Positions 1-64,000 of a stretch of 64,000 nucleotides of DNA are shown in pieces. The position numbers and the translations under genes were made by a program. The notes below the pieces were generated by a model. That model did no database searches. It saw only the letters and a program-made list of their open reading frames with translations, and was not told the DNA's origin. Location of the stretch: positions 62,001-126,000 of the forward strand of contig NZ_SBII01000009.1 of NCBI RefSeq assembly GCF_004028155.1. Direction: 5' to 3'. This DNA is from Flavobacterium cerinum (GTDB lineage: Bacteria; Bacteroidota; Bacteroidia; Flavobacteriales; Flavobacteriaceae). Positions within the stretch are counted from its first letter, which is position 1, and every line of letters starts with the position of its first letter.

Positions 1-1379
1 TAAAAAAATTAACGCTACTGTTACTGCTCTACTCAATAGGCAGCTTTAGTCAAAATTTATCGCTTAGGGAAGCTGTAGACAAAGGCACTGCCAACTACGG
101 TTTTGTAAAAGCAAAAGGCAGTTATGCTAAGGCAGCGCAGGAAACTGTAAAGCAGGCCAAACGCGATTACCTGCCCAATCTAAACTTATCGGCACAACAG
201 GACTACGGAACTGTAAATGGCCAAAACGGACCTCTTTATGGTTTGGGCGGTCTTGGAGTTGCTTCATCAGGGCTTCCGCTGCCGGAACAAAATTGGAATG
301 CTGCCTTTGGCGCACTGTACCTGGTTAACATGAACTGGGATTTTTTCACCTTTGGGCGAACAAAACAACGTATTACCATTGCCAAAGCAGATGCAGAAAG
401 ACAGCAGAAAGATTTTGAACAGGAACAGTTTCAGCATAAAGTAAAAATTGCCGGGGCTTACCTTAACCTATTAGCAAGCCAGCGTTTGCAAATATCCCAG
501 CAAAAAAATCTTAGCCGTGCACAGATAGTACATAAAAATGCTGCCGTACGTGTTAAGAATGGACTATTACCGGGAGTCGATTCTACATTGGCTGCTGCCG
601 AAGTATCGAGGGCTAAGATTGCACTGAACCAGATACGCGAACAGGTAAAACTGCAAAACAACAGGCTTGTTGAGCTTATGGGGGTAGAACCTGCCGACTT
701 TGCTGTAGATACTACCTTTGTTACTACCGTTCCAAAAGCAATGCTTACCCGCGAAAGTCAAACTGATAGTGTAAACAACCCAATCCGTCAGTTTTACAAA
801 AGCCGTATTGAATTAAGCAACAAACAACTCGCACTATTTAAAAAAGAATACTACCCTACTTTCAGCCTATTTGGTATTTACCAAACAAGAGCATCCGGTT
901 TTAACAGCAACTACGCTGTAGACCAGAATTCGTTTACACAAAGCTATCTTGACGGTATAAACCCAACACGCCAAAACTACCTGTTTGGTATTGGTATGAC
1001 ATGGAACATTACCACGATAGCACGTTCGTCTAAAAAAATAAGTGCCCAGAAACTTATATCACAGGGTCTTGAAGAAGAGTATAAAGCGGTAGACCTGCAA
1101 TTAAAAGCACAGGAAGATGCAGCCAACGTGCGTATGGGTTTTGCTACAGAAAACTACAGCGAAGCACCTCGCCAGGTTAGAGCAGCACAACAGGCTTACC
1201 TGCAGCGTACCACCCTTTATAACAACGGCCTTACCGATCTTGTAGATGTTACACAGGCTCTTTATACGCTTAACCGTGCTGAGACCGACCGCGATATTAT
1301 TTACACTAATGTATGGCAGGCATTGCTTATGAAAGCTGCCGCAACGGGCGATTTTAATCTTTTTATCAACGAATTTTAA
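1..1379 (+). CDS. TolC-family outer-membrane efflux channel (5' partial)
   Basis: This is the outer-membrane channel of a tripartite exporter. The frame is open to the left edge. The first visible codons read KKLTLLLLLYSIGSFSQ, a hydrophobic signal peptide, so only the start codon and perhaps one or two residues are missing. About 458 residues are visible, a normal length for the family. After the signal peptide come the long Ala/Gln/Lys-rich helices typical of TolC proteins (for example AKADAERQQKDFEQEQ), in two internally similar halves. The RND permease starts 13 nt downstream and the lipoprotein adaptor follows, so this is the first visible gene of a channel-permease-adaptor operon. The pumped substrate cannot be told from sequence. 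Family assignment is firm. Confidence 0.93.
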   Translation, partial: KKLTLLLLLYSIGSFSQNLSLREAVDKGTANYGFVKAKGSYAKAAQETVKQAKRDYLPNLNLSAQQDYGTVNGQNGPLYGLGGLGVASSGLPLPEQNWNAAFGALYLVNMNWDFFTFGRTKQRITIAKADAERQQKDFEQEQFQHKVKIAGAYLNLLASQRLQISQQKNLSRAQIVHKNAAVRVKNGLLPGVDSTLAAAEVSRAKIALNQIREQVKLQNNRLVELMGVEPADFAVDTTFVTTVPKAMLTRESQTDSVNNPIRQFYKSRIELSNKQLALFKKEYYPTFSLFGIYQTRASGFNSNYAVDQNSFTQSYLDGINPTRQNYLFGIGMTWNITTIARSSKKISAQKLISQGLEEEYKAVDLQLKAQEDAANVRMGFATENYSEAPRQVRAAQQAYLQRTTLYNNGLTDLVDVTQALYTLNRAETDRDIIYTNVWQALLMKAAATGDFNLFINEF

Positions 1380-1392
1380 TTTTTATTAAATA

Positions 1393-4300
1393 ATGAATTT
1401 AATACGTTTTGCACTCCGCAAGCCTATATCCATATTGGTACTTGTAGCCGGACTATTTTTCTTTGGTATAGGTGCTATAAGCAATATTAAGGTTGACATC
1501 CTGCCAAAAATGAACCTGCCAGTAATATACCTGGCACACCCTTTTGGAGGATATACACCAGACCAGATGGAATCTTATTTTGCCAAGAACTATGTAAACA
1601 TCATGTTGTTTGCCAATGGGGTAAAATCGATAGAAACAAAAAACATACAGGGATTAACCTTAATGAAGGTTACCTATTATGAAGATACTAACATGGCACA
1701 GGCAGCAGCTGAGCTGAGTGCGCTTTCCAACAGGATACAGGCGGCTTTCCCTCCGGGGTCACAGCCTCCGTTCGTTATCCGATTTGATGCTTCATCGCTT
1801 CCGGTAGGACAATTGGTACTAAGCAGTAAAATACGCAGTAACAATGAACTTCAGGATTTGGCTAACGTATATGTACGTGCTTCCTTTACCTCAATACCCG
1901 GACTGTTGTCGCCTCCACCTTTCGGGGGAAGTCCAAGAACGATTGAGATCAATGTTGACCCTGCACAGCTTCGTGCCCATAACCTTACACCAGACCAAAT
2001 TGTTGAAGCTATAAAGCTGAACAACCAAACAGCACCATCAGGTAACGTTAGGATAGGCGATAAAAACTACCTTACCCCTACCAACAATACCATTAAGGAA
2101 ATAAAAGATTTTGAGAAGATCCCGTTATTTAAGGGCAGTGTTCAAAACCTTTCGTTAGGAGATGTAGCTACTATTAAAGATGGTGCCGATATTACAAACG
2201 GTTATGCTTTAGTAAACGGAAAAAGATCGGTATATGTGAGTATTGCAAAAGCCGGAGATGCTTCTACATGGGAAGTGGTACAAAATCTTAAAGCCAACCT
2301 GCCTAAGATCCAAAGCACACTACCCGAAGATGTACAGATGACCTATGAATTTGACCAGTCGGTATATGTAATCAACTCGGTTAAAAGTCTTGTTACCGAA
2401 GGTGTAATTGGTGCTGTACTAACGGGTCTTATGGTTGTACTTTTCCTTGGTGATAAAAGGGCTGCCTTTATTGTAATCCTTACTATTCCAATTTCTATTA
2501 TATCAGGGGTATTGTTCCTGAAATTATTCGGGCAGACCATTAACCTAATGTCTTTGAGCGGACTTGCACTAGCCATTGGTATTCTTGTTGATGAGAGTAC
2601 CGTAACGATAGAGAACATACACCAGCATCTCGATATGGGTAAACCCAAGGCCGTCGCGATATGGGAGGCCTGTAAGGAAATTGCGCTTCCTAAGCTTCTT
2701 ATCTTATTGTGTATCCTTGCTGTGTTTGCACCGGCATTTATTATGACGGGAATACCGGGAGCTTTATTCCTTCCATTGGCAATGGCGATAGGGTTCTCTA
2801 TGATCATGTCGTTCCTTCTATCGCAAACCTTTGTACCCGTAATGGCCAACTGGCTAATGAAAACTAATGGTCATGCCAAACAACATGCGCTTGAAAGCAA
2901 TCATGGCACAGCCGAAGAAAAAGCTGCTTTTGCAGAACGTGAAGATTATAATAAGGATGGTAAATTAAGCCGTTTTGAGAAATTCAGGATTAGTTTTATG
3001 CGAATGATCGACAGGCTGATGCCAAAGCGTAAGTTTGTTGCCCTTGCCTATCTTATTGGTATTAGTGCCCTTGCTGTATTAATGCTCAATGTTATCGGTC
3101 AGGATGTATTCCCAAAAGTAAATTCGAGTCAGTTCCAGCTGCGTATGCGTGCCCCTGATGGTACCCGTATTGAGCGTACCGAGGTGAAAGCCCTTGCTGT
3201 ACTTAAGGAGATGGAAAACATGGTAGGCAAAGAGCATATTGGCATATCATCGGTATATGTGGGTAATCACCCGTCCCTATTCTCTGTATCGCCAATATAC
3301 CTGTTCATGGCAGGACCTCATGAGGCAGTATTCCAGATCGCGCTTAAAGATTTCCATACTAATATGGATACATTCAAAGACGAGCTAAGAAACAGGATCA
3401 AGAAAAATGTACCGGGCGTTACCGTATCGTTTGAGCCAATAGAACTTACTGATAAAGTACTGAGCCAGGGATCGCCGACACCTATAGAAATAAGGATTGC
3501 CGGAAAAGATAAAAAGCGTAATGAGGAGTATGCCAACAAGATCATGGCACAGCTTAGAACGAAAGACTATTTCAGAGACATCCAAATTGCGCAGCCAATA
3601 CATTATCCTGCATTGAATATTGATATTGACAGAACGAGAGCGGCACAATTAGGCGTGGATATGAATGACATTTCGCGTTCGCTTATCGCTTCTACCTCTT
3701 CGTCCCGTTATACCGAGAAGAACACCTGGATAGACGAAAAAGCAGGTTTATCATACAATGTACAGGTACAAGTGCCTCTGGATAAAATGATGACCGAAAA
3801 TGATATAGGCGAAATTCCGCTGCTTAAAAATTCTACACGTCCTGTGTTAAGTGATGTAGCAACTATTACACCGTCTGAAACACGCGGTCAGAATGATAAC
3901 CTTGGTGCTATGCCTTATATCTCTATTACAGCAAATATTGCCCATACCGATTTGGGTACAGCTACCAAAGATGTACAGGCAACCATAAAAGGACTTGGCG
4001 AACTGCCTAGAGGATTGTTTATAGAACCTATTGGCTTGAGTAAAGTACTTACTGAAACCATGAAAAGCTTAGAATCAGGATTATTGATAGCTGTTGTAGT
4101 TATCTTCCTTATGCTTGCTGCCAACTTCCAGTCCTTCAGGGTATCGTTAGTAATATTAACTACTGTACCTGCTGTAGTACTTGGTGCTCTACTATTGCTT
4201 TTAGCAACGGGCTCAACGCTTAACCTCCAGTCGTACATGGGTATTATCATGTCGGTTGGGGTATCTATTGCGAATGCCGTACTGCTTGTTACCAATGCCG

Positions 4301-4620
4301 AACAACTCAGAAAAGTTAACGGCAACGCACTGCAATCAGCCAGGGAAGCTGCATCGCTACGACTTCGCCCTATTATTATGACCAGTGTTGCCATGATAGC
4401 GGGTATGTTACCAATGGCTATTGGACATGGTGAAAGCGGCGAACAGGTATCGCCACTGGGAAGAGCTGTAATAGGCGGACTGGTATTTTCTACCTTTGCC
4501 GTGCTTATTATCCTGCCGCTTATTTTTGCATGGGCACAGGGCAAAGCCACAACCCAATCGGTATCACTGGATCCGGAAGACAAAGAGAGTAAATTTTATG
4601 TACCTACATCAAACCAATAA
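1393..4620 (+). CDS. RND-family efflux permease with an EF-hand-like cytoplasmic loop
   Basis: This is the inner-membrane proton-driven pump of the tripartite system (1075 residues, normal for RND). The N-terminal membrane helix, two large periplasmic loops and two blocks of membrane helices are all visible. In the TM4 region the motif GILVDESTVTIENI places D400 and E401 where AcrB has two Asp residues. In the TM10 region GVSIANAVLLV has Ala960 where AcrB has its conserved Lys, so the proton relay differs from the hydrophobe/amphiphile pumps. The cytoplasmic loop between the two membrane halves holds DYNKDGKLSRFE (residues 518-529), a complete EF-hand loop pattern. The stop codon is 1 nt before the adaptor start. 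It belongs to a divergent RND group common in Bacteroidota; whether it moves drugs, lipids or metals is unknown. Confidence 0.95.
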   Translation: MNLIRFALRKPISILVLVAGLFFFGIGAISNIKVDILPKMNLPVIYLAHPFGGYTPDQMESYFAKNYVNIMLFANGVKSIETKNIQGLTLMKVTYYEDTNMAQAAAELSALSNRIQAAFPPGSQPPFVIRFDASSLPVGQLVLSSKIRSNNELQDLANVYVRASFTSIPGLLSPPPFGGSPRTIEINVDPAQLRAHNLTPDQIVEAIKLNNQTAPSGNVRIGDKNYLTPTNNTIKEIKDFEKIPLFKGSVQNLSLGDVATIKDGADITNGYALVNGKRSVYVSIAKAGDASTWEVVQNLKANLPKIQSTLPEDVQMTYEFDQSVYVINSVKSLVTEGVIGAVLTGLMVVLFLGDKRAAFIVILTIPISIISGVLFLKLFGQTINLMSLSGLALAIGILVDESTVTIENIHQHLDMGKPKAVAIWEACKEIALPKLLILLCILAVFAPAFIMTGIPGALFLPLAMAIGFSMIMSFLLSQTFVPVMANWLMKTNGHAKQHALESNHGTAEEKAAFAEREDYNKDGKLSRFEKFRISFMRMIDRLMPKRKFVALAYLIGISALAVLMLNVIGQDVFPKVNSSQFQLRMRAPDGTRIERTEVKALAVLKEMENMVGKEHIGISSVYVGNHPSLFSVSPIYLFMAGPHEAVFQIALKDFHTNMDTFKDELRNRIKKNVPGVTVSFEPIELTDKVLSQGSPTPIEIRIAGKDKKRNEEYANKIMAQLRTKDYFRDIQIAQPIHYPALNIDIDRTRAAQLGVDMNDISRSLIASTSSSRYTEKNTWIDEKAGLSYNVQVQVPLDKMMTENDIGEIPLLKNSTRPVLSDVATITPSETRGQNDNLGAMPYISITANIAHTDLGTATKDVQATIKGLGELPRGLFIEPIGLSKVLTETMKSLESGLLIAVVVIFLMLAANFQSFRVSLVILTTVPAVVLGALLLLLATGSTLNLQSYMGIIMSVGVSIANAVLLVTNAEQLRKVNGNALQSAREAASLRLRPIIMTSVAMIAGMLPMAIGHGESGEQVSPLGRAVIGGLVFSTFAVLIILPLIFAWAQGKATTQSVSLDPEDKESKFYVPTSNQ

Positions 4621-4621
4621 C

Positions 4622-5710
4622 ATGAAAAATATATTAGTACCAGCCTCAGCCCTTTTTATATCTGCTCTTATCCTGAGCAGCTGCGGCCCTAACGAAAAAG
4701 AAATAAAACCGGCCGAAGCCGCACCACAAATAGAGACTTTTCAAATTAAAAAAGAAAAACTGTCTTCTGAAATACGCCTTCCGGCAGAATTATCAGGCTT
4801 CCGCCAGGTAGACCTGTATGCTAAAGTGGCAAGTTTTGTACAAGAACTAAAAGTGGATATAGGTTCAGAAGTTAAAGAAGGTCAGCTATTGATCGTGCTT
4901 GAAGCACCGGAGATCAGTTCCCAGCTTGCTGCGGCACAATCAAGACTGCATTCGCAGGAAGCTATCTATACGGCAAGTAACAGTACTTACAACCGTATCC
5001 TTGAAACCAGTAAGGTTGAAGGTACAATTTCTAAAAATGACCTTGATGTGGCACTAGCCAGAAAAAGCTCCGACTATGCCCAGCTACAGGCAGCGCGAGC
5101 TTCTTATAAAGAGATACAAATTATACAAGGTTACTTACAGATTCGTGCGCCATTTACAGGGATCGTAACGGCTCGTAATATCAATATAGGGGCTTATGTA
5201 GGGCCGTCAGGAAAAGGCTCTGATCTGCCTCTATTGACCGTGCAGGACCAAAAGAAACTGAGGCTTGCCGTATCTGTTCCTGAAATGTATACAGGTTATC
5301 TTAAGAATGGGGACGAATTGAGCTTTAGCGTTCGCTCTATGCCTAATGAAACTTTCAAGGCTAAGATCCAAAGAATGTCGGGTGCATTAGACTTAAAACT
5401 GCGTTCTGAACGTGTGGAAATGGATGTAATAAATAACAATAATAAACTTTTACCGGGAATGGTTGCCGAAGTACTGTTACCGCTTAACGCAAAAGACAGC
5501 ACTTATGTAGTACCTAAAACTGCCGTGGTAAATTCAAGCGAAGGTGTTTATGTTATTCGTGTAAAAGATAACAAGACACAACGCGTAATGGTGAAAAAAG
5601 GACGTGAAACAGCCGACAGTACAGAAGTATTTGGTGAATTTACGCCTAACGAAACACTTATAAAAGTTGGTACCGAAGAGTTAAGAGACGGTACTGACAT
5701 TAAAAACTAA
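4622..5710 (+). CDS. RND periplasmic adaptor lipoprotein (HlyD/MFP family)
   Basis: This membrane-fusion protein links the RND permease to the TolC channel. The start was set at ATG 4622, 1 nt after the permease stop, because it gives a lipoprotein signal peptide ending in ILSSC with the lipidated Cys at residue 21. Longer in-frame starts lie inside the permease gene. The mature protein (362 residues in all) has the usual order: a beta-barrel/lipoyl half (VDLYAKVASFVQELKV, IGSEVKEGQ), an alpha-helical hairpin (about residues 90-150), the second lipoyl half (RAPFTGIVTARNI) and a C-terminal barrel and membrane-proximal domain. The gene order channel-permease-adaptor is the reverse of the common adaptor-first order. 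An intrinsic terminator follows about 40 nt after the stop. Confidence 0.94.
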   Translation: MKNILVPASALFISALILSSCGPNEKEIKPAEAAPQIETFQIKKEKLSSEIRLPAELSGFRQVDLYAKVASFVQELKVDIGSEVKEGQLLIVLEAPEISSQLAAAQSRLHSQEAIYTASNSTYNRILETSKVEGTISKNDLDVALARKSSDYAQLQAARASYKEIQIIQGYLQIRAPFTGIVTARNINIGAYVGPSGKGSDLPLLTVQDQKKLRLAVSVPEMYTGYLKNGDELSFSVRSMPNETFKAKIQRMSGALDLKLRSERVEMDVINNNNKLLPGMVAEVLLPLNAKDSTYVVPKTAVVNSSEGVYVIRVKDNKTQRVMVKKGRETADSTEVFGEFTPNETLIKVGTEELRDGTDIKN

Positions 5711-5751
5711 ATGAAAAAGAAGTTTTCTTAGTAATTAATTATGTTTGGTTG

Positions 5752-5788
5752 AGCCCCTGGGAAAACAAAGGTTTCCGGGGGCTTTTTT
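5752..5788 (+). terminator. Intrinsic terminator of the RND pump operon
   Basis: AGCCCC pairs with GGGGCT and the inner GGAAA pairs with TTTCC around a short A-rich loop, followed by six T residues. It lies about 40 nt after the adaptor stop. Confidence 0.9.
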
Positions 5789-5955
5789 ATTCGTATTTGT
5801 TAAGGGTTTTTGTAGTATCGTTCCGATAGTAATAAAGTAACATCTTTAATTAAACCACCCCGCCTTTCAGGCACCCCTCCAAAGATGCAACAACGTCTAC
5901 AAGCTCAGCGTGACAACATCGAAACGTTTCAATAATAAATTACCAACATCACTAC
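5789..5955. other. Intergenic region between convergent operons
   Basis: This is the non-coding space between the efflux operon and the convergent antiporter gene, flanked by the terminator of each. It contains a C-rich stretch, CCACCCCGCCTTTCAGGCAC, that resembles short intergenic repeats seen in Flavobacterium genomes, but no second copy is visible in this window. No ORF or RNA gene is evident. Confidence 0.4.
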
Positions 5956-5991
5956 ATAAAAAAACTGCCTAAAATTACTTTTAGACAGTTT
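5956..5991 (-). terminator. Intrinsic terminator of the antiporter gene
   Basis: On the minus strand AAACTGTCTAAAA pairs with TTTTAGGCAGTTT (one mismatch) around a 4-nt loop, followed by a T-rich run. It lies just downstream of the antiporter stop. Confidence 0.85.
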
Positions 5992-6014
5992 CTTTCTAAC
6001 TCTGAATTAATAAC

Positions 6015-8285
6015 CTATTTTTTTATAATCAATAATGATGGCGTATGATTTAACCACGGGCTGCGTGATTCTACCAGTTTTTTCCAGCTGTCTACACTTA
6101 TTATCATAAGATCCTGTTCCTGAAGGAACTCTTTCTCAAGCGTGCGCTGGCTTAATAGTTTGATATGGTTTGGCACATTATGCTCTATACTTCGAATTGT
6201 TTCTTTGATTTCCGGATTGTTTTTTACAGATCCTTCTGCATCCAGTACCGTAACCTGTGATCCTACATTACTGATTAATTTCTGAGCAAACTCAATAAGG
6301 AAACTATCTGCCGGATCGAAGATGGTTAAAAACACCCTATCTGTGCTTTTAAAATCTTTGTCAACCAAAATTCCTACAGGAGGTTCGGTCTTAGAAAGTA
6401 TCTGCTGCGTACGGTCATCAAAAGGTGAATTTTCGAACAGTTTTTCTTTACCTGTAAAGGTATTTAACAGGTTCTCCGGATTGATGATCCTTGTGGTAAA
6501 TCCTAAGATCTTACCAAGAAGCGTTCCTTCAAATATAGATTGTCCTATGTCGATAAGCACAAGGTCAAATTCTCCTTTATTAGCAACAGTAGCAATATCG
6601 CTATCCATATCGGTAGTTGCTTTAAATAGCGTAGTTACTTTTTGCCCCAGGTTCTCGGCTTCTGCCAAAATTGGCTTAAAGCTTTCCTTTTCATATTCTT
6701 CAAGGTTGAAGGTATGTATCTCACTACTTGGCGATATGTGCATGGCTGTAACCATTGCATTACCGCTCATTTTCTTTACAAAGGCGTTTGCCAGCTTCAG
6801 TAATGTTTTTCCACCTTCCGGGCTGTCAAAAGATACCAGTACCTTGAAACGGCTCACCTGCCTGATCTCTGCCGGAATATAGTTTTTCCTTCTGTTAAAG
6901 ATATACCCTATTAAATCCAGTGCAGGGCCTGTCATGAATGTGGTAGCCAGTGCCATGATAACCATCATCGAGAAGATCTCTGTAGATAATACGCCCAAAT
7001 CATAACCGATGTTAAGTACGATAAGCTCCATTAATCCGCGGGTATTCATAAGGGCACCAATGGTAAGACTGTCTCTCCAGTTCTGGCCTACAAACCTTGC
7101 AGTTAATGCACTACCAACGAACTTACCTACAACGGCAACGGCAATTATGAGTCCGCATACTTTCCATAAATATGGATCGTCAAGAAGTCCAATCTGTGTA
7201 CGTAATCCAGTGAATACAAAGAATAAAGGCAACAGCATTACCTGTGATACATCTTCTACTTTTTCAATAAATATGCTTCTGAAACGCATGTTCTCCGGCA
7301 TAATGGCACCTGCCATAAACGCTCCGAAAAGGGCATGTATACCTATAACTTCTGTAGTATACGAAGAGAGAAGCAGGGTTAAGAAAAAAATGGCGATAAC
7401 CGGTTTAGTAATACTTTCTTTATGGCTGTAAAGATCTCCAATACGCTTAAGGAATGGTTTAACCACCCAAAGCATCAGGAATACATAACCTATTGCTAAA
7501 CCTATAATGTATAATGAACTTACAAACGATCCTGCCTTAACAATGGCAATTACTGCAGCAAGTATACACCATGCTGTAATATCATCGGCGGCGGCACAAG
7601 TAATTACCAATGCACCAATACGGGTACGGTGCAGTCCGCGTTCCTGCACAATTCGTGCCAGTACAGGGAATGCTGTAATACTCATAGCAATACCCAGGAA
7701 TAATCCGAATGAGGCAAACTCTACTCCTGCCGGAGCAAAATTCTCATAAATAAAGTAAGCCAATACAAGACCTAATGTAAAAGGTATTATAATACTCGCA
7801 TGACTAATAATAACAGCATCTTTTGCTTTATTTTTCAGTACGCCAAGATCCAGTTCCATTCCTACAACATACATAAACAGTATAAGTCCTATCTGGCTAA
7901 GGAATTGCAGATTCCCTAAAGAGGCTGCCGGGAATAATAAGGCAGAATATTCAGGAAATAATGTACCTACTAATGAGGGGCCTAAAACGATACCGGCGAT
8001 CATTTCGCCAATTACAGACGGCTGCCCTATTTTTTTACATATCCATCCAAAAAGACGTGCAACAAATATTATAGTAATGATCTGTACCAATAGTATGGCC
8101 AGTGGGTGGGTAAGATTATGGTAAAGTGCGTCAATAAAATCATCCCATTGATTTGATGTGGATGTATTTACCACAATGTCGCGGCCTTTTTCCAGCTCTT
8201 TACCGTTTTTTAATGCCCAGTATATTAATGCCGAAAAAACGGCTATTACACTTACATAAAAAAAACTGTTTCTAAAGTTTTTCAT
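6015..8285 (-). CDS. CPA2-family cation/proton antiporter with C-terminal USP-like domain
   Basis: This monovalent cation/proton antiporter (756 residues) acts in the inner membrane. After one N-terminal helix (residues 8-25) and a short periplasmic stretch comes a Na+/H+ exchanger domain of about 12 helices (roughly 60-450). It contains the early motif GQPSVIGEMIAGIVLGP and the ion-binding pair D234-D235 in CAAADDITAW. A double Asp at this site is typical of electrogenic members. The C-terminal 270 residues are soluble and start with RFKVLVSFDSPEGGKTLL, like the universal-stress-protein folds attached to plant CHX-type exchangers, so a nucleotide-sensing role is possible. It is a single-gene unit with its own terminator. 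The transported ion (Na+ or K+) cannot be decided. Confidence 0.93.
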   Translation of the reverse strand: MKNFRNSFFYVSVIAVFSALIYWALKNGKELEKGRDIVVNTSTSNQWDDFIDALYHNLTHPLAILLVQIITIIFVARLFGWICKKIGQPSVIGEMIAGIVLGPSLVGTLFPEYSALLFPAASLGNLQFLSQIGLILFMYVVGMELDLGVLKNKAKDAVIISHASIIIPFTLGLVLAYFIYENFAPAGVEFASFGLFLGIAMSITAFPVLARIVQERGLHRTRIGALVITCAAADDITAWCILAAVIAIVKAGSFVSSLYIIGLAIGYVFLMLWVVKPFLKRIGDLYSHKESITKPVIAIFFLTLLLSSYTTEVIGIHALFGAFMAGAIMPENMRFRSIFIEKVEDVSQVMLLPLFFVFTGLRTQIGLLDDPYLWKVCGLIIAVAVVGKFVGSALTARFVGQNWRDSLTIGALMNTRGLMELIVLNIGYDLGVLSTEIFSMMVIMALATTFMTGPALDLIGYIFNRRKNYIPAEIRQVSRFKVLVSFDSPEGGKTLLKLANAFVKKMSGNAMVTAMHISPSSEIHTFNLEEYEKESFKPILAEAENLGQKVTTLFKATTDMDSDIATVANKGEFDLVLIDIGQSIFEGTLLGKILGFTTRIINPENLLNTFTGKEKLFENSPFDDRTQQILSKTEPPVGILVDKDFKSTDRVFLTIFDPADSFLIEFAQKLISNVGSQVTVLDAEGSVKNNPEIKETIRSIEHNVPNHIKLLSQRTLEKEFLQEQDLMIISVDSWKKLVESRSPWLNHTPSLLIIKK

Positions 8286-8459
8286 AACTTTCTTAATGGC
8301 TTATAGTTAAATATCGTGCAATATTACAGAGAATTATGTAAGTAAATACATTTTAAGTATTTCTTAAAACAGGTTTTGTAATAAAGTGGGGGAATTATGT
8401 AATGAAAAGAGTAACCAGATATCAGTAGTGAGATAATAGATGTGATTGGCAAATGATTA

Positions 8460-9179
8460 CTAAATCTTAACCAGCTTGATAAAATCGTTACGGTAAATTT
8501 CGCTTAACGGAAAGGTATAGTTTTTCCCATCTGTATGTATAATATCTGCTGTTATTTCGTCATGGCTGTAGTACTGCACATGTTTTACTGCAATAACTGC
8601 TTTTTTGTTTATCCTGCAGAACTCGGGTGTTGGCAGCATTTCGATAAGCTTTTCAAAAGAACTATTCTTAACGGTAATTTTTGAGCTGTCATTAAGAAAA
8701 AGTATCTTATCACGGCTATCGATCGTAGAGGTAACAATACAAAATATCTTTTCGACATTGATGAGTGCCTTGCCTTTATCTGTATTGAGGTTTATCTGTT
8801 TTACCACCTTTTTTGGTGCCGCCATTCGAACAACAACCTTTTGTACAGCCTGCTGCAAACGTTCCAGTCGTATGGGTTTTACCACATAATCGGCAGCATC
8901 CCTGTCGAAAGCATCAACGGCAAAGTTCTTATAGGCTGTTGTAAAAATAATAGCTTTGCCTTTAACAGCATCAGCTACCTGCAAACCGTTCATACCGGGC
9001 ATTTCGATGTCGGTAATAAGCAGGTCAAAATCGAGCGATTTCCATTCGTTCAAAAGTATTTCCGGGCTATTAAAAGCTTTTACAACTTCCAGTTCGGGCA
9101 GTTGTTCACAAAGCATTTTTAAATAAGCAAGCCCGGGAAGCTCGTCATCAAGCAGTAAGCATTTGATTTTTGTATTCAA
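8460..9179 (-). CDS. LytTR-type response regulator
   Basis: This DNA-binding response regulator (239 residues) is the partner of the kinase encoded just upstream. The receiver domain occupies residues 1-120, with the acidic pair D11-D12, phosphoacceptor D57 in LLITDIEMPGMNG, Thr80/81 and Lys101 in VVKPI. The C-terminal 110 residues form a LytTR domain, recognisable from NSSFEKLIEMLP, FCRINKKAVIAVKHV and the YTFPLSEIYRNDF end. Its start overlaps the kinase end by 32 nt, which implies translational coupling. Targets are unknown; no LytTR direct repeats were recognised nearby. Confidence 0.93.
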   Translation of the reverse strand: MNTKIKCLLLDDELPGLAYLKMLCEQLPELEVVKAFNSPEILLNEWKSLDFDLLITDIEMPGMNGLQVADAVKGKAIIFTTAYKNFAVDAFDRDAADYVVKPIRLERLQQAVQKVVVRMAAPKKVVKQINLNTDKGKALINVEKIFCIVTSTIDSRDKILFLNDSSKITVKNSSFEKLIEMLPTPEFCRINKKAVIAVKHVQYYSHDEITADIIHTDGKNYTFPLSEIYRNDFIKLVKI

Positions 9180-9897
9180 GCAGGTTTATCTTTAGTTTAG
9201 CAATATAAATATCTTCTTCCACATAGCGTTCTAATTTAAAGCATGACTTATAAATTATTTGAAGCCGTTGCTCTAAAGTAGCCGATCCTATACCGCTATG
9301 CTCTTTTAAGAATGTAGATTTTGGTGATATCTTGTTGGATACCGTTAACGAAAAACTGTTGTCTTTAAACTCTATCACAACAGCAATAAAGGCATCAGGA
9401 CTTTGTAAATCAGCGTGTTTAAAGGCATTTTCAACAAGGTCTATAGAAATTAGCGGTGCCAGTATCTTTTGATCGTATAAGGCATCCTGTTCGTCTATCT
9501 TCTTTTTTACATTGATAGAGAAAAGCGGACTTATCTTTATCTTATTGATCTCTATAAGGTTTAGTGCAAAGTCAATTTCTTCACGCGGACTCACAAAACG
9601 GTTCTGGCTTTCGTACAGTATATAATCCAATACATTAGAGAGCTTATCCATTGCAAAATACGTTTGATATGCATGCGATTGTATCGAGTTAAGAATGTTC
9701 TTAAACAAATGCGGATTAAGCCTTGCCTCAAGCGTTTGAAGCTGTAATGTATTAGTCTTGTTCTCTAACTCTACAAAACGCGTTTCAAGTTCTTTCTTTA
9801 CCTTCTCTGATTTCCTAAGCCGTATAATGACTGTCATCAAAATAAAAAAAAAGACGACTATGATAGCAAGCAATATTATATTGAAGGGTGTTGTCAT
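9148..9897 (-). CDS. LytS-type sensor histidine kinase
   Basis: This membrane histidine kinase (249 residues) has one N-terminal helix (about residues 5-25), a short coiled coil (28-58), the His-kinase motif LNPHLFKNILNSIQ with His63 as phosphoacceptor, and a GHKL ATPase domain with an N box (DLVENAFKHAD) and a G box (HSGIGSATLEQRL). The phosphoacceptor motif differs slightly from the usual NPHFLFN. There is no sensory domain beyond the single helix, so the signal must be sensed in the membrane or by a partner. It is first in a two-gene unit with the LytTR regulator. Confidence 0.92.
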   Translation of the reverse strand: MTTPFNIILLAIIVVFFFILMTVIIRLRKSEKVKKELETRFVELENKTNTLQLQTLEARLNPHLFKNILNSIQSHAYQTYFAMDKLSNVLDYILYESQNRFVSPREEIDFALNLIEINKIKISPLFSINVKKKIDEQDALYDQKILAPLISIDLVENAFKHADLQSPDAFIAVVIEFKDNSFSLTVSNKISPKSTFLKEHSGIGSATLEQRLQIIYKSCFKLERYVEEDIYIAKLKINLLEYKNQMLTA

Positions 9898-9972
9898 TGA
9901 GAGGTTAAGTGTTTGGATATGTTGATGTCAGAAGTAAGATGACAGACCTAAGTAAGGTATCATTTTCTACTA

Positions 9973-10356
9973 TTATTTCAGCTCCTTACCGGCTTCGGCC
10001 CAGGCATCTGTACCACCGTCAAGTTCAACAATATTTTTAAATCCCTGCGCTTTCATGGTTTCTACAGCATCGGCACTTCTACCTCCTGCTTTACAATATA
10101 CATATACAACTTTATCTTTATCCAGCTTGTTTATACGCTGTTCAAAATCCTGATCGTATAAATGTATGTTCACTGCATTTTGTATGTGCCCTGCTTTGTA
10201 TTCTTTAGGTGTACGTACATCTACCAGCTGGCCTTTTTCAGCATTTATTTTTTGAGAGAACTGTTCAGGCGATACCTTTTGTATCTCTTCTTTTTGCTGT
10301 GCCTGGCATGATACAAACGCAAACACTATCAATACTAAATAAATTGCTCTTTTCAT
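9973..10356 (-). CDS. Rhodanese-domain lipoprotein
   Basis: This single-domain rhodanese of 127 residues is probably anchored in the envelope. ATG 10356 was chosen over a start 45 nt upstream because it directly precedes a lipoprotein signal (IVFAFVSC, Cys17). The rhodanese fold follows, with LVDVRTPKEYKAGHI and the active-site loop CKAGGR (catalytic Cys88). Such proteins carry sulfur as a persulfide or act in thiol chemistry. It precedes no operon partner directly, but sits in a same-strand group with a GNAT protein and a periplasmic thioredoxin. The function in the cell is not known. Confidence 0.9.
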   Translation of the reverse strand: MKRAIYLVLIVFAFVSCQAQQKEEIQKVSPEQFSQKINAEKGQLVDVRTPKEYKAGHIQNAVNIHLYDQDFEQRINKLDKDKVVYVYCKAGGRSADAVETMKAQGFKNIVELDGGTDAWAEAGKELK

Positions 10357-10419
10357 GATATTCAAGTTTGATGTAAAATTACGGCTTTTTATCGATACCA
10401 ATATGGTAATAGGCTATTG

Positions 10420-11253
10420 TTAAAAAACCAGTCGCATTTCATACGATTCAAAATATTCATTCAGGCCCAATGCTTTAAAAAATGCGATATTTGCTGTATC
10501 ACTTTGATCGTAATTGGTAAAACTCACCTCTCCCACTGCGCTATTTACATAGCTAAATAATGTTCTGCCTATGCCTTTTTTACGTTCCTCTTTCTTTACT
10601 CCAAACTGCTTGATCCTTCCGCCTACAGGGTCGAAGGCTGCGTAGCCAACAAAATCATCACCCTTATATGCAGCAATAAACTGAAGCTTATCTATCATCC
10701 TTAAAACAGTTTCATTGCTGTTTTGCCAGGTAGGTTCGATATCCCAAAAGTTTTTTGCCGTATCCCAGTCTAAAGCCTTTACTTTTTTCAGCGTAATACC
10801 TTCAGCATTGTACTCTGGTACAGTGCCTTTAAAAGAAGCAATGCTCTTTGCCCTGGAAAAGCCAACTTTTTCATAACTCTTCTCTGCTTTTGTATTCGTT
10901 CCAAGTACTTCGAGCTGATGGTGGCTGTATCCTTTATCTTTTAGGATTGGTAAAATATATTCGTATAGCTGTTGCACTATTCTTTTTCCGCGCTGTTCCG
11001 GCACAACTCCTGTTCCGCCATTAAACACACGTTTTACACCGTCAATCTCATCGAGCCCATGTAATATAAATCCAACAATTTCTCCATCTACAAAAGCAGC
11101 CGGAGAAGCTTCCAGTTTTATATTTTCTGACACTAATTTCTTTTCGAAACTCTCATTATTAAAGCTAAAGTTTACAGCATAATCAGAGAATGCTTTATTA
11201 AATGCAGTAACTATGGAAGAAATGGGACTTCCTTCCAGTGTTTTAATTTCCAT
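10420..11253 (-). CDS. Protein with two tandem GNAT acetyltransferase domains
   Basis: This is a cytoplasmic GNAT-family protein of 277 residues with two acetyltransferase folds. The first (about residues 1-145) has the acetyl-CoA loop GGTGVVPEQRGKRIVQQL. The second (about 150-277) has FGVKKEERKKGIGRTLF followed by the usual FFKALGLNEYFESYEMRL end. The first loop lacks the full RGxGxG/A signature because Ile replaces a Gly, so it may bind acetyl-CoA weakly, while the second is closer to canonical. The substrate cannot be inferred. The thioredoxin gene ends 18 nt upstream of its start on the same strand. Confidence 0.85.
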   Translation of the reverse strand: MEIKTLEGSPISSIVTAFNKAFSDYAVNFSFNNESFEKKLVSENIKLEASPAAFVDGEIVGFILHGLDEIDGVKRVFNGGTGVVPEQRGKRIVQQLYEYILPILKDKGYSHHQLEVLGTNTKAEKSYEKVGFSRAKSIASFKGTVPEYNAEGITLKKVKALDWDTAKNFWDIEPTWQNSNETVLRMIDKLQFIAAYKGDDFVGYAAFDPVGGRIKQFGVKKEERKKGIGRTLFSYVNSAVGEVSFTNYDQSDTANIAFFKALGLNEYFESYEMRLVF

Positions 11254-11271
11254 AACTAAATTTGGTAAATG

Positions 11272-11790
11272 TTATTTTTTGATGGTGAATTCTTTAGCGA
11301 TTACGGCTAACTGTTTATCGTTTAGCTTAGATGTCTTTTTAAGCTTTGCGGTAAACTCTGTAACTTCCGGTGGTGTAGAAGGGCAACCAAGATTTTCGTT
11401 TTTAACATTAAAAGAGTCGGCCAGCACATTGCCACTGCTATCAAGTATTACCCAAAATGGTAATCCCGCCCTGTCTCCTTTAAATCTTTTAAGATAATCT
11501 TCGCCTCCCGGGTTTTCCAGATTTTGGTTTTTAGGTGATTCCTGTACTGTAAGGTGTGCAATTACATAGTTATCATTAAACAAACTTTTACAGGCATCGC
11601 TCTCCATAGCTTTGTCCATTTTTTTACACCAGCCGCACCATGAAGCATGAAACATGACAAAGACTTTTTTATTTTCTCTTTTAGCCTGCGTATAGGCTTT
11701 TTCTATAATTACAGAGGCCTGTTCCTGAGCTTTCATTGACGTTAAGCTTCCTAATAATAACAGGCAGATGATTACCGATTTAAGTTTCAT
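11272..11790 (-). CDS. Secreted thioredoxin-fold protein (CGWC)
   Basis: This exported thiol oxidoreductase has 172 residues: a signal peptide of about 21 residues ending in MKA-Q, then a thioredoxin fold with the active site HASWCGWCKKM (Cys52, Cys55) and a cis-proline region AGLPFWVILD. It resembles the thioredoxin_7/DUF255-like proteins that act in the Bacteroidota periplasm. It is the first gene of a same-strand series with the GNAT and rhodanese genes. Reductase or isomerase activity cannot be told apart from sequence. Confidence 0.9.
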   Translation of the reverse strand: MKLKSVIICLLLLGSLTSMKAQEQASVIIEKAYTQAKRENKKVFVMFHASWCGWCKKMDKAMESDACKSLFNDNYVIAHLTVQESPKNQNLENPGGEDYLKRFKGDRAGLPFWVILDSSGNVLADSFNVKNENLGCPSTPPEVTEFTAKLKKTSKLNDKQLAVIAKEFTIKK

Positions 11791-12000
11791 ATGGAAAAGA
11801 TTTTATATAGTTGGTTTTACAACTGCAATTTAGGAAAATAACTTATATGCATTACATACTACTTACCATATTAAACCGTAATTTTATGTAATAAATTGTA
11901 AAGAATTACGACTTATCCGTAACTCAAATTTCAAAAAAATTTATACTTTGCAGCCGAATATTAATACTTTAAAAAAGCAAAACTAAAACCGACCTACGTT

Positions 12001-12429
12001 ATGAAAATGCACAGGGATATACTTGTTATTGAGGATGATGAAGACGACAGGGATATTTTAAAAGAGATCTTTAGAGATCTTGGCTATAAGAATAACATTC
12101 TATTTTTCTCTGATAGTATCGAGGCGCTCGAATACATTAAAAGACCAGAAATCGAACCTTTTATTATAATATCAGATATTAACATGCCTAAATTGGGTGG
12201 GTTTGAACTGAGAAATATTATACTTGAAGAAGAGGTTCTTGCCGATAAGGATATACCTTATATAATTATCTCTAATGCCCAGGATGAATATTCTGTAAAG
12301 GAAGCAAACAAGCTTTCTATCCAGGGGTTTATTCATAAAGGTAATGACTATAACAAGTACAAAGAAAAAATAAAGAACCTGATCGATTACTGGAAAGAGA
12401 ACATCAACACTTTCTCTTCTAAAAAATAG
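12001..12429 (+). CDS. Stand-alone response-regulator receiver domain
   Basis: This is a single REC domain of 142 residues with no output domain. The acidic pocket is IEDDEDD (residues 11-16), the phosphoacceptor is D59 in IISDINMPKLGG, and a conserved Lys lies in FIHKG. Single-domain receivers of this Rcp1-like type usually relay phosphate between a hybrid or phytochrome-type kinase and another partner. No kinase is adjacent, so the partner must be elsewhere. It is a monocistronic unit that shares a bidirectional terminator with sucC. Confidence 0.92.
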   Translation: MKMHRDILVIEDDEDDRDILKEIFRDLGYKNNILFFSDSIEALEYIKRPEIEPFIIISDINMPKLGGFELRNIILEEEVLADKDIPYIIISNAQDEYSVKEANKLSIQGFIHKGNDYNKYKEKIKNLIDYWKENINTFSSKK

Positions 12430-12461
12430 GCATTACTTATTTTTCTTTTTAAAAAGTACAG

Positions 12462-12497
12462 AAAAAAAAAATCCCGAACTCACGTTCGGGATTTTTT
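12462..12497. terminator. Bidirectional intrinsic terminator
   Basis: AATCCCGAAC pairs with GTTCGGGATT around a 3-4 nt loop. It is preceded by a long A run and followed by six T residues, so it can stop transcription from both the receiver gene and sucC. Confidence 0.92.
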
Positions 12498-12518
12498 ATA
12501 TATAGAATACGCTATGTA

Positions 12519-13715
12519 TTATTTGCTTAAAGCAGCTTTAACCTGATCTGCAGCTTCCTGGAACAATGTTGCAGAAAGAATTGGCATACCTGAGTTATCG
12601 ATAAGTTCTTTAGCGATTTCTGCATTAGTACCTTGTAAACGTACAATGATTGGCACTTTAATAGTGTCTCCCATGTTTTTGTAAGCGTCTACTACACCTT
12701 GTGCTACACGGTCGCAACGAACGATACCACCAAAAATGTTGATAAGGATTGCTTTTACGTTCTCATCTTTAAGGATGATACGGAAAGCAGTCTCAACACG
12801 TTTAGCATCTGCAGTTCCACCTACGTCCAGGAAGTTAGCCGGTTCAAAACCTGCATATTTGATAAGGTCCATCGTTGCCATAGCAAGACCGGCACCGTTT
12901 ACCATACAACCTACTGTACCGTCAAGATCCACGTAGTTAAGACCAACTTCTTTAGCCTCAACTTCGATTGGATTCTCCTCACGGATATCACGCATGTCTG
13001 CATATTTCTTTTGTCTGTAAAGTGCGTTATCATCAATTGAAACTTTAGCATCAACAGCTAAAATTTTGTTATCAGATGTTTTTAACACCGGGTTGATCTC
13101 AAACATTGAAGCATCGCTGTCAATGTAAGCTTTGTAAAGAGCAGCAACAAAAACTGTCATTTCTTTGAAAGCATTACCAGAAAGACCCAAATTAAAAGCA
13201 ATCCTTCTTGCCTGGAAACCTTGCAAGCCTACAGCTGGATCAATTTCTTCAGTAAAGATTAAGTGTGGTGTGTGCTCAGCAACTTCTTCGATATCCATAC
13301 CACCTTCGGTAGAATACATAATCATGTTACGGCCTTTACCTCTATTTAATAGTACTGACATATAGAATTCTGAAGTTTCACTTTCTCCAGGGTAGTAAAC
13401 ATCTTCTGCAACAAGTATCTTATGTACTCTTTTACCTGTAGGAGGAGTTTGAGGTGTAATTAGATCCATACCAATTATCTGTCCTGCAATCTCTTCTACC
13501 TGCTGAAGGTTTTTAGCAAGCTTAACGCCTCCGCCTTTTCCACGTCCACCTGCGTGAATTTGTGCTTTAATAACATGCCATCCGGTTCCGGTTTCAGCAG
13601 TTAATTGTTTTGCGGCAGCTACAGCCTCGTCAGGACTATTTGCTACAATCCCGCGCTGTATGCGCACTCCATGGCTTGCCAGTATTTCTTTTCCCTGATA
13701 TTCGTGTAAATTCAT
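12519..13715 (-). CDS. sucC: Succinyl-CoA ligase (ADP-forming) beta subunit
   Basis: This is the beta subunit of the TCA-cycle enzyme that makes ATP or GTP from succinyl-CoA. ATG 13715 was chosen because the protein then begins MNLHEYQGKEIL, the standard SucC N-terminus; the 18-codon upstream extension is not conserved-looking. At 398 residues it has the usual length. The ATP-grasp domain (about 1-240) contains KAQIHAGGRGKGGGVK and FEINPV. The CoA-ligase domain carries GAGLAMATMDLI, FLDVGGTA and NIFGGIVRCD. The alpha subunit gene is not in this window, which is common in Flavobacteriaceae. Confidence 0.98.
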   Translation of the reverse strand: MNLHEYQGKEILASHGVRIQRGIVANSPDEAVAAAKQLTAETGTGWHVIKAQIHAGGRGKGGGVKLAKNLQQVEEIAGQIIGMDLITPQTPPTGKRVHKILVAEDVYYPGESETSEFYMSVLLNRGKGRNMIMYSTEGGMDIEEVAEHTPHLIFTEEIDPAVGLQGFQARRIAFNLGLSGNAFKEMTVFVAALYKAYIDSDASMFEINPVLKTSDNKILAVDAKVSIDDNALYRQKKYADMRDIREENPIEVEAKEVGLNYVDLDGTVGCMVNGAGLAMATMDLIKYAGFEPANFLDVGGTADAKRVETAFRIILKDENVKAILINIFGGIVRCDRVAQGVVDAYKNMGDTIKVPIIVRLQGTNAEIAKELIDNSGMPILSATLFQEAADQVKAALSK

Positions 13716-14032
13716 AAGTATTGCATTTATCTTATTAAAAGTGGAACAAAAATAGCAAAATACATCCAATGACCGAAAGTATTTTTAATTTTTTATCTAT
13801 ATGCAAAATGAGTTGGTTTTATCTCCTTAAATAAGTGTTAACGAATGTTAATTATAAAATTAAATGCGCAACCTTTTTTTATATATTGCATCTATATTTA
13901 AAGCAAACAAATCATTAATAAAACGTTAAAATTATTCTTACACATTACATTATTTACTGTGTTTCAGTCGATAGTATTGGATTTAAATTTTGTACAAAAT
14001 AATTACACTATTATACAAACAATCTAGCCGCT
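13716..14032. other. Divergent promoter region between sucC and a lipoprotein gene
   Basis: This AT-rich non-coding stretch of about 317 nt must hold the promoters for sucC (leftward) and the small lipoprotein pair (rightward). I found no perfect TAnnTTTG box, ORF or strong hairpin in it. Confidence 0.4.
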
Positions 14033-14452
14033 ATGAAAAAATTAAAATTACTCTCAGTAATAGCAGCTGCCTTTTTAATGGCCGGCTGCAATAAGAATGA
14101 CGACGACGGTAATACACCTAATGACATTAATGGAAAATGGAATCTAATAAAAATAACATCGCCTATGGATGGAAACTATGAGGAATTTATGAAAGGGACA
14201 ATTACCTGGACGTTTAATAAAAACAAGCAAAAGGTAAATGTGAATGACAAACGGGAAGTTATACCTCTGCATGTAGGTTTTGATCTTCCAAAAGATGGGG
14301 ATTACAATTACAACGTTGAAGTATGGAACCCTGTATGTGATAAGAAACTAACATTTGACAATAAAAATTTTGGCTGCATAGAACTTAATGGAAACATGCT
14401 TCAACTAAGCACTGCTGCAGTCGACGGACCTATATACCGTTTTACACGATAA
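14033..14452 (+). CDS. Lipoprotein with lipocalin-like domain
   Basis: This predicted lipoprotein of 139 residues has the signal sequence LMAGC with lipidated Cys near residue 19, followed by a short acidic linker (NDDDGN). The mature part starts INGKWNLIKITSP, the usual opening of lipocalin-like (DUF4923/lipocalin_4 type) beta-barrels in Bacteroidota, and ends with a short beta-strand, IYRFTR. It has no catalytic residues and its function is unknown. A second, tiny lipoprotein ORF starts 10 nt downstream and the two share one terminator. Confidence 0.8.
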   Translation: MKKLKLLSVIAAAFLMAGCNKNDDDGNTPNDINGKWNLIKITSPMDGNYEEFMKGTITWTFNKNKQKVNVNDKREVIPLHVGFDLPKDGDYNYNVEVWNPVCDKKLTFDNKNFGCIELNGNMLQLSTAAVDGPIYRFTR

Positions 14453-14462
14453 AAATATAATT

Positions 14463-14546
14463 ATGAAAAATATACTATCCTTATTAATCGCAGTCACCTT
14501 GCTATTATTTACTTCCGGATGCAAAGATAGTTCTAACCTATATTAA
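14463..14546 (+). CDS. Very small lipoprotein (27 residues)
   Basis: ATG 14463 opens a 27-codon frame made almost wholly of a lipoprotein signal peptide (positive start MKN, hydrophobic core LLIAVTLLLF, lipobox TSGC), leaving a mature lipopeptide of only about 8 residues, C-K-D-S-S-N-L-Y. It sits 10 nt after the lipocalin-like lipoprotein and just before a strong terminator, so it is probably co-transcribed. Its architecture recalls entericidin-type small lipoproteins, but no homology can be claimed. It could instead be the remnant of a longer lipoprotein gene. Confidence 0.6.
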   Translation: MKNILSLLIAVTLLLFTSGCKDSSNLY

Positions 14547-14577
14547 TAGCGTACTCCTATATATAGCATATGTATTT

Positions 14578-14639
14578 ATTACCTGGACTCATTAAATTAC
14601 AATAATTTAGTGCCATTTAATGAGTCCGGGTAATTTTTT
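14578..14639 (+). terminator. Long-stem intrinsic terminator
   Basis: A 20-bp stem with a single internal mismatch (arms 14578-14597 and 14615-14634) is followed by a T run. It ends the lipoprotein transcription unit. Confidence 0.92.
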
Positions 14640-14830
14640 ACTCCTCAATACCATCTAAGATTTATTTAACCCTAAAACAATTGATACTTCTAAAATCGCT
14701 GTATATAAATAAAATCTACTACACAATTTAGAATTCAACAACTCTAAAACCGTTACCAAAACAACGAAACAAAAAACTATTGTTATATTTATAACATTTT
14801 GTTATATTTTGTTAACCTTCATGTGTTTTT

Positions 14831-14861
14831 TTGCCAGAGTGTTCATTCATAGCTACTTTTG
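14831..14861 (+). promoter_or_regulatory. Promoter of lysA
   Basis: TTG at 14831 (-33 element) and TACTTTTG at 14854-14861 (TAnnTTTG, -7 element) are 20 nt apart, as in known Bacteroidota promoters. The start codon lies 26 nt downstream. The rest of the 14640-14830 stretch is AT-rich with nothing recognisable. Confidence 0.75.
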
Positions 14862-14886
14862 TACCACTTAAAAGTGATAAACGAAG

Positions 14887-16113
14887 ATGGAAACGAAACA
14901 ATTACTGCAACTGGCAGAAGAATTTGGAAGCCCGCTCTATGTATATGATGCGGAGAAAATACAATCACAATACCTTCGATTAGAGAAAGCCTTTTCTAAG
15001 GTAAATCATTTACGAATTAACTATGCTGTAAAGGCATTATCAAATATATCCATATTAAAGCTCCTTAAACAGATGGGGGCCGGCCTTGACACCGTTTCCA
15101 TACAGGAAGTACGTTTAGGACTGCTTGCAGGCTTTTCGCCAGAAATGATTATCTACACTCCTAATGGTGTATCTATGGAAGAAATTGAAACTGTAGCAGC
15201 TCTGGGTGTCCAGATCAATATTGACAACCTGTCCATATTAGAGCAGTTTGGTACAAAACATCCTACAATACCGGTATGCATCCGTATTAACCCTCACGTA
15301 ATGGCGGGCGGTAACAGTAATATATCTGTAGGACATATTGATAGTAAATTTGGTATTTCAATACACCAAATGCCGCATTTATTGCGTATTGTAGAAAACA
15401 CCGGCATGCACATTAATGGTATCCATATGCATACGGGATCGGATATTTTAGATATTGAAGTATTCTTATATGCTGCAGAGATATTGTTTGAGGTTGCCGC
15501 TCAATTTAAATACTTAGAGTTCCTTGATTTTGGAAGCGGATTTAAAGTTCCGTACAAAAAAGATGATATCCAGACGGATGTTGAAGAACTTGGCAAAAAA
15601 CTGACCAAACGCTTTAATGCCTTTTGTGCACAGTATGGCCGTGACCTGACGCTAACTTTTGAACCGGGCAAATTCCTGGTAAGCGAAGCAGGCTTTTTTG
15701 TAGCCAAAGTAAATGTAGTAAAACAAACTACTTCTACCGTATTTGCAGGTATAGACAGTGGCTTTAACCACCTTATACGCCCAATGCTTTATGGTTCGCA
15801 CCATCATATAGAGAACATTTCTAACCCAAAAGGGAAAGAACGTTTCTACTCTGTTGTAGGCTATATATGCGAGACCGATACTTTTGCCAGCAACCGCCGT
15901 ATTCCTGAAATTAAGGAAGGTGATTTATTGTGTTTCCGTAATGCGGGAGCTTACTGTTACTCTATGGCATCGAACTATAACTCAAGGGTTCGCCCGGCCG
16001 AAGTTCTATGGTATGAAGGTAAAGGTCATTTAATAAGAGAAAGAGAAACCTTTGAAGATATTATTCGCAACCAGGTTATTATAGAATTTGAACCTGCTGC
16101 TGTAACTGCTTAG
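14887..16113 (+). CDS. lysA: Diaminopimelate decarboxylase
   Basis: This PLP enzyme catalyses the last step of lysine synthesis, meso-diaminopimelate to lysine. It has 408 residues, a normal length. The alanine-racemase-like TIM barrel carries the PLP lysine K49 in INYAVKALSN, the HTGSDI phosphate-binding loop and FEPGKFLV. The C-terminal beta domain has the conserved CETDTF and the substrate/PLP tyrosine in GAYCYSMASNYN. It is monocistronic with its own promoter and terminator. It could in principle act on a related amino acid, but the motifs match LysA well. Confidence 0.96.
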   Translation: METKQLLQLAEEFGSPLYVYDAEKIQSQYLRLEKAFSKVNHLRINYAVKALSNISILKLLKQMGAGLDTVSIQEVRLGLLAGFSPEMIIYTPNGVSMEEIETVAALGVQINIDNLSILEQFGTKHPTIPVCIRINPHVMAGGNSNISVGHIDSKFGISIHQMPHLLRIVENTGMHINGIHMHTGSDILDIEVFLYAAEILFEVAAQFKYLEFLDFGSGFKVPYKKDDIQTDVEELGKKLTKRFNAFCAQYGRDLTLTFEPGKFLVSEAGFFVAKVNVVKQTTSTVFAGIDSGFNHLIRPMLYGSHHHIENISNPKGKERFYSVVGYICETDTFASNRRIPEIKEGDLLCFRNAGAYCYSMASNYNSRVRPAEVLWYEGKGHLIRERETFEDIIRNQVIIEFEPAAVTA

Positions 16114-16145
16114 GTAATTATAATTGATTGTTTTTTAGTTAGAAA

Positions 16146-16172
16146 GACCGTACCTAAAGGTGCGGTTTTTTT
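16146..16172 (+). terminator. Intrinsic terminator of lysA
   Basis: GACCGTACC pairs with GGTGCGGTT (one G-T pair) around a 4-nt loop and is followed by seven T residues. Confidence 0.88.
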
Positions 16173-16198
16173 GTTGCTATAAACTAACTTTTCGGTAT

Positions 16199-16228
16199 TT
16201 GGTTCTATAAAGAAATTTTGTAATTTTA
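16199..16228 (+). promoter_or_regulatory. Probable promoter of the fluoride riboswitch
   Basis: TTG at 16199 and TAATTTTA at 16221-16228 (seven of eight matches to TAnnTTTG) are 19 nt apart. The predicted start is only a few nucleotides before the riboswitch. Confidence 0.55.
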
Positions 16229-16238
16229 CAGTTCAATA

Positions 16239-16302
16239 TGGCAATGATGTCTGCCCTGAACCGCCCACCAATTCATTGGAGCTGATGACGTCTATTACTG
16301 GC
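16239..16302 (+). promoter_or_regulatory. Fluoride riboswitch (crcB motif)
   Basis: The sequence follows the crcB-motif consensus in order: GGCAATGATGTCTGCC (5' stem and loop), the GAACCGCC segment, a small variable hairpin (CCAATTCATTGG), then GCTGATGACGTCTATTACT. It lies directly upstream of a CLC transporter that carries the residues of fluoride-specific CLCs. No clear terminator follows before the start codon, so control may be at translation initiation. Confidence 0.94.
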
Positions 16303-16338
16303 TTATGCCACTATGGATGTATTTAATTAAATATAATT

Positions 16339-17625
16339 ATGACAAATCAGCACATTAAAAGACACATTACTACACTACAGCAAATCCCTTTTCTTCTCTA
16401 TTTATTCAAATGGGTCTTTTTTGCAATTATTATAGGTACCATCGTTGGATCTGTTTCTGCATTTTTTCTTACTTCTTTAAATTGGATTACCAACTGGCGT
16501 GAAAACCATGTGTGGGTTATAGCCCTACTCCCATTGGGCGGACTGTTCATCGGGCTGATGTACCATTATTGGGGAACATCGGTCGTTAAGGGTAATAATC
16601 AATTACTGGAAGAACTTCATAGCCCTAAACAGATTATCCCTTTAAAGATGGCTCCTTTAATATTAGTGGGAACATTAATAACACATCTTTTTGGTGGCTC
16701 TGCAGGTCGTGAAGGTACTGCTGTACAAATGGGCGGTGCTATTGCTGATCAATTTACCCATCTTTTTCAATTAAGTGATCCCGACCGAAAGATCATTATC
16801 ATAATGGGAATAAGTGCCGGGTTTGCTTCGGTCTTTGGAACACCATTAGCCGGAGCTATTTTTGCATTGGAAATAATGGTTCTTGGCAGAGTTCGGTATG
16901 AAGCGATACTCCCTAGTTTTTTAGTCGCCCTAATTGCCAGTTATACTTGTACTACATGGAATGTATCTCATACGCATTACTCCATTCCTTATATACCAAA
17001 AATTAATCCTGAGCTTTTTTTCTATACCATAGGTGCCGGAATACTGTTTGGTATTACAGCTTTGGTTTTTTCTAAGTCGACGCACTTTTTCAGCAAGTTG
17101 TTTAAAGACAGGATAAAATATGCTCCGCTTCGCCCCTTTATAGGTGGTATCATTATAGCCCTTATAGTATGGCAGCTGGGAACTACAAAATACATTGGCT
17201 TAGGTATTCCCACCATTACAGAAGCATTTAATTATAATCTCCCTGTCTACGATTTTATATTAAAACTACTACTTACCGCTTTTACTCTTGGTGCCGGATT
17301 TAAAGGCGGGGAGGTAACTCCGTTATTCTTTATAGGTGCAACACTGGGGAATGCTTTATTTCTTTTTGTTCCGCTCCCAATAGCCTTACTTGCCGGAATG
17401 GGTTTTGTTGCCGTATTTTCCGGCGCGACCAATACGCCTATTGCCTGTACTATTATGGGTATGGAATTATTTGGAATAGAATGTGGCCTTTATATTGGAT
17501 TAGCATCTATAGCAGCCTATTTATGTTCTGGACATACCGGGATTTACAGTTCGCAGATTATTGGGGGTCCGAAGCATCATTTATACAACAGGATTAAAAA
17601 AAGACTAAATGCATTAAAACAGTAA
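16339..17625 (+). CDS. clcF: CLC-F type fluoride/proton antiporter
   Basis: This CLC-family membrane antiporter of 428 residues predicts fluoride export. The external gating Glu is E125 in GREGT (canonical chloride CLCs have GREGP). A second Glu lies in FALE (E178). The helix-N motif GGEVTP gives E325 and T327. In the studied CLC-F of Enterococcus casseliflavus the matching residues are E118, E318 and T320, the same 200/202-residue spacing. The first selectivity loop reads GNN (85-87) in place of the chloride-type GSGIP, consistent with fluoride preference. The fluoride riboswitch just upstream supports the assignment independently. It is monocistronic. Confidence 0.93.
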   Translation: MTNQHIKRHITTLQQIPFLLYLFKWVFFAIIIGTIVGSVSAFFLTSLNWITNWRENHVWVIALLPLGGLFIGLMYHYWGTSVVKGNNQLLEELHSPKQIIPLKMAPLILVGTLITHLFGGSAGREGTAVQMGGAIADQFTHLFQLSDPDRKIIIIMGISAGFASVFGTPLAGAIFALEIMVLGRVRYEAILPSFLVALIASYTCTTWNVSHTHYSIPYIPKINPELFFYTIGAGILFGITALVFSKSTHFFSKLFKDRIKYAPLRPFIGGIIIALIVWQLGTTKYIGLGIPTITEAFNYNLPVYDFILKLLLTAFTLGAGFKGGEVTPLFFIGATLGNALFLFVPLPIALLAGMGFVAVFSGATNTPIACTIMGMELFGIECGLYIGLASIAAYLCSGHTGIYSSQIIGGPKHHLYNRIKKRLNALKQ

Positions 17626-17930
17626 TAACCCTTGTAAATTTATCACTGCAAAATTAAACAGTAATAACGATCAAAGTACTGCAGGCAGTTTTGCAGTAAA
17701 AAAGAAAAACAGGATTCATCATTTTTTACGCTTTTGGTATCATCTGGTAGTTACTCCCGATAAAATTGTACATAAAGTGGAATATAAAAATTGTAACGCA
17801 GACAAAGTTCTATTTTACAGACACTTGCAAAAAATAAATGTTTCACTCAAAAAGTGCGTTTTAAAACCGGAAAGTGGAACAAATAACGTATAAATAACAC
17901 GACAAAAAGTATGCGTTTCGATTAGTTTTT
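17626..17930. other. Intergenic region with an inverted repeat
   Basis: This non-coding DNA lies after clcF. ACTGCAAAA (17645-17653) and TTTTGCAGT (17689-17697) form a perfect 9-bp inverted repeat enclosing a second pair, CAGTA/TACTG. It is followed by A-rich sequence rather than a T run, so a terminator role is doubtful. No ORF is evident. Confidence 0.45.
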
Positions 17931-17938
17931 TAACTTTG
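17931..17938 (+). promoter_or_regulatory. -7 promoter element of the phosphatase operon
   Basis: TAACTTTG matches TAnnTTTG perfectly and lies 20 nt before the start codon. No TTG at the ideal -33 distance was found. Confidence 0.55.
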
Positions 17939-17958
17939 GAATCTCAATTAAAATTAAA

Positions 17959-19377
17959 ATGAACAGGAGAAAATTTTTCAGGAACGGTTCGCTTTTCACT
18001 CTTGGCGCAACATTGCTTAATCCTTTTGAAAGTACTGCCAATATACTTGACATAAACACCTTAAATAAGAATAAAAAAGCCAAAAATATAATATTTATGG
18101 TAAGTGACGGTATGAGTACCGGTACACTTAACATGGCCGATCTTTACCTTAACCGAAAAACAGGAAAAGGATCTAACTGGATTCAACTCTATAAAGACCA
18201 ACGAATTAACCGGGCACTAATGGACACGGCTTCGGCAAGTTCTATAGTGACCGACTCTTCTGCTGGAAGCTCTTCATGGGGCGGCGGCTTTAGGGTTAAC
18301 AATGGTTCGCTGAACGTTGGCCCAAACGGAGAAATGAATATGCCAATCTGGCAAAAGTTTAAAAAGGCAGGAAAGATGGCCGGATGTGTTACCACAGTAC
18401 CTATAACACACGCAACTCCGGCAGGTTTTTGTGTTAACAGTAAAAGCAGAAATGCCCAGGACGATATTGCAGAGCAATACCTTTCATTAGGATTTGACAT
18501 CATGATGGGAGGAGGAAATAACTACTTTAGTCCCGAGATCCGTAAGGACAAAAAAGACATTTATGCCGATTATAAAGCTAAAGGATGGCAGGTTGCCCGC
18601 ACCAGAAAAGAGATGATGGCTGCCAGCAATGACAAACCTGTATTAGGTGTATTTGCTGATGACGGACTCCCTTATACTATTGACAGGCAAAACGATACTG
18701 CATTAAAAGAGACTACTCCTACTCTTGCAGAAATGGCGCAAAAAGCTATTGACCGCATGAAAAATAATAAGAATGGTTTTGTACTTCAGATTGAAGCCGG
18801 TAAGGTAGACTGGGGCGCTCATGCTAATGACATTGGTGCCTTACTTTATGACCAGACTGCCTTTGATGAAGCCATCAAAGTAGCTATAGATTTCGCCGAA
18901 AAGGACAAAGAAACCTTGGTTATTATAACTACCGATCACGGTAATGCCAATCCAGGAGTTATTTATGGTAAAGATGCTAATGTGAACTTTGACAGCATCC
19001 AGAAATACACCCATACCAACGAGTGGATACTTAATACCATCCATCCAAATAATACGGTTGCCCAGGTTCGCGAAATCGTAGCAAATGCTAATGGTACAAC
19101 GGTTTCTGAAGAAGATGCTAAAATCATTTTAACCTATTATGACGGATTGAACAAAGAAGAAGGCGGCCTATATAATTACAAAAAAGTGCCTTTTAAAACC
19201 TTTGCACAGATGCAGCAAAAAACCAATTCAGTGGGATGGATAAGCATGGATCACTCTGCAGATTATGTAGAACTGGCAATGTTTGGGCCAGGCAGCGAAC
19301 TGCTAAAACCATTCGTTAAAAACACTGACTTACATTACCTTATGCTTCAGGCAGCAGAGGTTGAGAATAAATTTTAA
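17959..19377 (+). CDS. phoA: Alkaline phosphatase (PhoA type)
   Basis: This secreted phosphomonoesterase has 472 residues. The N-terminus NRRKFFRNGS plus a short hydrophobic stretch looks like a Tat signal. The metal site Asp is D50 in IIFMVSDGMS. The nucleophile motif IVTDSSAGSSSW places the catalytic Ser at 100 (E. coli Ser102). Further metal ligands are in THATPAGF, EAGKVDWGAHAND, TTDHGNANPG and MDHSADYVELAMFG. It probably releases phosphate from organic esters outside the cytoplasm. A YiiX-like hydrolase gene follows after 2 nt, so the two form an operon. Confidence 0.94.
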   Translation: MNRRKFFRNGSLFTLGATLLNPFESTANILDINTLNKNKKAKNIIFMVSDGMSTGTLNMADLYLNRKTGKGSNWIQLYKDQRINRALMDTASASSIVTDSSAGSSSWGGGFRVNNGSLNVGPNGEMNMPIWQKFKKAGKMAGCVTTVPITHATPAGFCVNSKSRNAQDDIAEQYLSLGFDIMMGGGNNYFSPEIRKDKKDIYADYKAKGWQVARTRKEMMAASNDKPVLGVFADDGLPYTIDRQNDTALKETTPTLAEMAQKAIDRMKNNKNGFVLQIEAGKVDWGAHANDIGALLYDQTAFDEAIKVAIDFAEKDKETLVIITTDHGNANPGVIYGKDANVNFDSIQKYTHTNEWILNTIHPNNTVAQVREIVANANGTTVSEEDAKIILTYYDGLNKEEGGLYNYKKVPFKTFAQMQQKTNSVGWISMDHSADYVELAMFGPGSELLKPFVKNTDLHYLMLQAAEVENKF

Positions 19378-19379
19378 AT

Positions 19380-20003
19380 ATGAAAAATCTATTATTATTA
19401 CTTAGTATGTTACTCCTTTTTGGTTGTAAAAAAACCGAAAACCATGCTGTATATAATAATAAACTAAAAGACGGAGATTTGATTTTCCAAACCTCCCGGT
19501 CGGCGCAAAGCCAAGCCATACAACTGGCTACCAAATCAAAGTACTCACACTGTGGTATTATCTACAAAGAAGGTGATGAATACTTTGTTTTTGAAGCTAT
19601 TCAACCCGTTCAGACGACACCTTTAGACCAATGGATTACACGAGGAAAAGACAGCCATTATGTTGTAAAACGCCTTAAAAATGCTGATAAAGTACTGACT
19701 TCTGGCAATTTAAAAAAGATGAAATCAGCAGGAAAAAAGATGTTAGGAAAAAATTACGATCTGTATTTCGAATGGAGCAACGACAGAATTTATTGTTCTG
19801 AACTGATTTGGAAAATCTATAAAGAAGGAACAGGAATTGAAATAGGAAACCTTGAACAATTAAAGGATTTCGATTTAAGCAATCCGGCTGTAAAAACAAA
19901 ACTTAAAGAACGTTATGGTGCTAACATTCCAAAAAACGAAAAAGTGATATCACCATCTATAATGTTCAATAGCAAACTATTATACACGGTAGAAACAAAT
20001 TAA
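19380..20003 (+). CDS. YiiX/YebB-like cysteine hydrolase lipoprotein (NlpC/P60 superfamily)
   Basis: This lipoprotein has 207 residues, with the signal LLLFGC (Cys about 16) and a permuted papain-like fold. The motifs are LKDGDLIFQTSR, then YSHCGIIY (catalytic His) and IYCSELIWKIY (catalytic Cys), the order seen in YiiX-type members. Family members act on lipid or peptide amide and ester bonds; the substrate here is unknown. It starts 2 nt after the phosphatase stop and ends before a bidirectional terminator. Confidence 0.87.
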   Translation: MKNLLLLLSMLLLFGCKKTENHAVYNNKLKDGDLIFQTSRSAQSQAIQLATKSKYSHCGIIYKEGDEYFVFEAIQPVQTTPLDQWITRGKDSHYVVKRLKNADKVLTSGNLKKMKSAGKKMLGKNYDLYFEWSNDRIYCSELIWKIYKEGTGIEIGNLEQLKDFDLSNPAVKTKLKERYGANIPKNEKVISPSIMFNSKLLYTVETN

Positions 20004-20010
20004 AGATAAC

Positions 20011-20040
20011 AAAAGGCTCAGATAATATCTGAGCCTTTTT
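20011..20040. terminator. Bidirectional intrinsic terminator
   Basis: AAAGGCTCAGAT pairs perfectly with ATCTGAGCCTTT around a 3-nt loop, with a T run on the plus strand and an A run upstream that serves the convergent gene. Confidence 0.92.
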
Positions 20041-20041
20041 A

Positions 20042-20980
20042 CTATAAGTTAACCACCGCTTTCTTTACCTTTTCAAAATCAGTAATAATCTCTTTAAGGA
20101 TATCTCCAGCTGGTTTTATTTCATTTATAAGTCCGGCTATCTGGCCAATTTCCAATTCACCTTCTTCAAGATCTCCTTCAAACATACCTTTTTTAGCACG
20201 GGCTCGCCCTAATAAATCCTTAAGGTCATCTACCGTTGGTGCCTTAGCATATAAAGCCATAAGGTCATGGAAGAATTTATTCTTTATAAGCCTCACAGGG
20301 GCCAGTTCTTTCAGCGTTACGTGGGTATCACCGTCCTGAGCATTTACTATAGCCTGTTTGAAATTTGCATGAGAAGATGATTCTACCGATGCTGCAAAAC
20401 GGCTTCCTATCTGGACGCCATCGGCACCCAATACCATTGCAGCCAACATTCCCTCACCTGTTGCTATACCTCCCGCAGCAATAAGCGGAACCTGTAGCTG
20501 TGCTTTAACCATTGGTATCAATGTGAAGGTTGTAGTCTCTTCACGACCATTATGCCCACCTGCTTCAAAACCTTCGGCTACGACAGCGTCTACCCCTGCT
20601 TCCTGGGCTTTTAGTGCAAACTTAACACTACTCACTACATGTACAACTGTTATACCTTTTTCTTTAAGAAAACCCGTCCATGTTTTAGGATTACCTGCCG
20701 ACATGAATACGATTTTAACGCCTTCTTCCACTATAATATTTATTATCTCGTCAATGTTAGGATACAGCATTGGTACGTTTACAGCAAAAGGCTTATCTGT
20801 TGCTTTTTTACATTTCTGGATATGTTCTCTCAACACATCCGGATACATAGAACCTGCACCAATGATGCCTAATCCACCTGCGTTACTAACTGCACTTGCC
20901 AGTTTATATCCGCTGGCCCATATCATTCCTGCCTGTATTACAGGATATTGTATATTAAAAAGTTGGGTAATTCTGTTCAT
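20042..20980 (-). CDS. FMN-dependent nitronate monooxygenase / FabK-like oxidoreductase
   Basis: This TIM-barrel flavoenzyme has 312 residues. The start MNRITQLFNIQYPVIQAGM is the classical 2-nitropropane dioxygenase/NMO opening. VVAEGFEAGGHNGR contains the conserved His and glycines of the FMN/active site, and LIAAGGIATGEG and GADGVQIGSRFAAS bind FMN phosphate. The family includes nitronate monooxygenases and the enoyl-ACP reductase FabK, and the two cannot be split from motifs alone. It is the second gene of a possible pair with the subtilase upstream, 19 nt away. Confidence 0.88.
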   Translation of the reverse strand: MNRITQLFNIQYPVIQAGMIWASGYKLASAVSNAGGLGIIGAGSMYPDVLREHIQKCKKATDKPFAVNVPMLYPNIDEIINIIVEEGVKIVFMSAGNPKTWTGFLKEKGITVVHVVSSVKFALKAQEAGVDAVVAEGFEAGGHNGREETTTFTLIPMVKAQLQVPLIAAGGIATGEGMLAAMVLGADGVQIGSRFAASVESSSHANFKQAIVNAQDGDTHVTLKELAPVRLIKNKFFHDLMALYAKAPTVDDLKDLLGRARAKKGMFEGDLEEGELEIGQIAGLINEIKPAGDILKEIITDFEKVKKAVVNL

Positions 20981-20999
20981 TTATGTTTTAAAAATTTTA

Positions 21000-22625
21000 T
21001 TATTCTTTAATTAATCTGCCTCTTTGGGAAACTGCAGCCGACTCCAATTTATAACTGTAAACTCCTGTAGCCAAAGCCCCAAGAGTTAAGTAGGGTTCAT
21101 TAGTAGAAACTGCTTTATTTACTACCAATTGTCCTAAATTATTAAAAACAGTAACCGTTGCACTATGTACCCCTTTTGGAAAAGCAATATTTACTATATC
21201 ATTGCAGGGATTAGGAAACAGTATAAAACGGGTATTCATGTTTTTTATGTCCTTACCATTTTGAAGAGCAAGACTAAAATCAGGTATACCATAACCATAC
21301 TGGTTAGTCGGATTTGCATACCGATCTGCCGATTGTCGTATCAACTGAAGCAATTCTACATTTGTCATATCAGGTAATGCCTGCCATAAACAGGCTACCA
21401 AACCTGCAGTAATAGGGCTGGCAAACGATGTACCGCTCGCTGTACCAACCGTTCCATCTGTAGTGGCGATAGTAGATTGCGCTCCTTTTGCCATAACATC
21501 AGGTTTTACCCTATTGTCAAAAGACGGACCAATAGAACTAAAGCTTCCATAATTTCTCTGGGCATCTACAGCACCAACTGTAAGAGAGTTAGCAGCATCG
21601 GCAGGAACACCAATATGAGGTGCATTACTAGTTCCTGTATTACCCGCAGATACTACACACATGATACCTTTTAAAAAAGCCACATTAGCACCACGGCTTA
21701 TAAATGCCGTTTGTCCATCCATATTTTCATAAGTATAGCTGTAAGCAGTATTATCATATCCAAAATACCCTAAAGATGTATTGATAACATCTACTCCAAG
21801 ACTGTCAGCCTTTTCTGCCGCTTCTACCCAATAGGACTCCTCAACAGGATTTTCACTGGTAGGATCTTCTGTTATAAAAAGATAGTAAAAAGCATCGGGA
21901 GCTGTACCCGTTAATTGTCCGTCTATATATCCGCCCATAGTAGAAAGCACCAGTGTTCCGTGAGTTCCGCCTCCATAAAAATTATCAGAACGCGTTACAA
22001 AATCATATCCCCCTAAAATAAGACTATTATCAAAAAGGCGCTTAAACGGCTGGGTAGTATTTACCCCTGGAAAACCGGCATCAAGTACTGCAATAGTCAT
22101 CCCTTTACCGGTAAAATTCTGTTCGTGAAGCAAGTTCCCTTTAAGCATTTGTATTTGGTTAGCCGAAGAGCCATAGTTAAAATCAGTATGCGTTTCAAAA
22201 TCTTTATTAACAGCCATATATTGCTGCTGGTTAGCAGTACGACCCGATATATTTCCCGGTATATTTAATGTTTTATTTGCAAAATCGACCTTATCAACAA
22301 AGGATAATACCTTAAGAGTAAGTATATCTTCCCGGCTCCCGCGAATGTGTAATACATTAAGCCATTTTGATTTAGCCATTACCGTTATGCCCTGTGATGC
22401 AATTACCTCATCAATATAAGCCTGATGAATTGGTACATCTTTATCATCCAATGCGATACCTTGTTTTGTACGCCTGTCTAATGCCTTTTGGGTTAGCATT
22501 TCTAATGGGTTGGCAAGATAAAATTCGGCATCAGGCTTATCTCTAAAATAAACCCATGCGTCTTCCTGGGCATAGCAAAAGCCAACCGAAAACAATGCAA
22601 TAATAAATAGTAATTTTTTCATCAC
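21000..22625 (-). CDS. Secreted S8 (subtilisin) protease with type IX secretion domain
   Basis: This is an exported serine protease of 541 residues: a signal peptide of 19 residues (FCYA-Q), a propeptide-like region (20-150), and a catalytic domain with Asp in MTIAVLDAGFPG, His in GGGTHGTLV and Ser in ASGTSFASPITAG. The C-terminal 80 residues (FILFPNPCNDIVNI, VFNNLGQLV, LATGVYSYKL) form a type A T9SS sorting domain, so the protease should cross the outer membrane through the Por machinery. Its role is probably extracellular proteolysis. It precedes the NMO-like gene on the same strand. Confidence 0.95.
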   Translation of the reverse strand: MMKKLLFIIALFSVGFCYAQEDAWVYFRDKPDAEFYLANPLEMLTQKALDRRTKQGIALDDKDVPIHQAYIDEVIASQGITVMAKSKWLNVLHIRGSREDILTLKVLSFVDKVDFANKTLNIPGNISGRTANQQQYMAVNKDFETHTDFNYGSSANQIQMLKGNLLHEQNFTGKGMTIAVLDAGFPGVNTTQPFKRLFDNSLILGGYDFVTRSDNFYGGGTHGTLVLSTMGGYIDGQLTGTAPDAFYYLFITEDPTSENPVEESYWVEAAEKADSLGVDVINTSLGYFGYDNTAYSYTYENMDGQTAFISRGANVAFLKGIMCVVSAGNTGTSNAPHIGVPADAANSLTVGAVDAQRNYGSFSSIGPSFDNRVKPDVMAKGAQSTIATTDGTVGTASGTSFASPITAGLVACLWQALPDMTNVELLQLIRQSADRYANPTNQYGYGIPDFSLALQNGKDIKNMNTRFILFPNPCNDIVNIAFPKGVHSATVTVFNNLGQLVVNKAVSTNEPYLTLGALATGVYSYKLESAAVSQRGRLIKE

Positions 22626-22974
22626 TCTTTTATGCTTTTTCCAAATTCAAAAAAGGTTTCGGCTTGAATCTACAATATAAAATCCCTTTATAATCAAAGC
22701 CCTAGTTGAATAGTTTTAACCTGCCTATATCATTTACGTGAATATAACAAGGGGAGTTTTAGTTATTGCCATATCCTCACATTTCTATAAATAAAATTTG
22801 ATGTAAATTGTTTTTATACTTCAAAATCAAGCAAAGGTTACCAGGCAGCAATACTCCGTATTTTAGGCTTTTTCATAGCTTGTCATTTCTTGAATCCAAA
22901 TATACAAAAGAAGAATTTATTTAACACTGCAATGATGTAAAACCCTATTTTTGTAATGCTAAACTTTTAAGCCC
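22626..22974. promoter_or_regulatory. Divergent promoter region (subtilase / DMT transporter)
   Basis: About 349 nt of non-coding DNA lies between divergent genes. On the plus strand TATTTTTG at 22946-22953 matches TAnnTTTG and lies 21 nt before the DMT start codon. No riboswitch or ORF was recognised in the rest. Confidence 0.5.
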
Positions 22975-23838
22975 ATGCTCTTTTTAATACTAAGTATCTT
23001 TTGCAGTGTATCTGTTGGAATAATCTTCAAAACAGCCAGGCGTTATGACATCTGTATAAAGCAGGTTATAGCGTGGAATTATGTATTTGCCATTATACTT
23101 TGCCAGCTGTTTTTTGAACCAAATCTGAAAGGAATAAATGCCTCATCCCCTTGGAGTATTTACATTCCTTTAATGATATTACTGCCTTCAATATTCCTTT
23201 TATTAGCACTATCCATAAGGCATATCGGTATCGTAAAAACAGATGCTGCCCAGCGTTTATCACTCTTTATCCCTATCCTTGCTGCATGGCTTATTTTCAA
23301 GGAAGATTTTAATTTACTAAAACTTATCGGCTTGGGTGTAGGCTTTCCTGCCATCTTTCTGATACTCTCTAAAAAACAGGATAAAGAAAGTAAGAACTGG
23401 CTGTACCCCTCAATTGTTCTGATAGGATTTGGTGTGATCGATGTTCTCTTTAAACAAATGGCCATAAACACGACATTGCCTTTTACAACTTCATTGTTCA
23501 TTGTTTTTTGTGGCGCACTTGCCATAATTACATTTGTTGTACTCTACGAAATACTATTTAAAAACAATCGCCTTAAAATGATCAACCTTGCTTTTGGAGC
23601 ATTGGTAGGTATTTTTAATTTTGGTAATATCCTGTTTTATCTGAAAGCACACAAGGCATTCGCCGATAATCCTTCCACAGTTTTTGCTGCCATGAACATG
23701 GGAGTTATCGTTTTGGGAAGCCTTACCGGAATATTTATTTTTAGGGAAAAGCTCTCTAAACCAAATTATTTAGGAATTGTTTTAGCATTGACAGCGATCG
23801 TTTTTATCACACTATCTCAAATTTACGCAGCGAAATAA
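22975..23838 (+). CDS. EamA/DMT-family transporter
   Basis: This inner-membrane protein of 287 residues has about ten hydrophobic helices in two EamA-like halves. Family hallmarks include AQRLSLFIPILAAWLIFKED in the first half and GVIVLGSLTGIFIFREKLSK in the second. Members export or import small metabolites such as amino acids, nucleotide sugars or drugs; the substrate is not predictable. It sits between a secreted protease and the SAM-riboswitch operon and appears to be monocistronic. Confidence 0.85.
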   Translation: MLFLILSIFCSVSVGIIFKTARRYDICIKQVIAWNYVFAIILCQLFFEPNLKGINASSPWSIYIPLMILLPSIFLLLALSIRHIGIVKTDAAQRLSLFIPILAAWLIFKEDFNLLKLIGLGVGFPAIFLILSKKQDKESKNWLYPSIVLIGFGVIDVLFKQMAINTTLPFTTSLFIVFCGALAIITFVVLYEILFKNNRLKMINLAFGALVGIFNFGNILFYLKAHKAFADNPSTVFAAMNMGVIVLGSLTGIFIFREKLSKPNYLGIVLALTAIVFITLSQIYAAK

Positions 23839-23889
23839 CACTTGCAACACATTGAAAAACAGTAGTTTTTAAAATTTTTTAAAATAAAT

Positions 23890-23921
23890 TTGGAAATTAC
23901 ATTTTTTGTACGCTAACTTTG
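23890..23921 (+). promoter_or_regulatory. Promoter of the SAM riboswitch operon
   Basis: TTG at 23890 and TAACTTTG at 23914-23921 (a perfect TAnnTTTG) are 21 nt apart. The predicted start is about 20 nt upstream of the riboswitch P1 stem. Confidence 0.75.
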
Positions 23922-23945
23922 CAGCAAGTTCTTTAAAAAATTATT

Positions 23946-24053
23946 CTTATCCAGAAAGACCGAGGGAATTGACCCTATGACGTCTTGGCAACCTGTCACG
24001 CTCTGCGCGATAAGGTGCCACATTCAACCTCTGCATTGGCAGGGAAAGATAAG
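23946..24053 (+). promoter_or_regulatory. SAM-I riboswitch (S box)
   Basis: Stem P1 is CTTATC (23946-23951) with GATAAG (24048-24053). The core follows the S-box order: CAGAAAGACCGAGGGA, TGACCCTATGACG, TTGGCAACC, then AAGGTGCCACATTC and GGCAGGGAAAGATAAG. It lies upstream of a terminator and two methionine-pathway genes. S-box RNAs lower expression when S-adenosylmethionine is abundant. Confidence 0.96.
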
Positions 24054-24088
24054 CTTAGAAAATAGTAAATAATACTTCAAAATATTAT

Positions 24089-24122
24089 ATGCTCTTCTGA
24101 CTTATCGGGGGAGCATTTTTTA
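24089..24122 (+). terminator. Riboswitch-controlled terminator
   Basis: ATGCTC pairs with GAGCAT, extended by further pairs, and a T run follows. The loop contains CTTATC (24101-24106), identical to the 5' strand of riboswitch P1 and so able to pair with the 3' strand GATAAG; this is a likely antiterminator switch. Confidence 0.85.
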
Positions 24123-24203
24123 TTTTATGCTCTCACCGATACCTGGGTTTAGGATGTTTTTTATTGACAAAAACATTTTTAATAAAACTAAACTCATATC
24201 AAA

Positions 24204-25382
24204 ATGAAAGAGCAGACTCAAATTTTACACAGCATTCCGGTAGACCCATTAACAGGTTCGATCTCTACCCCAATTTACCAAACGTCAACTTTTGTGCAGG
24301 AAGCTCCCGGGGTTCACAAAGGCTACGATTATGCCCGTAGTAACAACCCTACCCGAAAAGTGCTTGAGGACTGTATTGCAAAACTGGAAAACGGCACAAA
24401 CGGTTATGCTTTTGCAAGCGGACTTGCAGCTATAGACGCTGTAATAAAATTACTTGAAGCTGGCGACGAGGTTATTGCAGTAGATGATATTTATGGCGGA
24501 GCTTTCAGGTTGTTTACCCACATCTACCAAAAATTCGGAATCAGTATCAAATATGTAGATTCTACAAATTCGGCCAATATTGCAGCAGCAGTAACCGATA
24601 AAACAAAACTGATCTGGATCGAATCGCCTACAAATCCAACTCTAAAAATATCAGATATCAGAGCCATTGCTCAAATTGCAAAAGCGAACAAAGTACTGCT
24701 ATGCGTAGACAATACCTTTGCATCTCCGGCTGCTCAGAAACCAATTGACCTTGGTGCAGATATCGTTGTGCACAGTGCTACAAAATACCTTGCAGGACAC
24801 AGTGATATTATAGCAGGACTTGTAGTTACTGCTACACAGGAACTTGGCGACAAGATCAAATTTATACAAAATGCTTCGGGTGCTATACTGGGTCCGTTTG
24901 ACAGTTGGTTAGCCATAAGAGGAATCGAAACCCTTACACTGAGAATTAAACAGCATTCAGAAAATGCTCAAAAAATTGCAGAATTCCTACTGGAAGAAAA
25001 ATTAATAAAAAATGTTTACTATCCAGGGCTTCCTTCACATCACAATCATGAAATTGCAAAAAGCCAGCAAAAATATTTTGGCGGTGTAATTGCTTTCGAT
25101 CTTGTTATCGATGATAAAGAAATTGCTTCTCAAATTGTTTCTTCTACCAAGTTATTCAAATTGGCAGAAAGCCTAGGCGGTGTAAAAAGTTTGTGTTGTT
25201 TACCATGCGAAATGACTCATAAATCGATCCCGGCTGAAAAACGATACAGCTCTGGTGTTACCGACAGCCTTATCCGTTTGTCTGTTGGACTGGAAGATGC
25301 AGATGATCTTATTGATGATCTAAAGCAGGCTATTGAGGCTGCTGTTAAACAAAGTGCAGAAAAAAATACAGTAACCGCTTAA
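24204..25382 (+). CDS. metB: Trans-sulfuration enzyme, cystathionine gamma-synthase type
   Basis: This PLP enzyme of the Cys/Met-metabolism family has 392 residues. Key motifs are YDYARSNNPTRKVLE, FASGLAAIDAV, VDDIYGGAFRLF, IESPTNPTLKI, VDNTFASP, the PLP lysine in VVHSATKYLAGHSD and the C-terminal RLSVGLEDADDLIDDL. The family covers cystathionine gamma-synthase, gamma-lyase and O-acetylhomoserine sulfhydrylase. Placement behind a SAM riboswitch and before homoserine dehydrogenase favours a biosynthetic role from an activated homoserine, but lyase activity is not excluded. Homoserine dehydrogenase begins 9 nt after its stop. Confidence 0.9.
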   Translation: MKEQTQILHSIPVDPLTGSISTPIYQTSTFVQEAPGVHKGYDYARSNNPTRKVLEDCIAKLENGTNGYAFASGLAAIDAVIKLLEAGDEVIAVDDIYGGAFRLFTHIYQKFGISIKYVDSTNSANIAAAVTDKTKLIWIESPTNPTLKISDIRAIAQIAKANKVLLCVDNTFASPAAQKPIDLGADIVVHSATKYLAGHSDIIAGLVVTATQELGDKIKFIQNASGAILGPFDSWLAIRGIETLTLRIKQHSENAQKIAEFLLEEKLIKNVYYPGLPSHHNHEIAKSQQKYFGGVIAFDLVIDDKEIASQIVSSTKLFKLAESLGGVKSLCCLPCEMTHKSIPAEKRYSSGVTDSLIRLSVGLEDADDLIDDLKQAIEAAVKQSAEKNTVTA

Positions 25383-25391
25383 TTATCAATT

Positions 25392-26627
25392 ATGTCAAGA
25401 AAAGAATTAAATATCGGATTGTATGGTTTTGGCTGTGTAGGATTTGGACTTTATGAAGTACTTCAAAAAACACCCGGCTTAAAAGCTAATATTAAAAATA
25501 TCTGCGTTAAAGACCGAAATAAATCAAGGGAAATTGGTATTGAGAATTTTACATTCGATAAAAACGATATCCTGAATGATGATGAAATAAATGTAGTTGT
25601 AGAGTTGATCGATGATGCCGATGCGGCTTTCGAAATTGTTTCGGCGGCACTTAAAAAAGGTAAAGCAGTAGTTTCTGCTAACAAGAAAATGATTGCTGAG
25701 CATTTTACCGAACTGTTAGAACTACAGGAAAAATACAATGTCCCTTTATTGTATGAAGCGGCCTGCTGTGCAAGTATACCAATCATTCGAAACCTTGAAG
25801 AGTACTACGACAATGACCTTTTAGAATCTATAGAAGGAATTGTAAATGGTTCTACCAATTATATACTTACCAAAACCTTTGCCGAAAACCTGTCGTATGA
25901 TGAAGCTCTTAAACAGGCACAGGATAAAGGCTTTGCAGAAAGCAATCCAATACTGGATACCGGTGGTTTTGATGCCAAATACAAACTACTTATCCTTTTA
26001 GCCCACTCGTTTGGCTATGTAGCAAAACCTGCAGATATCTTTAATATAGGTATTGATGGTATTGGCGAACTGGAGCTTAAATATGCCCGTGAAAAAGGAC
26101 TTAAGATAAAGCTGGTAGCTCAGGCATTTAAAGGAACAGACGGTAATTTGTCCGCTTTTGTGATCCCAAAATTTGTATCAACCGAAGACCGACTTTATAA
26201 TGTAGACGATGTATTTAATGGTGTACTTGCAAAAACCAGCTTTGCCGATACGCAATTCTTTGTTGGCAAAGGTGCGGGTGCACACCCTACAGCTTCGGCA
26301 GTACTGTCTGACATTTCAGCTTTAAGCTATAATTATAGGTATGAATATAAAAAGATACGCCAGCAGGAAAACTTACTATTAAGTGATGATGTAAATCTAA
26401 AAGTACTGCTTCGCCATAAAAAAGAAGACAGTGAAACCTTTAAACAGCAGTTTTCTGCCATTGAAGAAGCATACACAAATAATGAAGTTGGGTACATTAC
26501 CGGAACCATATCATTTAAAAACCTAAGGACAATACAATCTGAAAACACGGGTGATAGGTCTTTTATCCTATTGCATGTAGTTACAGGACAGGAGGCTATT
26601 ATTGAAGAAGCTGTTTTAGCCCTGTAA
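25392..26627 (+). CDS. hom: Homoserine dehydrogenase
   Basis: This enzyme reduces aspartate semialdehyde to homoserine for methionine and threonine synthesis. It has 411 residues. The N-terminal Rossmann motif is LYGFGCVGFGLYEVL, VSANKKMIAEH is the conserved NAD-side signature, and the catalytic domain carries GIVNGSTNYILT, LDTGGFDAKYKLLILLAHSFG and the HPTASAVLSD loop. The C-terminal ~85 residues (HKKEDSETFKQQF onward) resemble a short regulatory extension. It is monofunctional, without aspartokinase. It is the second gene of the SAM-controlled unit. Confidence 0.95.
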   Translation: MSRKELNIGLYGFGCVGFGLYEVLQKTPGLKANIKNICVKDRNKSREIGIENFTFDKNDILNDDEINVVVELIDDADAAFEIVSAALKKGKAVVSANKKMIAEHFTELLELQEKYNVPLLYEAACCASIPIIRNLEEYYDNDLLESIEGIVNGSTNYILTKTFAENLSYDEALKQAQDKGFAESNPILDTGGFDAKYKLLILLAHSFGYVAKPADIFNIGIDGIGELELKYAREKGLKIKLVAQAFKGTDGNLSAFVIPKFVSTEDRLYNVDDVFNGVLAKTSFADTQFFVGKGAGAHPTASAVLSDISALSYNYRYEYKKIRQQENLLLSDDVNLKVLLRHKKEDSETFKQQFSAIEEAYTNNEVGYITGTISFKNLRTIQSENTGDRSFILLHVVTGQEAIIEEAVLAL

Positions 26628-26668
26628 AGATCTATAATCTCCAATCTACTGTCAATTGTTTGGAAACT

Positions 26669-26705
26669 CCCCTTAAAGGCTTTGTTCTTTAAGGGGTTGT
26701 TCTTT
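26669..26705 (+). terminator. Intrinsic terminator of metB-hom
   Basis: CCCCTTAAAG pairs perfectly with CTTTAAGGGG around an 8-nt loop, followed by a T-rich tail. The convergent DUF1684 gene ends right next to it. Confidence 0.85.
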
Positions 26706-27308
26706 TTAGTGCTTCTTATATTCTTTTACTCCTGCGTTTACCTCTATTTTTAAGTCATTTTGCTTTGGAGGTATCGGGCATGAATATTGATGGTTATAGG
26801 CACAATAAGGATTATAAGCCGTATTAAAATCTATATAGATCGTTTTGCCTTTTGGCTGCTCAAGATCAATGTATCGGCCGCCGCCATAACTCCCGTTACC
26901 CGAAGTAAAATCTGTAAAAGGCAGGAACAGGCTGTTTTTATATTGTTCCAGTTTTATTAGGTCCAGGCTCTGAAAAACATCCAGTTTGCATTTTTTACCT
27001 TTCAATTTAAAATGTAGCTCTCCAAACTTAACATACATAGGTTTTCTGTCGGTTGTGGTAAACATTTCAAACGGTTTTTCGTTAGGTGTACGCACCAGTT
27101 TAGCCTTAACACAATAATCCAAATCCACCGGATAAAAATCCAACGACTTGAATGTTTTCAAATCTTCTTCTATTAATGGAGATTCTGCAGGATCGGCATA
27201 TTCTTTATTTAATTTCTCCTGATATTTAATAGCGTTTTCAACAGAACATTGTTGTGCCTTAATTGCAAATACAGAGAGGAATGCGGCAATCGTGAATAGC
27301 TTTTTCAT
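26706..27308 (-). CDS. Secreted DUF1684-domain protein
   Basis: This exported protein has 200 residues. ATG 27308 was chosen (6 codons inside the longest frame) because it starts a clear signal peptide, MKKLFTIAAFLSVFAIKAQ. The C-terminal half carries the DUF1684 signature: GNGSYGGGRYIDLEQP, then IDFNTAYNPYCAYN and CPIPPKQNDLKIEV. The biochemical role of this family is not established. It is monocistronic and convergent with the metB-hom operon. Confidence 0.88.
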   Translation of the reverse strand: MKKLFTIAAFLSVFAIKAQQCSVENAIKYQEKLNKEYADPAESPLIEEDLKTFKSLDFYPVDLDYCVKAKLVRTPNEKPFEMFTTTDRKPMYVKFGELHFKLKGKKCKLDVFQSLDLIKLEQYKNSLFLPFTDFTSGNGSYGGGRYIDLEQPKGKTIYIDFNTAYNPYCAYNHQYSCPIPPKQNDLKIEVNAGVKEYKKH

Positions 27309-27377
27309 ATAGCTTTTATTTTTCACAAAAATAATTATTTATTTATCATTTGATTCCTGCCAAACAACCAACATTTG

Positions 27378-27385
27378 TAACTTTG
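27378..27385 (+). promoter_or_regulatory. -7 promoter element of the MFS gene
   Basis: TAACTTTG is a perfect TAnnTTTG match 20 nt before the start codon. The nearest TTG (27350) gives a rather long 25-nt spacer. Confidence 0.5.
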
Positions 27386-27405
27386 TAACAAACCAACCCA
27401 CACAA

Positions 27406-28623
27406 ATGCTTCAGCAGGCTTTTACCCGTTACATCAATAATTTTCGTGGATTTTCACGAGAGATCTGGATACTTACCCTCATTACCTTCATCAATCGTGC
27501 AGGTACAATGGTGTTCCCTTTCTTATCAAAATACTTAAAAGAAGACCTTCATTTTTCCTATAGTCAGGTAGGATGGATCATGGTTTGCTTCGGGTCGGGC
27601 TCTATGATTGGCTCATGGCTAGGTGGTAAACTATCAGATAAGATAGGATTCTATAAAGTAATGGTTTTCAGTATGCTTACAAGTGGTTTGTTCTTTTTTA
27701 TTTTACAGTTTATAACCACGTTTACAGGACTTTGTATTGCCATGTTCAGTATCATGGTCATTGCAGATATGTTCCGTCCAGCTATGTTTGTATCTTTAAG
27801 TGCTTATGCCAAACCGGAGAACAGAACCCGTGCATTAACTTTAGTACGACTAGCGGTGAATCTTGGCTTTGCTGCCGGACCGGCTTTAGGCGGATTAGTT
27901 ATTCTTGGTGTAGGTTACCACGGATTGTTTTGGGCAGATGGCATTTCATGTATAACATCCATTACTTTGTTCTGCCTTTTGGTAAAAGAGAAAAAGAGAC
28001 CAAAGATCGACGACCATCCGTTAGAAGAACAGAAAAAAGTAAAATCAGTATTCAGCGATACTCCTTTTTGGTTATTTCTGTTCTGTAGTTTTGCGTCTGC
28101 CATGATCTTTTTCCAGTTGTTTACTACCCTTCCTTTATACCATAAAGAATGGTATGGACTTACAGAAGTTCAAACCGGATTACTAATGTCTCTAAACGGA
28201 CTTATGGTCTTCTTTATGGAAATGCCTATTGTGGGGTATTTGGAACGTAAAAAAGTACAAAAATTAAAGATCATTTTTTGGGGTGCCATTTTCATGGCTC
28301 TCAACTTTTTTGTTTTATTATTTGACATGTGGGTAGGCATACTAATAGTAAGTATCGTGATGCTTACGTTTGCCGAAATGTTCAACTTTCCCTTCTCAAA
28401 CTCTTTTGCTCTTAGCCGTGCACCACGTGGCCATGAAGGCCGCTATATGGCATTATACACCATGACCTTTAGTCTTGCCCACGTTGTAAGTGCAAAATTA
28501 GGTATGGAAGTAATTTCTAAATGGGGCTATAATACAAACTGGATCGTTATGGGAATAATTGGACTATTCTCTGCTGCTATCCTGCTTCTCGTAAAAAAAA
28601 TGGTCGCAAAAGAAAACACCTAA
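27406..28623 (+). CDS. MFS transporter
   Basis: This major-facilitator permease of 405 residues has about 12 helices. The loop between helices 2 and 3 reads GSWLGGKLSDKIGFYKV, the classic MFS motif A, and a looser copy appears in the second half. The N-terminal TLITFINRAGTMVFPF resembles the MdtH/YfcJ-like drug-efflux group. The substrate is unknown. No regulator is adjacent on the upstream side. The BlaI unit begins about 115 nt downstream with its own promoter. Confidence 0.9.
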   Translation: MLQQAFTRYINNFRGFSREIWILTLITFINRAGTMVFPFLSKYLKEDLHFSYSQVGWIMVCFGSGSMIGSWLGGKLSDKIGFYKVMVFSMLTSGLFFFILQFITTFTGLCIAMFSIMVIADMFRPAMFVSLSAYAKPENRTRALTLVRLAVNLGFAAGPALGGLVILGVGYHGLFWADGISCITSITLFCLLVKEKKRPKIDDHPLEEQKKVKSVFSDTPFWLFLFCSFASAMIFFQLFTTLPLYHKEWYGLTEVQTGLLMSLNGLMVFFMEMPIVGYLERKKVQKLKIIFWGAIFMALNFFVLLFDMWVGILIVSIVMLTFAEMFNFPFSNSFALSRAPRGHEGRYMALYTMTFSLAHVVSAKLGMEVISKWGYNTNWIVMGIIGLFSAAILLLVKKMVAKENT

Positions 28624-28655
28624 AATATTTTATTGCAGGCATCTGACAATAAACT

Positions 28656-28711
28656 AACTAACTTTTGAGTTTACTAACTATAAAAATAGTTGCGTAACTA
28701 AAAAAATAGTT
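28656..28711 (+). promoter_or_regulatory. Three evenly spaced operators upstream of blaI
   Basis: AACTA-N6-TAGTT occurs at 28676-28691 and 28696-28711, and AACTA-N6-GAGTT (one mismatch) at 28656-28671. The copies start exactly 20 nt apart, close to two helical turns, and the second and third flank the predicted -33 TTG. BlaI/MecI repressors bind short inverted repeats of their own promoters, so these are probable BlaI sites. Confidence 0.75.
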
Positions 28712-28720
28712 TTAAGTTTG
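28690..28720 (+). promoter_or_regulatory. Promoter of the blaI-M56 operon
   Basis: TTG at 28690 and TAAGTTTG at 28713-28720 are 20 nt apart and overlap the proposed operators. The start codon is 20 nt downstream. Confidence 0.75.
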
Positions 28721-28740
28721 GAGTATAAATTAAAGATGTC

Positions 28741-29100
28741 ATGCAAAAGTTAACAAACAAGGAAGAAGAAATTATGCACATACTATGGAAACTTGAAAAA
28801 GCTTTTGTAAAAGATGTGCTTACCGAAATTGAAGACGACAAACCTCACTACAATACCCTTTCTACTATTATAAGGAATCTTGAAGAGAAAGGTTATGTAA
28901 GTCATAATGCCTATGGCAACACACACCAGTACTTCCCTGTTGTAACCAAAGAAGACTACAGAAAAGGTTTTATGAGCAATGCTATTGAGAATTATTTTAA
29001 TAATTCATACAAAAGTATGATCTCCTTTTTTGCTAAGGAAGAAAAAATCAGTGCCGATGAACTTCGTGAGATTCTGGATATGATCGAAAAAAAGAAGTGA
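28741..29100 (+). CDS. BlaI/MecI/CopY-family transcriptional repressor
   Basis: This winged-helix repressor has 119 residues. It opens with KLTNKEEEIMHILWKLEKAFV, has the DNA-recognition region HYNTLSTIIRNLEEKGYVSH and ends in a short dimerisation helix, ILDMIEKKK. In studied systems, membrane M56 peptidases trigger cleavage or release of such repressors. Here an M56 gene starts 1 nt after its stop, and three operator-like repeats precede it, consistent with autoregulation. The inducing signal need not be a beta-lactam. Confidence 0.93.
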   Translation: MQKLTNKEEEIMHILWKLEKAFVKDVLTEIEDDKPHYNTLSTIIRNLEEKGYVSHNAYGNTHQYFPVVTKEDYRKGFMSNAIENYFNNSYKSMISFFAKEEKISADELREILDMIEKKK

Positions 29101-29101
29101 T

Positions 29102-31102
29102 ATGGAAAACTTTATCATTTATATGGCTAAGGCGTCCGGGCTTCTTGCTTTGTTCTTCCTTGCTTATTATTTTCTGCTGAGAAAAGAAACTTTCTTTACC
29201 TCAAACCGATGGTTCATGCTGGCTGGTTTGGTGACTTCTGTTGTGCTTCCTGCAATTGAATACACTAAAATAATATGGATAACAGCTGCACCACAATCAG
29301 CACAGCCAATAAATCTCAACCAGCTTATTTTTATCAGAAACATGCTGGCAGCAAAGCCTCAGCCTCAAACCATCGACATCAATTGGTTTGACGTTGCTGC
29401 GGGAATGTATTTTGCAGGAGTATTGTTTCTACTCATACGTTTCACACTGGATCTATTGACCATAAGAAAATTATTAAGTGGAAATGAAATTGTAAAAGAT
29501 AAACAGTTTAGGCTCATTGACTCTCATCAGGTTAAATCGCCTTTCTCCTTCTTTAATTATATCATATACAATTCGGCAGTATTAAATCCTGACGAACTTA
29601 ACAGTATCATCAGCCACGAAAAAGTACACAGCAGCCAGAAGCATTCTATAGATATGATCATTAGCCAGTTATTCTGTGTGGCATTTTGGTTCAATCCTTT
29701 TGCCTGGATGTACAAAAAATCGATCTCACAAAACCTGGAATTTATTGCCGATGCCGAAGCTATAAAACAACTGGCTGACAGAACTGCTTATCAAAAAACC
29801 TTATTAAAAATAACGATACAACCCGAGTGTATCGCAATCACCAATCATTTTTATCAATCACTAATCAAAAAACGAATCGTTATGTTAAACAAAAAACAAT
29901 CCAAAAGGCTAAACTCCTGGAAATATGCTACTGTGCTTCCTGCACTGGTTGCCTTTATGTTTCTTTTTCAGGTAAAAATTGTAGCACAGGAAAAAGCAGT
30001 CACAATGACTACCAATGAAAAAACAAAACTTGTTCTCGAAATTACTAAAGACGCCACCGACAGTGAACTGGATGAACAGGCAAGCATTTTTAAAAATGAA
30101 TTTGATGCCGATGTTATCTACAGCGACTTAAAACGAAATGCTGCAGGAGAAATTACCGGTATAAAAGTTACTGTAAAAGATAAAAACCAGTCTAAAATAT
30201 ATCAGGTATTAAATAACAAACCCATTGTTACATTTACGATAGGCTTAGAAAAAAATGACGGTTCGGATAAGAACTACATTACGTTTACCGGTACTAACAT
30301 GAGAATGAGCTCAGAGAACAACACTGCAGATAGTACTATACCAAACCCGCCAGTGGCACCGCCAATGCCTCCTTCTCCTCCTGCATTAACGGCTATTGCT
30401 GTAAACAACACAACTAGCAACCGTAATAATAACCAAGGGGGGACTTTTATAAATACCCCATTTGAAGGAGCCATTGTTTATATAAATGGTGTGAAGCAAA
30501 AAGAAAGCGACATAATCAATATTCCTAACGGCCAAACAATATCAATCATTAACGTTCTTTCTCCAAAAGAAGCGAAAAAGAAATATGGTAAAGAGGCGAA
30601 AAAAGGAGCTATGGAAATTACAACTCAAAAAAGTACGCCATCTTCAAACAACAAATCCGGCAGTTACTCTTATGCACTTAATAATAGCGAAATCATTATG
30701 CCAAATTTGGATGAGATTATGGGTTATGCAGCTATGGGAGTAAATGAAGGAATGAAAGCCCTTAGTGCGATTAACTGGGATAATGAAATGCAGTTTTCTA
30801 ATCAAGGACTCTCAGCTCAGGACATTGCTCAACTAAAGGCCGACATAAAACAGGCTCAGGCAGATGTTAAGAGAGAAATGGGTGATATCGAAATGAAAAA
30901 TATTTTTTCTGAAAAAGATAAAGAAGAATTTAAAAGAGTTTACAACGAAGCTTATCGTGAAAGTTTCAAAGCAATGAAAGAAATGAAAAATGAAATTAGG
31001 GAAAATGTAAAAGAAGAAATGAAAGAGGCCAAAAAAGAAATGATAAAGGCGAAAAAAGAGATGGAAAAAGCAAGGAAGGAAATAAGTAAAAAATCAAATT
31101 AA
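29102..31102 (+). CDS. BlaR1-like M56 membrane peptidase with plug-like C-terminal domain
   Basis: This is the sensor/peptidase partner of BlaI, 666 residues. The N-terminal part has four hydrophobic helices (about 5-25, 36-55, 97-120 and after 270) and the zinc motif HEKVH in IISHEKVHSS, with ENAD-type Glu in LEFIADAEAIKQ. After the last helix comes a periplasmic region of about 370 residues with a TonB-plug-like unit (AIVYINGVKQ, ISIINVLSPKEAKKKYGKEA, GAMEITTQ) and a final long Lys/Glu-rich coiled coil. It lacks the penicillin-binding domain of true BlaR1, so the ligand is unknown. The stop/start spacing to blaI is 1 nt. Confidence 0.9.
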   Translation: MENFIIYMAKASGLLALFFLAYYFLLRKETFFTSNRWFMLAGLVTSVVLPAIEYTKIIWITAAPQSAQPINLNQLIFIRNMLAAKPQPQTIDINWFDVAAGMYFAGVLFLLIRFTLDLLTIRKLLSGNEIVKDKQFRLIDSHQVKSPFSFFNYIIYNSAVLNPDELNSIISHEKVHSSQKHSIDMIISQLFCVAFWFNPFAWMYKKSISQNLEFIADAEAIKQLADRTAYQKTLLKITIQPECIAITNHFYQSLIKKRIVMLNKKQSKRLNSWKYATVLPALVAFMFLFQVKIVAQEKAVTMTTNEKTKLVLEITKDATDSELDEQASIFKNEFDADVIYSDLKRNAAGEITGIKVTVKDKNQSKIYQVLNNKPIVTFTIGLEKNDGSDKNYITFTGTNMRMSSENNTADSTIPNPPVAPPMPPSPPALTAIAVNNTTSNRNNNQGGTFINTPFEGAIVYINGVKQKESDIINIPNGQTISIINVLSPKEAKKKYGKEAKKGAMEITTQKSTPSSNNKSGSYSYALNNSEIIMPNLDEIMGYAAMGVNEGMKALSAINWDNEMQFSNQGLSAQDIAQLKADIKQAQADVKREMGDIEMKNIFSEKDKEEFKRVYNEAYRESFKAMKEMKNEIRENVKEEMKEAKKEMIKAKKEMEKARKEISKKSN

Positions 31103-31130
31103 ATTTGAGGTTAGTTTTGATTCGTAAAGG

Positions 31131-31152
31131 GGCGGCCTTATACCTGGCCGCC
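31131..31152 (+). repeat. GC-rich hairpin between the two M56 genes
   Basis: GGCGGCC and GGCCGCC pair perfectly around the 8-nt loop TTATACCT, in strikingly AT-rich surroundings. No T run follows, so it is more likely a processing or stabilising hairpin, or a weak attenuator, than a full terminator. Confidence 0.6.
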
Positions 31153-31204
31153 TTAATACTGTTATATATTATATTTTAATAAACATATTAATATACAATT
31201 AGTT

Positions 31205-33115
31205 ATGGAAAGTTTTTTTATTTACTTAGCCAAAGCATCGGGTCTTATTGCCTTGTTCTTTCTTGCATATTATCTGTTTATTAAAAAAGAAACTTTTTTT
31301 ACCTCAAATAGGCTTTTCCTATTAACAGGCCTATTTACGTCTGTACTATTACCGTTTCTGGTTTACACAAAAATAGTATGGATAGATCCCTTACCTCCTA
31401 TTAATACAATTATTATCAACGGGCCAATATTACAATCAAAACCTGTACTGCAGGAACCTTCGTTTGAATTTAACTGGATGTATATTGCAATTGGAGTATA
31501 TCTGGCAGGAGTACTTTTTTTTATGATCCGGTTCCTTATCGATCTTTTTAAAGTTGTTCGCCTCCTAAAAGGAAAAGAAGTTCAATACGAAAATAAGTTC
31601 TTTTTAATTGATTCAGAAGCCATACAGTCACCTTTCTCTTTCTTCAGGCATATTGTATACAATTCGGCTTTATTACAGCCAAACGAGCTTAAAAACATTA
31701 TAGCACACGAAAAAGTACACAGTAGGCAACTGCATTCGGTAGATATGTTGCTGAGCCAGTTGTTCTGTTCCATCTTCTGGTTTAATCCATTTGTATGGTT
31801 ATATAAAAAAGCGATCTCCCAAAACCTTGAATTCATTGCCGATGCCGAAGCAACTAAAGAGATATCTGATGTGCAGGCATACCAGAAAACACTGCTAAAA
31901 ATAACATTACAACCGGAATGCCTAAGCCTTACCAATCATTTTTATCAATCATTGATCAAAAAACGAATTATGATGCTAAATAAACAACAATCGAAAAAAC
32001 GAAACTACTGGAAGTACATTACTATAGTACCGGTTCTTGTCGCTTTTATATACTTATTTCAAACTGAAGTAATCGCTCAGGAAAAAGCAGAAAAAGCAGC
32101 CACCGGAAAAGCAAAAAATACAACGAAATTTAAAATTGCCCTTGAGGTAAATAAAGATTCTGACGAAAAAGAGCTAAACGAGGAAAAATTGATCTTTAAA
32201 CAGGAATTTGATGCAGATATTTACTTTTCAAATATTATTCGAAATGCCAAAGGTGAAATCATTGCTATAAAAGTTTCGGTAAAAGACAAAGACAATCAAG
32301 CCTCCTATCCAGTATATGAGGTAACAAAAAATAAAAATGACAACAGTCCTATACATCCATTTACTGTTGCTATCGAACAAGAAGAAGGAACAAATAAAAA
32401 CGTTATAACATTTAATGATCCTGTAAAAAGACAGGTTTTAAACCATAAAGGAGAAGAAATAAAAGTTGACGGGTCCGCTAAAAAAGATGACTCTCTGAAA
32501 GAAAACTGGACAGTAAACTCATTTACTAAGAATGGTAAAGAATCACTAATCATTATTAACGGAGTAAAACAAAATCCGGGATCAGCTATTAGTATACCTC
32601 TTCAGTGTGAAGTTGATAAAGTGAAAGCTTTAAATAGTAAAGAAGCTGTTGAAAAATATGGCGAAGCAGCTAAGCACGGTGCTATGGAGATTACCCTAAA
32701 AGAAGACAAAAATGCTACTCCTAAAAATTATGAAGTTCGCCAAAAAATGGCATTTAACAGTAATCAGGTTTCACCAGAACTGCATGTAACTACCGAGGCA
32801 AACAGAAAATTAAACACACCCATAACTGAAAGAGTACAACAAATAAATAATAGTTCTACAAGAATTGCCATAGTAAAAAATGAGAGTAATGATATTATAA
32901 AAACACTTCAGGATCAAGGCTTTGATTTCGACAAAGCTTATTTAAGTGTTGACAGTAAAGAGGTTACCAAAAAAGAACTTGGAACAGTATTAGGTAATGT
33001 AATGTCTATAAAAAATATTGAATTAGGAAAAGCACCAAATGAAAAAGGGGTAGAAAAATATGGAAGTAAAGCTTACTATGGTTTCTTAGTAATTACCACT
33101 CAAAATAAACCTTAA
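31205..33115 (+). CDS. Second BlaR1-like M56 membrane peptidase (paralogue)
   Basis: This paralogue of the preceding gene has 636 residues. The N-terminal 300 residues align closely (MESFFIYLAKASGLIALFFL; zinc motif in IIAHEKVHSR; LEFIADAEATKE; ITLQPECLSLTNHFYQSLIKKR). The periplasmic part again has a plug-like module (LIIINGVKQNPGSAISI, VKALNSKEAVEKYGEAAKHG) and a second degenerate copy near the C-terminus (KAYLSVDSKEVTKKEL, GVEKYGSKAYYGFLVITTQ), but no long coiled coil. Tandem duplication followed by divergence of the sensory half suggests two different signals feeding one repressor. A terminator follows. Confidence 0.9.
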   Translation: MESFFIYLAKASGLIALFFLAYYLFIKKETFFTSNRLFLLTGLFTSVLLPFLVYTKIVWIDPLPPINTIIINGPILQSKPVLQEPSFEFNWMYIAIGVYLAGVLFFMIRFLIDLFKVVRLLKGKEVQYENKFFLIDSEAIQSPFSFFRHIVYNSALLQPNELKNIIAHEKVHSRQLHSVDMLLSQLFCSIFWFNPFVWLYKKAISQNLEFIADAEATKEISDVQAYQKTLLKITLQPECLSLTNHFYQSLIKKRIMMLNKQQSKKRNYWKYITIVPVLVAFIYLFQTEVIAQEKAEKAATGKAKNTTKFKIALEVNKDSDEKELNEEKLIFKQEFDADIYFSNIIRNAKGEIIAIKVSVKDKDNQASYPVYEVTKNKNDNSPIHPFTVAIEQEEGTNKNVITFNDPVKRQVLNHKGEEIKVDGSAKKDDSLKENWTVNSFTKNGKESLIIINGVKQNPGSAISIPLQCEVDKVKALNSKEAVEKYGEAAKHGAMEITLKEDKNATPKNYEVRQKMAFNSNQVSPELHVTTEANRKLNTPITERVQQINNSSTRIAIVKNESNDIIKTLQDQGFDFDKAYLSVDSKEVTKKELGTVLGNVMSIKNIELGKAPNEKGVEKYGSKAYYGFLVITTQNKP

Positions 33116-33166
33116 TTAAATAATAAACAGCTTATTATAAGTACTACAATTACACAATTTATTCTT

Positions 33167-33197
33167 AAAGACTGCCCTAAAAAGGCAGTCTTTTTTT
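33167..33197 (+). terminator. Intrinsic terminator of the blaI-M56 operon
   Basis: AAAGACTGCC pairs perfectly with GGCAGTCTTT around a 7-nt loop, followed by a T run. Confidence 0.92.
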
Positions 33198-33225
33198 ATA
33201 TTTGATTTACCAAACCCTCCTAACC

Positions 33226-33366
33226 ATGTATAAACTTCTTGCAAAACTCAATCATTGGCTATTGCCCAATTATACAAAAGAACAATTGGATCTTGCAAAA
33301 GCTACAAAAGTCCAAAAAGCCATTATTGCCTGGAAATACTTTGTGACTACAAGGGCATTAGGTTAA
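33226..33366 (+). CDS. Small conserved-looking protein (46 residues)
   Basis: ATG 33226 opens a 46-residue frame: MYKLLAKLNHWLLPNY, then TKEQLDLAKATKVQKAI and IAWKYFVTTRALG. It is basic and helical, with regular hydrophobic spacing. Similar short proteins are, as I recall, widespread in Flavobacteriaceae and often carry the doubtful label SsrA-binding protein; this is memory, not a search result. Its stop overlaps the stop of the convergent apt gene by 4 nt. No signal peptide is visible. Confidence 0.7.
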   Translation: MYKLLAKLNHWLLPNYTKEQLDLAKATKVQKAIIAWKYFVTTRALG

Positions 33367-33875
33367 TATACTAACGGAGCATATACTTCCTGTTTACTGA
33401 TTTTATCCCTGCCATGTAAAAAAGAAAGCTCCATAAGAAAATTACATTGTACAATTTCTCCACCTAGTTTTTCTACTAATTCACAAACTGCTTTAACTGT
33501 ACCACCGGTAGCCAATACATCGTCATGTATTAAAACCCTGTCTCCTGGCTTTATGGCATCCGTATGAACCTCAAGTGTATCTGTGCCATATTCCAGCTCA
33601 TAGGAAGCTGAAATAGTATCGAAAGGAAGTTTTTTAGGTTTGCGTACCGGTACAAAACCAACTCCAAGCTCATAAGCAATTAATGTTGCGAAAAAAAAGC
33701 CCCTGCTCTCTACTCCTACTACCTTATCAATCTTCCTGTCTTTTAGATTATTCATTAACAGCGCCATACACTCTCTAACAGCCTTTGGATTAGCTAAAAG
33801 TGGCGTTATATCTTTAAAAACAACCCCTTCTTTTGGAAAATCCTGAATGTCACGTATATACTGGTTTAATGTCAT
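33363..33875 (-). CDS. apt: Adenine phosphoribosyltransferase
   Basis: This purine-salvage enzyme makes AMP from adenine and PRPP. It has 170 residues, the normal length. The N-terminus TLNQYIRDIQDFPKEGVVFKD is typical, and the PRPP-binding loop is RVLIHDDVLATGGTVKA. VGVESRGFFFATLIAYELG and the KPKKLPFDTISASYELEYG flexible-loop region complete the match. Its stop overlaps a small convergent ORF. Its start lies about 30 nt from the divergent tRNA-Arg promoter. Confidence 0.97.
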   Translation of the reverse strand: MTLNQYIRDIQDFPKEGVVFKDITPLLANPKAVRECMALLMNNLKDRKIDKVVGVESRGFFFATLIAYELGVGFVPVRKPKKLPFDTISASYELEYGTDTLEVHTDAIKPGDRVLIHDDVLATGGTVKAVCELVEKLGGEIVQCNFLMELSFLHGRDKISKQEVYAPLVY

Positions 33876-33903
33876 GTTTTTTAAATTTTATATTGATTAA
33901 CAC

Positions 33904-33933
33904 TTGCAAGTTAAGCATAATTCCCTATATTTG
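33904..33933 (+). promoter_or_regulatory. Promoter of tRNA-Arg
   Basis: TTG at 33904 and TATATTTG at 33926-33933 are 19 nt apart, a full match to the Bacteroidota consensus. The mature tRNA begins 13 nt later. Confidence 0.85.
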
Positions 33934-33945
33934 CACCCGAATTAA

Positions 33946-34019
33946 GGCCTCGTGGCGCAACTGAATAGCGCATCTGATTACGGCTCAGAAGGTTACTGGT
34001 TTGAATCCAGTCGAGGTCA
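33946..34019 (+). tRNA. tRNA-Arg (anticodon ACG)
   Basis: The cloverleaf is complete. Acceptor stem GGCCTCG pairs with CGAGGTC (one G-T). The D stem is GCGC/GCGC. Anticodon stem TCTGA/TCAGA encloses loop TTACGGC with anticodon ACG, and the T stem ACTGG/CCAGT has loop TTTGAAT. The discriminator is A and CCA is not encoded. It is 74 nt long. Confidence 0.96.
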
Positions 34020-34024
34020 CTTTA

Positions 34025-34059
34025 AAAAATGCTAAGCTAAACAGTTTAGCATTTTTTTT
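34025..34059 (+). terminator. Intrinsic terminator of tRNA-Arg
   Basis: AAATGCTAA pairs with TTTAGCATTT around a short loop and is followed by a run of T residues. Confidence 0.88.
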
Positions 34060-34180
34060 ATGCCTTTTTCATAATATATAAACAGGTTTATCTCTATAAA
34101 TGAACGGTTTACTTGTTTCAAGGTGAAATTACTAGATTCAAATAGCACATAAACATCGGTATAACGAGAGTCAAGATAAA

Positions 34181-35644
34181 GTGGAAGTGGAAAAAGTAGA
34201 AAACGAAGAAGCAAGCTGGACTATTTGTCCGGAATGTCATGGAAGCGGCAAAAAAAGTCGGAAGCTCAGCAAGAAAATACGCCTGCTCTACCAAATAGCA
34301 TTGGATCAATTTGAAAAAACGAAAGACGAAGGAACGGCTCCTGTTCGTCCTAAGGCACACTTATACTCCTGCTTAAACTGTTCAGGATCCGGATTACTCC
34401 CTTCTGCTGCTCCACCTATAGCAGATACAGAAAATTACCCACATATTGCTATTATTGGCGGTGGTATAGGAGGAATCGCTTTAGCTGTTGCTTGTTTGCA
34501 CCGCGGAATCCCTTTTACCATCTTTGAACGGGATAATAACTTTGATGCTCGCTCACAGGGCTACGGACTCACTTTGCAACAAGCTAGTAAAGCTATCGAA
34601 GGATTGGGTATTTTTTCATTAAAAGAAGGAGTGACTTCAACAAGACACATCGTTCATACTACTGAAGGAAAAGTGATTGGGGAATGGGGAATTCGAAAGT
34701 GGGTGCAGCCAGATACAAAAACAACTTCCAAACGTTCCAATATACATATCGCACGACAATCGCTGCGCTTAGCACTACTTGAGCAGCTTGGCGGACATGA
34801 TATGGTACAATGGGGTCACCAGTTAATCGATTTTAAAGAATGTAAGGATGAGGGTATTGATCTGACCTTTCAAGTAAACGGTGATATAAAGAGCTTCAAA
34901 GCTGATATGGTGGTTGGTGCTGATGGTATTCGAAGTTCGGTGCGAAAGTCGCTGATTGGCGAAGATAGTACCCCTCTACGTTACCTGGGCTGTATTGTTA
35001 TATTAGGTATATGTCCTTTGAGCGCACTCGAAGGGCTTACCAGTTCTTTACTTGATTCTGCCACAGTATTTCAAACTGCCAATGGCAATGAGCGTATCTA
35101 CATGATGCCTTATACATCAGATTCGGTGATGTGGCAGCTTAGCTTCCCAATGCCAGAAAAAGAGGCTAAGGAATTAAGTGCTCAAGGACCTGATGCACTC
35201 AAGGAAGAAGCGTGTCGTAGAACTCAGTGGCATGACCCTATTCCTCAGATTTTAGCCGCCACACAAGCAGCACAAATTTCCGGATATCCCGTTTATGATA
35301 GAGAATTACTCAAGGTAGAATTATTAGAAAAAGGTGGCCAGGTAACACTGATTGGAGATGCAGCTCACCCAATGAGTCCTTTCAAGGGACAAGGAGCAAA
35401 TCAGGCACTGCTCGATGCGCTCACCCTGGCTCGGGGAATCTCAAAAGGATGCAGACCTCTATCTCAATGGAGAAAAGCCGGATTGAGAGAAAATGTATTA
35501 AATGAATTTGAATCAGAAATGCTGGAGCGCAGTGCTGTAAAAGTAAAAGATTCGGCAGAAGCTGCACAATTCTTACATTCAGAAATTGTACTTCATGAGA
35601 GTGATGCTCCCAGAGGGCGTTGTCTAAAGAATAAAGACACATAA
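34181..35644 (+). CDS. FAD-dependent monooxygenase with N-terminal DnaJ-type zinc-finger motifs
   Basis: This aromatic-ring-hydroxylase-like flavoprotein has 487 residues. The FAD fold starts with IAIIGGGIGGIALA (about 89-102), has MVVGADGIRSSVR in the middle and LIGDAAHPMSPFKGQGAN near residue 400, the order found in PHBH/TetX-type monooxygenases. In front sits a ~75-residue segment with two CxxCxGxG motifs, CPECHGSG (16-23) and CLNCSGSG (64-71), like the DnaJ zinc centre. The start appears to be GTG at 34181: no in-frame ATG lies between the upstream stop and the first Cys motif. The substrate is unknown. Close relatives include tetracycline- or ubiquinone-pathway hydroxylases. Confidence 0.85.
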   Translation: MEVEKVENEEASWTICPECHGSGKKSRKLSKKIRLLYQIALDQFEKTKDEGTAPVRPKAHLYSCLNCSGSGLLPSAAPPIADTENYPHIAIIGGGIGGIALAVACLHRGIPFTIFERDNNFDARSQGYGLTLQQASKAIEGLGIFSLKEGVTSTRHIVHTTEGKVIGEWGIRKWVQPDTKTTSKRSNIHIARQSLRLALLEQLGGHDMVQWGHQLIDFKECKDEGIDLTFQVNGDIKSFKADMVVGADGIRSSVRKSLIGEDSTPLRYLGCIVILGICPLSALEGLTSSLLDSATVFQTANGNERIYMMPYTSDSVMWQLSFPMPEKEAKELSAQGPDALKEEACRRTQWHDPIPQILAATQAAQISGYPVYDRELLKVELLEKGGQVTLIGDAAHPMSPFKGQGANQALLDALTLARGISKGCRPLSQWRKAGLRENVLNEFESEMLERSAVKVKDSAEAAQFLHSEIVLHESDAPRGRCLKNKDT

Positions 35645-35664
35645 AAAGGCTATTAATACATAAC

Positions 35665-35702
35665 TTAAATAGTTGACCATATTTATTATGTCAACTATTT
35701 AA
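35665..35702. repeat. 13-bp perfect inverted repeat
   Basis: TTAAATAGTTGAC (35665-35677) and GTCAACTATTTAA (35690-35702) are perfectly complementary around 12 nt. There is no T run, so it may be an operator or a weak terminator between the monooxygenase and NmrA-like genes. The rest of the gap up to 35908 shows nothing else. Confidence 0.7.
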
Positions 35703-35908
35703 AATCATTTACTACCAATTTGCATATATTTTTTGGGGTATTAGCAATACTATATATCGGTATATTTAATATAACGACAGCCAACAAAACTATTAGACTA
35801 AAATCGGGCAAATACCAGTTTTCACAATTTAGGCTAATACAAGGATAGATTCGGATAATTCTACTTTTTTGCTTGTACTGAACTTTGCAGTAACAAAAAT
35901 ATAGAAAT

Positions 35909-36814
35909 ATGAAAATTGTTTTAACAGGCTCACTTGGAAACATCGGAAAGCCACTTACAACTGAGCTTGTACAAAAAGGACATTCGGTAACTGTGATCAG
36001 CAGTAATAAAGAAAGAGCATCGGTAATAGAGGCACTGGGAGCAAAAGCCCTGATCGGGAATATCTTTGATACTGACTTCTTATCGGAAGTCTTCCATGGT
36101 ACTGATATCGTTTATCTTATGGAAACCATGGAAGCGGCAGGCGATATGTTTGATAAAGAAATTGACTTTATAGCTACCATAAGCCAGATAGGTCTTAACT
36201 ACAAAAAAGCTGTTCAACGATCGGGTGTTAAAAAGGTCATTCACCTTAGTAGCATTGGAGCTCATACCGACAAGAACATAGGTATACTTCTCTTCCATCA
36301 CAATGTTGAGAAGACTCTTAGAGAACTGCCCGAAGATGTATCCATTAAATTCATACGCCCGGTTGGCTTTTACATCAATATGTTCTCCTTTATTCCCACT
36401 ATCACATCAAAAGGTTCTATCATTTCCAACTACGGAGGCGATAAAAAAGAGCCTTGGGTTTCGCCATTGGATATTGCAGATGCAATTGCCCAGGAAATAG
36501 AGATCCCTTTTGAGGGAAGAACAGTGCGCTATGTAGCAAGTGATGAAGTATCGCCAAATGAAATTGCAACAGCATTGGGTCAGGCTATTGGAAAGCCCAA
36601 TTTGAATTGGCAGGTAATACCCGACGGGCAGCTTTTAGAAAACTGGCTCAATATAGGATTCAATGCTCAGGTTGCACATGGTTTTGTTGAATTGCAGGCA
36701 AGTCAGGGAACCGGAGAACTTTATGAAGATTATTATCGCCACAAGCCGGTATTGGGAAAGGTAAAACTAGCAGACTTTGCAAAAGAATTTGCGAAAGCTT
36801 ATAACAAGGGATAA
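35909..36814 (+). CDS. NmrA-like NAD(P)-binding protein
   Basis: This atypical short-chain dehydrogenase of the NmrA/HSCARG group has 301 residues. The nucleotide-binding motif is VLTGSLGNIGKPLTTEL at the N-terminus, followed by TVISSNKERASVIEALGAKALIG and KKVIHLSSIGAH. The Tyr-Lys catalytic pair is not obvious, which suggests a redox-sensing or quinone-reductase role rather than a classical SDR reaction. An AraC regulator lies 75 nt downstream on the same strand and is a plausible controller. Confidence 0.87.
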   Translation: MKIVLTGSLGNIGKPLTTELVQKGHSVTVISSNKERASVIEALGAKALIGNIFDTDFLSEVFHGTDIVYLMETMEAAGDMFDKEIDFIATISQIGLNYKKAVQRSGVKKVIHLSSIGAHTDKNIGILLFHHNVEKTLRELPEDVSIKFIRPVGFYINMFSFIPTITSKGSIISNYGGDKKEPWVSPLDIADAIAQEIEIPFEGRTVRYVASDEVSPNEIATALGQAIGKPNLNWQVIPDGQLLENWLNIGFNAQVAHGFVELQASQGTGELYEDYYRHKPVLGKVKLADFAKEFAKAYNKG

Positions 36815-36889
36815 TTATGTTTCTATTGATGCGCAGATTGGACTTCTCACCACATTTATGGCAAACAAAACAATGCTTAACTTTACGTA

Positions 36890-37810
36890 ATGGAACATAG
36901 GAAAACTCAACGGATAAAAACGATCAGTGAATTTCATAGACTGAGAGGTTTGCCCAAACCTGAGCATCCTCTTATCAGCGTGGTTGATTATAGTCAGGTA
37001 CTACGTCCTGCCGATATCAGTGAAATAAACTGGGTACTTGATTTCTACCTGATTTCCCTGAAACGCGGTATAAATGGTCTTTTAAAATACGGCCAGCAGG
37101 AATATGATTTCGATGAAGGTGTAATGTTCTTTATATCACCCAATCAAATTTTCAGGATCGAAACGGAAGAAAAAGTTATTGAAGAAAAATCGGGCTGGAT
37201 GCTTCTTATCCATCCCGATTTCCTGTGGAATACTTCGCTTACCACAACCATCAAACACTATGATTTCTTCGACTATTCAGTCAATGAGGCTCTGTTCTTA
37301 TCCGAAAAAGAAGAAAAAACAGTTAATCTTATCATTGATAACATCAGACAGGAATATCAGGCTAACATTGACAGGTTTAGCCAAAACATTATTGTTTCAC
37401 ATATCGAAACGCTGCTCAGCTATTCTGAACGGTTTTATGAGAGGCAATTTATCACCCGTAAGATTACAAACCATCAAATGCTAAGCCGCTTAGAAAAATT
37501 CTTAAGTGATTATTTTAGTACTGACGCCTTAGCTGTAAAAGGATTGCCCACTGTACAGCTTGTAGCCCAGGAACTTCATGTGTCTCCTAACTACCTAAGT
37601 AGATTGCTGAAAAATTTGACAGGACAAAGCACACAACAGTTCATTCAGGATAAAGTTATTGAAAAAGCAAAGGAAATGCTTTCCACAACCAACCAGTCTA
37701 TAAGTGAGATTGCCTATGAATTAGGATTTGAGCATCCTCAATCTTTTACCAAGCTATTCAAAAACAAAACGAAACTGTCTCCTACCCTGTTTCGTGCTTC
37801 TTTTAATTAA
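36890..37810 (+). CDS. AraC-family transcriptional regulator
   Basis: This transcription factor has 306 residues. The N-terminal half is a cupin-like sensory domain (INWVLDFYLISLKRG, FDEGVMFFISPNQIF). The C-terminal ~95 residues form the double helix-turn-helix: VQLVAQELHVSPNYLSRLLKNL and ISEIAYELGFEHPQSFTKLFK. It probably controls the adjacent NmrA-like gene and perhaps the monooxygenase. It ends in its own terminator. The ligand is unknown. Confidence 0.92.
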   Translation: MEHRKTQRIKTISEFHRLRGLPKPEHPLISVVDYSQVLRPADISEINWVLDFYLISLKRGINGLLKYGQQEYDFDEGVMFFISPNQIFRIETEEKVIEEKSGWMLLIHPDFLWNTSLTTTIKHYDFFDYSVNEALFLSEKEEKTVNLIIDNIRQEYQANIDRFSQNIIVSHIETLLSYSERFYERQFITRKITNHQMLSRLEKFLSDYFSTDALAVKGLPTVQLVAQELHVSPNYLSRLLKNLTGQSTQQFIQDKVIEKAKEMLSTTNQSISEIAYELGFEHPQSFTKLFKNKTKLSPTLFRASFN

Positions 37811-37840
37811 GAGAAACGTATATATAAACTGTTTTTGAAT

Positions 37841-37877
37841 AAAAAGTGCTAAGTCGCAAGGTATAGCACTTTTTTTA
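37841..37877 (+). terminator. Intrinsic terminator of the AraC gene
   Basis: AAAAAGTGCTA pairs with TAGCACTTTTT around a loop of about 11 nt, followed by T residues. Confidence 0.85.
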
Positions 37878-38007
37878 TGCTCTGAGATAGCCTGGCTGTA
37901 AGATATAATTAGACTATTTTTATTGATTAATTCTAAAAAAATAAAAAGGTCAGGCAACTTCCTTAAATAATATTCCGTCTTTAGTATAACCAACCTATTG
38001 AACCAAC

Positions 38008-38568
38008 TTGAAAATTATTGCTTTACATACATCTGATGATGCCCTGATAAAAAAAGCCCTGCGCAATGACGCTAAGGCAGAGCAGATACTCTATAACAGG
38101 CATGCAGCAAAAATGCTGGGGGTATGCAGGACCTATATAAAGGATATACATTATGCCGAAGATGTAATGATACAGGGGTTTACAAGGGCTTTCGAAAATT
38201 TAGCGAAATTTAGGTTTGAAGGCAGTTTTGAAGGATGGCTGCGCCGTATTATGGTAAGAGAGGCAATAGACTTTTTAAGGACCCGAAGGGAGCTTTATTT
38301 TGCCGAAATTGATGAGGCCGAAGTCTTACCCGCACATAGCGCAGAGCCTGATTATGATATTGAGTTTTTACAGTTGCTTATCGATAATCTGCCAAACGGT
38401 TATAAAACGGTACTTGTGATGTATACGATTGAAGGATTCAACCATAAAGAAATTGCCGAAATGCTGGGTGTCACAGAAAGTACATCAAAATCGCAATTGT
38501 TTAAGGCCAGAAAAATGCTGCAGGAACAGCTCACATCAATACAAAAAAGAGGAAATGAAACAATATAA
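38008..38568 (+). CDS. ECF-type RNA polymerase sigma factor
   Basis: This sigma-70 family factor has 186 residues with regions 2 and 4 only. Region 2 runs from AEQILYNRHAAKMLGVC to FRFEGSFEGWLRRIMVREAIDFLR. Region 4 has LPNGYKTVLVMYTIEGFNHKEIAEMLGVTESTSKSQ (the part after Leu-Pro is a helix-turn-helix). The start is TTG 38008: the next in-frame Met lies deep in region 2, and KIIALHTSDDALIKKAL is a typical N-terminus. The following membrane protein overlaps it by 14 nt and is a likely anti-sigma factor. Confidence 0.9.
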   Translation: MKIIALHTSDDALIKKALRNDAKAEQILYNRHAAKMLGVCRTYIKDIHYAEDVMIQGFTRAFENLAKFRFEGSFEGWLRRIMVREAIDFLRTRRELYFAEIDEAEVLPAHSAEPDYDIEFLQLLIDNLPNGYKTVLVMYTIEGFNHKEIAEMLGVTESTSKSQLFKARKMLQEQLTSIQKRGNETI

Positions 38569-39241
38569 TATAGAAGAACAGCTGCAGCGCAAACTAAAAG
38601 AGCGTACTATAACACCTTCGGCAGAAGCGTGGAACCGTATTGCTTACAACAGGCAGCAGCAAAAAAAGAAAAAGAAGCGCCTGACATGGTACTGGACTGC
38701 CGCAGCAATCGTGATTATAAGTCTTGGCGGACTGCTATTTGTAGTATTGAGCAACAACGATACTATTATTATACCTCAGCAAACAGTTGTTGAGCAGCCA
38801 AGCCAACCATCAGTTATTGAGCCTGCTCCTGAAAGCATTATGCATCAGGAATTCAAAAGAGAAATTATTTTACAGGATAAAAAAACAAACTTAAATACAA
38901 CTGTTGCAATAGAAAAACAAACATCTATCCGCCAGGAAATTAAGCCACTAAATATAAAACCTGATTCAGAAACTGTAAAAGCCAATGAAGTTGCCCTTGC
39001 CATCAATGAACTTGTACTATTAAAAGGAAGTGTAACAAATGATGAGGTCGATTCGTTATTACACAAAGCGCAAAAGGAAATTGCAATGGAGCGCTTAAAA
39101 AATAAAAACCTGCCAACAAACGATATTGCATTATTGAATGAAGCAGAAAAAGAAATGGAAAATTCTTTTAGGGATAAAACATTAAAAATCTTTAACCTTA
39201 AGTTCAAGACTATAAAAATAGCCATTAAAGAAAAACACTAA
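38555..39241 (+). CDS. Probable anti-sigma membrane protein
   Basis: This protein of 228 residues has a cytoplasmic N-terminus (MKQYNIEEQLQRKLKERTI), a Lys-rich stop-transfer segment (QQQKKKKKR), one membrane helix (about residues 45-68: WYWTAAAIVIISLGGLLFV) and a periplasmic remainder of charged helices. ATG 38555 was chosen because it overlaps the sigma gene end by 14 nt and gives this topology. Overlap with an ECF gene plus one membrane span is the usual anti-sigma layout, although no zinc-binding ZAS motif (HxxxCxxC) is present. The identification rests on context. Confidence 0.7.
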   Translation: MKQYNIEEQLQRKLKERTITPSAEAWNRIAYNRQQQKKKKKRLTWYWTAAAIVIISLGGLLFVVLSNNDTIIIPQQTVVEQPSQPSVIEPAPESIMHQEFKREIILQDKKTNLNTTVAIEKQTSIRQEIKPLNIKPDSETVKANEVALAINELVLLKGSVTNDEVDSLLHKAQKEIAMERLKNKNLPTNDIALLNEAEKEMENSFRDKTLKIFNLKFKTIKIAIKEKH

Positions 39242-39260
39242 CCTTAACCAATCAATCACC

Positions 39261-40388
39261 ATGAAACGACTATTTATTTATCTCGCCTTTGCGGCGACAG
39301 GATTTTGCATGCCTGATGCTACCGCACAGGAAACAAAAACAGTAAAGGACACAATTAAAGGAGAACCAAATTATTCTGCCCAATATGCCGAGAAAATAAA
39401 AACTCAAAAGCTGGCCAGCCTTGAACAGGAAAAAAATAATATTATTGATACCGAAAAATTTAACCTTAAAAAGGAACTGGAAAAAATTACTGAGCAGTTA
39501 GAAAAGGGAGAGATAACAGCCGATAAAGCGCAAACGCTTAAAGAAGAGGCAGCAAAAAATGCAGCAATTATTATTGATAGTAAAACTGCAATTATTGACG
39601 GACAGATAGAACTTGTAAAAAGAAATGTTAAGTATAACTTTACTCCTTATGCCGGATCTTATATTGAAGTAGGATTTGGTAATTCCTATGATGATGCAGG
39701 TAGTTTTTTACTGGGTGTGCGCTATAATGCAGAGAATAGAAAAAAGAAATATGATAAGCGAACGTACACTGATGTAGTATTTGCTGTTGGATGGAATAAC
39801 ACAGTAGGCGATGGGCGAACTATAGGTGACTCCTATCGTTTTGGAAAAAGTGTTTATGTCGAGATCGGTTTTGCTTTTAGAACCAGGCTGCTAAAAGATT
39901 CCAATAAAGTGCGATTGGCGTATGGTATTTCTCTTTATGTCAATTCGTTATCACCAAAAAATAATAAATATTTTGTAAATAACAATGGTACTACTGTATT
40001 GCAAGAGTTCCCTAACCATCTAAAAATAAACGAACTATTAATAAACAACCTTATCGCTCCTTTCCATTTTGAGTTTGGTCCATCAAGAAAAAGAGAGTAT
40101 AAAGATTATTTCCGTTACGATACAAGTAACGAGTTTAAAGTAGGTATCGGCGGATATGCGGGGGTAAATTTAAGTGCAACTCAAAAACTTAAATATAAAG
40201 AAGACGGCGAAAGAATAATAGACAGAATGAAGAGAGATTATAATGTAACTCCCTTTGTATACGGGATAAGCAGTTATGTAGGTTTTGGCCCTATTTCATT
40301 ATTTGTTAAATATGATCTTAATCCGGTATTTGAAAAATCTACCTACAAAGAACACAATTTGACCTTTGGTTGGAGGCTCGATATGTAA
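39261..40388 (+). CDS. Exported protein with coiled coil and beta-barrel-like C-terminal half
   Basis: This protein of 375 residues is exported (signal peptide MKRLFIYLAFAATGFCMPDATAQ). Residues 40-120 are a charged coiled coil (KIKTQKLASLEQEKNN, LKKELEKITEQLEKGE). The rest shows alternating aromatic strands ending in LTFGWRLDM, as in outer-membrane barrels (FTPYAGSYIEVGFGNSY, YVGFGPISLFVKYDLNP). It starts 20 nt after the putative anti-sigma gene and closes the operon before a terminator, so it may be the envelope target or signal source of the sigma system. No family was recognised. Confidence 0.7.
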   Translation: MKRLFIYLAFAATGFCMPDATAQETKTVKDTIKGEPNYSAQYAEKIKTQKLASLEQEKNNIIDTEKFNLKKELEKITEQLEKGEITADKAQTLKEEAAKNAAIIIDSKTAIIDGQIELVKRNVKYNFTPYAGSYIEVGFGNSYDDAGSFLLGVRYNAENRKKKYDKRTYTDVVFAVGWNNTVGDGRTIGDSYRFGKSVYVEIGFAFRTRLLKDSNKVRLAYGISLYVNSLSPKNNKYFVNNNGTTVLQEFPNHLKINELLINNLIAPFHFEFGPSRKREYKDYFRYDTSNEFKVGIGGYAGVNLSATQKLKYKEDGERIIDRMKRDYNVTPFVYGISSYVGFGPISLFVKYDLNPVFEKSTYKEHNLTFGWRLDM

Positions 40389-40408
40389 TTAGAAGTTAGT
40401 TAAAATGA

Positions 40409-40433
40409 AAGGCAGCCGGAGGGCTGCTTTTTT
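40409..40433 (+). terminator. Intrinsic terminator of the sigma operon
   Basis: AAGGCAGCC pairs with GGCTGCTT around GGAG, followed by T residues. Confidence 0.9.
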
Positions 40434-40590
40434 ATATAATTTCGAGAATTTTCATATTTAAAAATCAGACACTTAAAGACAAACATGTAGGATTTCATCG
40501 TAATAAATTGCAATTAATCGCATTAATTATCATTTCTGTGGTCTTTATAGTAGGTTCTGAAAAATAAAAGTAATTTAGAGATACATAATT

Positions 40591-40644
40591 CCCCGCTAGA
40601 TTCCGCTTCTACTTTAGAAACCCGGACTCTATCGGGGTTTTTTT
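40591..40644 (+). promoter_or_regulatory. Structured leader / terminator-like hairpin before the chitinase gene
   Basis: CCCCGCTAGA (40591-40600) can pair with TCTATCGGGG (40628-40637), nine of ten bases. Inside lies a small hairpin TTCTA-CTT-TAGAA. A shorter alternative stem, CCCG (40621-40624) with CGGG, also ends on the same T run (40638-40644). A T-run hairpin 33 nt before a start codon suggests attenuation, or the end of a short separate RNA. Confidence 0.55.
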
Positions 40645-40676
40645 ATGTATCAAATTTCCAACTAAAATAATTAAAA

Positions 40677-41963
40677 ATGGCAACAAACAACACTTTTAAC
40701 GGCGCTATAGGCGCATGGATTGATTCAGAACTGCATCCTGCGAGTGCTACAACCCCTGCTTCACCTAACAGCAATTTTGTTTCGATGAGACTCAATAATG
40801 TTTATAAGAGTCTGGATTATTTATGCATCGCCTGGTATGCGGTTGATATGACCAATCCCCAGCAACCCACAATCAGCACAGGCAATAAGGGTCTGCAAAT
40901 GATTGTTACTGATGCAAAAACACAGAATCCAAACATCAAATTATTTGCAACCCTTGCATTTACCGATGAGATTTTAAGTAATCTTCAAACAATTATTAAC
41001 AACCCAACAACGCTACAGGCTTTTGCAGCAAACATTGCAACTTACCTGGGTAATAATAATATGAATGGTTTTGATATTGATTGGGAAAGCCCGATAAGCT
41101 ATTTATCATCAACCCAATCGTCAGCATGGCTTAAAGCCTTGAAGCAAGCTTTCGGATCAACTTATTACATAAGCCTTTCTCCTGCCGTAGCGGATAATCT
41201 TGACGGCAATACTGTTAATAACACCTGCAACATTATTAACCTGCAAAACTATTCAGGCTTCACTCACCCAGATGACTTCGTAGCTATAGGAATCAATTCT
41301 TCATTGCTTGGATTTGGCGCCAAATTTGAGACATCGGGCAACAAGCCTTTCCAAAATGCGCTGCAAGCCAGTCAGCAATACCAGGCTGGTTTTAAAATCA
41401 ATGGACAAACTTATTCTTATAATACTATTTGCAATTGGCGTCTGGATTCAGATGACTGGGCTTTCGAACAGGGACAACAACTATTGTTAAGCATGTATAT
41501 TAAAGGCGCACCTTCAACCGTACCTTTTGATGATAACGTAATTATCAAAGCGCAATCGATCTCTACACTAATGCAAAGTGTAACGGTATGGAGTGGTGAA
41601 GTAGTTGATGCAATACAGTCAGGTAATCAGAATAAAGATGGTTCTTATACTGTAGAAATGCTGCAGCATGGAGGTGACACCGGTCATCAAAATCCTACTA
41701 TCACTTTACCTAGTAGTGGCTTATCACAGTTCAATTATGTAACAGGATACTGGTATGGCAATTATGTAATCGTGCAAATCACGATAGCAGGTACTAGTTA
41801 TCCTAAATCTATCAGTTCTTCTGTATCCAGACAGGAAACAAAAAGTGTAACAGCGCCGTCTGGACAGACAATTGTTGCTTTTAGTGGTGCAACACAAAAG
41901 GTTCAGCTAGCCGGAGGCGGCTATACGTGGGTGCTTTCAGAAATTAATGCTGTATTTGGATAA
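40677..41963 (+). CDS. GH18 chitinase-like protein with jacalin-like C-terminal domain
   Basis: This protein of 428 residues has a GH18 TIM barrel. The catalytic motif is NGFDIDWES (130-138) with the acid Glu at E137; the first Asp of the usual DGxDxDxE is Asn here. IKLFATLAF and TYYISLSPAVAD match other barrel strands. From about residue 300 a second domain starts with VTVWSGEVVDAIQ and continues HGGDTGHQNPTITLP and QTIVAFSGATQ, resembling jacalin-like lectins. No signal peptide is present, so it is either cytoplasmic or released by a non-classical route. Substrates could be chitin or N-glycans (endo-beta-N-acetylglucosaminidase type). Confidence 0.82.
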   Translation: MATNNTFNGAIGAWIDSELHPASATTPASPNSNFVSMRLNNVYKSLDYLCIAWYAVDMTNPQQPTISTGNKGLQMIVTDAKTQNPNIKLFATLAFTDEILSNLQTIINNPTTLQAFAANIATYLGNNNMNGFDIDWESPISYLSSTQSSAWLKALKQAFGSTYYISLSPAVADNLDGNTVNNTCNIINLQNYSGFTHPDDFVAIGINSSLLGFGAKFETSGNKPFQNALQASQQYQAGFKINGQTYSYNTICNWRLDSDDWAFEQGQQLLLSMYIKGAPSTVPFDDNVIIKAQSISTLMQSVTVWSGEVVDAIQSGNQNKDGSYTVEMLQHGGDTGHQNPTITLPSSGLSQFNYVTGYWYGNYVIVQITIAGTSYPKSISSSVSRQETKSVTAPSGQTIVAFSGATQKVQLAGGGYTWVLSEINAVFG

Positions 41964-41991
41964 CATAGCAAATAATCAATAGTTATATTAA

Positions 41992-42016
41992 AAAAGCCCC
42001 ACAATTGTGGGGCTTT
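41992..42016. terminator. Bidirectional palindromic terminator
   Basis: AAAGCCCCACAA and TTGTGGGGCTTT form a perfect palindrome. The minus-strand side ends in a six-T run, so it is strongest for the leftward operon, but it also follows the chitinase gene. Confidence 0.88.
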
Positions 42017-42020
42017 GCAT

Positions 42021-42572
42021 TTAGTTTTTAATAATTTTCTCTCGAAATACAGAACCATCAACTGTCTCAACTATAATTGTATAAACTCCGGGAGTATAAT
42101 TCTCAAAGTTTAATTGTAGAGAGGTTTGTTTTTTAGCATCATATGTTGTTATAACTTTTCCCTCAAGGTTAGATACTGTTATTTTAGACATTTCCATTTT
42201 ATCAATAGAAACAGTTAAAAATGATCTTACAGGATTTGGATATATTGTTAGCGCAACATCTTCTGATAATTCATCTGACATGCCCTGTTCACTGTTTTTT
42301 GCCTTTGTGCATGCGCCGATTTTTGCAAGAAATAGTGAACCGGATTTAATATGCGTATTTGACTTTAGTTCTACCAGTGTTCCTGCCCTAAGCGTAGCAT
42401 TATAACCCGAACTTACACCATAATTTGAAGAAGCTACTACCGTGTTTGATGCCTGATGCAAAACAGGTGTACTGGTTTCAGGTGTTGTAAGCGTGAGATT
42501 GGGCACACATCCCTGGGCATGCAGGTGCATTGACCCAAGTGAAAGTGCAAAAAATAATATATATTTTCTCAT
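42021..42572 (-). CDS. Secreted protein with 3-coathanger-stack-like region and T9SS sorting domain
   Basis: This exported protein of 183 residues has a signal peptide of about 19 residues (SMHLHA-Q). Residues 45-90 (YGVSSGYNATLRAGTLVEL, SGSLFLAKIGAC) resemble the 3-coathanger stack repeats often found beside sorting domains. The C-terminal ~75 residues (LTIYPNPVRSFLTV, ISNLEG-type turn, YTPGVYTIIVET, REKIIKN) form a type A T9SS sorting domain. It is the second gene of an operon with the repeat protein 14 nt upstream. A role as a small surface protein or partner is inferred. Confidence 0.85.
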   Translation of the reverse strand: MRKYILFFALSLGSMHLHAQGCVPNLTLTTPETSTPVLHQASNTVVASSNYGVSSGYNATLRAGTLVELKSNTHIKSGSLFLAKIGACTKAKNSEQGMSDELSEDVALTIYPNPVRSFLTVSIDKMEMSKITVSNLEGKVITTYDAKKQTSLQLNFENYTPGVYTIIVETVDGSVFREKIIKN

Positions 42573-42586
42573 AATAATACTTTTTA

Positions 42587-43633
42587 TTATTTTTTAGCAG
42601 CCAGGTTCATCATGAACTCTTTCATTTCTTTTATCTCTTCAGCTTGTTTCTCATTGACCTTATTTTGCTCAATGATGTACAATGTTAACTCTTCAATTTT
42701 TTCCTGCTGAATTTTTGCTATTTCACCAAGCGAAATACCATTTTCTTCCACTTGTTTAGCCGATGGTACATTTATAAGATGTCCTTTTTCAGTAATGTGC
42801 TGTTCTACTTCTTTAAGCGTTGGAAGTTGATAATCTTTTTCGAATACATAATCTGCCCAGGTAGTAGCTACTCTTATTTCTTCGGCAAGGATACCACCTT
42901 TAACAAAGAATTTATAACCTGATACATCTACAGAACCTGCTGTTGAAGGAAAACTTGAAACTGCGATTCCTACCTTTCCTGTAGCAAAATCACCCTTAAT
43001 AAGCGGTGCAGGCTGAAAATAATTATAGTTTTCTACAATAAAGGCACCATCTATTGTTTGGCCAGACCCTGCCTGATAGCCAATGAAAACATTTTCTGAT
43101 CCTACAGATTCAGTTCCGGCACTGGCACCTAAAAAAGTATTGTTGTTTCCAGGATTTCCAAAACTACTCCATCCTGCTTCCATACCTATCATGGTATTTC
43201 CTGATCCGCTGCATCCTGCTCCTCCATTAGTGCCCATAATGGTATTTGCCTGTCCATTAGTTATGCTTACCCCGGCAAAAGTTCCTACACAAGTATTTGA
43301 TGCTCCTCCTGTGTTACTTTGTCCAGATTTATCTCCTATAAAAGTATTACCCGCACCAATGGTATTTTTTTGACCTGAAAAGTTACCAATAAAAGTATTG
43401 GAAGAACCTGTTGTATTTACCACACCCGAGTTGTTTCCCATAAAAGTGTTATACACACCTGTAGTGTTCACTTTTCCTGAACGGTAACCATAAAAGGCAT
43501 TTTGGCCTGTGCCGCTAGAGGTCGTTCCGGCTTCTAACCCACCACTCGTTGCCAAACTATTTTGTTGATTGTTTTGCGCATTGGCAAATAAACAGCTTAG
43601 GCCAAAAAGGCCAACGTAAAGATTTTTTTTCAT
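42587..43633 (-). CDS. Secreted repeat protein (YadA-head-like repeats, S74-like end)
   Basis: This exported protein of 348 residues has a signal peptide of 19 residues. Residues 35-200 are eight or nine copies of a 16-19-residue repeat of the form NTFIGxxSGxxNTxGxx, reminiscent of the left-handed beta-roll of YadA-type heads. A short domain follows (GKVGIAVSS, VSGYKFFVKGGILAEEI), then WADYVFEKDYQLPTLKEVE, the conserved segment before tail-fibre-chaperone-like (peptidase S74-like) tails in Bacteroidota. A C-terminal coiled coil (KIQQEKIEELTLYIIEQ) suggests a trimer. Its function is probably adhesive or structural. Confidence 0.83.
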   Translation of the reverse strand: MKKNLYVGLFGLSCLFANAQNNQQNSLATSGGLEAGTTSSGTGQNAFYGYRSGKVNTTGVYNTFMGNNSGVVNTTGSSNTFIGNFSGQKNTIGAGNTFIGDKSGQSNTGGASNTCVGTFAGVSITNGQANTIMGTNGGAGCSGSGNTMIGMEAGWSSFGNPGNNNTFLGASAGTESVGSENVFIGYQAGSGQTIDGAFIVENYNYFQPAPLIKGDFATGKVGIAVSSFPSTAGSVDVSGYKFFVKGGILAEEIRVATTWADYVFEKDYQLPTLKEVEQHITEKGHLINVPSAKQVEENGISLGEIAKIQQEKIEELTLYIIEQNKVNEKQAEEIKEMKEFMMNLAAKK

Positions 43634-43949
43634 TTTTAAAATAATTTTATATGGTTGAATATGATAAAATTAGCCAATTCGTTACACCGTTAATCGGTTA
43701 CAATATACTGTTAATCGAAATGAATTAAATTTAACATATTAACATTTTTATAACTAAAAAAATATATAAAAACGAAACAAATGTTAAGAAAAACACATTT
43801 TAGGTAAAAATATATCATTACTGTTGTTGGCTATATTTAAAATATAAATATTCTATTCATATAACGTCTAATAGTATTTAACACATCATTAAAACTTTTA
43901 CTATTTTAATTTCACCCGTAATATTTAACTTTACCAAAATTTGAACAAA
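43634..43949. promoter_or_regulatory. Divergent intergenic region with direct repeats
   Basis: About 316 nt of very AT-rich DNA separates divergent genes. GTTAATCG occurs at 43689-43696 and 43710-43717, 21 nt apart (two helical turns), on the side of the repeat-protein operon. TAACTTTA near 43926, seven of eight to the -7 consensus, may serve the rightward acetyltransferase. No ORF was seen. Confidence 0.45.
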
Positions 43950-44447
43950 ATGTCTATTCTACACAAAAGCGAGTCAATTATTATTCGTGACCTTTTAGCT
44001 GAAGAGCAAGCTTTATTCCTTGATCATTTTAGTGATAATGAAGTTACACGCCATGTACCTTATCGTACTACCGAACAATATACTGAGCTGTTTAAAATGG
44101 CAGTGGAAAACAATAACAAAGGAATATTTAACCGTTGGGGAATTTACAATGCTGCCGATAATGATTTTATAGGCGTGTGCCTTGCCCGTCATTTTTCCTA
44201 TAATCCGGATCAACTGGAAATTGGCTATACCCTGAGTAAAAGATACTGGGGAAAAGGTATTGGTACCGAAGTAAGCAGGGCTTTAGTACAGTATTGTTTT
44301 GAAAAAACAGATAATGAAGAAGTAGTTGCCGTAACAGATCTTGACAATGTTGGATCTCAAAAAGTATTAGAAAAAGCAGGTTTTACACGATTGGATGATT
44401 TAGTTATAGATGACGAAGACCTGGCCTTTTTTATGATCAAACGATAA
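43950..44447 (+). CDS. GNAT acetyltransferase (RimJ/RimL-like)
   Basis: This N-acetyltransferase has 165 residues. ATG 43950 was preferred to a TTG three codons upstream. The fold follows acetyltransf_3: SIIIRDLLAEEQALFLDHF at the start, LEIGYTLSKRYWGKGIGTEVSRALVQYCF with the acetyl-CoA loop, and VTDLDNVGSQKVLEKAGFTRLD near the end. It is monocistronic. The substrate may be a ribosomal protein N-terminus or a small amine. Confidence 0.9.
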   Translation: MSILHKSESIIIRDLLAEEQALFLDHFSDNEVTRHVPYRTTEQYTELFKMAVENNNKGIFNRWGIYNAADNDFIGVCLARHFSYNPDQLEIGYTLSKRYWGKGIGTEVSRALVQYCFEKTDNEEVVAVTDLDNVGSQKVLEKAGFTRLDDLVIDDEDLAFFMIKR

Positions 44448-44590
44448 AATTGACTTTTTTCTTGAAAATCATGCCTGTTTTTTAAAATCGGAAATAAAAT
44501 GGCTCGGAATTTGTTTAGACTTTTTACGTACAATCATTCGGGGTCATAACTCTTTTGAATTTTTAACATTAGCCCTAAACTATAAAATTG

Positions 44591-44598
44591 TATTTTTG
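44591..44598 (+). promoter_or_regulatory. -7 promoter element of the Cys-rich gene
   Basis: TATTTTTG is a perfect TAnnTTTG match only 8 nt before the start codon, so the mRNA would have almost no 5' leader. Confidence 0.55.
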
Positions 44599-44606
44599 CA
44601 ATCTGC

Positions 44607-44963
44607 ATGACAAAAAAAATCTACATATTATTATTGCTTACACTTGGTTTCCTTTTGGGACCAACGGTAACGTATGCACATAATAATAAAGCAGAGATGG
44701 CATGCTGCAAAAAGGAATCTTCTAAAAAAGATTGTTGCAAAGAACACCATTCTAAAGAAAAAAAGCACAGTTGCGATAGTGGCTGTAAAAGTGTTTCCTG
44801 CGGTTGCCCTTCGGTGTCTTGCGGCTTCACCCCTACGCTTGCTTTCCAATCAGAAAATGATTCTCTTTTTGATTTTTCTGACAGAAAACAAAATTACTTT
44901 TATTCAGAAATCTTTATCTCATCAGATTTTCGATCTATCTGGCTTCCACCTAAAATAAGCTAG
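44607..44963 (+). CDS. Cys/His-rich exported small protein
   Basis: This protein of 118 residues has a signal peptide ending near TVTYA-H, followed by a metal-ligand-rich segment: ACCKK, DCCKEHHSKEKKHSC and GCKSVSCGCPSVSCG, with nine Cys and several His within 45 residues. The tail ends IWLPPKIS. The CC pair and terminal PP resemble the small HYC_CC_PP family of Bacteroidota, a recollection I cannot check. Its position just before two heavy-metal-associated domain proteins suggests that it binds copper or another soft metal in the envelope. Confidence 0.7.
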   Translation: MTKKIYILLLLTLGFLLGPTVTYAHNNKAEMACCKKESSKKDCCKEHHSKEKKHSCDSGCKSVSCGCPSVSCGFTPTLAFQSENDSLFDFSDRKQNYFYSEIFISSDFRSIWLPPKIS

Positions 44964-45124
44964 TACTTCTTCCCCGACAGCTATAAATACGTCAAACCTT
45001 AAGCCTTATTTGGCTAAAAAATCATTAAACATTAGTTAATCCCTGTACTATTCAGAACATAGCCTTATATGCTATTGTTACTGTTATGCTTTAGGATTGA
45101 TCTATCCAAAAACTACAATATAAA

Positions 45125-45493
45125 ATGAAATCAATACATAAATTATTGGTAGCAATAACCCTATTGCTATCAGTCACTTTCGCCAATGCGCAAAACAAAA
45201 ATACTGTAACAGAAACAGTAAAGATCAATGGTAATTGCGGTATGTGCAAACAAATCATTGAAACGGCTGCGGCTAAAAACAAAACTGCCAAAGTAAACTG
45301 GAATGCCGATACTAAAATGGCAACCGTTACTTATAATCCTAAGAAAACCAGTTTAGACCAGATATTAAAAAGTATAGCCGACGCAGGATATGACAATGAA
45401 AAGTTCACCGCTGAAGATGCTGTTTACGAACAATTACACGGATGCTGCCAGTATGAAAGAGAACTAAAGGCAGAACCAAAAACAAGTAAGTAA
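45125..45493 (+). CDS. Exported heavy-metal-associated (HMA) domain protein
   Basis: This protein of 122 residues has a signal peptide ending FANA-Q and one HMA-like ferredoxin fold. The metal motif is GNCGMCKQ (Cys38, Cys41), followed by WNADTKMATVTYNP and the usual loop ILKSIADAGYDNE. A further CC lies in LHGCCQYER near the end. It is the first gene of a tightly spaced operon with TlpA-like, a second HMA protein, a barrel protein and DsbD. A periplasmic metal-carrier role, probably copper, is inferred. Confidence 0.85.
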   Translation: MKSIHKLLVAITLLLSVTFANAQNKNTVTETVKINGNCGMCKQIIETAAAKNKTAKVNWNADTKMATVTYNPKKTSLDQILKSIADAGYDNEKFTAEDAVYEQLHGCCQYERELKAEPKTSK

Positions 45494-45516
45494 TAGAAAC
45501 TTTAAATTGACACTTT

Positions 45517-46002
45517 ATGTTTAAGCTAAAAAATATAGCCGCTTTATTCCTAATCTTTCTGAGTTTTTATACAGCAACGGCACAGATAAAACTAGGAGAT
45601 ACTTTTCCTGATGTCCAACTACAAAACGACAAAAATACTACAGTAAAACTTAACTCCTTTAAAGGTAAAACAGTCTTGGTCGATTTTTGGGCATCCTGGT
45701 GTGCTCCCTGCCGACTGGCAAACAAAAAGCTGGTTAAACTGTATGACAAATTCAAAAGCCAAAATTTTGAGATCGTAGGAATATCTATAGATACCGATAA
45801 AGCCAAATGGTTAAAAGCCATTGAAAAAGACAAACTAAAACACCCGCAATTAATCGACCCAAAAGGTTTTGATGCCAAAACATCCATAGCATTTGGAGTA
45901 GAAGCTTTACCGGCAGCCTACCTTTTTGATGCATCAGGAAAACTGATCGCCATCAACCCTACCGAAGCACAGATAATTGCACAAATCAAAAAAAACAAAT
46001 AA
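45517..46002 (+). CDS. TlpA-like periplasmic thioredoxin
   Basis: This exported thioredoxin-family protein has 161 residues: signal peptide ending TATA-Q, then KLGDTFPDVQLQNDKN and the active site VDFWASWCAPCRLAN, with the cis-Pro region EALPAAYLFD. Such proteins reduce cysteine pairs of cytochrome c or of copper-site proteins. The DsbD homologue two genes downstream is its probable electron donor, and the flanking HMA proteins its probable substrates. The next gene starts 1 nt after its stop. Confidence 0.92.
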   Translation: MFKLKNIAALFLIFLSFYTATAQIKLGDTFPDVQLQNDKNTTVKLNSFKGKTVLVDFWASWCAPCRLANKKLVKLYDKFKSQNFEIVGISIDTDKAKWLKAIEKDKLKHPQLIDPKGFDAKTSIAFGVEALPAAYLFDASGKLIAINPTEAQIIAQIKKNK

Positions 46003-46003
46003 C

Positions 46004-46531
46004 ATGAAAACATTAAATATAAAATTCTTAGCCCTTACACTTTTAGCATTGCTATCAGGTGTAAACTCATACGCTCAAATATCTAAAGCAGAAATCATGG
46101 CAACAGGCCTAACCTGCTCTCTGTGCTCGAATGCTATAAATAAGCAGTTAAAATCCATGACTCAGGTAGATAGCATCAGTACTGATCTGAACACCAACAC
46201 CTTTACGGTTTATTTTAAAGAGAATACGCTTTTACAGCCTAAAGTATTAAAAACGGCTGTCGAAAAAGCAGGATTCTTTGTAGGATCAATGGTTTTAACT
46301 ATGAAACTTGATCCTCAAAATTTACAAGACAATTCAACCTTAAAAATTGAAGATGGTTTGTTTATTTTTATCGATCCTAACAACCCGATTTCTGATAAAG
46401 AAACCCAATACAGGGTTTTAGACAAAGGTTTTGTAACCCAGAAAGAGTATAAAAAATTAGCCAAATCATATTCTAAGCACCCAAGCTACATGGCCGAAAA
46501 TGAAAATGATTATCACATAAAAGCTATTTAA
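46004..46531 (+). CDS. Second exported HMA-domain protein
   Basis: This protein of 175 residues begins at ATG 46004, 1 nt after the thioredoxin stop; longer frames run into that gene. A signal peptide (GVNSYA-Q) precedes a degenerate HMA domain with the motif GLTCSLCSNAINKQL and VEKAGFFVGSMV. The remaining 80 residues form an uncharacterised domain (DGLFIFIDPNNPISDKE, VLDKGFVTQKEYKKLAK). The CxxC spacing fits Cu(I) binding and also a thiol-disulfide substrate. Confidence 0.82.
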   Translation: MKTLNIKFLALTLLALLSGVNSYAQISKAEIMATGLTCSLCSNAINKQLKSMTQVDSISTDLNTNTFTVYFKENTLLQPKVLKTAVEKAGFFVGSMVLTMKLDPQNLQDNSTLKIEDGLFIFIDPNNPISDKETQYRVLDKGFVTQKEYKKLAKSYSKHPSYMAENENDYHIKAI

Positions 46532-46533
46532 TA

Positions 46534-47340
46534 ATGAGATATCTATCAATTGTATTTTTGCTGTTTATTTCATTAAAAATAAATGCTCAGGAATTGTTTG
46601 TAGTTACAGAACCCGCAAGCAACGCTCCGGCGGGTTCCCTTTCAGTTCGTGTTGGACAATCCTTATTGGAAAACCAGATGGAAAATGGAAACGTATATAA
46701 TTTATCACCCGAAGTTACCTGGGGGATCAATAAAAACTTAATGGTTCGTGCCTCTGCCTACCTTAATGACATGAATAACGGACTCGATCTTAGAGGTGGT
46801 GGTGTGTATGCCAAATACCGTTTTTTCTCTGTAGATGATCTTCAAAGCCATTTCAGGATGGCAGCCTTTGGACGATACAGTTGGAATAGTTCGGCAATTC
46901 ATCAGGAACCTATCGATATGATGGGAATGAATACTGGCTTCGAGGCAGGTATTGTAGCTACCCAGTTAATTAAGAAAGTAGCGATAAGTTCTTCTGTAAG
47001 TTACGGACAGGCTTTTGACAATAACAACTACAAGTTCCCCGACAATCTTGGGAACAATGCTGTGAATTATACATTCTCTATTGGACGTTTAATGCATCCT
47101 AAAAAATACACCAGTTACAAACAAACCAATATTAACACCATGTTGGAATTTGTGGGCCAGACGATAACAGAAAATGGAAGATCGTATCTTGATATAGTAC
47201 CTTCAATTCAGTTTATCATTAACAGTCAGGCTAGAATAGACATTGCTTATAAAAAAGAGCTTTACAATTCTATGCACCGTATAACATCAGACGGTATCTT
47301 CTTAAAACTGGAATACACTTTTTTTAATGTTACTAAATAA
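46534..47340 (+). CDS. Outer-membrane beta-barrel-like protein
   Basis: This exported protein of 268 residues has a signal peptide ending KINA-Q. The mature sequence has alternating amphipathic strands (LSVRVGQSLLENQ, VRASAYLNDM, YAKYRFFSVDD, ISSSVSYGQAF, IDIAYKKELYNS) and an aromatic C-terminal strand (LKLEYTFFNVTK), as in outer-membrane barrels. It begins 2 nt after the second HMA gene, so it is co-translated. No family was recognised. It may be a channel or surface partner of the metal/thiol system. Confidence 0.72.
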   Translation: MRYLSIVFLLFISLKINAQELFVVTEPASNAPAGSLSVRVGQSLLENQMENGNVYNLSPEVTWGINKNLMVRASAYLNDMNNGLDLRGGGVYAKYRFFSVDDLQSHFRMAAFGRYSWNSSAIHQEPIDMMGMNTGFEAGIVATQLIKKVAISSSVSYGQAFDNNNYKFPDNLGNNAVNYTFSIGRLMHPKKYTSYKQTNINTMLEFVGQTITENGRSYLDIVPSIQFIINSQARIDIAYKKELYNSMHRITSDGIFLKLEYTFFNVTK

Positions 47341-47354
47341 GCAGTCATAACATA

Positions 47355-49328
47355 ATGAAAAAAATATTTTATTTAGTACTACTGCTTTTTGCATTTGCAA
47401 ATGTGCAGGCACAAATTTTAAACCCGGTTAAATGGGAAGCTTCCGTCGAGAAAAAATCGGATTCGGAATATTTGCTTACCCTGAATGGTGTTATTGAAAC
47501 CGACTGGCATGTGTATTCTCAATTCACTCCTGAAGATGGCCCGCTGCCTACCGAATTCATTTTTCATAATACAAAAGGAAACTATGAAGCGATAGGGAAA
47601 GCGACCGAAAGCGAAACCAAAACGGTATTTAGCGATGTTTTTGGTGTAAACGAAGTTTTCTTTGAAGATAAAGTAACGTTTACTCAATTGATTAAACACA
47701 GTAATGCTGAAAACAAAATTATTCAGGTTGAGCTGTTCTACCAGGTATGTAAAGAGAGCTGCATCAGTGAAAACAAATACTTTGAATTTAACTTAAAGAC
47801 ACTGGAGGCTAAAGAAATTGAAGCATCAGCACTCATAACTGAAAATACGGTTAATACAGAAACAAAAGCTATAGCAAAAAAAACACCTGAAGCTCCGGAA
47901 TCATCAGATTCCGGTCTATTCAAAATTTTCTTTATCGCCTTTTTATCCGGATTTGCTGCACTGCTAACACCTTGTGTGTTCCCAATGATACCAATGACAG
48001 TAAGCTTCTTTACCAAACAAAGTAAAACCAAAGCAAAAGGGATTAAGAATGCCATTATATATGGTATATCCATTATCCTTATTTATGTATTCTTAGGGTC
48101 TGTTATTACACTTATTTTTGGTGCAGATGCCCTGAATGCCCTATCGACCAATGTATGGTTCAATGTAATTTTCTTTGTATTATTGGTTGTATTTGCCAGT
48201 TCGTTCTTAGGTGCATTCGAGATAATGCTTCCCAATTCATGGGCCAATAAAGTTGACCGACAAGCAGACAGGGGCGGTATTATTGGTATACTATTTATGG
48301 CGTTGGCTCTGGCTATTGTTTCCTTTTCCTGTACAGGACCAATAATTGGAACTTTACTGGTAGAAGCAGCATCAAAAGGTGGTATTGCGCCGATTGTAGG
48401 TATGCTTGGATTCTCTACAGCATTAGCATTACCTTTTATGCTGTTTGCAATGTTTCCGGGTTGGTTAAATACTCTACCCAAATCGGGCGGATGGTTAAAC
48501 ACGGTAAAAGTGTTCTTAGGTTTCTTAGAACTGGCATTGGCTTTTAAATTCTTATCGAATGCCGATTTAGTATTGCAATTGCATTGGTTTGAAAGAGAAT
48601 TGTTCTTAGCCATCTGGATCGCCATATTTTGTACACTCGCTCTGTATTTATTTGGGAAAATCACACTACCGCACGATTCGCCTTCACCCTATATTTCGGT
48701 AGGTCGCTTATCGATGGGATTAATCGTACTGACCTTTACCATTTATTTGATTCCCGGCCTATGGGGTGCACCTCTAAAATTAATTAGCGGTTTTCCACCA
48801 CCAATGACCTATAGTGAATCGCCTCATGGTGTAGGAAGCTCAAAAGGTGGAAGCACAGCAGCAGTCTCCATATTGCCAGATGGAGCCCATAGAGGACCGC
48901 ATGATATTATTGCCTTTACAGATTATGAAAAAGGATTGGCTTATGCCAAATCAGTTAACAAACCAATCCTTTTAGACTTTACAGGATTTGCCTGTGTGAA
49001 CTGCAGGAAAATGGAAGATTATGTTTGGTCTGATCCCAAAATATTATCCATCTTAAACAACGATGTTGTATTGATATCACTGTATGTAGATGACAAAAGA
49101 GAGCTCCCGGCTGCAGAACAATACGTTTCTAAAGAAACGGGTAAAAAGATAAAATCTATAGGTAATAAATGGAGCGATTTCCAAATTACACGCTACAAAG
49201 CAAATGCACAGCCGTATTATCTTGTTTTAGATACAAACGAAAATAGCCTGAACAAACCTGCCGGTTATATGCCCGATGTTGATGAATATGAACAATGGCT
49301 GAAATCGGGTATTGAACAATTCAAATAA
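47355..49328 (+). CDS. dsbD: Thiol:disulfide interchange protein DsbD
   Basis: This is a membrane electron carrier from cytoplasmic thioredoxin to periplasmic thiols, 657 residues. It has a signal peptide (NVQA-Q), an N-terminal DsbD-alpha-like domain with YQVCKESC, then eight membrane helices with the conserved Cys in LTPCVFPMIPMT and SFSCTGPIIGTLL. The C-terminal thioredoxin domain carries GFACVNCRKM (Cys547/Cys550). A Ser/Gly-rich insertion (HGVGSSKGGS) precedes the last domain. It closes the HMA-thioredoxin operon and probably keeps those cysteines reduced. A terminator follows. Confidence 0.94.
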   Translation: MKKIFYLVLLLFAFANVQAQILNPVKWEASVEKKSDSEYLLTLNGVIETDWHVYSQFTPEDGPLPTEFIFHNTKGNYEAIGKATESETKTVFSDVFGVNEVFFEDKVTFTQLIKHSNAENKIIQVELFYQVCKESCISENKYFEFNLKTLEAKEIEASALITENTVNTETKAIAKKTPEAPESSDSGLFKIFFIAFLSGFAALLTPCVFPMIPMTVSFFTKQSKTKAKGIKNAIIYGISIILIYVFLGSVITLIFGADALNALSTNVWFNVIFFVLLVVFASSFLGAFEIMLPNSWANKVDRQADRGGIIGILFMALALAIVSFSCTGPIIGTLLVEAASKGGIAPIVGMLGFSTALALPFMLFAMFPGWLNTLPKSGGWLNTVKVFLGFLELALAFKFLSNADLVLQLHWFERELFLAIWIAIFCTLALYLFGKITLPHDSPSPYISVGRLSMGLIVLTFTIYLIPGLWGAPLKLISGFPPPMTYSESPHGVGSSKGGSTAAVSILPDGAHRGPHDIIAFTDYEKGLAYAKSVNKPILLDFTGFACVNCRKMEDYVWSDPKILSILNNDVVLISLYVDDKRELPAAEQYVSKETGKKIKSIGNKWSDFQITRYKANAQPYYLVLDTNENSLNKPAGYMPDVDEYEQWLKSGIEQFK

Positions 49329-49368
49329 TAAATTAAGAACTGTAAACAGAAGATTAAACTTATCAGGA

Positions 49369-49405
49369 AAAAAGGGGGAGAATTCAATTGAGTTCTCCCC
49401 TTTTC
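49369..49405 (+). terminator. Intrinsic terminator of the metal/thiol operon
   Basis: AAAAGGGGGAGAA pairs with TTCTCCCCTTTT around a 10-nt loop, followed by a short T run. Confidence 0.85.
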
Positions 49406-49529
49406 TATGGACAATATTTATCAAAAATTTATGATTTACAGCTCAAAATCAGAACTTTGAATTATTGTCATATCATCGATTAGCCTTACCTTTATAATTA
49501 CTGCTATCTACTAACTAATACTTGGAATT

Positions 49530-52307
49530 ATGCCGAAAGATATTTATAAGATTAAAAAATTACTGAACACCAAAAACGGCACGTATACGTATTACAGCCT
49601 TACGGAAATGCAAAACCAGGGTTTTGACATTGAAAAGATGCCATTTTCCATTCGGATTTTATTAGAAAATGCATTACGTAATTTTGATGATTTTGCTATT
49701 ACCCGCGAAAATATAGAAACCCTGCTTAGCTGGAAACCCGAAGCGTCGGATAAAGATATACCCTTCAAGCCTGCCCGTGTACTAATGCAGGATTTTACAG
49801 GTGTTCCTGCCGTAGTAGATATTGCTTCATTAAGAGCAGAAATTGCCCGAAAAGGAAAAAATCCGGATGAGATAAATCCACTCATTCCGGTAGACCTTGT
49901 TATAGATCACTCCGTGCAGGTCGATTATTTTGGAACCGAGTATTCGTATGACCGTAATATGGACGAAGAGTATAAGCGTAATAAAGAGCGTTATCAGTTC
50001 TTAAAGTGGGCACAGCAGTCGTTTAGTAATTTTAGTGTTGTTCCGCCTGGTATGGGTATCTGCCATCAGGTAAACCTGGAATACCTCTCTAAAGGTGTTA
50101 TTGAACGTAACGGTGAAGTATTCCCCGATACACTTGTAGGTACAGATAGCCATACTCCAATGGTAAACGGAATTGGAGTTATTGCCTGGGGTGTTGGAGG
50201 AATTGAAGCTGAAGCCGCCATTCTTGGACAGCCTATTTATTTTATCATGCCGGAGGTTATCGGACTTCGCTTAACAGGGAAAATTCCTTTAGGTTCTACA
50301 GCTACCGACATGGTACTTACCATTGCCGAACTCCTTAGGAAATATGGTGTAGTAGGTAAATTTGTAGAAGTTTTCGGTTCTGGGTTAGATAACCTTTCAG
50401 TACCAGATAGGGCTACAATCGGTAATATGTCTCCAGAATTTGGATGTACTGTAACCTACTTCCCTATTGATGACAAAACATTAGAATATATGCGCTTAAC
50501 CAACCGTTCTGAAGATCAGGTGAAACTGGTTGAAGACTATTGTAAAGCAAATATGTTATGGCGTACCGGGAATGAAACCATTACCTATACTCATATTTTA
50601 GAATTAGATCTTTCTACAATAGAACCTACTGTGGCAGGACCAAAAAGGCCGCAGGATAAAATACTGCTTAAAAATTTCCAATCGACTTTTATTGATGTAC
50701 TGCATCAATCATTTGGACGAAAATATATTAAACCCCAGGAACAGCTTACACGATGGTTTGCCGAAGGAGGAAGTTCACTTCCCTTTAAGGCAGAAGCACA
50801 AATGCAGCAGGAAACCAAAATTGAACAAAAAATTGAAGACGGTATGAAAATCGTTACCGTTACCATTGGCCAGGAACAATTTATGCTATCTGATGGGGCT
50901 GTGGTAATTGCTGCAATTACTTCCTGTACAAACACGTCGAACCCTTATGTAATGATTGGAGCAGGTTTGGTGGCCCGAAAAGCAAGAGAGCACGGACTTA
51001 ATGTAAAACCTTGGGTAAAAACATCTTTAGCACCAGGATCTAAAGTAGTAACTGATTACTTGATAAAAGCCGATCTACTGGATGACCTGCAGTCGATGAA
51101 ATTTCACATTGTGGGTTATGGATGTACTTCCTGTATTGGTAATTCGGGCCCGCTTCCTCCACACATTGCAAAAGCAATCGATGACCACGATTTAGTAATG
51201 GCATCTGTACTTTCAGGTAACAGGAATTTTGAAGCAAGGATACATCCTCAAATAAAAATGAACTTCTTAATGTCGCCAATGCTTGTTGTGGCTTATGCTA
51301 TTGCAGGACGTGTAGATATTGACCTGTTGAACGAACCGATAAGCTACGACCCAAATCAGCAGCCCGTATATTTAAAAGACATTTGGCCGTCTGACGATGA
51401 GATCAATGCAATTATGAGTTCTGTACTTTCACCGAAACAGTTTGCGAATAGCTACGGAACTATATTTGACGGAAATGAAATATGGCAGAACCTTGAAGTG
51501 CCTAATGAGAAAATATATGAATGGGACGATAAATCGACCTATATAAAAGAAGCTCCTTTCTTTAAAGATTTACCGGATCAGCCTCAACCGCTAAAAGACA
51601 TTGAAAATGCAAGCGTACTTTTAGCTTTGGGCGATAGTATAACAACCGATCATATTTCGCCTGCAGGTTCTTACAATGAAACATCATCTGCTGGTAAATA
51701 TTTATTGAGCCGTGGTGTTCCAAAAGAAGAATTTAACTCTTACGGTTCCCGTCGTGGTCATGACGAAGTAATGGTGAGAGGTACGTTTGCTAACGTACGT
51801 ATTAAAAACAAACTTGCCGATAAAGAAGGTGGTTACACTAAATTTATGCCTACAGGCGAAGAAATGAGCATCTATGATGCATCCATAAAATATAAAGAAG
51901 CCAAAACACCTTTGGTGGTTCTTGCGGGTAAAGAATATGGCAGCGGTTCTTCGAGAGACTGGGCTGCAAAAGGAGTTTTCCTATTAGGAGTAAAGGCAGT
52001 TCTTGCCGAAAGCTATGAAAGAATACATAGGAGCAACCTGGTAGGTATGGGCGTATTACCAATGCAATATAAAAATGGAGAAAATGCCGAAAGCCTTGGA
52101 CTAACCGGAAAAGAACAGTTTACCATTACCGGAATCGCCAACGACATTAAGCCGCTAAAAGAAGTAGATGTTACTGCCGTAAATAGCAACGGTGAAAAAA
52201 TCACCTTTAAAGCCATTGCCCGACTGGACTCGAAAATTGAGGTTGAATATTATAGAAATGAAGGTATATTGCAGTATGTATTAAGGCAGTTTCTGCATAA
52301 AGCATAA
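49530..52307 (+). CDS. acnA: Aconitate hydratase
   Basis: This TCA-cycle enzyme interconverts citrate and isocitrate. It has 925 residues, the AcnA/IRP type. The [4Fe-4S] cysteines are in AAITSCTNTSNP and YGCTSCIGNSGPL. Other hallmarks are VVPPGMGICHQVNLEYL, LVGTDSHTPMVNGIG, the swivel domain opening ALGDSITTDHISPAGS and the active-site loop AGKEYGSGSSRDWAAKG. It is monocistronic with a strong terminator. Sequence does not show whether it also binds RNA, as eukaryotic IRP1 does. Confidence 0.97.
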   Translation: MPKDIYKIKKLLNTKNGTYTYYSLTEMQNQGFDIEKMPFSIRILLENALRNFDDFAITRENIETLLSWKPEASDKDIPFKPARVLMQDFTGVPAVVDIASLRAEIARKGKNPDEINPLIPVDLVIDHSVQVDYFGTEYSYDRNMDEEYKRNKERYQFLKWAQQSFSNFSVVPPGMGICHQVNLEYLSKGVIERNGEVFPDTLVGTDSHTPMVNGIGVIAWGVGGIEAEAAILGQPIYFIMPEVIGLRLTGKIPLGSTATDMVLTIAELLRKYGVVGKFVEVFGSGLDNLSVPDRATIGNMSPEFGCTVTYFPIDDKTLEYMRLTNRSEDQVKLVEDYCKANMLWRTGNETITYTHILELDLSTIEPTVAGPKRPQDKILLKNFQSTFIDVLHQSFGRKYIKPQEQLTRWFAEGGSSLPFKAEAQMQQETKIEQKIEDGMKIVTVTIGQEQFMLSDGAVVIAAITSCTNTSNPYVMIGAGLVARKAREHGLNVKPWVKTSLAPGSKVVTDYLIKADLLDDLQSMKFHIVGYGCTSCIGNSGPLPPHIAKAIDDHDLVMASVLSGNRNFEARIHPQIKMNFLMSPMLVVAYAIAGRVDIDLLNEPISYDPNQQPVYLKDIWPSDDEINAIMSSVLSPKQFANSYGTIFDGNEIWQNLEVPNEKIYEWDDKSTYIKEAPFFKDLPDQPQPLKDIENASVLLALGDSITTDHISPAGSYNETSSAGKYLLSRGVPKEEFNSYGSRRGHDEVMVRGTFANVRIKNKLADKEGGYTKFMPTGEEMSIYDASIKYKEAKTPLVVLAGKEYGSGSSRDWAAKGVFLLGVKAVLAESYERIHRSNLVGMGVLPMQYKNGENAESLGLTGKEQFTITGIANDIKPLKEVDVTAVNSNGEKITFKAIARLDSKIEVEYYRNEGILQYVLRQFLHKA

Positions 52308-52313
52308 CCTTAA

Positions 52314-52350
52314 AAACAGGCAGGATCTTTACATAATCCTGCCTGTTTTA
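52314..52350 (+). terminator. Intrinsic terminator of acnA
   Basis: AAACAGGCAGGAT pairs with ATCCTGCCTGTTT around a short loop, flanked by A and T runs. Confidence 0.92.
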
Positions 52351-52398
52351 CTATTAAACAAATACTATAAAATAAGCCACATAAACTCTTTGCTATAA

Positions 52399-52989
52399 AT
52401 GCCTGATAATTTTAAAAAGTACATACTGGACAATGCCGGTATAACCGAAGAAAACTATAAAGAATTAGAGCCTATGGTATATACCCTTAAAGCAAAAAAG
52501 GGAACGATACTGTTAGAACAGGATCAGATTTGTGACAGGGCTTTCTTTGTGTGTAAAGGATTATTGCGATCGTATACTGTAGACGAAATGGGCAAAGAGC
52601 ATATTATACAATTTGCCTCAGAAAACTGGTGGATTGCCGACAGGAGCAGTTTTTATTTTGACGAACCTTCCGAACTTTTTATTGATACCATTGAAGACTC
52701 TGAAGTAATTTATATCAAGAAGGATTTCTTTAATAAGCTTGAACAGATTTCTGATAAATTTACTTCATTTAATACATTAGCACTACAAAAAAACATTCGT
52801 CAGATGCAGAAGCGCATTAACTATCTGCTCGCAGCCACTGCCGAAAAGAAGTACCTTGATTTTATAGAAACCCATCGTGAAATCACCTACAGGCTACCTT
52901 TGCAAATGATAGCCTCTTATCTTGGTATTGCGCCCGAAAGCCTGAGCAGGGTTCGCTGGGAACTGGCAAACAAGAACTTTAAACCCTAG
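52399..52989 (+). CDS. Crp/Fnr-family transcriptional regulator
   Basis: This regulator has 196 residues. The N-terminal cyclic-nucleotide-binding fold (about 20-120) includes KGTILLEQDQICDRAFFVCKG and YTVDEMGKEHIIQFASE. The C-terminal winged helix ends LPLQMIASYLGIAPESLSRVRWEL. The group is common in Bacteroidota and often does not bind cAMP. The pirin operon lies about 190 nt downstream on the same strand. An imperfect operator candidate, AACCT-ACATC-AGGTT, occurs at 52999-53013. Targets are inferred only from position. Confidence 0.9.
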   Translation: MPDNFKKYILDNAGITEENYKELEPMVYTLKAKKGTILLEQDQICDRAFFVCKGLLRSYTVDEMGKEHIIQFASENWWIADRSSFYFDEPSELFIDTIEDSEVIYIKKDFFNKLEQISDKFTSFNTLALQKNIRQMQKRINYLLAATAEKKYLDFIETHREITYRLPLQMIASYLGIAPESLSRVRWELANKNFKP

Positions 52990-53177
52990 TTATTTCCTAA
53001 CCTACATCAGGTTGCTTCTATCCAATACATGCTAATTTTATTTGTATAAAATGGGTAGGATTCTACATATCCATTATTCACCAAAATTCAATCATTATAG
53101 TTCCCCTCATTTCTTAACATAGGTCAAGTGTATTCTGTTTTATTGGTACTAATTTTACAGTACTAAAAAACAACATC

Positions 53178-53468
53178 ATGGAATATAATGTAATACACAA
53201 TGAAAAAGACATGCGTTTTGAAATCCATTCAGAGGATAAAATAGCATTTGTTCAGTACAAATTATTTGATGGAGGCATCGCTTATATGCATACTGATGTA
53301 CCTCCCGAATTAGAAGGTAAAGGTATTGCATCTACGTTGGCTAAATATGTTTTAGAGTATGCACAAAATAATGGACTCAGGGTAAAACCTTACTGCCCAT
53401 ATATCAATGCATACATCAACAAACATCCTGAATATCAGGCCAACTCATTATTTCACGATAAAAAATAA
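53178..53468 (+). CDS. Short GNAT-like acetyltransferase (COG2388 type)
   Basis: This protein of 96 residues has the compact GNAT core of the YjdJ/NATD1-like group: MRFEIHSEDKIAFVQYKLFD, then MHTDVPPELEGKGIASTLAKYVLEYA (acetyl-CoA loop) and LRVKPYCPYINAYINKHPEY. It starts the two-gene unit with pirin, 6 nt apart. TAATTTTA near 53147 may be the -7 box (seven of eight). The substrate is unknown; some relatives modify small amines. Confidence 0.87.
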   Translation: MEYNVIHNEKDMRFEIHSEDKIAFVQYKLFDGGIAYMHTDVPPELEGKGIASTLAKYVLEYAQNNGLRVKPYCPYINAYINKHPEYQANSLFHDKK

Positions 53469-53474
53469 AAAGAC

Positions 53475-54350
53475 ATGAAAACAAAAAAGATAGAAAGAGT
53501 GATTGCACCGCCTGTACCACACATGGTAGGTGATGGTTTTAGAGTACACAATTTTATTCCGTATGGAAATGGAATGAGCATGGAGAGAATGAGCCCGTTT
53601 ATCATGATGGATTATAACTCCAAGTTTTACTTCCCTCCTACTAAAGAACAAAGAGGTGTTGGCGTACACCCGCACAGAGGGTTTGAAACTGTTACTATAG
53701 CCTACAAAGGTAAAGTAGCACACAACGACAGTTCCGGCAATAGTGGTGTTATTGGAGAAGGAGATGTACAATGGATGACTGCTGCATCGGGAATTTTACA
53801 CAAAGAATACCACGAAGAACAGTTTAGTAAAGAAGGCGGCGATTTCCAAATGGTACAGTTATGGGTTAATCTTCCTGCAAAAGACAAAATGTCGAAACCA
53901 AAATACCAGGGCATTACCAATGACCAGATCACGAAGTATCAGCTTCCTGATAATGGAGGGCTTGTTGAAATAATCGCTGGAGAATATAATGGTGTGGCTG
54001 GAGCAGCTTCAACTTTTACACCTGTAAATTTATTCAATGCCAAATTAAACAAAGATGCTGTTGCAACGTTTAACTTTCCGGCAAAACACAACTCGGCAGT
54101 ATTAGTAATAGAAGGTAGCGTTTTAGTGAACGACAGCGAAACAGTACCTACAGACAATTTCCTGTTATTTACAAATGAAGGCGAAGAATTCACTATTAAA
54201 GCACTGGAAAATTCGGTGGTGTTAATTTTAAGCGGTGAGCCGATTGATGAGCCAATAGTGGCACATGGTCCTTTTGTAATGAATACACAACAAGAGATCA
54301 TGCAGGCATTCAATGATGTAAATATGGGCAGATTTGGATTTTTAGATTAA
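53475..54350 (+). CDS. Pirin-family cupin protein
   Basis: This bicupin metalloprotein has 291 residues. The iron site motif is GVHPHRGFETVTIAYKG with GDVQWMTAASGILHKEYHEE, giving His-X-His, His and Glu ligands. Family members act as quercetin 2,3-dioxygenases, redox sensors or transcription cofactors. The second cupin domain begins near residue 160. It is co-transcribed with the short GNAT gene and followed by a terminator. Confidence 0.93.
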   Translation: MKTKKIERVIAPPVPHMVGDGFRVHNFIPYGNGMSMERMSPFIMMDYNSKFYFPPTKEQRGVGVHPHRGFETVTIAYKGKVAHNDSSGNSGVIGEGDVQWMTAASGILHKEYHEEQFSKEGGDFQMVQLWVNLPAKDKMSKPKYQGITNDQITKYQLPDNGGLVEIIAGEYNGVAGAASTFTPVNLFNAKLNKDAVATFNFPAKHNSAVLVIEGSVLVNDSETVPTDNFLLFTNEGEEFTIKALENSVVLILSGEPIDEPIVAHGPFVMNTQQEIMQAFNDVNMGRFGFLD

Positions 54351-54375
54351 TCCTTATCCAATATAAATTTAGTTT

Positions 54376-54408
54376 AAGCAATGCTCACAAGGCATTGCTT
54401 TTTCTTTT
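54376..54408 (+). terminator. Intrinsic terminator of the pirin operon
   Basis: AAGCAATGC pairs perfectly with GCATTGCTT around a 7-nt loop, followed by T-rich sequence. Confidence 0.9.
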
Positions 54409-54510
54409 ACAGAAATACGAAAAACGCAACAAAAACACAACAAAACCTCATTTCGTTATTTTATTATTAAAAAAAACACAAATGTTATGCGATTTACCAA
54501 AACATCTTTA

Positions 54511-54518
54511 TACATTTG
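54511..54518 (+). promoter_or_regulatory. -7 promoter element of leader ORF 1
   Basis: TACATTTG is a perfect TAnnTTTG match. The leader start codon lies 9 nt downstream, so the transcript would have only a few nucleotides of 5' UTR. Confidence 0.6.
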
Positions 54519-54526
54519 CACTCGAA

Positions 54527-54613
54527 ATGAGAAACAACAGTCTACATATTACCTATTTGAAGAAGTGCAACATGATGCGTTGTATGACGAATCTATGGTA
54601 TGAACGGGCTTAA
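54527..54613 (+). CDS. Met/Cys-rich leader peptide 1 (28 residues)
   Basis: ATG 54527 opens a 28-codon frame: MRNNSLHITYLKK, then CNMMRCM, then TNLWYERA. The central seven residues hold three Met and two Cys codons. A small palindrome (AGTATATATACT, 54623-54634) and a strong terminator follow within 25 nt. With no detectable protein family and a terminator immediately behind it, this looks like a transcription-attenuation leader rather than a functional protein. The longer frame that starts further upstream crosses the promoter and was rejected. Confidence 0.65.
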   Translation: MRNNSLHITYLKKCNMMRCMTNLWYERA

Positions 54614-54636
54614 GCATAAACGAGTATATATACTTT

Positions 54637-54679
54637 AAAAAAGACCTTTCATATAACAATGAAAGGTCTTTTTATTTTT
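54637..54679 (+). terminator. Intrinsic terminator after leader ORF 1
   Basis: AAAAAGACCTTTCAT pairs perfectly with ATGAAAGGTCTTTTT around a 6-nt loop, and T residues follow. It probably works as an attenuator. Confidence 0.9.
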
Positions 54680-54745
54680 ATACACTTTTAGCCTCTCAGC
54701 TCAACAAAAAACAAAATTTATAAAAAAATAACATTTTATTATTAC

Positions 54746-54762
54746 TCTACTAAATTAGTAGA
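54746..54762 (+). promoter_or_regulatory. 17-nt palindromic operator
   Basis: TCTACTAAATTAGTAGA is a perfect inverted repeat (8-bp arms, one central base). It covers the expected -33 region of the promoter at 54776-54783. A repressor bound here would block the leader and the methionine-import operon. Confidence 0.75.
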
Positions 54763-54775
54763 CTTTTAAATCACT

Positions 54776-54783
54776 TATATTTG
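54776..54783 (+). promoter_or_regulatory. -7 promoter element of leader ORF 2
   Basis: TATATTTG is a perfect TAnnTTTG match, followed by GCACC as at the tRNA-Arg promoter. The palindromic operator lies at the -33 position. Confidence 0.75.
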
Positions 54784-54816
54784 CACCGGAATTATTCAGA
54801 ACTAAAATTAAAAACC

Positions 54817-55011
54817 ATGAAAAAAGTAATCACAACTGCTAAGACAAACAAATTCGAATCAAAATCGAATCGTTTCATGCATTTTCATGGCCATACTATG
54901 CATTTTAGCAAACGATATCATATGTGTATGCATACTATTAAAAATATGATGAATATGACATGTTGTTATATGTCAATGCCCGTGCCCTGTAAGAGTTCTT
55001 CTGCGATATAG
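54817..55011 (+). CDS. Met/His/Cys-rich leader peptide 2 (64 residues)
   Basis: ATG 54817 follows a promoter by about 30 nt. The first 20 residues are Lys/Ser/Thr-rich. The rest is highly enriched: MHFHGHTMHF, then YHMCMHTIKNMMNMTCCYM and SMPVPC. In all there are ten Met, six His and four Cys in 64 residues. A small hairpin (AGTTATA-CTAA-TATAACT) overlaps its stop, and a strong terminator begins 21 nt after the stop. The methionine-import operon follows without room for another promoter, so attenuation by Met (or Cys) codon reading is the likely role. A metal-binding small protein is an alternative. Confidence 0.65.
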   Translation: MKKVITTAKTNKFESKSNRFMHFHGHTMHFSKRYHMCMHTIKNMMNMTCCYMSMPVPCKSSSAI

Positions 55012-55031
55012 TTATACTAATATAACTGCTC

Positions 55032-55069
55032 AAGCCCTTTTACAACACATGTAAAAGGGCTTTTTTTTT
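55032..55069 (+). terminator. Attenuator terminator before the metNIQ operon
   Basis: AAGCCCTTTTAC pairs perfectly with GTAAAAGGGCTT around a 7-nt loop, followed by nine T residues. The next gene starts 35 nt later with no promoter in between, so its expression needs read-through. Confidence 0.93.
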
Positions 55070-55103
55070 AAACCATTTCCATCCACCTTTAATAAATTTT
55101 AAT

Positions 55104-56102
55104 ATGAGTACAATTGTCAACAACTTCAAACTTCGTGTCCTCCTCGCCTTTGTAGGTATCTACATTATATGGGGAACAACCTATTTAGCAATATCTTACG
55201 GCCTTAAAGGCTTCCCTCCTTTTATATTATCCGGTTTGCGTTTCCTGGTTGCAGGTATTATTATCCTGCTTTGGCTTTGGAAAAAAGGCGAAAAACCTAA
55301 CTCATTAACCAACTGGTATAAAAACCTGATACCTGGTATATTTATCCTTGCTATTGGTGTAGGTCTGGTAGCATGGGCAGAGCAATACCTTAGCTCTACC
55401 GAAGCCGCTATTATCATGGCAAGCGAACCTTTTTGGTTTATTCTATTAGACAAAAAGAACTGGAAAAACTACCTGTCTAACCCTTTAGTAATTACCGGAC
55501 TTGTTATTGGTATGGGTGGTTTGCTATTATTCTTAAAAGACAGCCTTCAGAACGGTGCTCATACTGCAGATGATACAATGAGGTATGCTTCATTTGGAAT
55601 CTTATTCATCAGTTCACTGTTATGGGTATTGGGTTCGCTCTTTTCTAAAAACAGGGCATCAAGCCACTCTATTTTCATGAACGTGGGGCAACAGCTTATA
55701 GTTGGGGGTGTTACGAGCCTGATAATAGCTTCGATTCTTGGCGAATGGACCGTTATTAACTGGAGTGCTATTCCGTTAGAAGCCTGGTCTGGTCTTGCCT
55801 ACCTTATTGTATTTGGATCTATTATAGCCTACCTGTCATTTATATGGCTGCTTTCTATAAAACCTCCGGCACTGGTAAGTACGCATACCTATGTAAACCC
55901 TGTTGTTGCGGTTGTATTTGGATGGATCATTGCCAATGAGAATATAACCGGTATGCAGACAATTGGGTTGCTTGTAATCCTACTTGGCGTACTATTAACA
56001 AACATGATAAATTATAAGATCACAAAAAGATCTAAAGTTAAATGGCGAAAAGTGGAACGTATATTCTCAAGGAATAATGGTTACAAACATAGCACAAACT
56101 AA
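55104..56102 (+). CDS. EamA/DMT-family exporter in the methionine operon
   Basis: This membrane protein has 332 residues with ten helices and two EamA halves: YIIWGTTYLAISYGLKGFPPF at the start (typical of the RhaT/YedA group), GLVAWAEQYLSSTEAAIIMASEPFW mid-way, and the second half with STHTYVNPVVAVVFGWIIANE. YedA-like members export amino acids or related metabolites. It is the first gene behind the leader terminator, and metN starts 21 nt after it. Co-transcription with a methionine importer suggests handling of a sulfur amino acid or analogue, which is inference. Confidence 0.85.
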   Translation: MSTIVNNFKLRVLLAFVGIYIIWGTTYLAISYGLKGFPPFILSGLRFLVAGIIILLWLWKKGEKPNSLTNWYKNLIPGIFILAIGVGLVAWAEQYLSSTEAAIIMASEPFWFILLDKKNWKNYLSNPLVITGLVIGMGGLLLFLKDSLQNGAHTADDTMRYASFGILFISSLLWVLGSLFSKNRASSHSIFMNVGQQLIVGGVTSLIIASILGEWTVINWSAIPLEAWSGLAYLIVFGSIIAYLSFIWLLSIKPPALVSTHTYVNPVVAVVFGWIIANENITGMQTIGLLVILLGVLLTNMINYKITKRSKVKWRKVERIFSRNNGYKHSTN

Positions 56103-56123
56103 CAACGATCGTAAATACAAAAG

Positions 56124-57155
56124 ATGATAGAATTAAAGAACATAACAAAAAAGTTTTATAAGACCGGAAGGGAAATAACTGCGTTGCAGGATGTTTCCCT
56201 AAGGGTTCCTCCCGGAAAGATCTTTGGCGTGATAGGAACATCCGGAGCGGGGAAAAGTACGTTGATACGTACCATTAATTTATTAGAAAAACCCACTTCG
56301 GGGGAGGTTATAGTAGATGGTAAATCATTATTAAAACTCTCTAACTCGCAACTGGCACAGGAAAGAAGACAGATAGGAATGATATTCCAACACTTTAATC
56401 TTTTATCTTCCCGAACCGTTTTTGAGAACATTGCTTTTCCATTAGAACTGGCTGGAACTCCTAAAATTCTCATTAAAGAAAGGGTTAAAGAATTACTTGA
56501 GTTAGTAGGCCTTACTGATAAAATAAACGATTATCCATCAAATCTTTCGGGAGGGCAAAAGCAGCGAGTTGCAATTGCAAGAACGCTTGCCAATAATCCG
56601 AAGGTTTTATTGTGTGATGAGGCAACTAGTGCACTCGATCCTGCAACTACAAGATCGATATTAAATCTGCTAAAAGACATCAATAAACGTCTTAATATAA
56701 CCATACTACTCATCACCCATCAAATGGAAGTTATTAAAGCCATTTGTGATGAAGTAGCTGTAATAAGTCATGGAGAATTAGTAGAACAGGGCACGGTAAG
56801 TGACATATTTACCAATGCAAAAAATGAATTGACACGGGAGTTTATCGCTTCTTCTTTGCATATCGAAATTCCGGCTATCTATCAGGAACGATTAGTTACT
56901 CTATATAAAACCGGCCTATACCCTTTACTGCGCTTGGAACTCAATGGTAAATCGGTAGATGAACCTATACTAACCGATGCCGCTAAACAATTTGGAATCA
57001 ATGCCAATATTATCACAGCGCAAACGGCTTATGCCGGAGACACCAATTTTGGGATTCTAATTATCGAATTGTCCGGTGATGAAAACCAGCAAAAAGAAAC
57101 TATAGAATATTTTAAATCGAAACATATAAAAACTGAAATACTGGGCTATGTCTGA
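56124..57155 (+). CDS. metN: Methionine ABC importer ATPase
   Basis: This ATP-binding subunit has 343 residues. Walker A is GTSGAGKST, the signature is [20 protein letters not shown] and Walker B is [13 protein letters not shown], with a switch His in LLITHQME. The C-terminal ~80 residues form a NIL (regulatory methionine-binding) domain, as in E. coli MetN, where bound methionine inhibits transport. Its end overlaps the metI start by 8 nt. Import of D/L-methionine is well supported by the MetI and MetQ neighbours. Confidence 0.96.
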
Positions 57156-57801
57156 ATCTATTATCACATTACTATTAAAAGGAACATGGGAAACCATCAT
57201 GATGACGTTTGTATCCGGTTTCTTTGGATTCCTTTTAGGGCTTCCGGCTGGTATATTGCTGTTCCTTACCCGAAAAGACCAAATCTTAGAAAATGTTATT
57301 ATTAACAGAGGCCTATCAGTTCTTGTAAACGTCTTCAGGTCGATACCTTTCATTATTTTAATCGTATGGATGATCCCTTTTACAAGAGCACTGGTTGGAA
57401 CATCCATAGGTGTTAGTGCTGCTTTAGTACCGCTTAGTATTGGTGCTGCACCATTTATTGCAAGGCTTGTAGAAAACAGCCTGTTGGGTTTACCATCCGG
57501 ATTAATTGAAGCTGCCCGTGCATTGGGAGCTACTCCATTACAAATTGTATACAAAGTATTATTACCGGAAGCACTTCCATCACTTATCAATGCTGCATCT
57601 ATAACGCTAATTACCCTTGTAGGCTATTCGGCTATGGGTGGTGCTGTTGGTGCCGGTGGACTGGGACAAATAGGCTATCAGTATGGTTACATCGGTTATG
57701 ATGTTACTATAATGAATACCGTATTAGTATTGCTTGTTGCATTGGTATTTATAATACAATTCTCGGGCGATGCCCTTTCTAAATATTTTGATCACAGATA
57801 A
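57148..57801 (+). CDS. metI: Methionine ABC importer permease
   Basis: This inner-membrane permease of 217 residues has five helices. The coupling-helix motif [24 protein letters not shown] contacts MetN. The N-terminal [20 protein letters not shown] is typical of MetI. The overlap with metN and the 23-nt gap to metQ show a single operon. Confidence 0.96.
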
Positions 57802-57824
57802 AAACTAATAATAAAATAATAACC

Positions 57825-58643
57825 ATGAATACTAAAATAAAATTTTCTGCACTAACAGGAATACTATTATTAAGCCTGACACTTACCAATTGTGGAGGTG
57901 ATAAAAAAAGTGACTCTAACCATATTAAAGTAGGTGTTGCTGCCGGACCTGAATTTGCAGTGGCACAGGCGGCACAGAAAGTAGCGAAAGAAAAATACAA
58001 TCTGGAAGTAGAACTGATATCTTTCAATGACTATGTTGTGCCAAACGAAGCCCTAAACCAGGGAGATATCGATGTGAATGCTTTTCAGCACAAACCGTAT
58101 CTGGATGCACAATCTGAACAAAGAGGATACAAACTGGCTATCGTAGGTAAAACCTTTGTTTTCCCTATTGCGGCATATTCAAAGAAAATCAAGTCGCTTA
58201 CTGAGTTAAAACCGGGAAGCACCATTATTATTCCTAATGACCCTACCAACGGAGGGAGATCATTATTACTTCTTCAAAAGAATGGTCTTTTAAAACTTAA
58301 AGACGGCATTGGTCTATTGCCAAAAGTAACCGATATTACAGAGAATCCTAAGAACCTTAAAATACTGGAACTTGAAGCACCGCAAATACCAAGGGCACTG
58401 GATGATGAGAATGTAACGATCGCTATCATTAATAACACATTTTCGTCTCAGGCAGGGCTTGTTCCTTCCCGTGATGCTTTATTTGTAGAAGACAAAGATT
58501 CTCCGTATGTTAACCTCGTCGTTTCCAGAGAGGACAATAAGACAGATGATAAAGTGCAACGTTTCTTAAAAGCCTATCAATCAGTAGAGGTAGAAAAGGC
58601 GGCTGAGAAAGAATTTAAAGGAGGAGCCATAAAAGGCTGGTAA
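57825..58643 (+). CDS. metQ: Methionine-binding lipoprotein
   Basis: This substrate-binding lipoprotein has 272 residues. The lipobox LTNC places the lipidated Cys near residue 23. NlpA/MetQ signatures follow: IKVGVAAGPEFAVAQAA, then YVVPNEALNQGDIDVNAFQHKPYLD and IIIPNDPTNGGRSLLLLQ, with PRALDDENVTIAIINNTF near residue 190. It delivers methionine to MetNI. A UPF0126 membrane-protein gene begins 4 nt after its stop. Confidence 0.96.
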   Translation: MNTKIKFSALTGILLLSLTLTNCGGDKKSDSNHIKVGVAAGPEFAVAQAAQKVAKEKYNLEVELISFNDYVVPNEALNQGDIDVNAFQHKPYLDAQSEQRGYKLAIVGKTFVFPIAAYSKKIKSLTELKPGSTIIIPNDPTNGGRSLLLLQKNGLLKLKDGIGLLPKVTDITENPKNLKILELEAPQIPRALDDENVTIAIINNTFSSQAGLVPSRDALFVEDKDSPYVNLVVSREDNKTDDKVQRFLKAYQSVEVEKAAEKEFKGGAIKGW

Positions 58644-58647
58644 AATA

Positions 58648-59277
58648 ATGCAGATACAGTATCTCTTCGAGTTATTAGGTACAGGATTCTTTGCCATATC
58701 AGGGGCATTGGTAGCCAATAAAAAATCAGCTTCAGACTGGTTTGGTGTAACATTTATAGGTTTCATTACTGCTATTGGCGGCGGTAGTCTCAGGGATGTA
58801 CTGTTAGGCTGTTACCCCATTGTTTGGGTTAAAGATGTTTATTTTGTGTATGCCATTTTAGGCGGAACAATATTAGCCAGTGTGTTTTATACCACACTGC
58901 ACAAACTCAGGAAAACAATGTTTCTATTTGATACACTGGGTATTGCCCTCTTTACCATTGTAGGCACAGAGAAAGCGCTGAGCCTTGGTGCAGGTCCTGT
59001 AACTGCAGCCATTATGGGTATGTTTAGTGCTGTTATGGGCGGGGTTCTAAGGGACATGCTAACCAATGAGATACCCATTATTTTTCATAAAGAAATTTAT
59101 GCGACTGCCTGTCTTGCAGGAGCGGTATTGTACCTGCTTTTATTTTACTTTGATGTAAACCGAAACCTCAATTTCTGGTTATCAGGAACGGTTATCGCTG
59201 CTATAAGAATAATGGCTGTACGCTATAACCTGAGCCTTCCTAAATTCCGAAAAGATACTGGTGAACCAGTAACATAA
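58648..59277 (+). CDS. UPF0126/TRIC-family membrane protein
   Basis: This protein of 209 residues has two similar halves of three helices and a final helix. Each half has the family motif: TAIGGGSLRDVLLG and SAVMGGVLRDMLTNE. UPF0126 proteins belong to the TRIC-type channel superfamily; bacterial relatives have been linked to glycine or cation passage. It is the last gene of the methionine-import operon, 4 nt after metQ, and a terminator follows. Why it is co-expressed with metNIQ is unclear. Confidence 0.9.
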   Translation: MQIQYLFELLGTGFFAISGALVANKKSASDWFGVTFIGFITAIGGGSLRDVLLGCYPIVWVKDVYFVYAILGGTILASVFYTTLHKLRKTMFLFDTLGIALFTIVGTEKALSLGAGPVTAAIMGMFSAVMGGVLRDMLTNEIPIIFHKEIYATACLAGAVLYLLLFYFDVNRNLNFWLSGTVIAAIRIMAVRYNLSLPKFRKDTGEPVT

Positions 59278-59296
59278 TTACACAAACAGTACACTG

Positions 59297-59322
59297 AAGC
59301 CTCGCTATAGCGGGGCTTTTTT
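59297..59322 (+). terminator. Intrinsic terminator of the metNIQ operon
   Basis: AAGCCTCGC pairs with GCGGGGCTT (one G-T) around a 4-nt loop, followed by T residues. Confidence 0.9.
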
Positions 59323-59509
59323 ATTAGACAAAACCTGCAATTGCATTTTCATAATGATTCCTGTAAAACTTAATAGAGTAAATGATCTTGAGAATAAATC
59401 ACTATATTGCAGGTTATTAAATTGTAAAAATTTGTAACTTACTGGTGATTTTAATTATAACAAGATCACGGAGAATACCACTCAATCTCTCACTTAAACA
59501 TTAATTATT

Positions 59510-60139
59510 ATGAATTGGATATACAACATAAAAAGTAAAATGACTGCGGCGTTATTGCTTTTCACTGTATTGGGTGTAGTTATAATAATTAATTTTAGTG
59601 AACGAAGTAATTCCACTAAGATCAACAAAGCGATTTCTTCTATTTATGAAGACCGCCTTGTAGTAGGAAACTATATCTTCCAGGATGCACAATACTTTCA
59701 GAAGATCACTCATATTATAGAAAATCCTTCCTACTCTATCTCCGAAAAGCAAGAACATATTGCGGCATCACTTGCCAAAATAAGTGACCTGAACATGCTA
59801 TACAGCAAGACAAAGCTAACCGAAGAAGAAAAATTAAATTTCGACAAGTTTACAAGCCTTTGCAAAGAGATTGCACAAACTTCATCAGCAGGGAGTTTGT
59901 CTAAGGTAAAGGAATTATCTAGTGAAGCGGTAGTAATACTACATAACCTTTCTTCAATCCAGATTTCTGAAGCAAAACTGCAAATGGAAAGTGCAAACAG
60001 CCTATACAACTTCTCTAACCTAAGTTCGCATTTTGAAATTGCTATACTGGTAATAATTGCACTCATAATACAGGCCTTAGTATTTTCATCAAAAGCTGTG
60101 AATTCTATCAAAGCACCCAAACAGTTTAATCTAAATTAA
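59510..60139 (+). CDS. Membrane protein with MCP-like four-helix sensor domain only
   Basis: This protein of 209 residues has a membrane helix at 10-29 (TAALLLFTVLGVVIIINF) and another near 175-195 (FEIAILVIIALIIQALVF), with about 145 helical periplasmic residues between them, the layout of a 4HB_MCP sensor (ASLAKISDLNMLYSKT, LSSEAVVILHNLSSIQ). After the second helix only 14 residues remain, so there is no HAMP, kinase or methyl-accepting domain. It may be a sensor fragment acting with a partner or a degenerate chemoreceptor. It is monocistronic. Confidence 0.7.
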   Translation: MNWIYNIKSKMTAALLLFTVLGVVIIINFSERSNSTKINKAISSIYEDRLVVGNYIFQDAQYFQKITHIIENPSYSISEKQEHIAASLAKISDLNMLYSKTKLTEEEKLNFDKFTSLCKEIAQTSSAGSLSKVKELSSEAVVILHNLSSIQISEAKLQMESANSLYNFSNLSSHFEIAILVIIALIIQALVFSSKAVNSIKAPKQFNLN

Positions 60140-60180
60140 CAGAATTCCCACCGTTCTTTTTGAATCCTTAATATATAGGG

Positions 60181-60188
60181 TATCTTTG
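60181..60188 (+). promoter_or_regulatory. -7 promoter element almost touching a start codon
   Basis: TATCTTTG is a perfect TAnnTTTG match ending only 4 nt before the ATG at 60193, which predicts a leaderless transcript if this start codon is real. Confidence 0.5.
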
Positions 60189-60192
60189 CAAA

Positions 60193-60543
60193 ATGAAATG
60201 GTTTAAGAACATAGCGGTTTTCTCGCTTCTGATTTTTGCTTTTCTCTTCTGCAGTGCCGGAGAGAAGACTTCTCATCAGTTGTTGCATAAGCCGTCTAAA
60301 AACTCCATTGACAAGGTTGATTACTTAAAAACTACTGCTTTTGTCAAGCCCCATTTCGGTTCTAATATATCGTCTGAAAATCGCGACCATTCTCCGTTAA
60401 CTGCAAAATGGTTCGTTTCTTATATCGATTTAAAATTCACGCATTTTACAGCTTTCACTTCCTATGCTTCTTTTTTAAAGCAGGATATCAACCGCTGTTT
60501 ACATGTCTCCATACTCCTTTTTCCTTTCCATATTTTTTGGTAA
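60193..60543 (+). CDS. Small exported hypothetical protein
   Basis: This 116-residue frame has an N-terminal hydrophobic segment, FKNIAVFSLLIFAFLFCSA, that could be a signal peptide or a membrane helix. The remainder (SHQLLHKPSKNSIDKVDYL, then FTHFTAFTSYASFLKQDI and a hydrophobic end, LLFPFHIFW) shows no recognised motif. A perfect -7 box lies immediately upstream, which supports expression. No family was recognised. The coding status is fairly likely but not proven. Confidence 0.6.
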   Translation: MKWFKNIAVFSLLIFAFLFCSAGEKTSHQLLHKPSKNSIDKVDYLKTTAFVKPHFGSNISSENRDHSPLTAKWFVSYIDLKFTHFTAFTSYASFLKQDINRCLHVSILLFPFHIFW

Positions 60544-60641
60544 ACACATTATAATGCAGTCATTTAGGCTATAAACCTATTCTGAATTGATATTCTATAT
60601 CAGTTCAATAATTACATTATACATATACAAAAAATAAAAAA

Positions 60642-61097
60642 ATGGATACATCGTCATTAATAATCGGCCTTGTACTGACATTAGTCTGTGCATTGCCTAT
60701 TATCTATATTGCTAAGGCACAAGGAAAAACTAAAAACAAAATAAAAGAAATTTTCAGCCGCTATCATCAGGGGAAATTTATATTTACGACTAAAGAAACT
60801 CACTTTAAAAAGATATTTGCTTTAGATGAGCAAAACAAAGGATTCTTGTTTGTTAATTTGGATGCAGACCATGATGATACTCACTTTGTAGACTTAAACG
60901 AAGTTACTTCCTGCAGGATCGAAGAGATAAATGCCGGAACCAATTCTAAAATAATAATGCATTTTAAATCTGGCACAAAAGAAAACAAAGAAGTCGTTCT
61001 ATATGATCTTGAAAGTGACAAACTTGGAAACATATACTGGCCAGGAAATGAACAAATAGCCAAAAAATGGCAAAAACTTATTGAAGATTGTTTTTAA
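60642..61097 (+). CDS. Membrane-anchored hypothetical protein
   Basis: This protein of 151 residues has one N-terminal membrane helix (about 5-25: LIIGLVLTLVCALPIIYIA), a basic stop-transfer segment and a cytoplasmic domain of alternating strands (FIFTTKETHFKKIFALDE, GFLFVNLDADHDDTHFVDL, CRIEEINAGTN, SKIIMHFKSG) ending in a helix, reminiscent of a PH-like or DUF fold. The function is unknown. It has its own terminator. Confidence 0.72.
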   Translation: MDTSSLIIGLVLTLVCALPIIYIAKAQGKTKNKIKEIFSRYHQGKFIFTTKETHFKKIFALDEQNKGFLFVNLDADHDDTHFVDLNEVTSCRIEEINAGTNSKIIMHFKSGTKENKEVVLYDLESDKLGNIYWPGNEQIAKKWQKLIEDCF

Positions 61098-61127
61098 GTT
61101 ATTTTTGTTAGTTATTATTCAATCAAG

Positions 61128-61153
61128 GAGACCTCAAAAGGGTCTCTTTTTTT
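61128..61153 (+). terminator. Intrinsic terminator
   Basis: GAGACC pairs with GGTCTC around a 7-nt loop, followed by seven T residues. Confidence 0.8.
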
Positions 61154-61235
61154 GTTTCGCCATCCTATTAATAAAAAATAGATGTCAATTTTATTCAATT
61201 GCTGCGCGTATTAGTAACTGTTTAAATTTTCATTT

Positions 61236-62387
61236 TTAAGAAACCATGTTACTTTTAAAAATGAATCGGTTAACACAAAAAATTGCAATCCATGTATATA
61301 CCGTGCATAAGATCAACAAATGAATTACAGTACCTGGCATTTCTGTGATCGAAACACCTGCCTGCGTAATTGCAATGTATATTTTTAGAAAAGGAGTAGT
61401 AGGTAGTAAAGACGAAAAAGCCTGAAGGATTAATGGCAGACTCGAAAAGGGCCATGTATATCCTGTAACAAGAAAAATAGGATAGGTCGAGAAAGCCATG
61501 ATCTGCATACCGATCAATTTAGATTTGAAAAGCGTACCGATCACTACTCCAAACGGAATAACAGTCATAATAAAAAATGCTGTGATCAATAATAGCTGGA
61601 AGAAACTCCCCTTAACAGGGATCTCTAACAACGAAAAGTTAATGGTAAAGAAGAACACAGCATACAGCATAAACAGCAAGAAGTATACAATACCTAATCC
61701 AGCCAGATAATTAGCAGGATTACCTGTTATTTTTACTATTTCTGCGTTCTCTTTCTTATCACCCACGATACTGGTTGTGAGTCCTAATAATAAAGTTTGT
61801 TGTAATATAAGGGCTATCAGTCCGGGTAGTAAAAATTGCCCGTAGCTGGACCTCTCATTGTGTAAAGGTTTATAATCTGCTGTAATGGGATTGATCTCAG
61901 GCATAGCAACATCAGTCACCAATCCTTTGGCATTAAAATACTTGAGCCTTACTCCTGCTCCTACGGTTAAAACGACTTTAGTTACTCCGCCTGCCAAGTC
62001 ATTAGAAGGTAAAAATTTAGAGGAATTTAAAGCCAAAACCGTGTTAGCCTGTTTAAATTGCTGCATTTTTTTCTGCAGTCCATTTTCGATGTATAAATAA
62101 CCTACGCAATCTCCATTATTCATGGCTTCCTGAGCATCTTCTAAATTGCTCACAATATAAACATTAGCGATTTGGAGTTTTTTTATCTGATCAATAAGCG
62201 TTTGCGATAATGGTGTTTTATCATCGTCTACAATTGCAAGTGGCACCCTCTCCTCTTCCTTATATTGATAAATACTGCCATAAAAAAAAGCATATAAAAC
62301 AGGGGCAATCATCAAAACCAGTAAGAGACTATGGTCTTTGCCGATCTTTTGGATCTCACGTAATAAAAGTTGTAGTATGGCTTTCAT
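61236..62387 (-). CDS. ABC-2 type permease (second subunit)
   Basis: This membrane protein of 383 residues is of the YhhJ/YbhR type: an N-terminal helix (LLLVLMIAPVLYAFFYGSIY), a large periplasmic domain (about 45-180: ERVPLAIVDDDKTPLSQTL, MNNGDCVGYLYIENG) and five C-terminal helices from FLLPGLIALILQQTLLLG onward. It overlaps the preceding permease by 4 nt, and an HlyD-type adaptor precedes that. The three form one exporter. No ATPase is encoded in the visible part. Confidence 0.9.
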   Translation of the reverse strand: MKAILQLLLREIQKIGKDHSLLLVLMIAPVLYAFFYGSIYQYKEEERVPLAIVDDDKTPLSQTLIDQIKKLQIANVYIVSNLEDAQEAMNNGDCVGYLYIENGLQKKMQQFKQANTVLALNSSKFLPSNDLAGGVTKVVLTVGAGVRLKYFNAKGLVTDVAMPEINPITADYKPLHNERSSYGQFLLPGLIALILQQTLLLGLTTSIVGDKKENAEIVKITGNPANYLAGLGIVYFLLFMLYAVFFFTINFSLLEIPVKGSFFQLLLITAFFIMTVIPFGVVIGTLFKSKLIGMQIMAFSTYPIFLVTGYTWPFSSLPLILQAFSSLLPTTPFLKIYIAITQAGVSITEMPGTVIHLLILCTVYTWIAIFCVNRFIFKSNMVS

Positions 62388-63556
62388 AACGCAGGTTTTA
62401 ATTGTTGCCTTCTCATTTTACTTCCATACACCACATTAGCCAGTAAAAAGCTAAATACTATAAAAGCCAGCAAAATAGTTATTTCTTTGGTTACATACCG
62501 TAAGGGCAAGTTCATGCTGCCAATCTTAAAGTAGGCATCTACAAAGTGCGTGTAAGGCATTAATACCGCATAATACTGATCATACCATGGCATTGCCCAT
62601 CGGGGGAATGTAAACCCGCTAAAAACAAATGCAGGCGATGAAAAAAACAAAGCTACATCTGTAGTGAACATAATATCATCAAAAAGTGCCGAAACCAACA
62701 TCCCCAATGCCAGGCATGCCGAAAGCATCAGCATCAGTAAAAAGAAGAATTTGAAACTGAGAAATTCGAATCCGAAACCAAACAATGGAAAAATAAGGAT
62801 CGTAAGGATCAAATAATTAATGATCATTGGTACAAAATACGCCACAAACTTACCTCCTATAATTGCAAATACATTAAAGCCGGAAAGTTCCCGTAGTTCT
62901 TTTTCGGTTTTTGTTTTCTTTTCATAGTTGATAACCAGTACACCTATTAATAAAAATACCATTTGAAGGGTTACAGAGGTAAGCCCCGGCAGCAGGTATT
63001 TTATATAGTTATACGTAGGATTAAATAACGGCAATGTATTAAGCTTTATAGGCTGGGCAAGAAACATCGCTGTCGATTTCTCCACCCCTTTTTTAGTGAG
63101 TTTCTTTAATATAACCCCACCGTTTGCCATGAGTAAAACCTGCATGGCATCTTTGTAGATCAGTTTACTGGGTACTAAGGACGCGGCATTGGTAAAAATA
63201 CCTACCGTAACCGCTTTGGTCCTTTTTATATCCCTCTCCATATCTTCAGGAAAATGAATCCCTCCATAAGCCTCTCCTGTATTAATAAGTTTTTCCATTT
63301 CTTTCCTGTCGGAAACAACATGGGTAAAATTGATCGACTCTGTTTGCTGAAGTAAAAAAATAAGTTCTCTCGATAGTGCCGACTGATCTTCATCCCAAAT
63401 AACAACGGGCAGATCCAGGACTTTTTCTTTACTGTAGATCAATCCGTAAAAACAAAACAGAAAAGGCGGAATAATAAAAAGCACGATATAAAATGCCGGT
63501 ATTGTAAAAATCCGACGAAGCTCACGTTTGCATATTTTTTGTAATGATTCTATCAT
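62384..63556 (-). CDS. ABC-2 type permease (first subunit)
   Basis: This is a paralogue of the following gene, 390 residues with the same topology: an N-terminal helix (FYIVLFIIPPFLFCFYGLIY), a periplasmic domain (LDLPVVIWDEDQSALSREL, INTGEAYGGIHFPEDMERD) and a C-terminal five-helix bundle beginning YIKYLLPGLTSVTLQMVFLL. Its ATG shares one base with the adaptor stop (TAATG), so translation is coupled. It probably forms a heterodimer with the next permease to export a hydrophobic compound. Confidence 0.9.
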   Translation of the reverse strand: MIESLQKICKRELRRIFTIPAFYIVLFIIPPFLFCFYGLIYSKEKVLDLPVVIWDEDQSALSRELIFLLQQTESINFTHVVSDRKEMEKLINTGEAYGGIHFPEDMERDIKRTKAVTVGIFTNAASLVPSKLIYKDAMQVLLMANGGVILKKLTKKGVEKSTAMFLAQPIKLNTLPLFNPTYNYIKYLLPGLTSVTLQMVFLLIGVLVINYEKKTKTEKELRELSGFNVFAIIGGKFVAYFVPMIINYLILTILIFPLFGFGFEFLSFKFFFLLMLMLSACLALGMLVSALFDDIMFTTDVALFFSSPAFVFSGFTFPRWAMPWYDQYYAVLMPYTHFVDAYFKIGSMNLPLRYVTKEITILLAFIVFSFLLANVVYGSKMRRQQLKPAL

Positions 63557-64000
63557 TATATTTTCAAAGAAGCGGTCATTCCTGAACGCAGTCCTTTTAG
63601 TTTTTTTATGTTTTCAGGCTTAAGGACTACGGTAAATGTCCGCAACTCAAATTTTCCTTTGTCTTTAACCGGAACCCAGTTGGCAAATTCCAATGTAGGA
63701 TCAACTTCATCTACTACTACCTCAAATTCTTCGGGAGTAACTCCGGGAACTTCAACAGTAAACTTTTTGCCTACATGGAAATCCTTGATCTTATCCTGCC
63801 TTATGTTGAACTTAATTTTAAACGTGTTCAATTTTTGCAGCGACATCACCGGATAGCCAATAGAAGCCAACTCCCCTTCGCTCAATATGGTAGATACTAT
63901 AATACCATCGCTTGGTGCAGTTATTTTCGTTTTATCTTTAACCATTTCAGTAAGGCTAAGGCCTTCTTCTGCCTGTTTAAGTATCGCTTTGGCTGCAGTA
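63556..64000 (-). CDS. HlyD-family adaptor protein (partial, continues past right edge)
   Basis: This is the C-terminal part (about 148 residues) of a membrane-fusion adaptor. The frame stays open to the last base of the window: the codons upstream of the internal Met read TAAKAILKQAEEGLSLTE, part of the helical hairpin. The visible lipoyl half is KITAPSDGIIVSTILSEGEL, followed by beta-barrel segments (FKIKFNIRQDKIKDFHVGK) and the end GLRSGMTASLKI. It feeds the two ABC-2 permeases downstream. The N-terminus, and possibly a TolC gene, lie outside the window. Confidence 0.9.
   Translation of the reverse strand, partial: TAAKAILKQAEEGLSLTEMVKDKTKITAPSDGIIVSTILSEGELASIGYPVMSLQKLNTFKIKFNIRQDKIKDFHVGKKFTVEVPGVTPEEFEVVVDEVDPTLEFANWVPVKDKGKFELRTFTVVLKPENIKKLKGLRSGMTASLKI

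Follow-up and report, generated by a model that had tools for sequence, protein, structure and literature searches.

What decides whether the methionine importer of Flavobacterium cerinum is transcribed? We analysed a window of 64,000 nucleotides (contig NZ_SBII01000009.1, forward strand) in which the start codon of a gene for an EamA-family transporter (DMT), at 55104, lies 34 nt past the second of two T-runs and is followed by the genes for MetN, MetI and MetQ. The original prediction, made from the sequence alone, had set upstream of this operon short ORFs dense in Met and Cys codons, AT hairpins, terminators and the 34-nt gap, and all of these could be located (Table 1). The paired leaders, whose arrangement is retained in related species, suggest a two-step RNA switch that allows the operon to be read only when sulfur amino acids are short.

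Organisation of the locus

The elements in 54511-55103 follow one another in the order P1 box, leader ORF 1, AT hairpin, terminator T1, palindrome, P2 box, leader ORF 2, AT hairpin, terminator T2. The locus thereby meets the basic definition of an attenuator, a short ORF rich in regulatory codons and an intrinsic terminator before the first gene. The two TAnnTTTG boxes are read as promoters on the Bacteroidetes promoter consensus, which we presume applies here; promoter function is inferred. The best NCBIfam model for the DMT protein (exporter YedA) scores below its cutoff. The idea that DMT is an orphan held in 59 relatives at E<=1e-60 and was dropped when wider searches found homologues.

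Table 1. Features of the leader region and the operon behind it (window coordinates unless a locus is named)
Feature	Position	Strand	Basis or remark
Promoter P1, -7 box TACATTTG (TAnnTTTG)	54511..54518	+	8 nt before leader 1 ATG
Leader 1 ORF, 28 aa, MRNNSLHITYLKKCNMMRCMTNLWYERA	54527..54613	+	
Antiterminator arm 1 TATGAACGGGCTT, end of ORF1	54599..54611	+	11/13 positions complementary to 54641-54653
AT hairpin in antiterminator 1 loop	54622..54635	+	MFE of 54588-54656
Intrinsic terminator T1, 15 pairs	54638..54673	+	Fold and homologous terminators
17-nt palindrome TCTACTAAATTAGTAGA, candidate operator at P2 (inferred)	54746..54762	+	
Promoter P2, -7 box TATATTTG (TAnnTTTG)	54776..54783	+	
Leader 2 ORF, 64 aa, Met/Cys/His-rich, ending ...HMCMHTIKNMMNMTCCYMSMPVPCKSSSAI	54817..55011	+	
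Antiterminator arm 2 TGTAAGAGTTCTT, within ORF2 end	54988..55000	+	11/13 pair with 55032-55044
AT hairpin AGTTATACTAATATAACT within antiterminator 2	55010..55027	+	Fold
Intrinsic terminator T2, 13 pairs, then T7	55032..55062	+	Fold
EamA-family (DMT) transporter gene	55104..56102	+	Pfam PF00892, 5.4e-36
metN-metI-metQ methionine importer genes	56124..58643	+	Pfam; MetQ model NF008285 428 bits, cutoff 374
Palindrome copies, TCTACTAAATTAGTAGA or complement	window 54746-54762; L200 3016-3032; L201 2902-2918		

At the gathering threshold, Rfam 15 gave no riboswitch or T-box match in 54400-55103. Over the whole window, Rfam matches only a SAM riboswitch, a fluoride riboswitch (16231-16301, 43.7 bits) and a tRNA. 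The SAM riboswitch (23944-24055) precedes a cystathionine gamma-synthase/lyase-family gene, for which the NCBIfam models score below cutoff, and a gene resembling homoserine dehydrogenase by eye also lies downstream of it, within 23944-26627.

Enrichment of Met and Cys codons

Met and Cys account for 2.9% of codons in the 32 long ORFs of the window. Against this baseline, leader 1 carries five such codons among the 27 after its start (binomial 1e-3) and leader 2 carries 13 among 63 (3e-8). The window holds 39 terminator-like sites on its two strands, 17 of them preceded by a short ORF, and when the densest start is used at each site (for leader 2, an internal ATG) the two leaders take ranks 1 and 2 for Met+Cys content (0.36 and 0.19; next 0.11). 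The leader and terminator segments also fold better than their shuffles, with z scores of -4.36 and -3.47. Across the 14 leaders of seven tandem loci, 101 of 408 codons after the start encode Met or Cys. The binomial p value is below 1e-3 for 13 of the 14; the remaining one, leader 1 of G225, has just three Met/Cys codons (p 0.039). None of these p values takes account of relatedness. Chance therefore does not account for the pairing of a Met/Cys-rich leader with a terminator. Among the leader 1 sequences Met (12.6%) is at least as frequent as Cys (8.6%), and the Cys codons of the leaders vary synonymously (TGT 78, TGC 69).

Leader 1 as a conserved metN leader

A search of 398 congeners at E<=1e-90 finds MetN in 76, one of which is the window genome. 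Of the other 75, 62 have a homologue of leader 1 in front of metN (60 found by script; L168 and L120 by eye). The peptides resemble MRKNDQNMKNYYNSSMMCCTIVMQFIELASI, and the Met/Cys core is retained in all except L120, whose core is weak (one Cys, no MMCC). The metN upstream regions without a leader number 12, from nine near relatives with enough upstream sequence and three others; L098, with only 21 nt upstream, could not be assessed. Leader 1 homologues also occur upstream of DMT in six other congeners.

After removal of the duplicates L183 and L184, 61 distinct leader 1 rows (the window and 60 relatives) were aligned as A1. In 61/61 metN-type leader 1 entries, three identical leaders among them, a box TAAATTTG precedes the ATG by exactly 8 nt. 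From this spacing and the presumed Bacteroidetes promoter consensus, we infer that leader 1 mRNA is probably leaderless or nearly so. The homologues of T1 have 99.0% of cells paired over the 61 rows, and two pairs show compensatory changes (6 cells versus 0.7 in shuffles). A GGCT block able to pair with the 5' arm of the terminator is invariant in every row, including ten in which the ORF stops upstream of it (L113, L114, L118, L119, L122, L123, L168, L178, L186 and L190), which indicates that GGCT is kept as RNA. The prediction that relatives would conserve the Met/Cys codons and the terminators is thus met for leader 1, in 62 of 75 regions and 61 aligned rows. Its corollary, that the rest of the peptide drifts, needs qualifying: the N-terminal half of leader 1 (N 15% and Y 9% of residues) is conserved and does not vary freely.

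Some sister species appear to be controlled otherwise. The Flavobacterium metNIQ operons of L016-L024, L097 and L099-L106 have no detected leader and carry an operator-like motif at the promoter. In Chryseobacterium and Epilithonimonas, metN genes without DMT (L036, L040, L044, L047, L050, L074) are preceded by short Cys-containing ORFs, MLKFCFVCCSNIFQ and kin, recognised by eye. Several of these have few or no Met codons beyond the start and a terminator that resembles that of leader 1; judged by eye, the metN leaders of these genera are mainly Cys leaders.

Tandem leaders accompany the DMT gene

Of 396 congeners, seven have a DMT homologue at E<=1e-70, counting the window genome (G000), and in all seven two Met/Cys leaders, each with its terminator, lie directly upstream of DMT. 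The other six have no MetN match at the E<=1e-90 cutoff in the search of 398 genomes; DMT is followed there by an AA_permease gene in four and an SDF symporter gene in one, and at the sixth locus (L276) no ORF of 100 aa follows DMT in the sequence piece examined. The expectation of two leaders before a Met importer therefore needs modifying: the tandem order is kept in 7/7 DMT-bearing congeners, but the pair goes with the DMT gene and not with metNIQ as such. If the attenuation proposed below is true, the so far unassigned EamA-family protein would be expected to help supply sulfur amino acids by transport.

The window differs from the other six tandem loci in the space between its leaders. 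In the six, the end of T1 and the ATG of leader 2 are separated by about 25-50 nt (five loci by script; G225 by eye, about 26 nt), and none has a TAnnTTTG box in the stretch from one leader to the next. In the window the interval is 143 nt and contains P2 and the palindrome. With the short gap and the missing promoter box, the leaders of the six congeners look, by sequence alone, like two attenuators in series on one transcript, and one promoter probably serves both. The description of the locus as two successive transcription units suits this genome, with its P1 and P2, but probably not the other six Flavobacterium pairs.

In a second family of the order (f5), 23 of 395 genomes searched carry DMT (E<=1e-70). 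metN lies downstream of DMT in all 22 loci examined. A single leader, MKAEFKNNSIKKHTIKNMMKDICMPIHQEYCG and kin, is present in 21 of the 22 readable loci (370-520 nt examined), and G770 has two leaders in tandem. The single-leader loci carry, by eye, an operator-like motif together with a promoter box comparable to P2. The f5 terminator is 95.9% paired, with 8 compensatory cells versus 2.4 in shuffles. G096 was left out of the comparison of DMT loci, as its contig begins inside the gene.

Leader 2

Leader 2 has no homologue better than E 1e-3 in the 397 other congeners. Its candidacy as a conserved small protein was rejected after 16 weak matches proved on inspection to be stop-interrupted or unrelated frames. 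Its position before a terminator and DMT is matched in six congeners, where the peptides (22-64 aa across species) have little in common except Met and Cys. The string HTIKNMM is common to the window leader 2 and the f5 DMT leaders (E 5e-4, in a single comparison chosen by eye), and so homology between them is suggested, not proved, by this sequence match.

Alternative folds at the leader ends

When the leader 2 transcript is cut before the 3' arm of T2 (54980-55046), it is predicted to fold into an antiterminator with the AT hairpin inside (-14.1 kcal/mol, z -2.92, 1/200 shuffles as good); the full transcript folds T2 instead. For leader 1, cut likewise before the 3' arm of T1, the antiterminator is present in the MFE structure and is weak alone (-8.7 kcal/mol, z -0.90), with an RNAduplex p=0.022 for arm 1 against the T1 5' arm.

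The same arrangement recurs in the 16 leaders of eight tandem loci. In folds without the 3' arm, the terminator 5' arm pairs with the end of the leader, taken to extend no further than 8 nt beyond the stop codon, in 16/16, over 6 to 11 positions. Pooled, the leaders give 143 paired positions; 300 shuffles of the leader ends give 68.6 +/- 12.1 and at most 100. The arm sequences differ among loci and complementarity is kept: ATGAAC faces GTTCAT in G236, TGTAAGAG faces CTTTTACA in the window leader 2, and TTGTATTGG faces CCGATACAA in G770. By script, 13 of 14 leaders have 19-34 nt between stop and terminator. The terminator of the 14th, G225 leader 1, was assigned by hand in the pairing and fold tests.

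Single leaders give less support. Duplex p values against shuffles are 0.007-0.067 for the first leaders (n=7) and 0.019-0.575 for the second (n=7), those of G112 and G347 leader 2 being weak (p 0.41 and 0.58); Fisher combination yields 7e-6 and 0.003, relatedness uncorrected. In f5, seven leaders give p 0.03-0.25 and G770 gives 0.03 and 0.44. Only 20 of the 61 A1 rows reach p <0.05. A whole-fold test is below 0.05 in 4/16 leaders and above it in 12/16 (Fisher 0.005 and 0.0004 for the two sets). No compensatory changes in the antiterminator were found within A1 (97.7% paired) or A2 (93.3% paired), which makes it conserved, not covarying. In arm swaps, the mean binding energy of leader 2 ends is -9.97 kcal/mol with their own arm, -9.21 with the leader 1 arm of the same species, and -8.36 and -7.91 with the leader 2 and leader 1 arms of other species; for leader 1 ends it is -11.60 with their own arm and -11.66 with the leader 1 arms of other species. 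The specificity of the pairing is thus modest. With single-leader tests weak and covariation absent, the case for the antiterminators rests on the aggregate, on position and on conservation. A mutually exclusive antiterminator at the leader end, which the original prediction did not include, is thus a model supported in aggregate, with single-leader tests often not significant.

The palindrome, cysE and other loci

Exact matches to the 15-nt core of the palindrome, CTACTAAATTAGTAG, number three in the genome: one at P2, one in front of cysE-cysK and one in front of a fatty-acid-hydroxylase-family gene. A genome search that tolerated two mismatches or fewer found the palindrome not clearly commoner than its reversed control. 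It is possibly the operator of an unidentified sulfur amino-acid regulator, a function that is inferred.

The cysE-cysK genes of the same genome (L200 2780-3060, minus strand) are preceded by a Cys leader, MKFTPVYLACLCCSLR, and an intrinsic terminator; the antiterminator of this leader is not better than shuffles (duplex p 0.52). By eye, a Cys-rich short ORF before a terminator-like hairpin is present at 8 of 29 other cysE-like loci (L224, L226, L227, L229, L235, L237, L240 and L243). L246, L249, L250 and L252, also cysE-like, show a Cys codon run by eye, with start and terminator not established.

A covariance model of leader 1 led to a second leader family, upstream of a glutamate-dehydrogenase-family gene whose best NCBIfam model is below cutoff. 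All 13 of the further loci examined have a leader, its terminator and then another Met/Cys ORF. The script found no second terminator after the second ORF in these 13; by eye, a terminator-like hairpin follows it in one more locus, L305. The gene is followed in two loci by one that looks hydroxylase-like by eye. These loci (L304, L305, L306, L316, L318 and L320-L332) are an unexpected target for sulfur amino-acid control. At L313 (~1516-1950), two Met/Cys leaders with two terminators lie upstream of a metY-like O-acetylhomoserine sulfhydrylase gene; the other strand has a SAM-II match at 1221-1324. L319 (~318-1210) has two leaders with terminators, a small ORF and then a SAM-I riboswitch, followed by genes that, by eye, resemble metX and an aspartokinase type; L333-L335 have a similar leader arrangement. 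Because a small ORF and then the riboswitch follow them, the L319 leaders were not counted as met-operon leaders.

Other matches of the model were set aside. The own-genome match C2:138367 is a plain terminator ending another gene, the weak matches L307-L310 look like plain terminators, and the weak matches L336-L339 have no Met/Cys leader. The inspected matches leave out L311, L312, L314 and L315.

Proposed mechanism and alternatives

We propose that the locus holds two ribosome-mediated transcription attenuators in series that respond to Met/Cys-tRNA shortage, and assign this reading a probability of about 0.8 in the absence of RNA, ribosome-profiling or growth data. The attenuation originally predicted is supported by the observed ORFs with their codon bias, by terminators that are conserved, and by alternative pairing computed in silico, which holds in aggregate. 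The amino-acid uptake genes that follow DMT and, by eye, the Cys-rich leaders before cysE also speak for it. Translation of the leaders, ribosome stalling, the inducing amino acid and the logic of the series are inferred.

Flavobacteriia mRNAs are not known to have strong Shine-Dalgarno sites. RNA polymerase would start at P1 and a ribosome would translate the near-leaderless leader 1. With Met- and Cys-tRNA plentiful, the ribosome would reach the stop codon and cover the last ~20 nt of the ORF, allowing T1 to fold and transcription to end. A ribosome stalled at the Met/Cys cluster would instead leave the ORF end to pair with the 5' arm of T1, in an antiterminator that carries the AT hairpin in its loop, and the polymerase would read on. 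Leader 2 and T2 would repeat the same choice before DMT-metNIQ. Two such locks in series may multiply repression and make release steep. In the window only, P2 and the putative palindromic operator enter between the locks, and P2 transcripts would meet T2 alone where P1 transcripts meet both. The signal would be charged Met-tRNA, Cys-tRNA or both; both leaders carry both codons, and Met and Cys cannot be separated.

Could the leader ORFs instead encode real small proteins, for example His/Met/Cys-rich metal-binding ones, with terminators that just end their own transcripts? Leader 2, whose 64 aa include 6 His, 10 Met and 4 Cys, has a suitable composition, and the conserved N-terminal half of leader 1 would also fit; yet leader 2 has no Pfam match, its counterparts share little across species except Met and Cys, and 10 of 61 leader 1 ORFs end early while the RNA block downstream is kept. 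The predicted pairing of leader end and terminator arm in 16/16, and the gap of only about 25-50 nt, free of any TAnnTTTG box, from T1 to leader 2 in six species, add to the reasons why we regard this explanation as very unlikely. Control of the operon by a transcription factor bound to the P2 palindrome would reduce the leaders to relics, or to setting basal read-through only. It draws on the three exact copies of the core, one of them upstream of cysE-cysK, and on the leaderless relatives that retain an operator-like motif upstream of metN. Leaders, terminators and antiterminators nevertheless persist at the six other tandem loci, which have no P2-like box between the leaders, and we consider such a factor very unlikely to explain the locus.

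Attenuation could also be real and answer to another signal, such as nascent-peptide arrest or a general slowing of translation. The N-terminal conservation of leader 1 beyond its Met/Cys core would suit an arrest peptide, as would the weak cores of leader 1 in L120 and G225 a signal other than these amino acids. Leader 2, however, has the same Met/Cys bias and no conserved flanks, Cys codons are synonymously variable, and several leaders before cysE genes are Cys-rich; we think a different signal unlikely. Returning to attenuation by Met/Cys-tRNA shortage, we find the odds evenly balanced that it extends to a sulfur amino-acid regulon of the Flavobacteriia, in which serial near-leaderless Met/Cys attenuators would stand at unrelated operons and single Cys locks on cysE. 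The unrelated operons would be DMT with an amino-acid importer, metY, and the glutamate-dehydrogenase-family gene, where the second ORF usually lacks its own terminator. Should the attenuation proposed for the locus prove true, Flavobacteriia would count leader peptides among their important means of controlling sulfur amino acids.

Comparison with known systems

Classical amino-acid leader-peptide attenuators are of the trp, his, leu and ilv type. The present leaders resemble them in having a short ORF rich in codons of the pathway, a terminator before the first gene and an antiterminator that uses the 5' arm of the terminator. They differ in using Met/Cys codons, in standing two in series, in the very short 5' leader before ORF1 and in their occurrence in Bacteroidota. 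SAM riboswitches and T-boxes likewise provide methionine-linked attenuation; unlike them, the leaders have no Rfam match.

Comparative work from 2004 reportedly discussed attenuators beyond Proteobacteria, and we make no claim of phylum-level priority for this reason. The part available to us of a 2010 survey states that no leader-peptide systems were known outside Proteobacteria and Actinobacteria except ermC, and adds one in Firmicutes (PMC2965389). Short ORFs reminiscent of leader peptides are mentioned for Bacteroides 5' UTRs in the available portion of another study (PMC7366714). Among the matches listed in a search of open-licence literature only, no description of Met/Cys leader attenuators in Flavobacteriia was found; the mechanism is of a known kind, and it is the serial same-codon form in Flavobacteriia that these matches do not contain.

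Polycysteine leaderless ORFs of mycobacteria are reportedly the subject of work by Canestrari in 2020, to go by its title. In Actinobacteria, according to the portion of the paper at hand, leader ORFs with Cys codons precede sulfur amino-acid genes without obvious terminators (PMC1262725). Within the limits of that portion, our leaders are alike in that short ORFs with Cys codon runs precede genes for sulfur amino acids, and probably in being leaderless, and unlike in having terminators and in using Met codons also. They do not qualify as polycysteine leaderless ORFs, for which an intrinsic terminator should be absent: terminators are present, and Met at least equals Cys.

A parallel in layout is the Salmonella mgtCBR leader, whose tandem attenuators respond additively to different signals (ATP and proline) and which is called a singular example in the excerpt available (PMC3641672). 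So far as that excerpt describes it, both systems have a transport operon preceded by a pair of short ORFs with attenuation-like control, here apparently within a single leader. Unlike in mgtCBR, Met/Cys codons occur in both ORFs here, and an intrinsic terminator follows each of them. That the two share one transcript is judged by sequence only, from the gap of about 25-50 nt and the missing box in six congeners, with the extra P2 in the window. As both leaders are enriched in Met and Cys, we do not class the locus as a member of the mgtCBR kind and say only that it works alike. Double locks with the same signal on one transcript would, if confirmed, give a multiplicative, switch-like response, and such same-signal attenuators would be a natural test of how serial termination sharpens a response.
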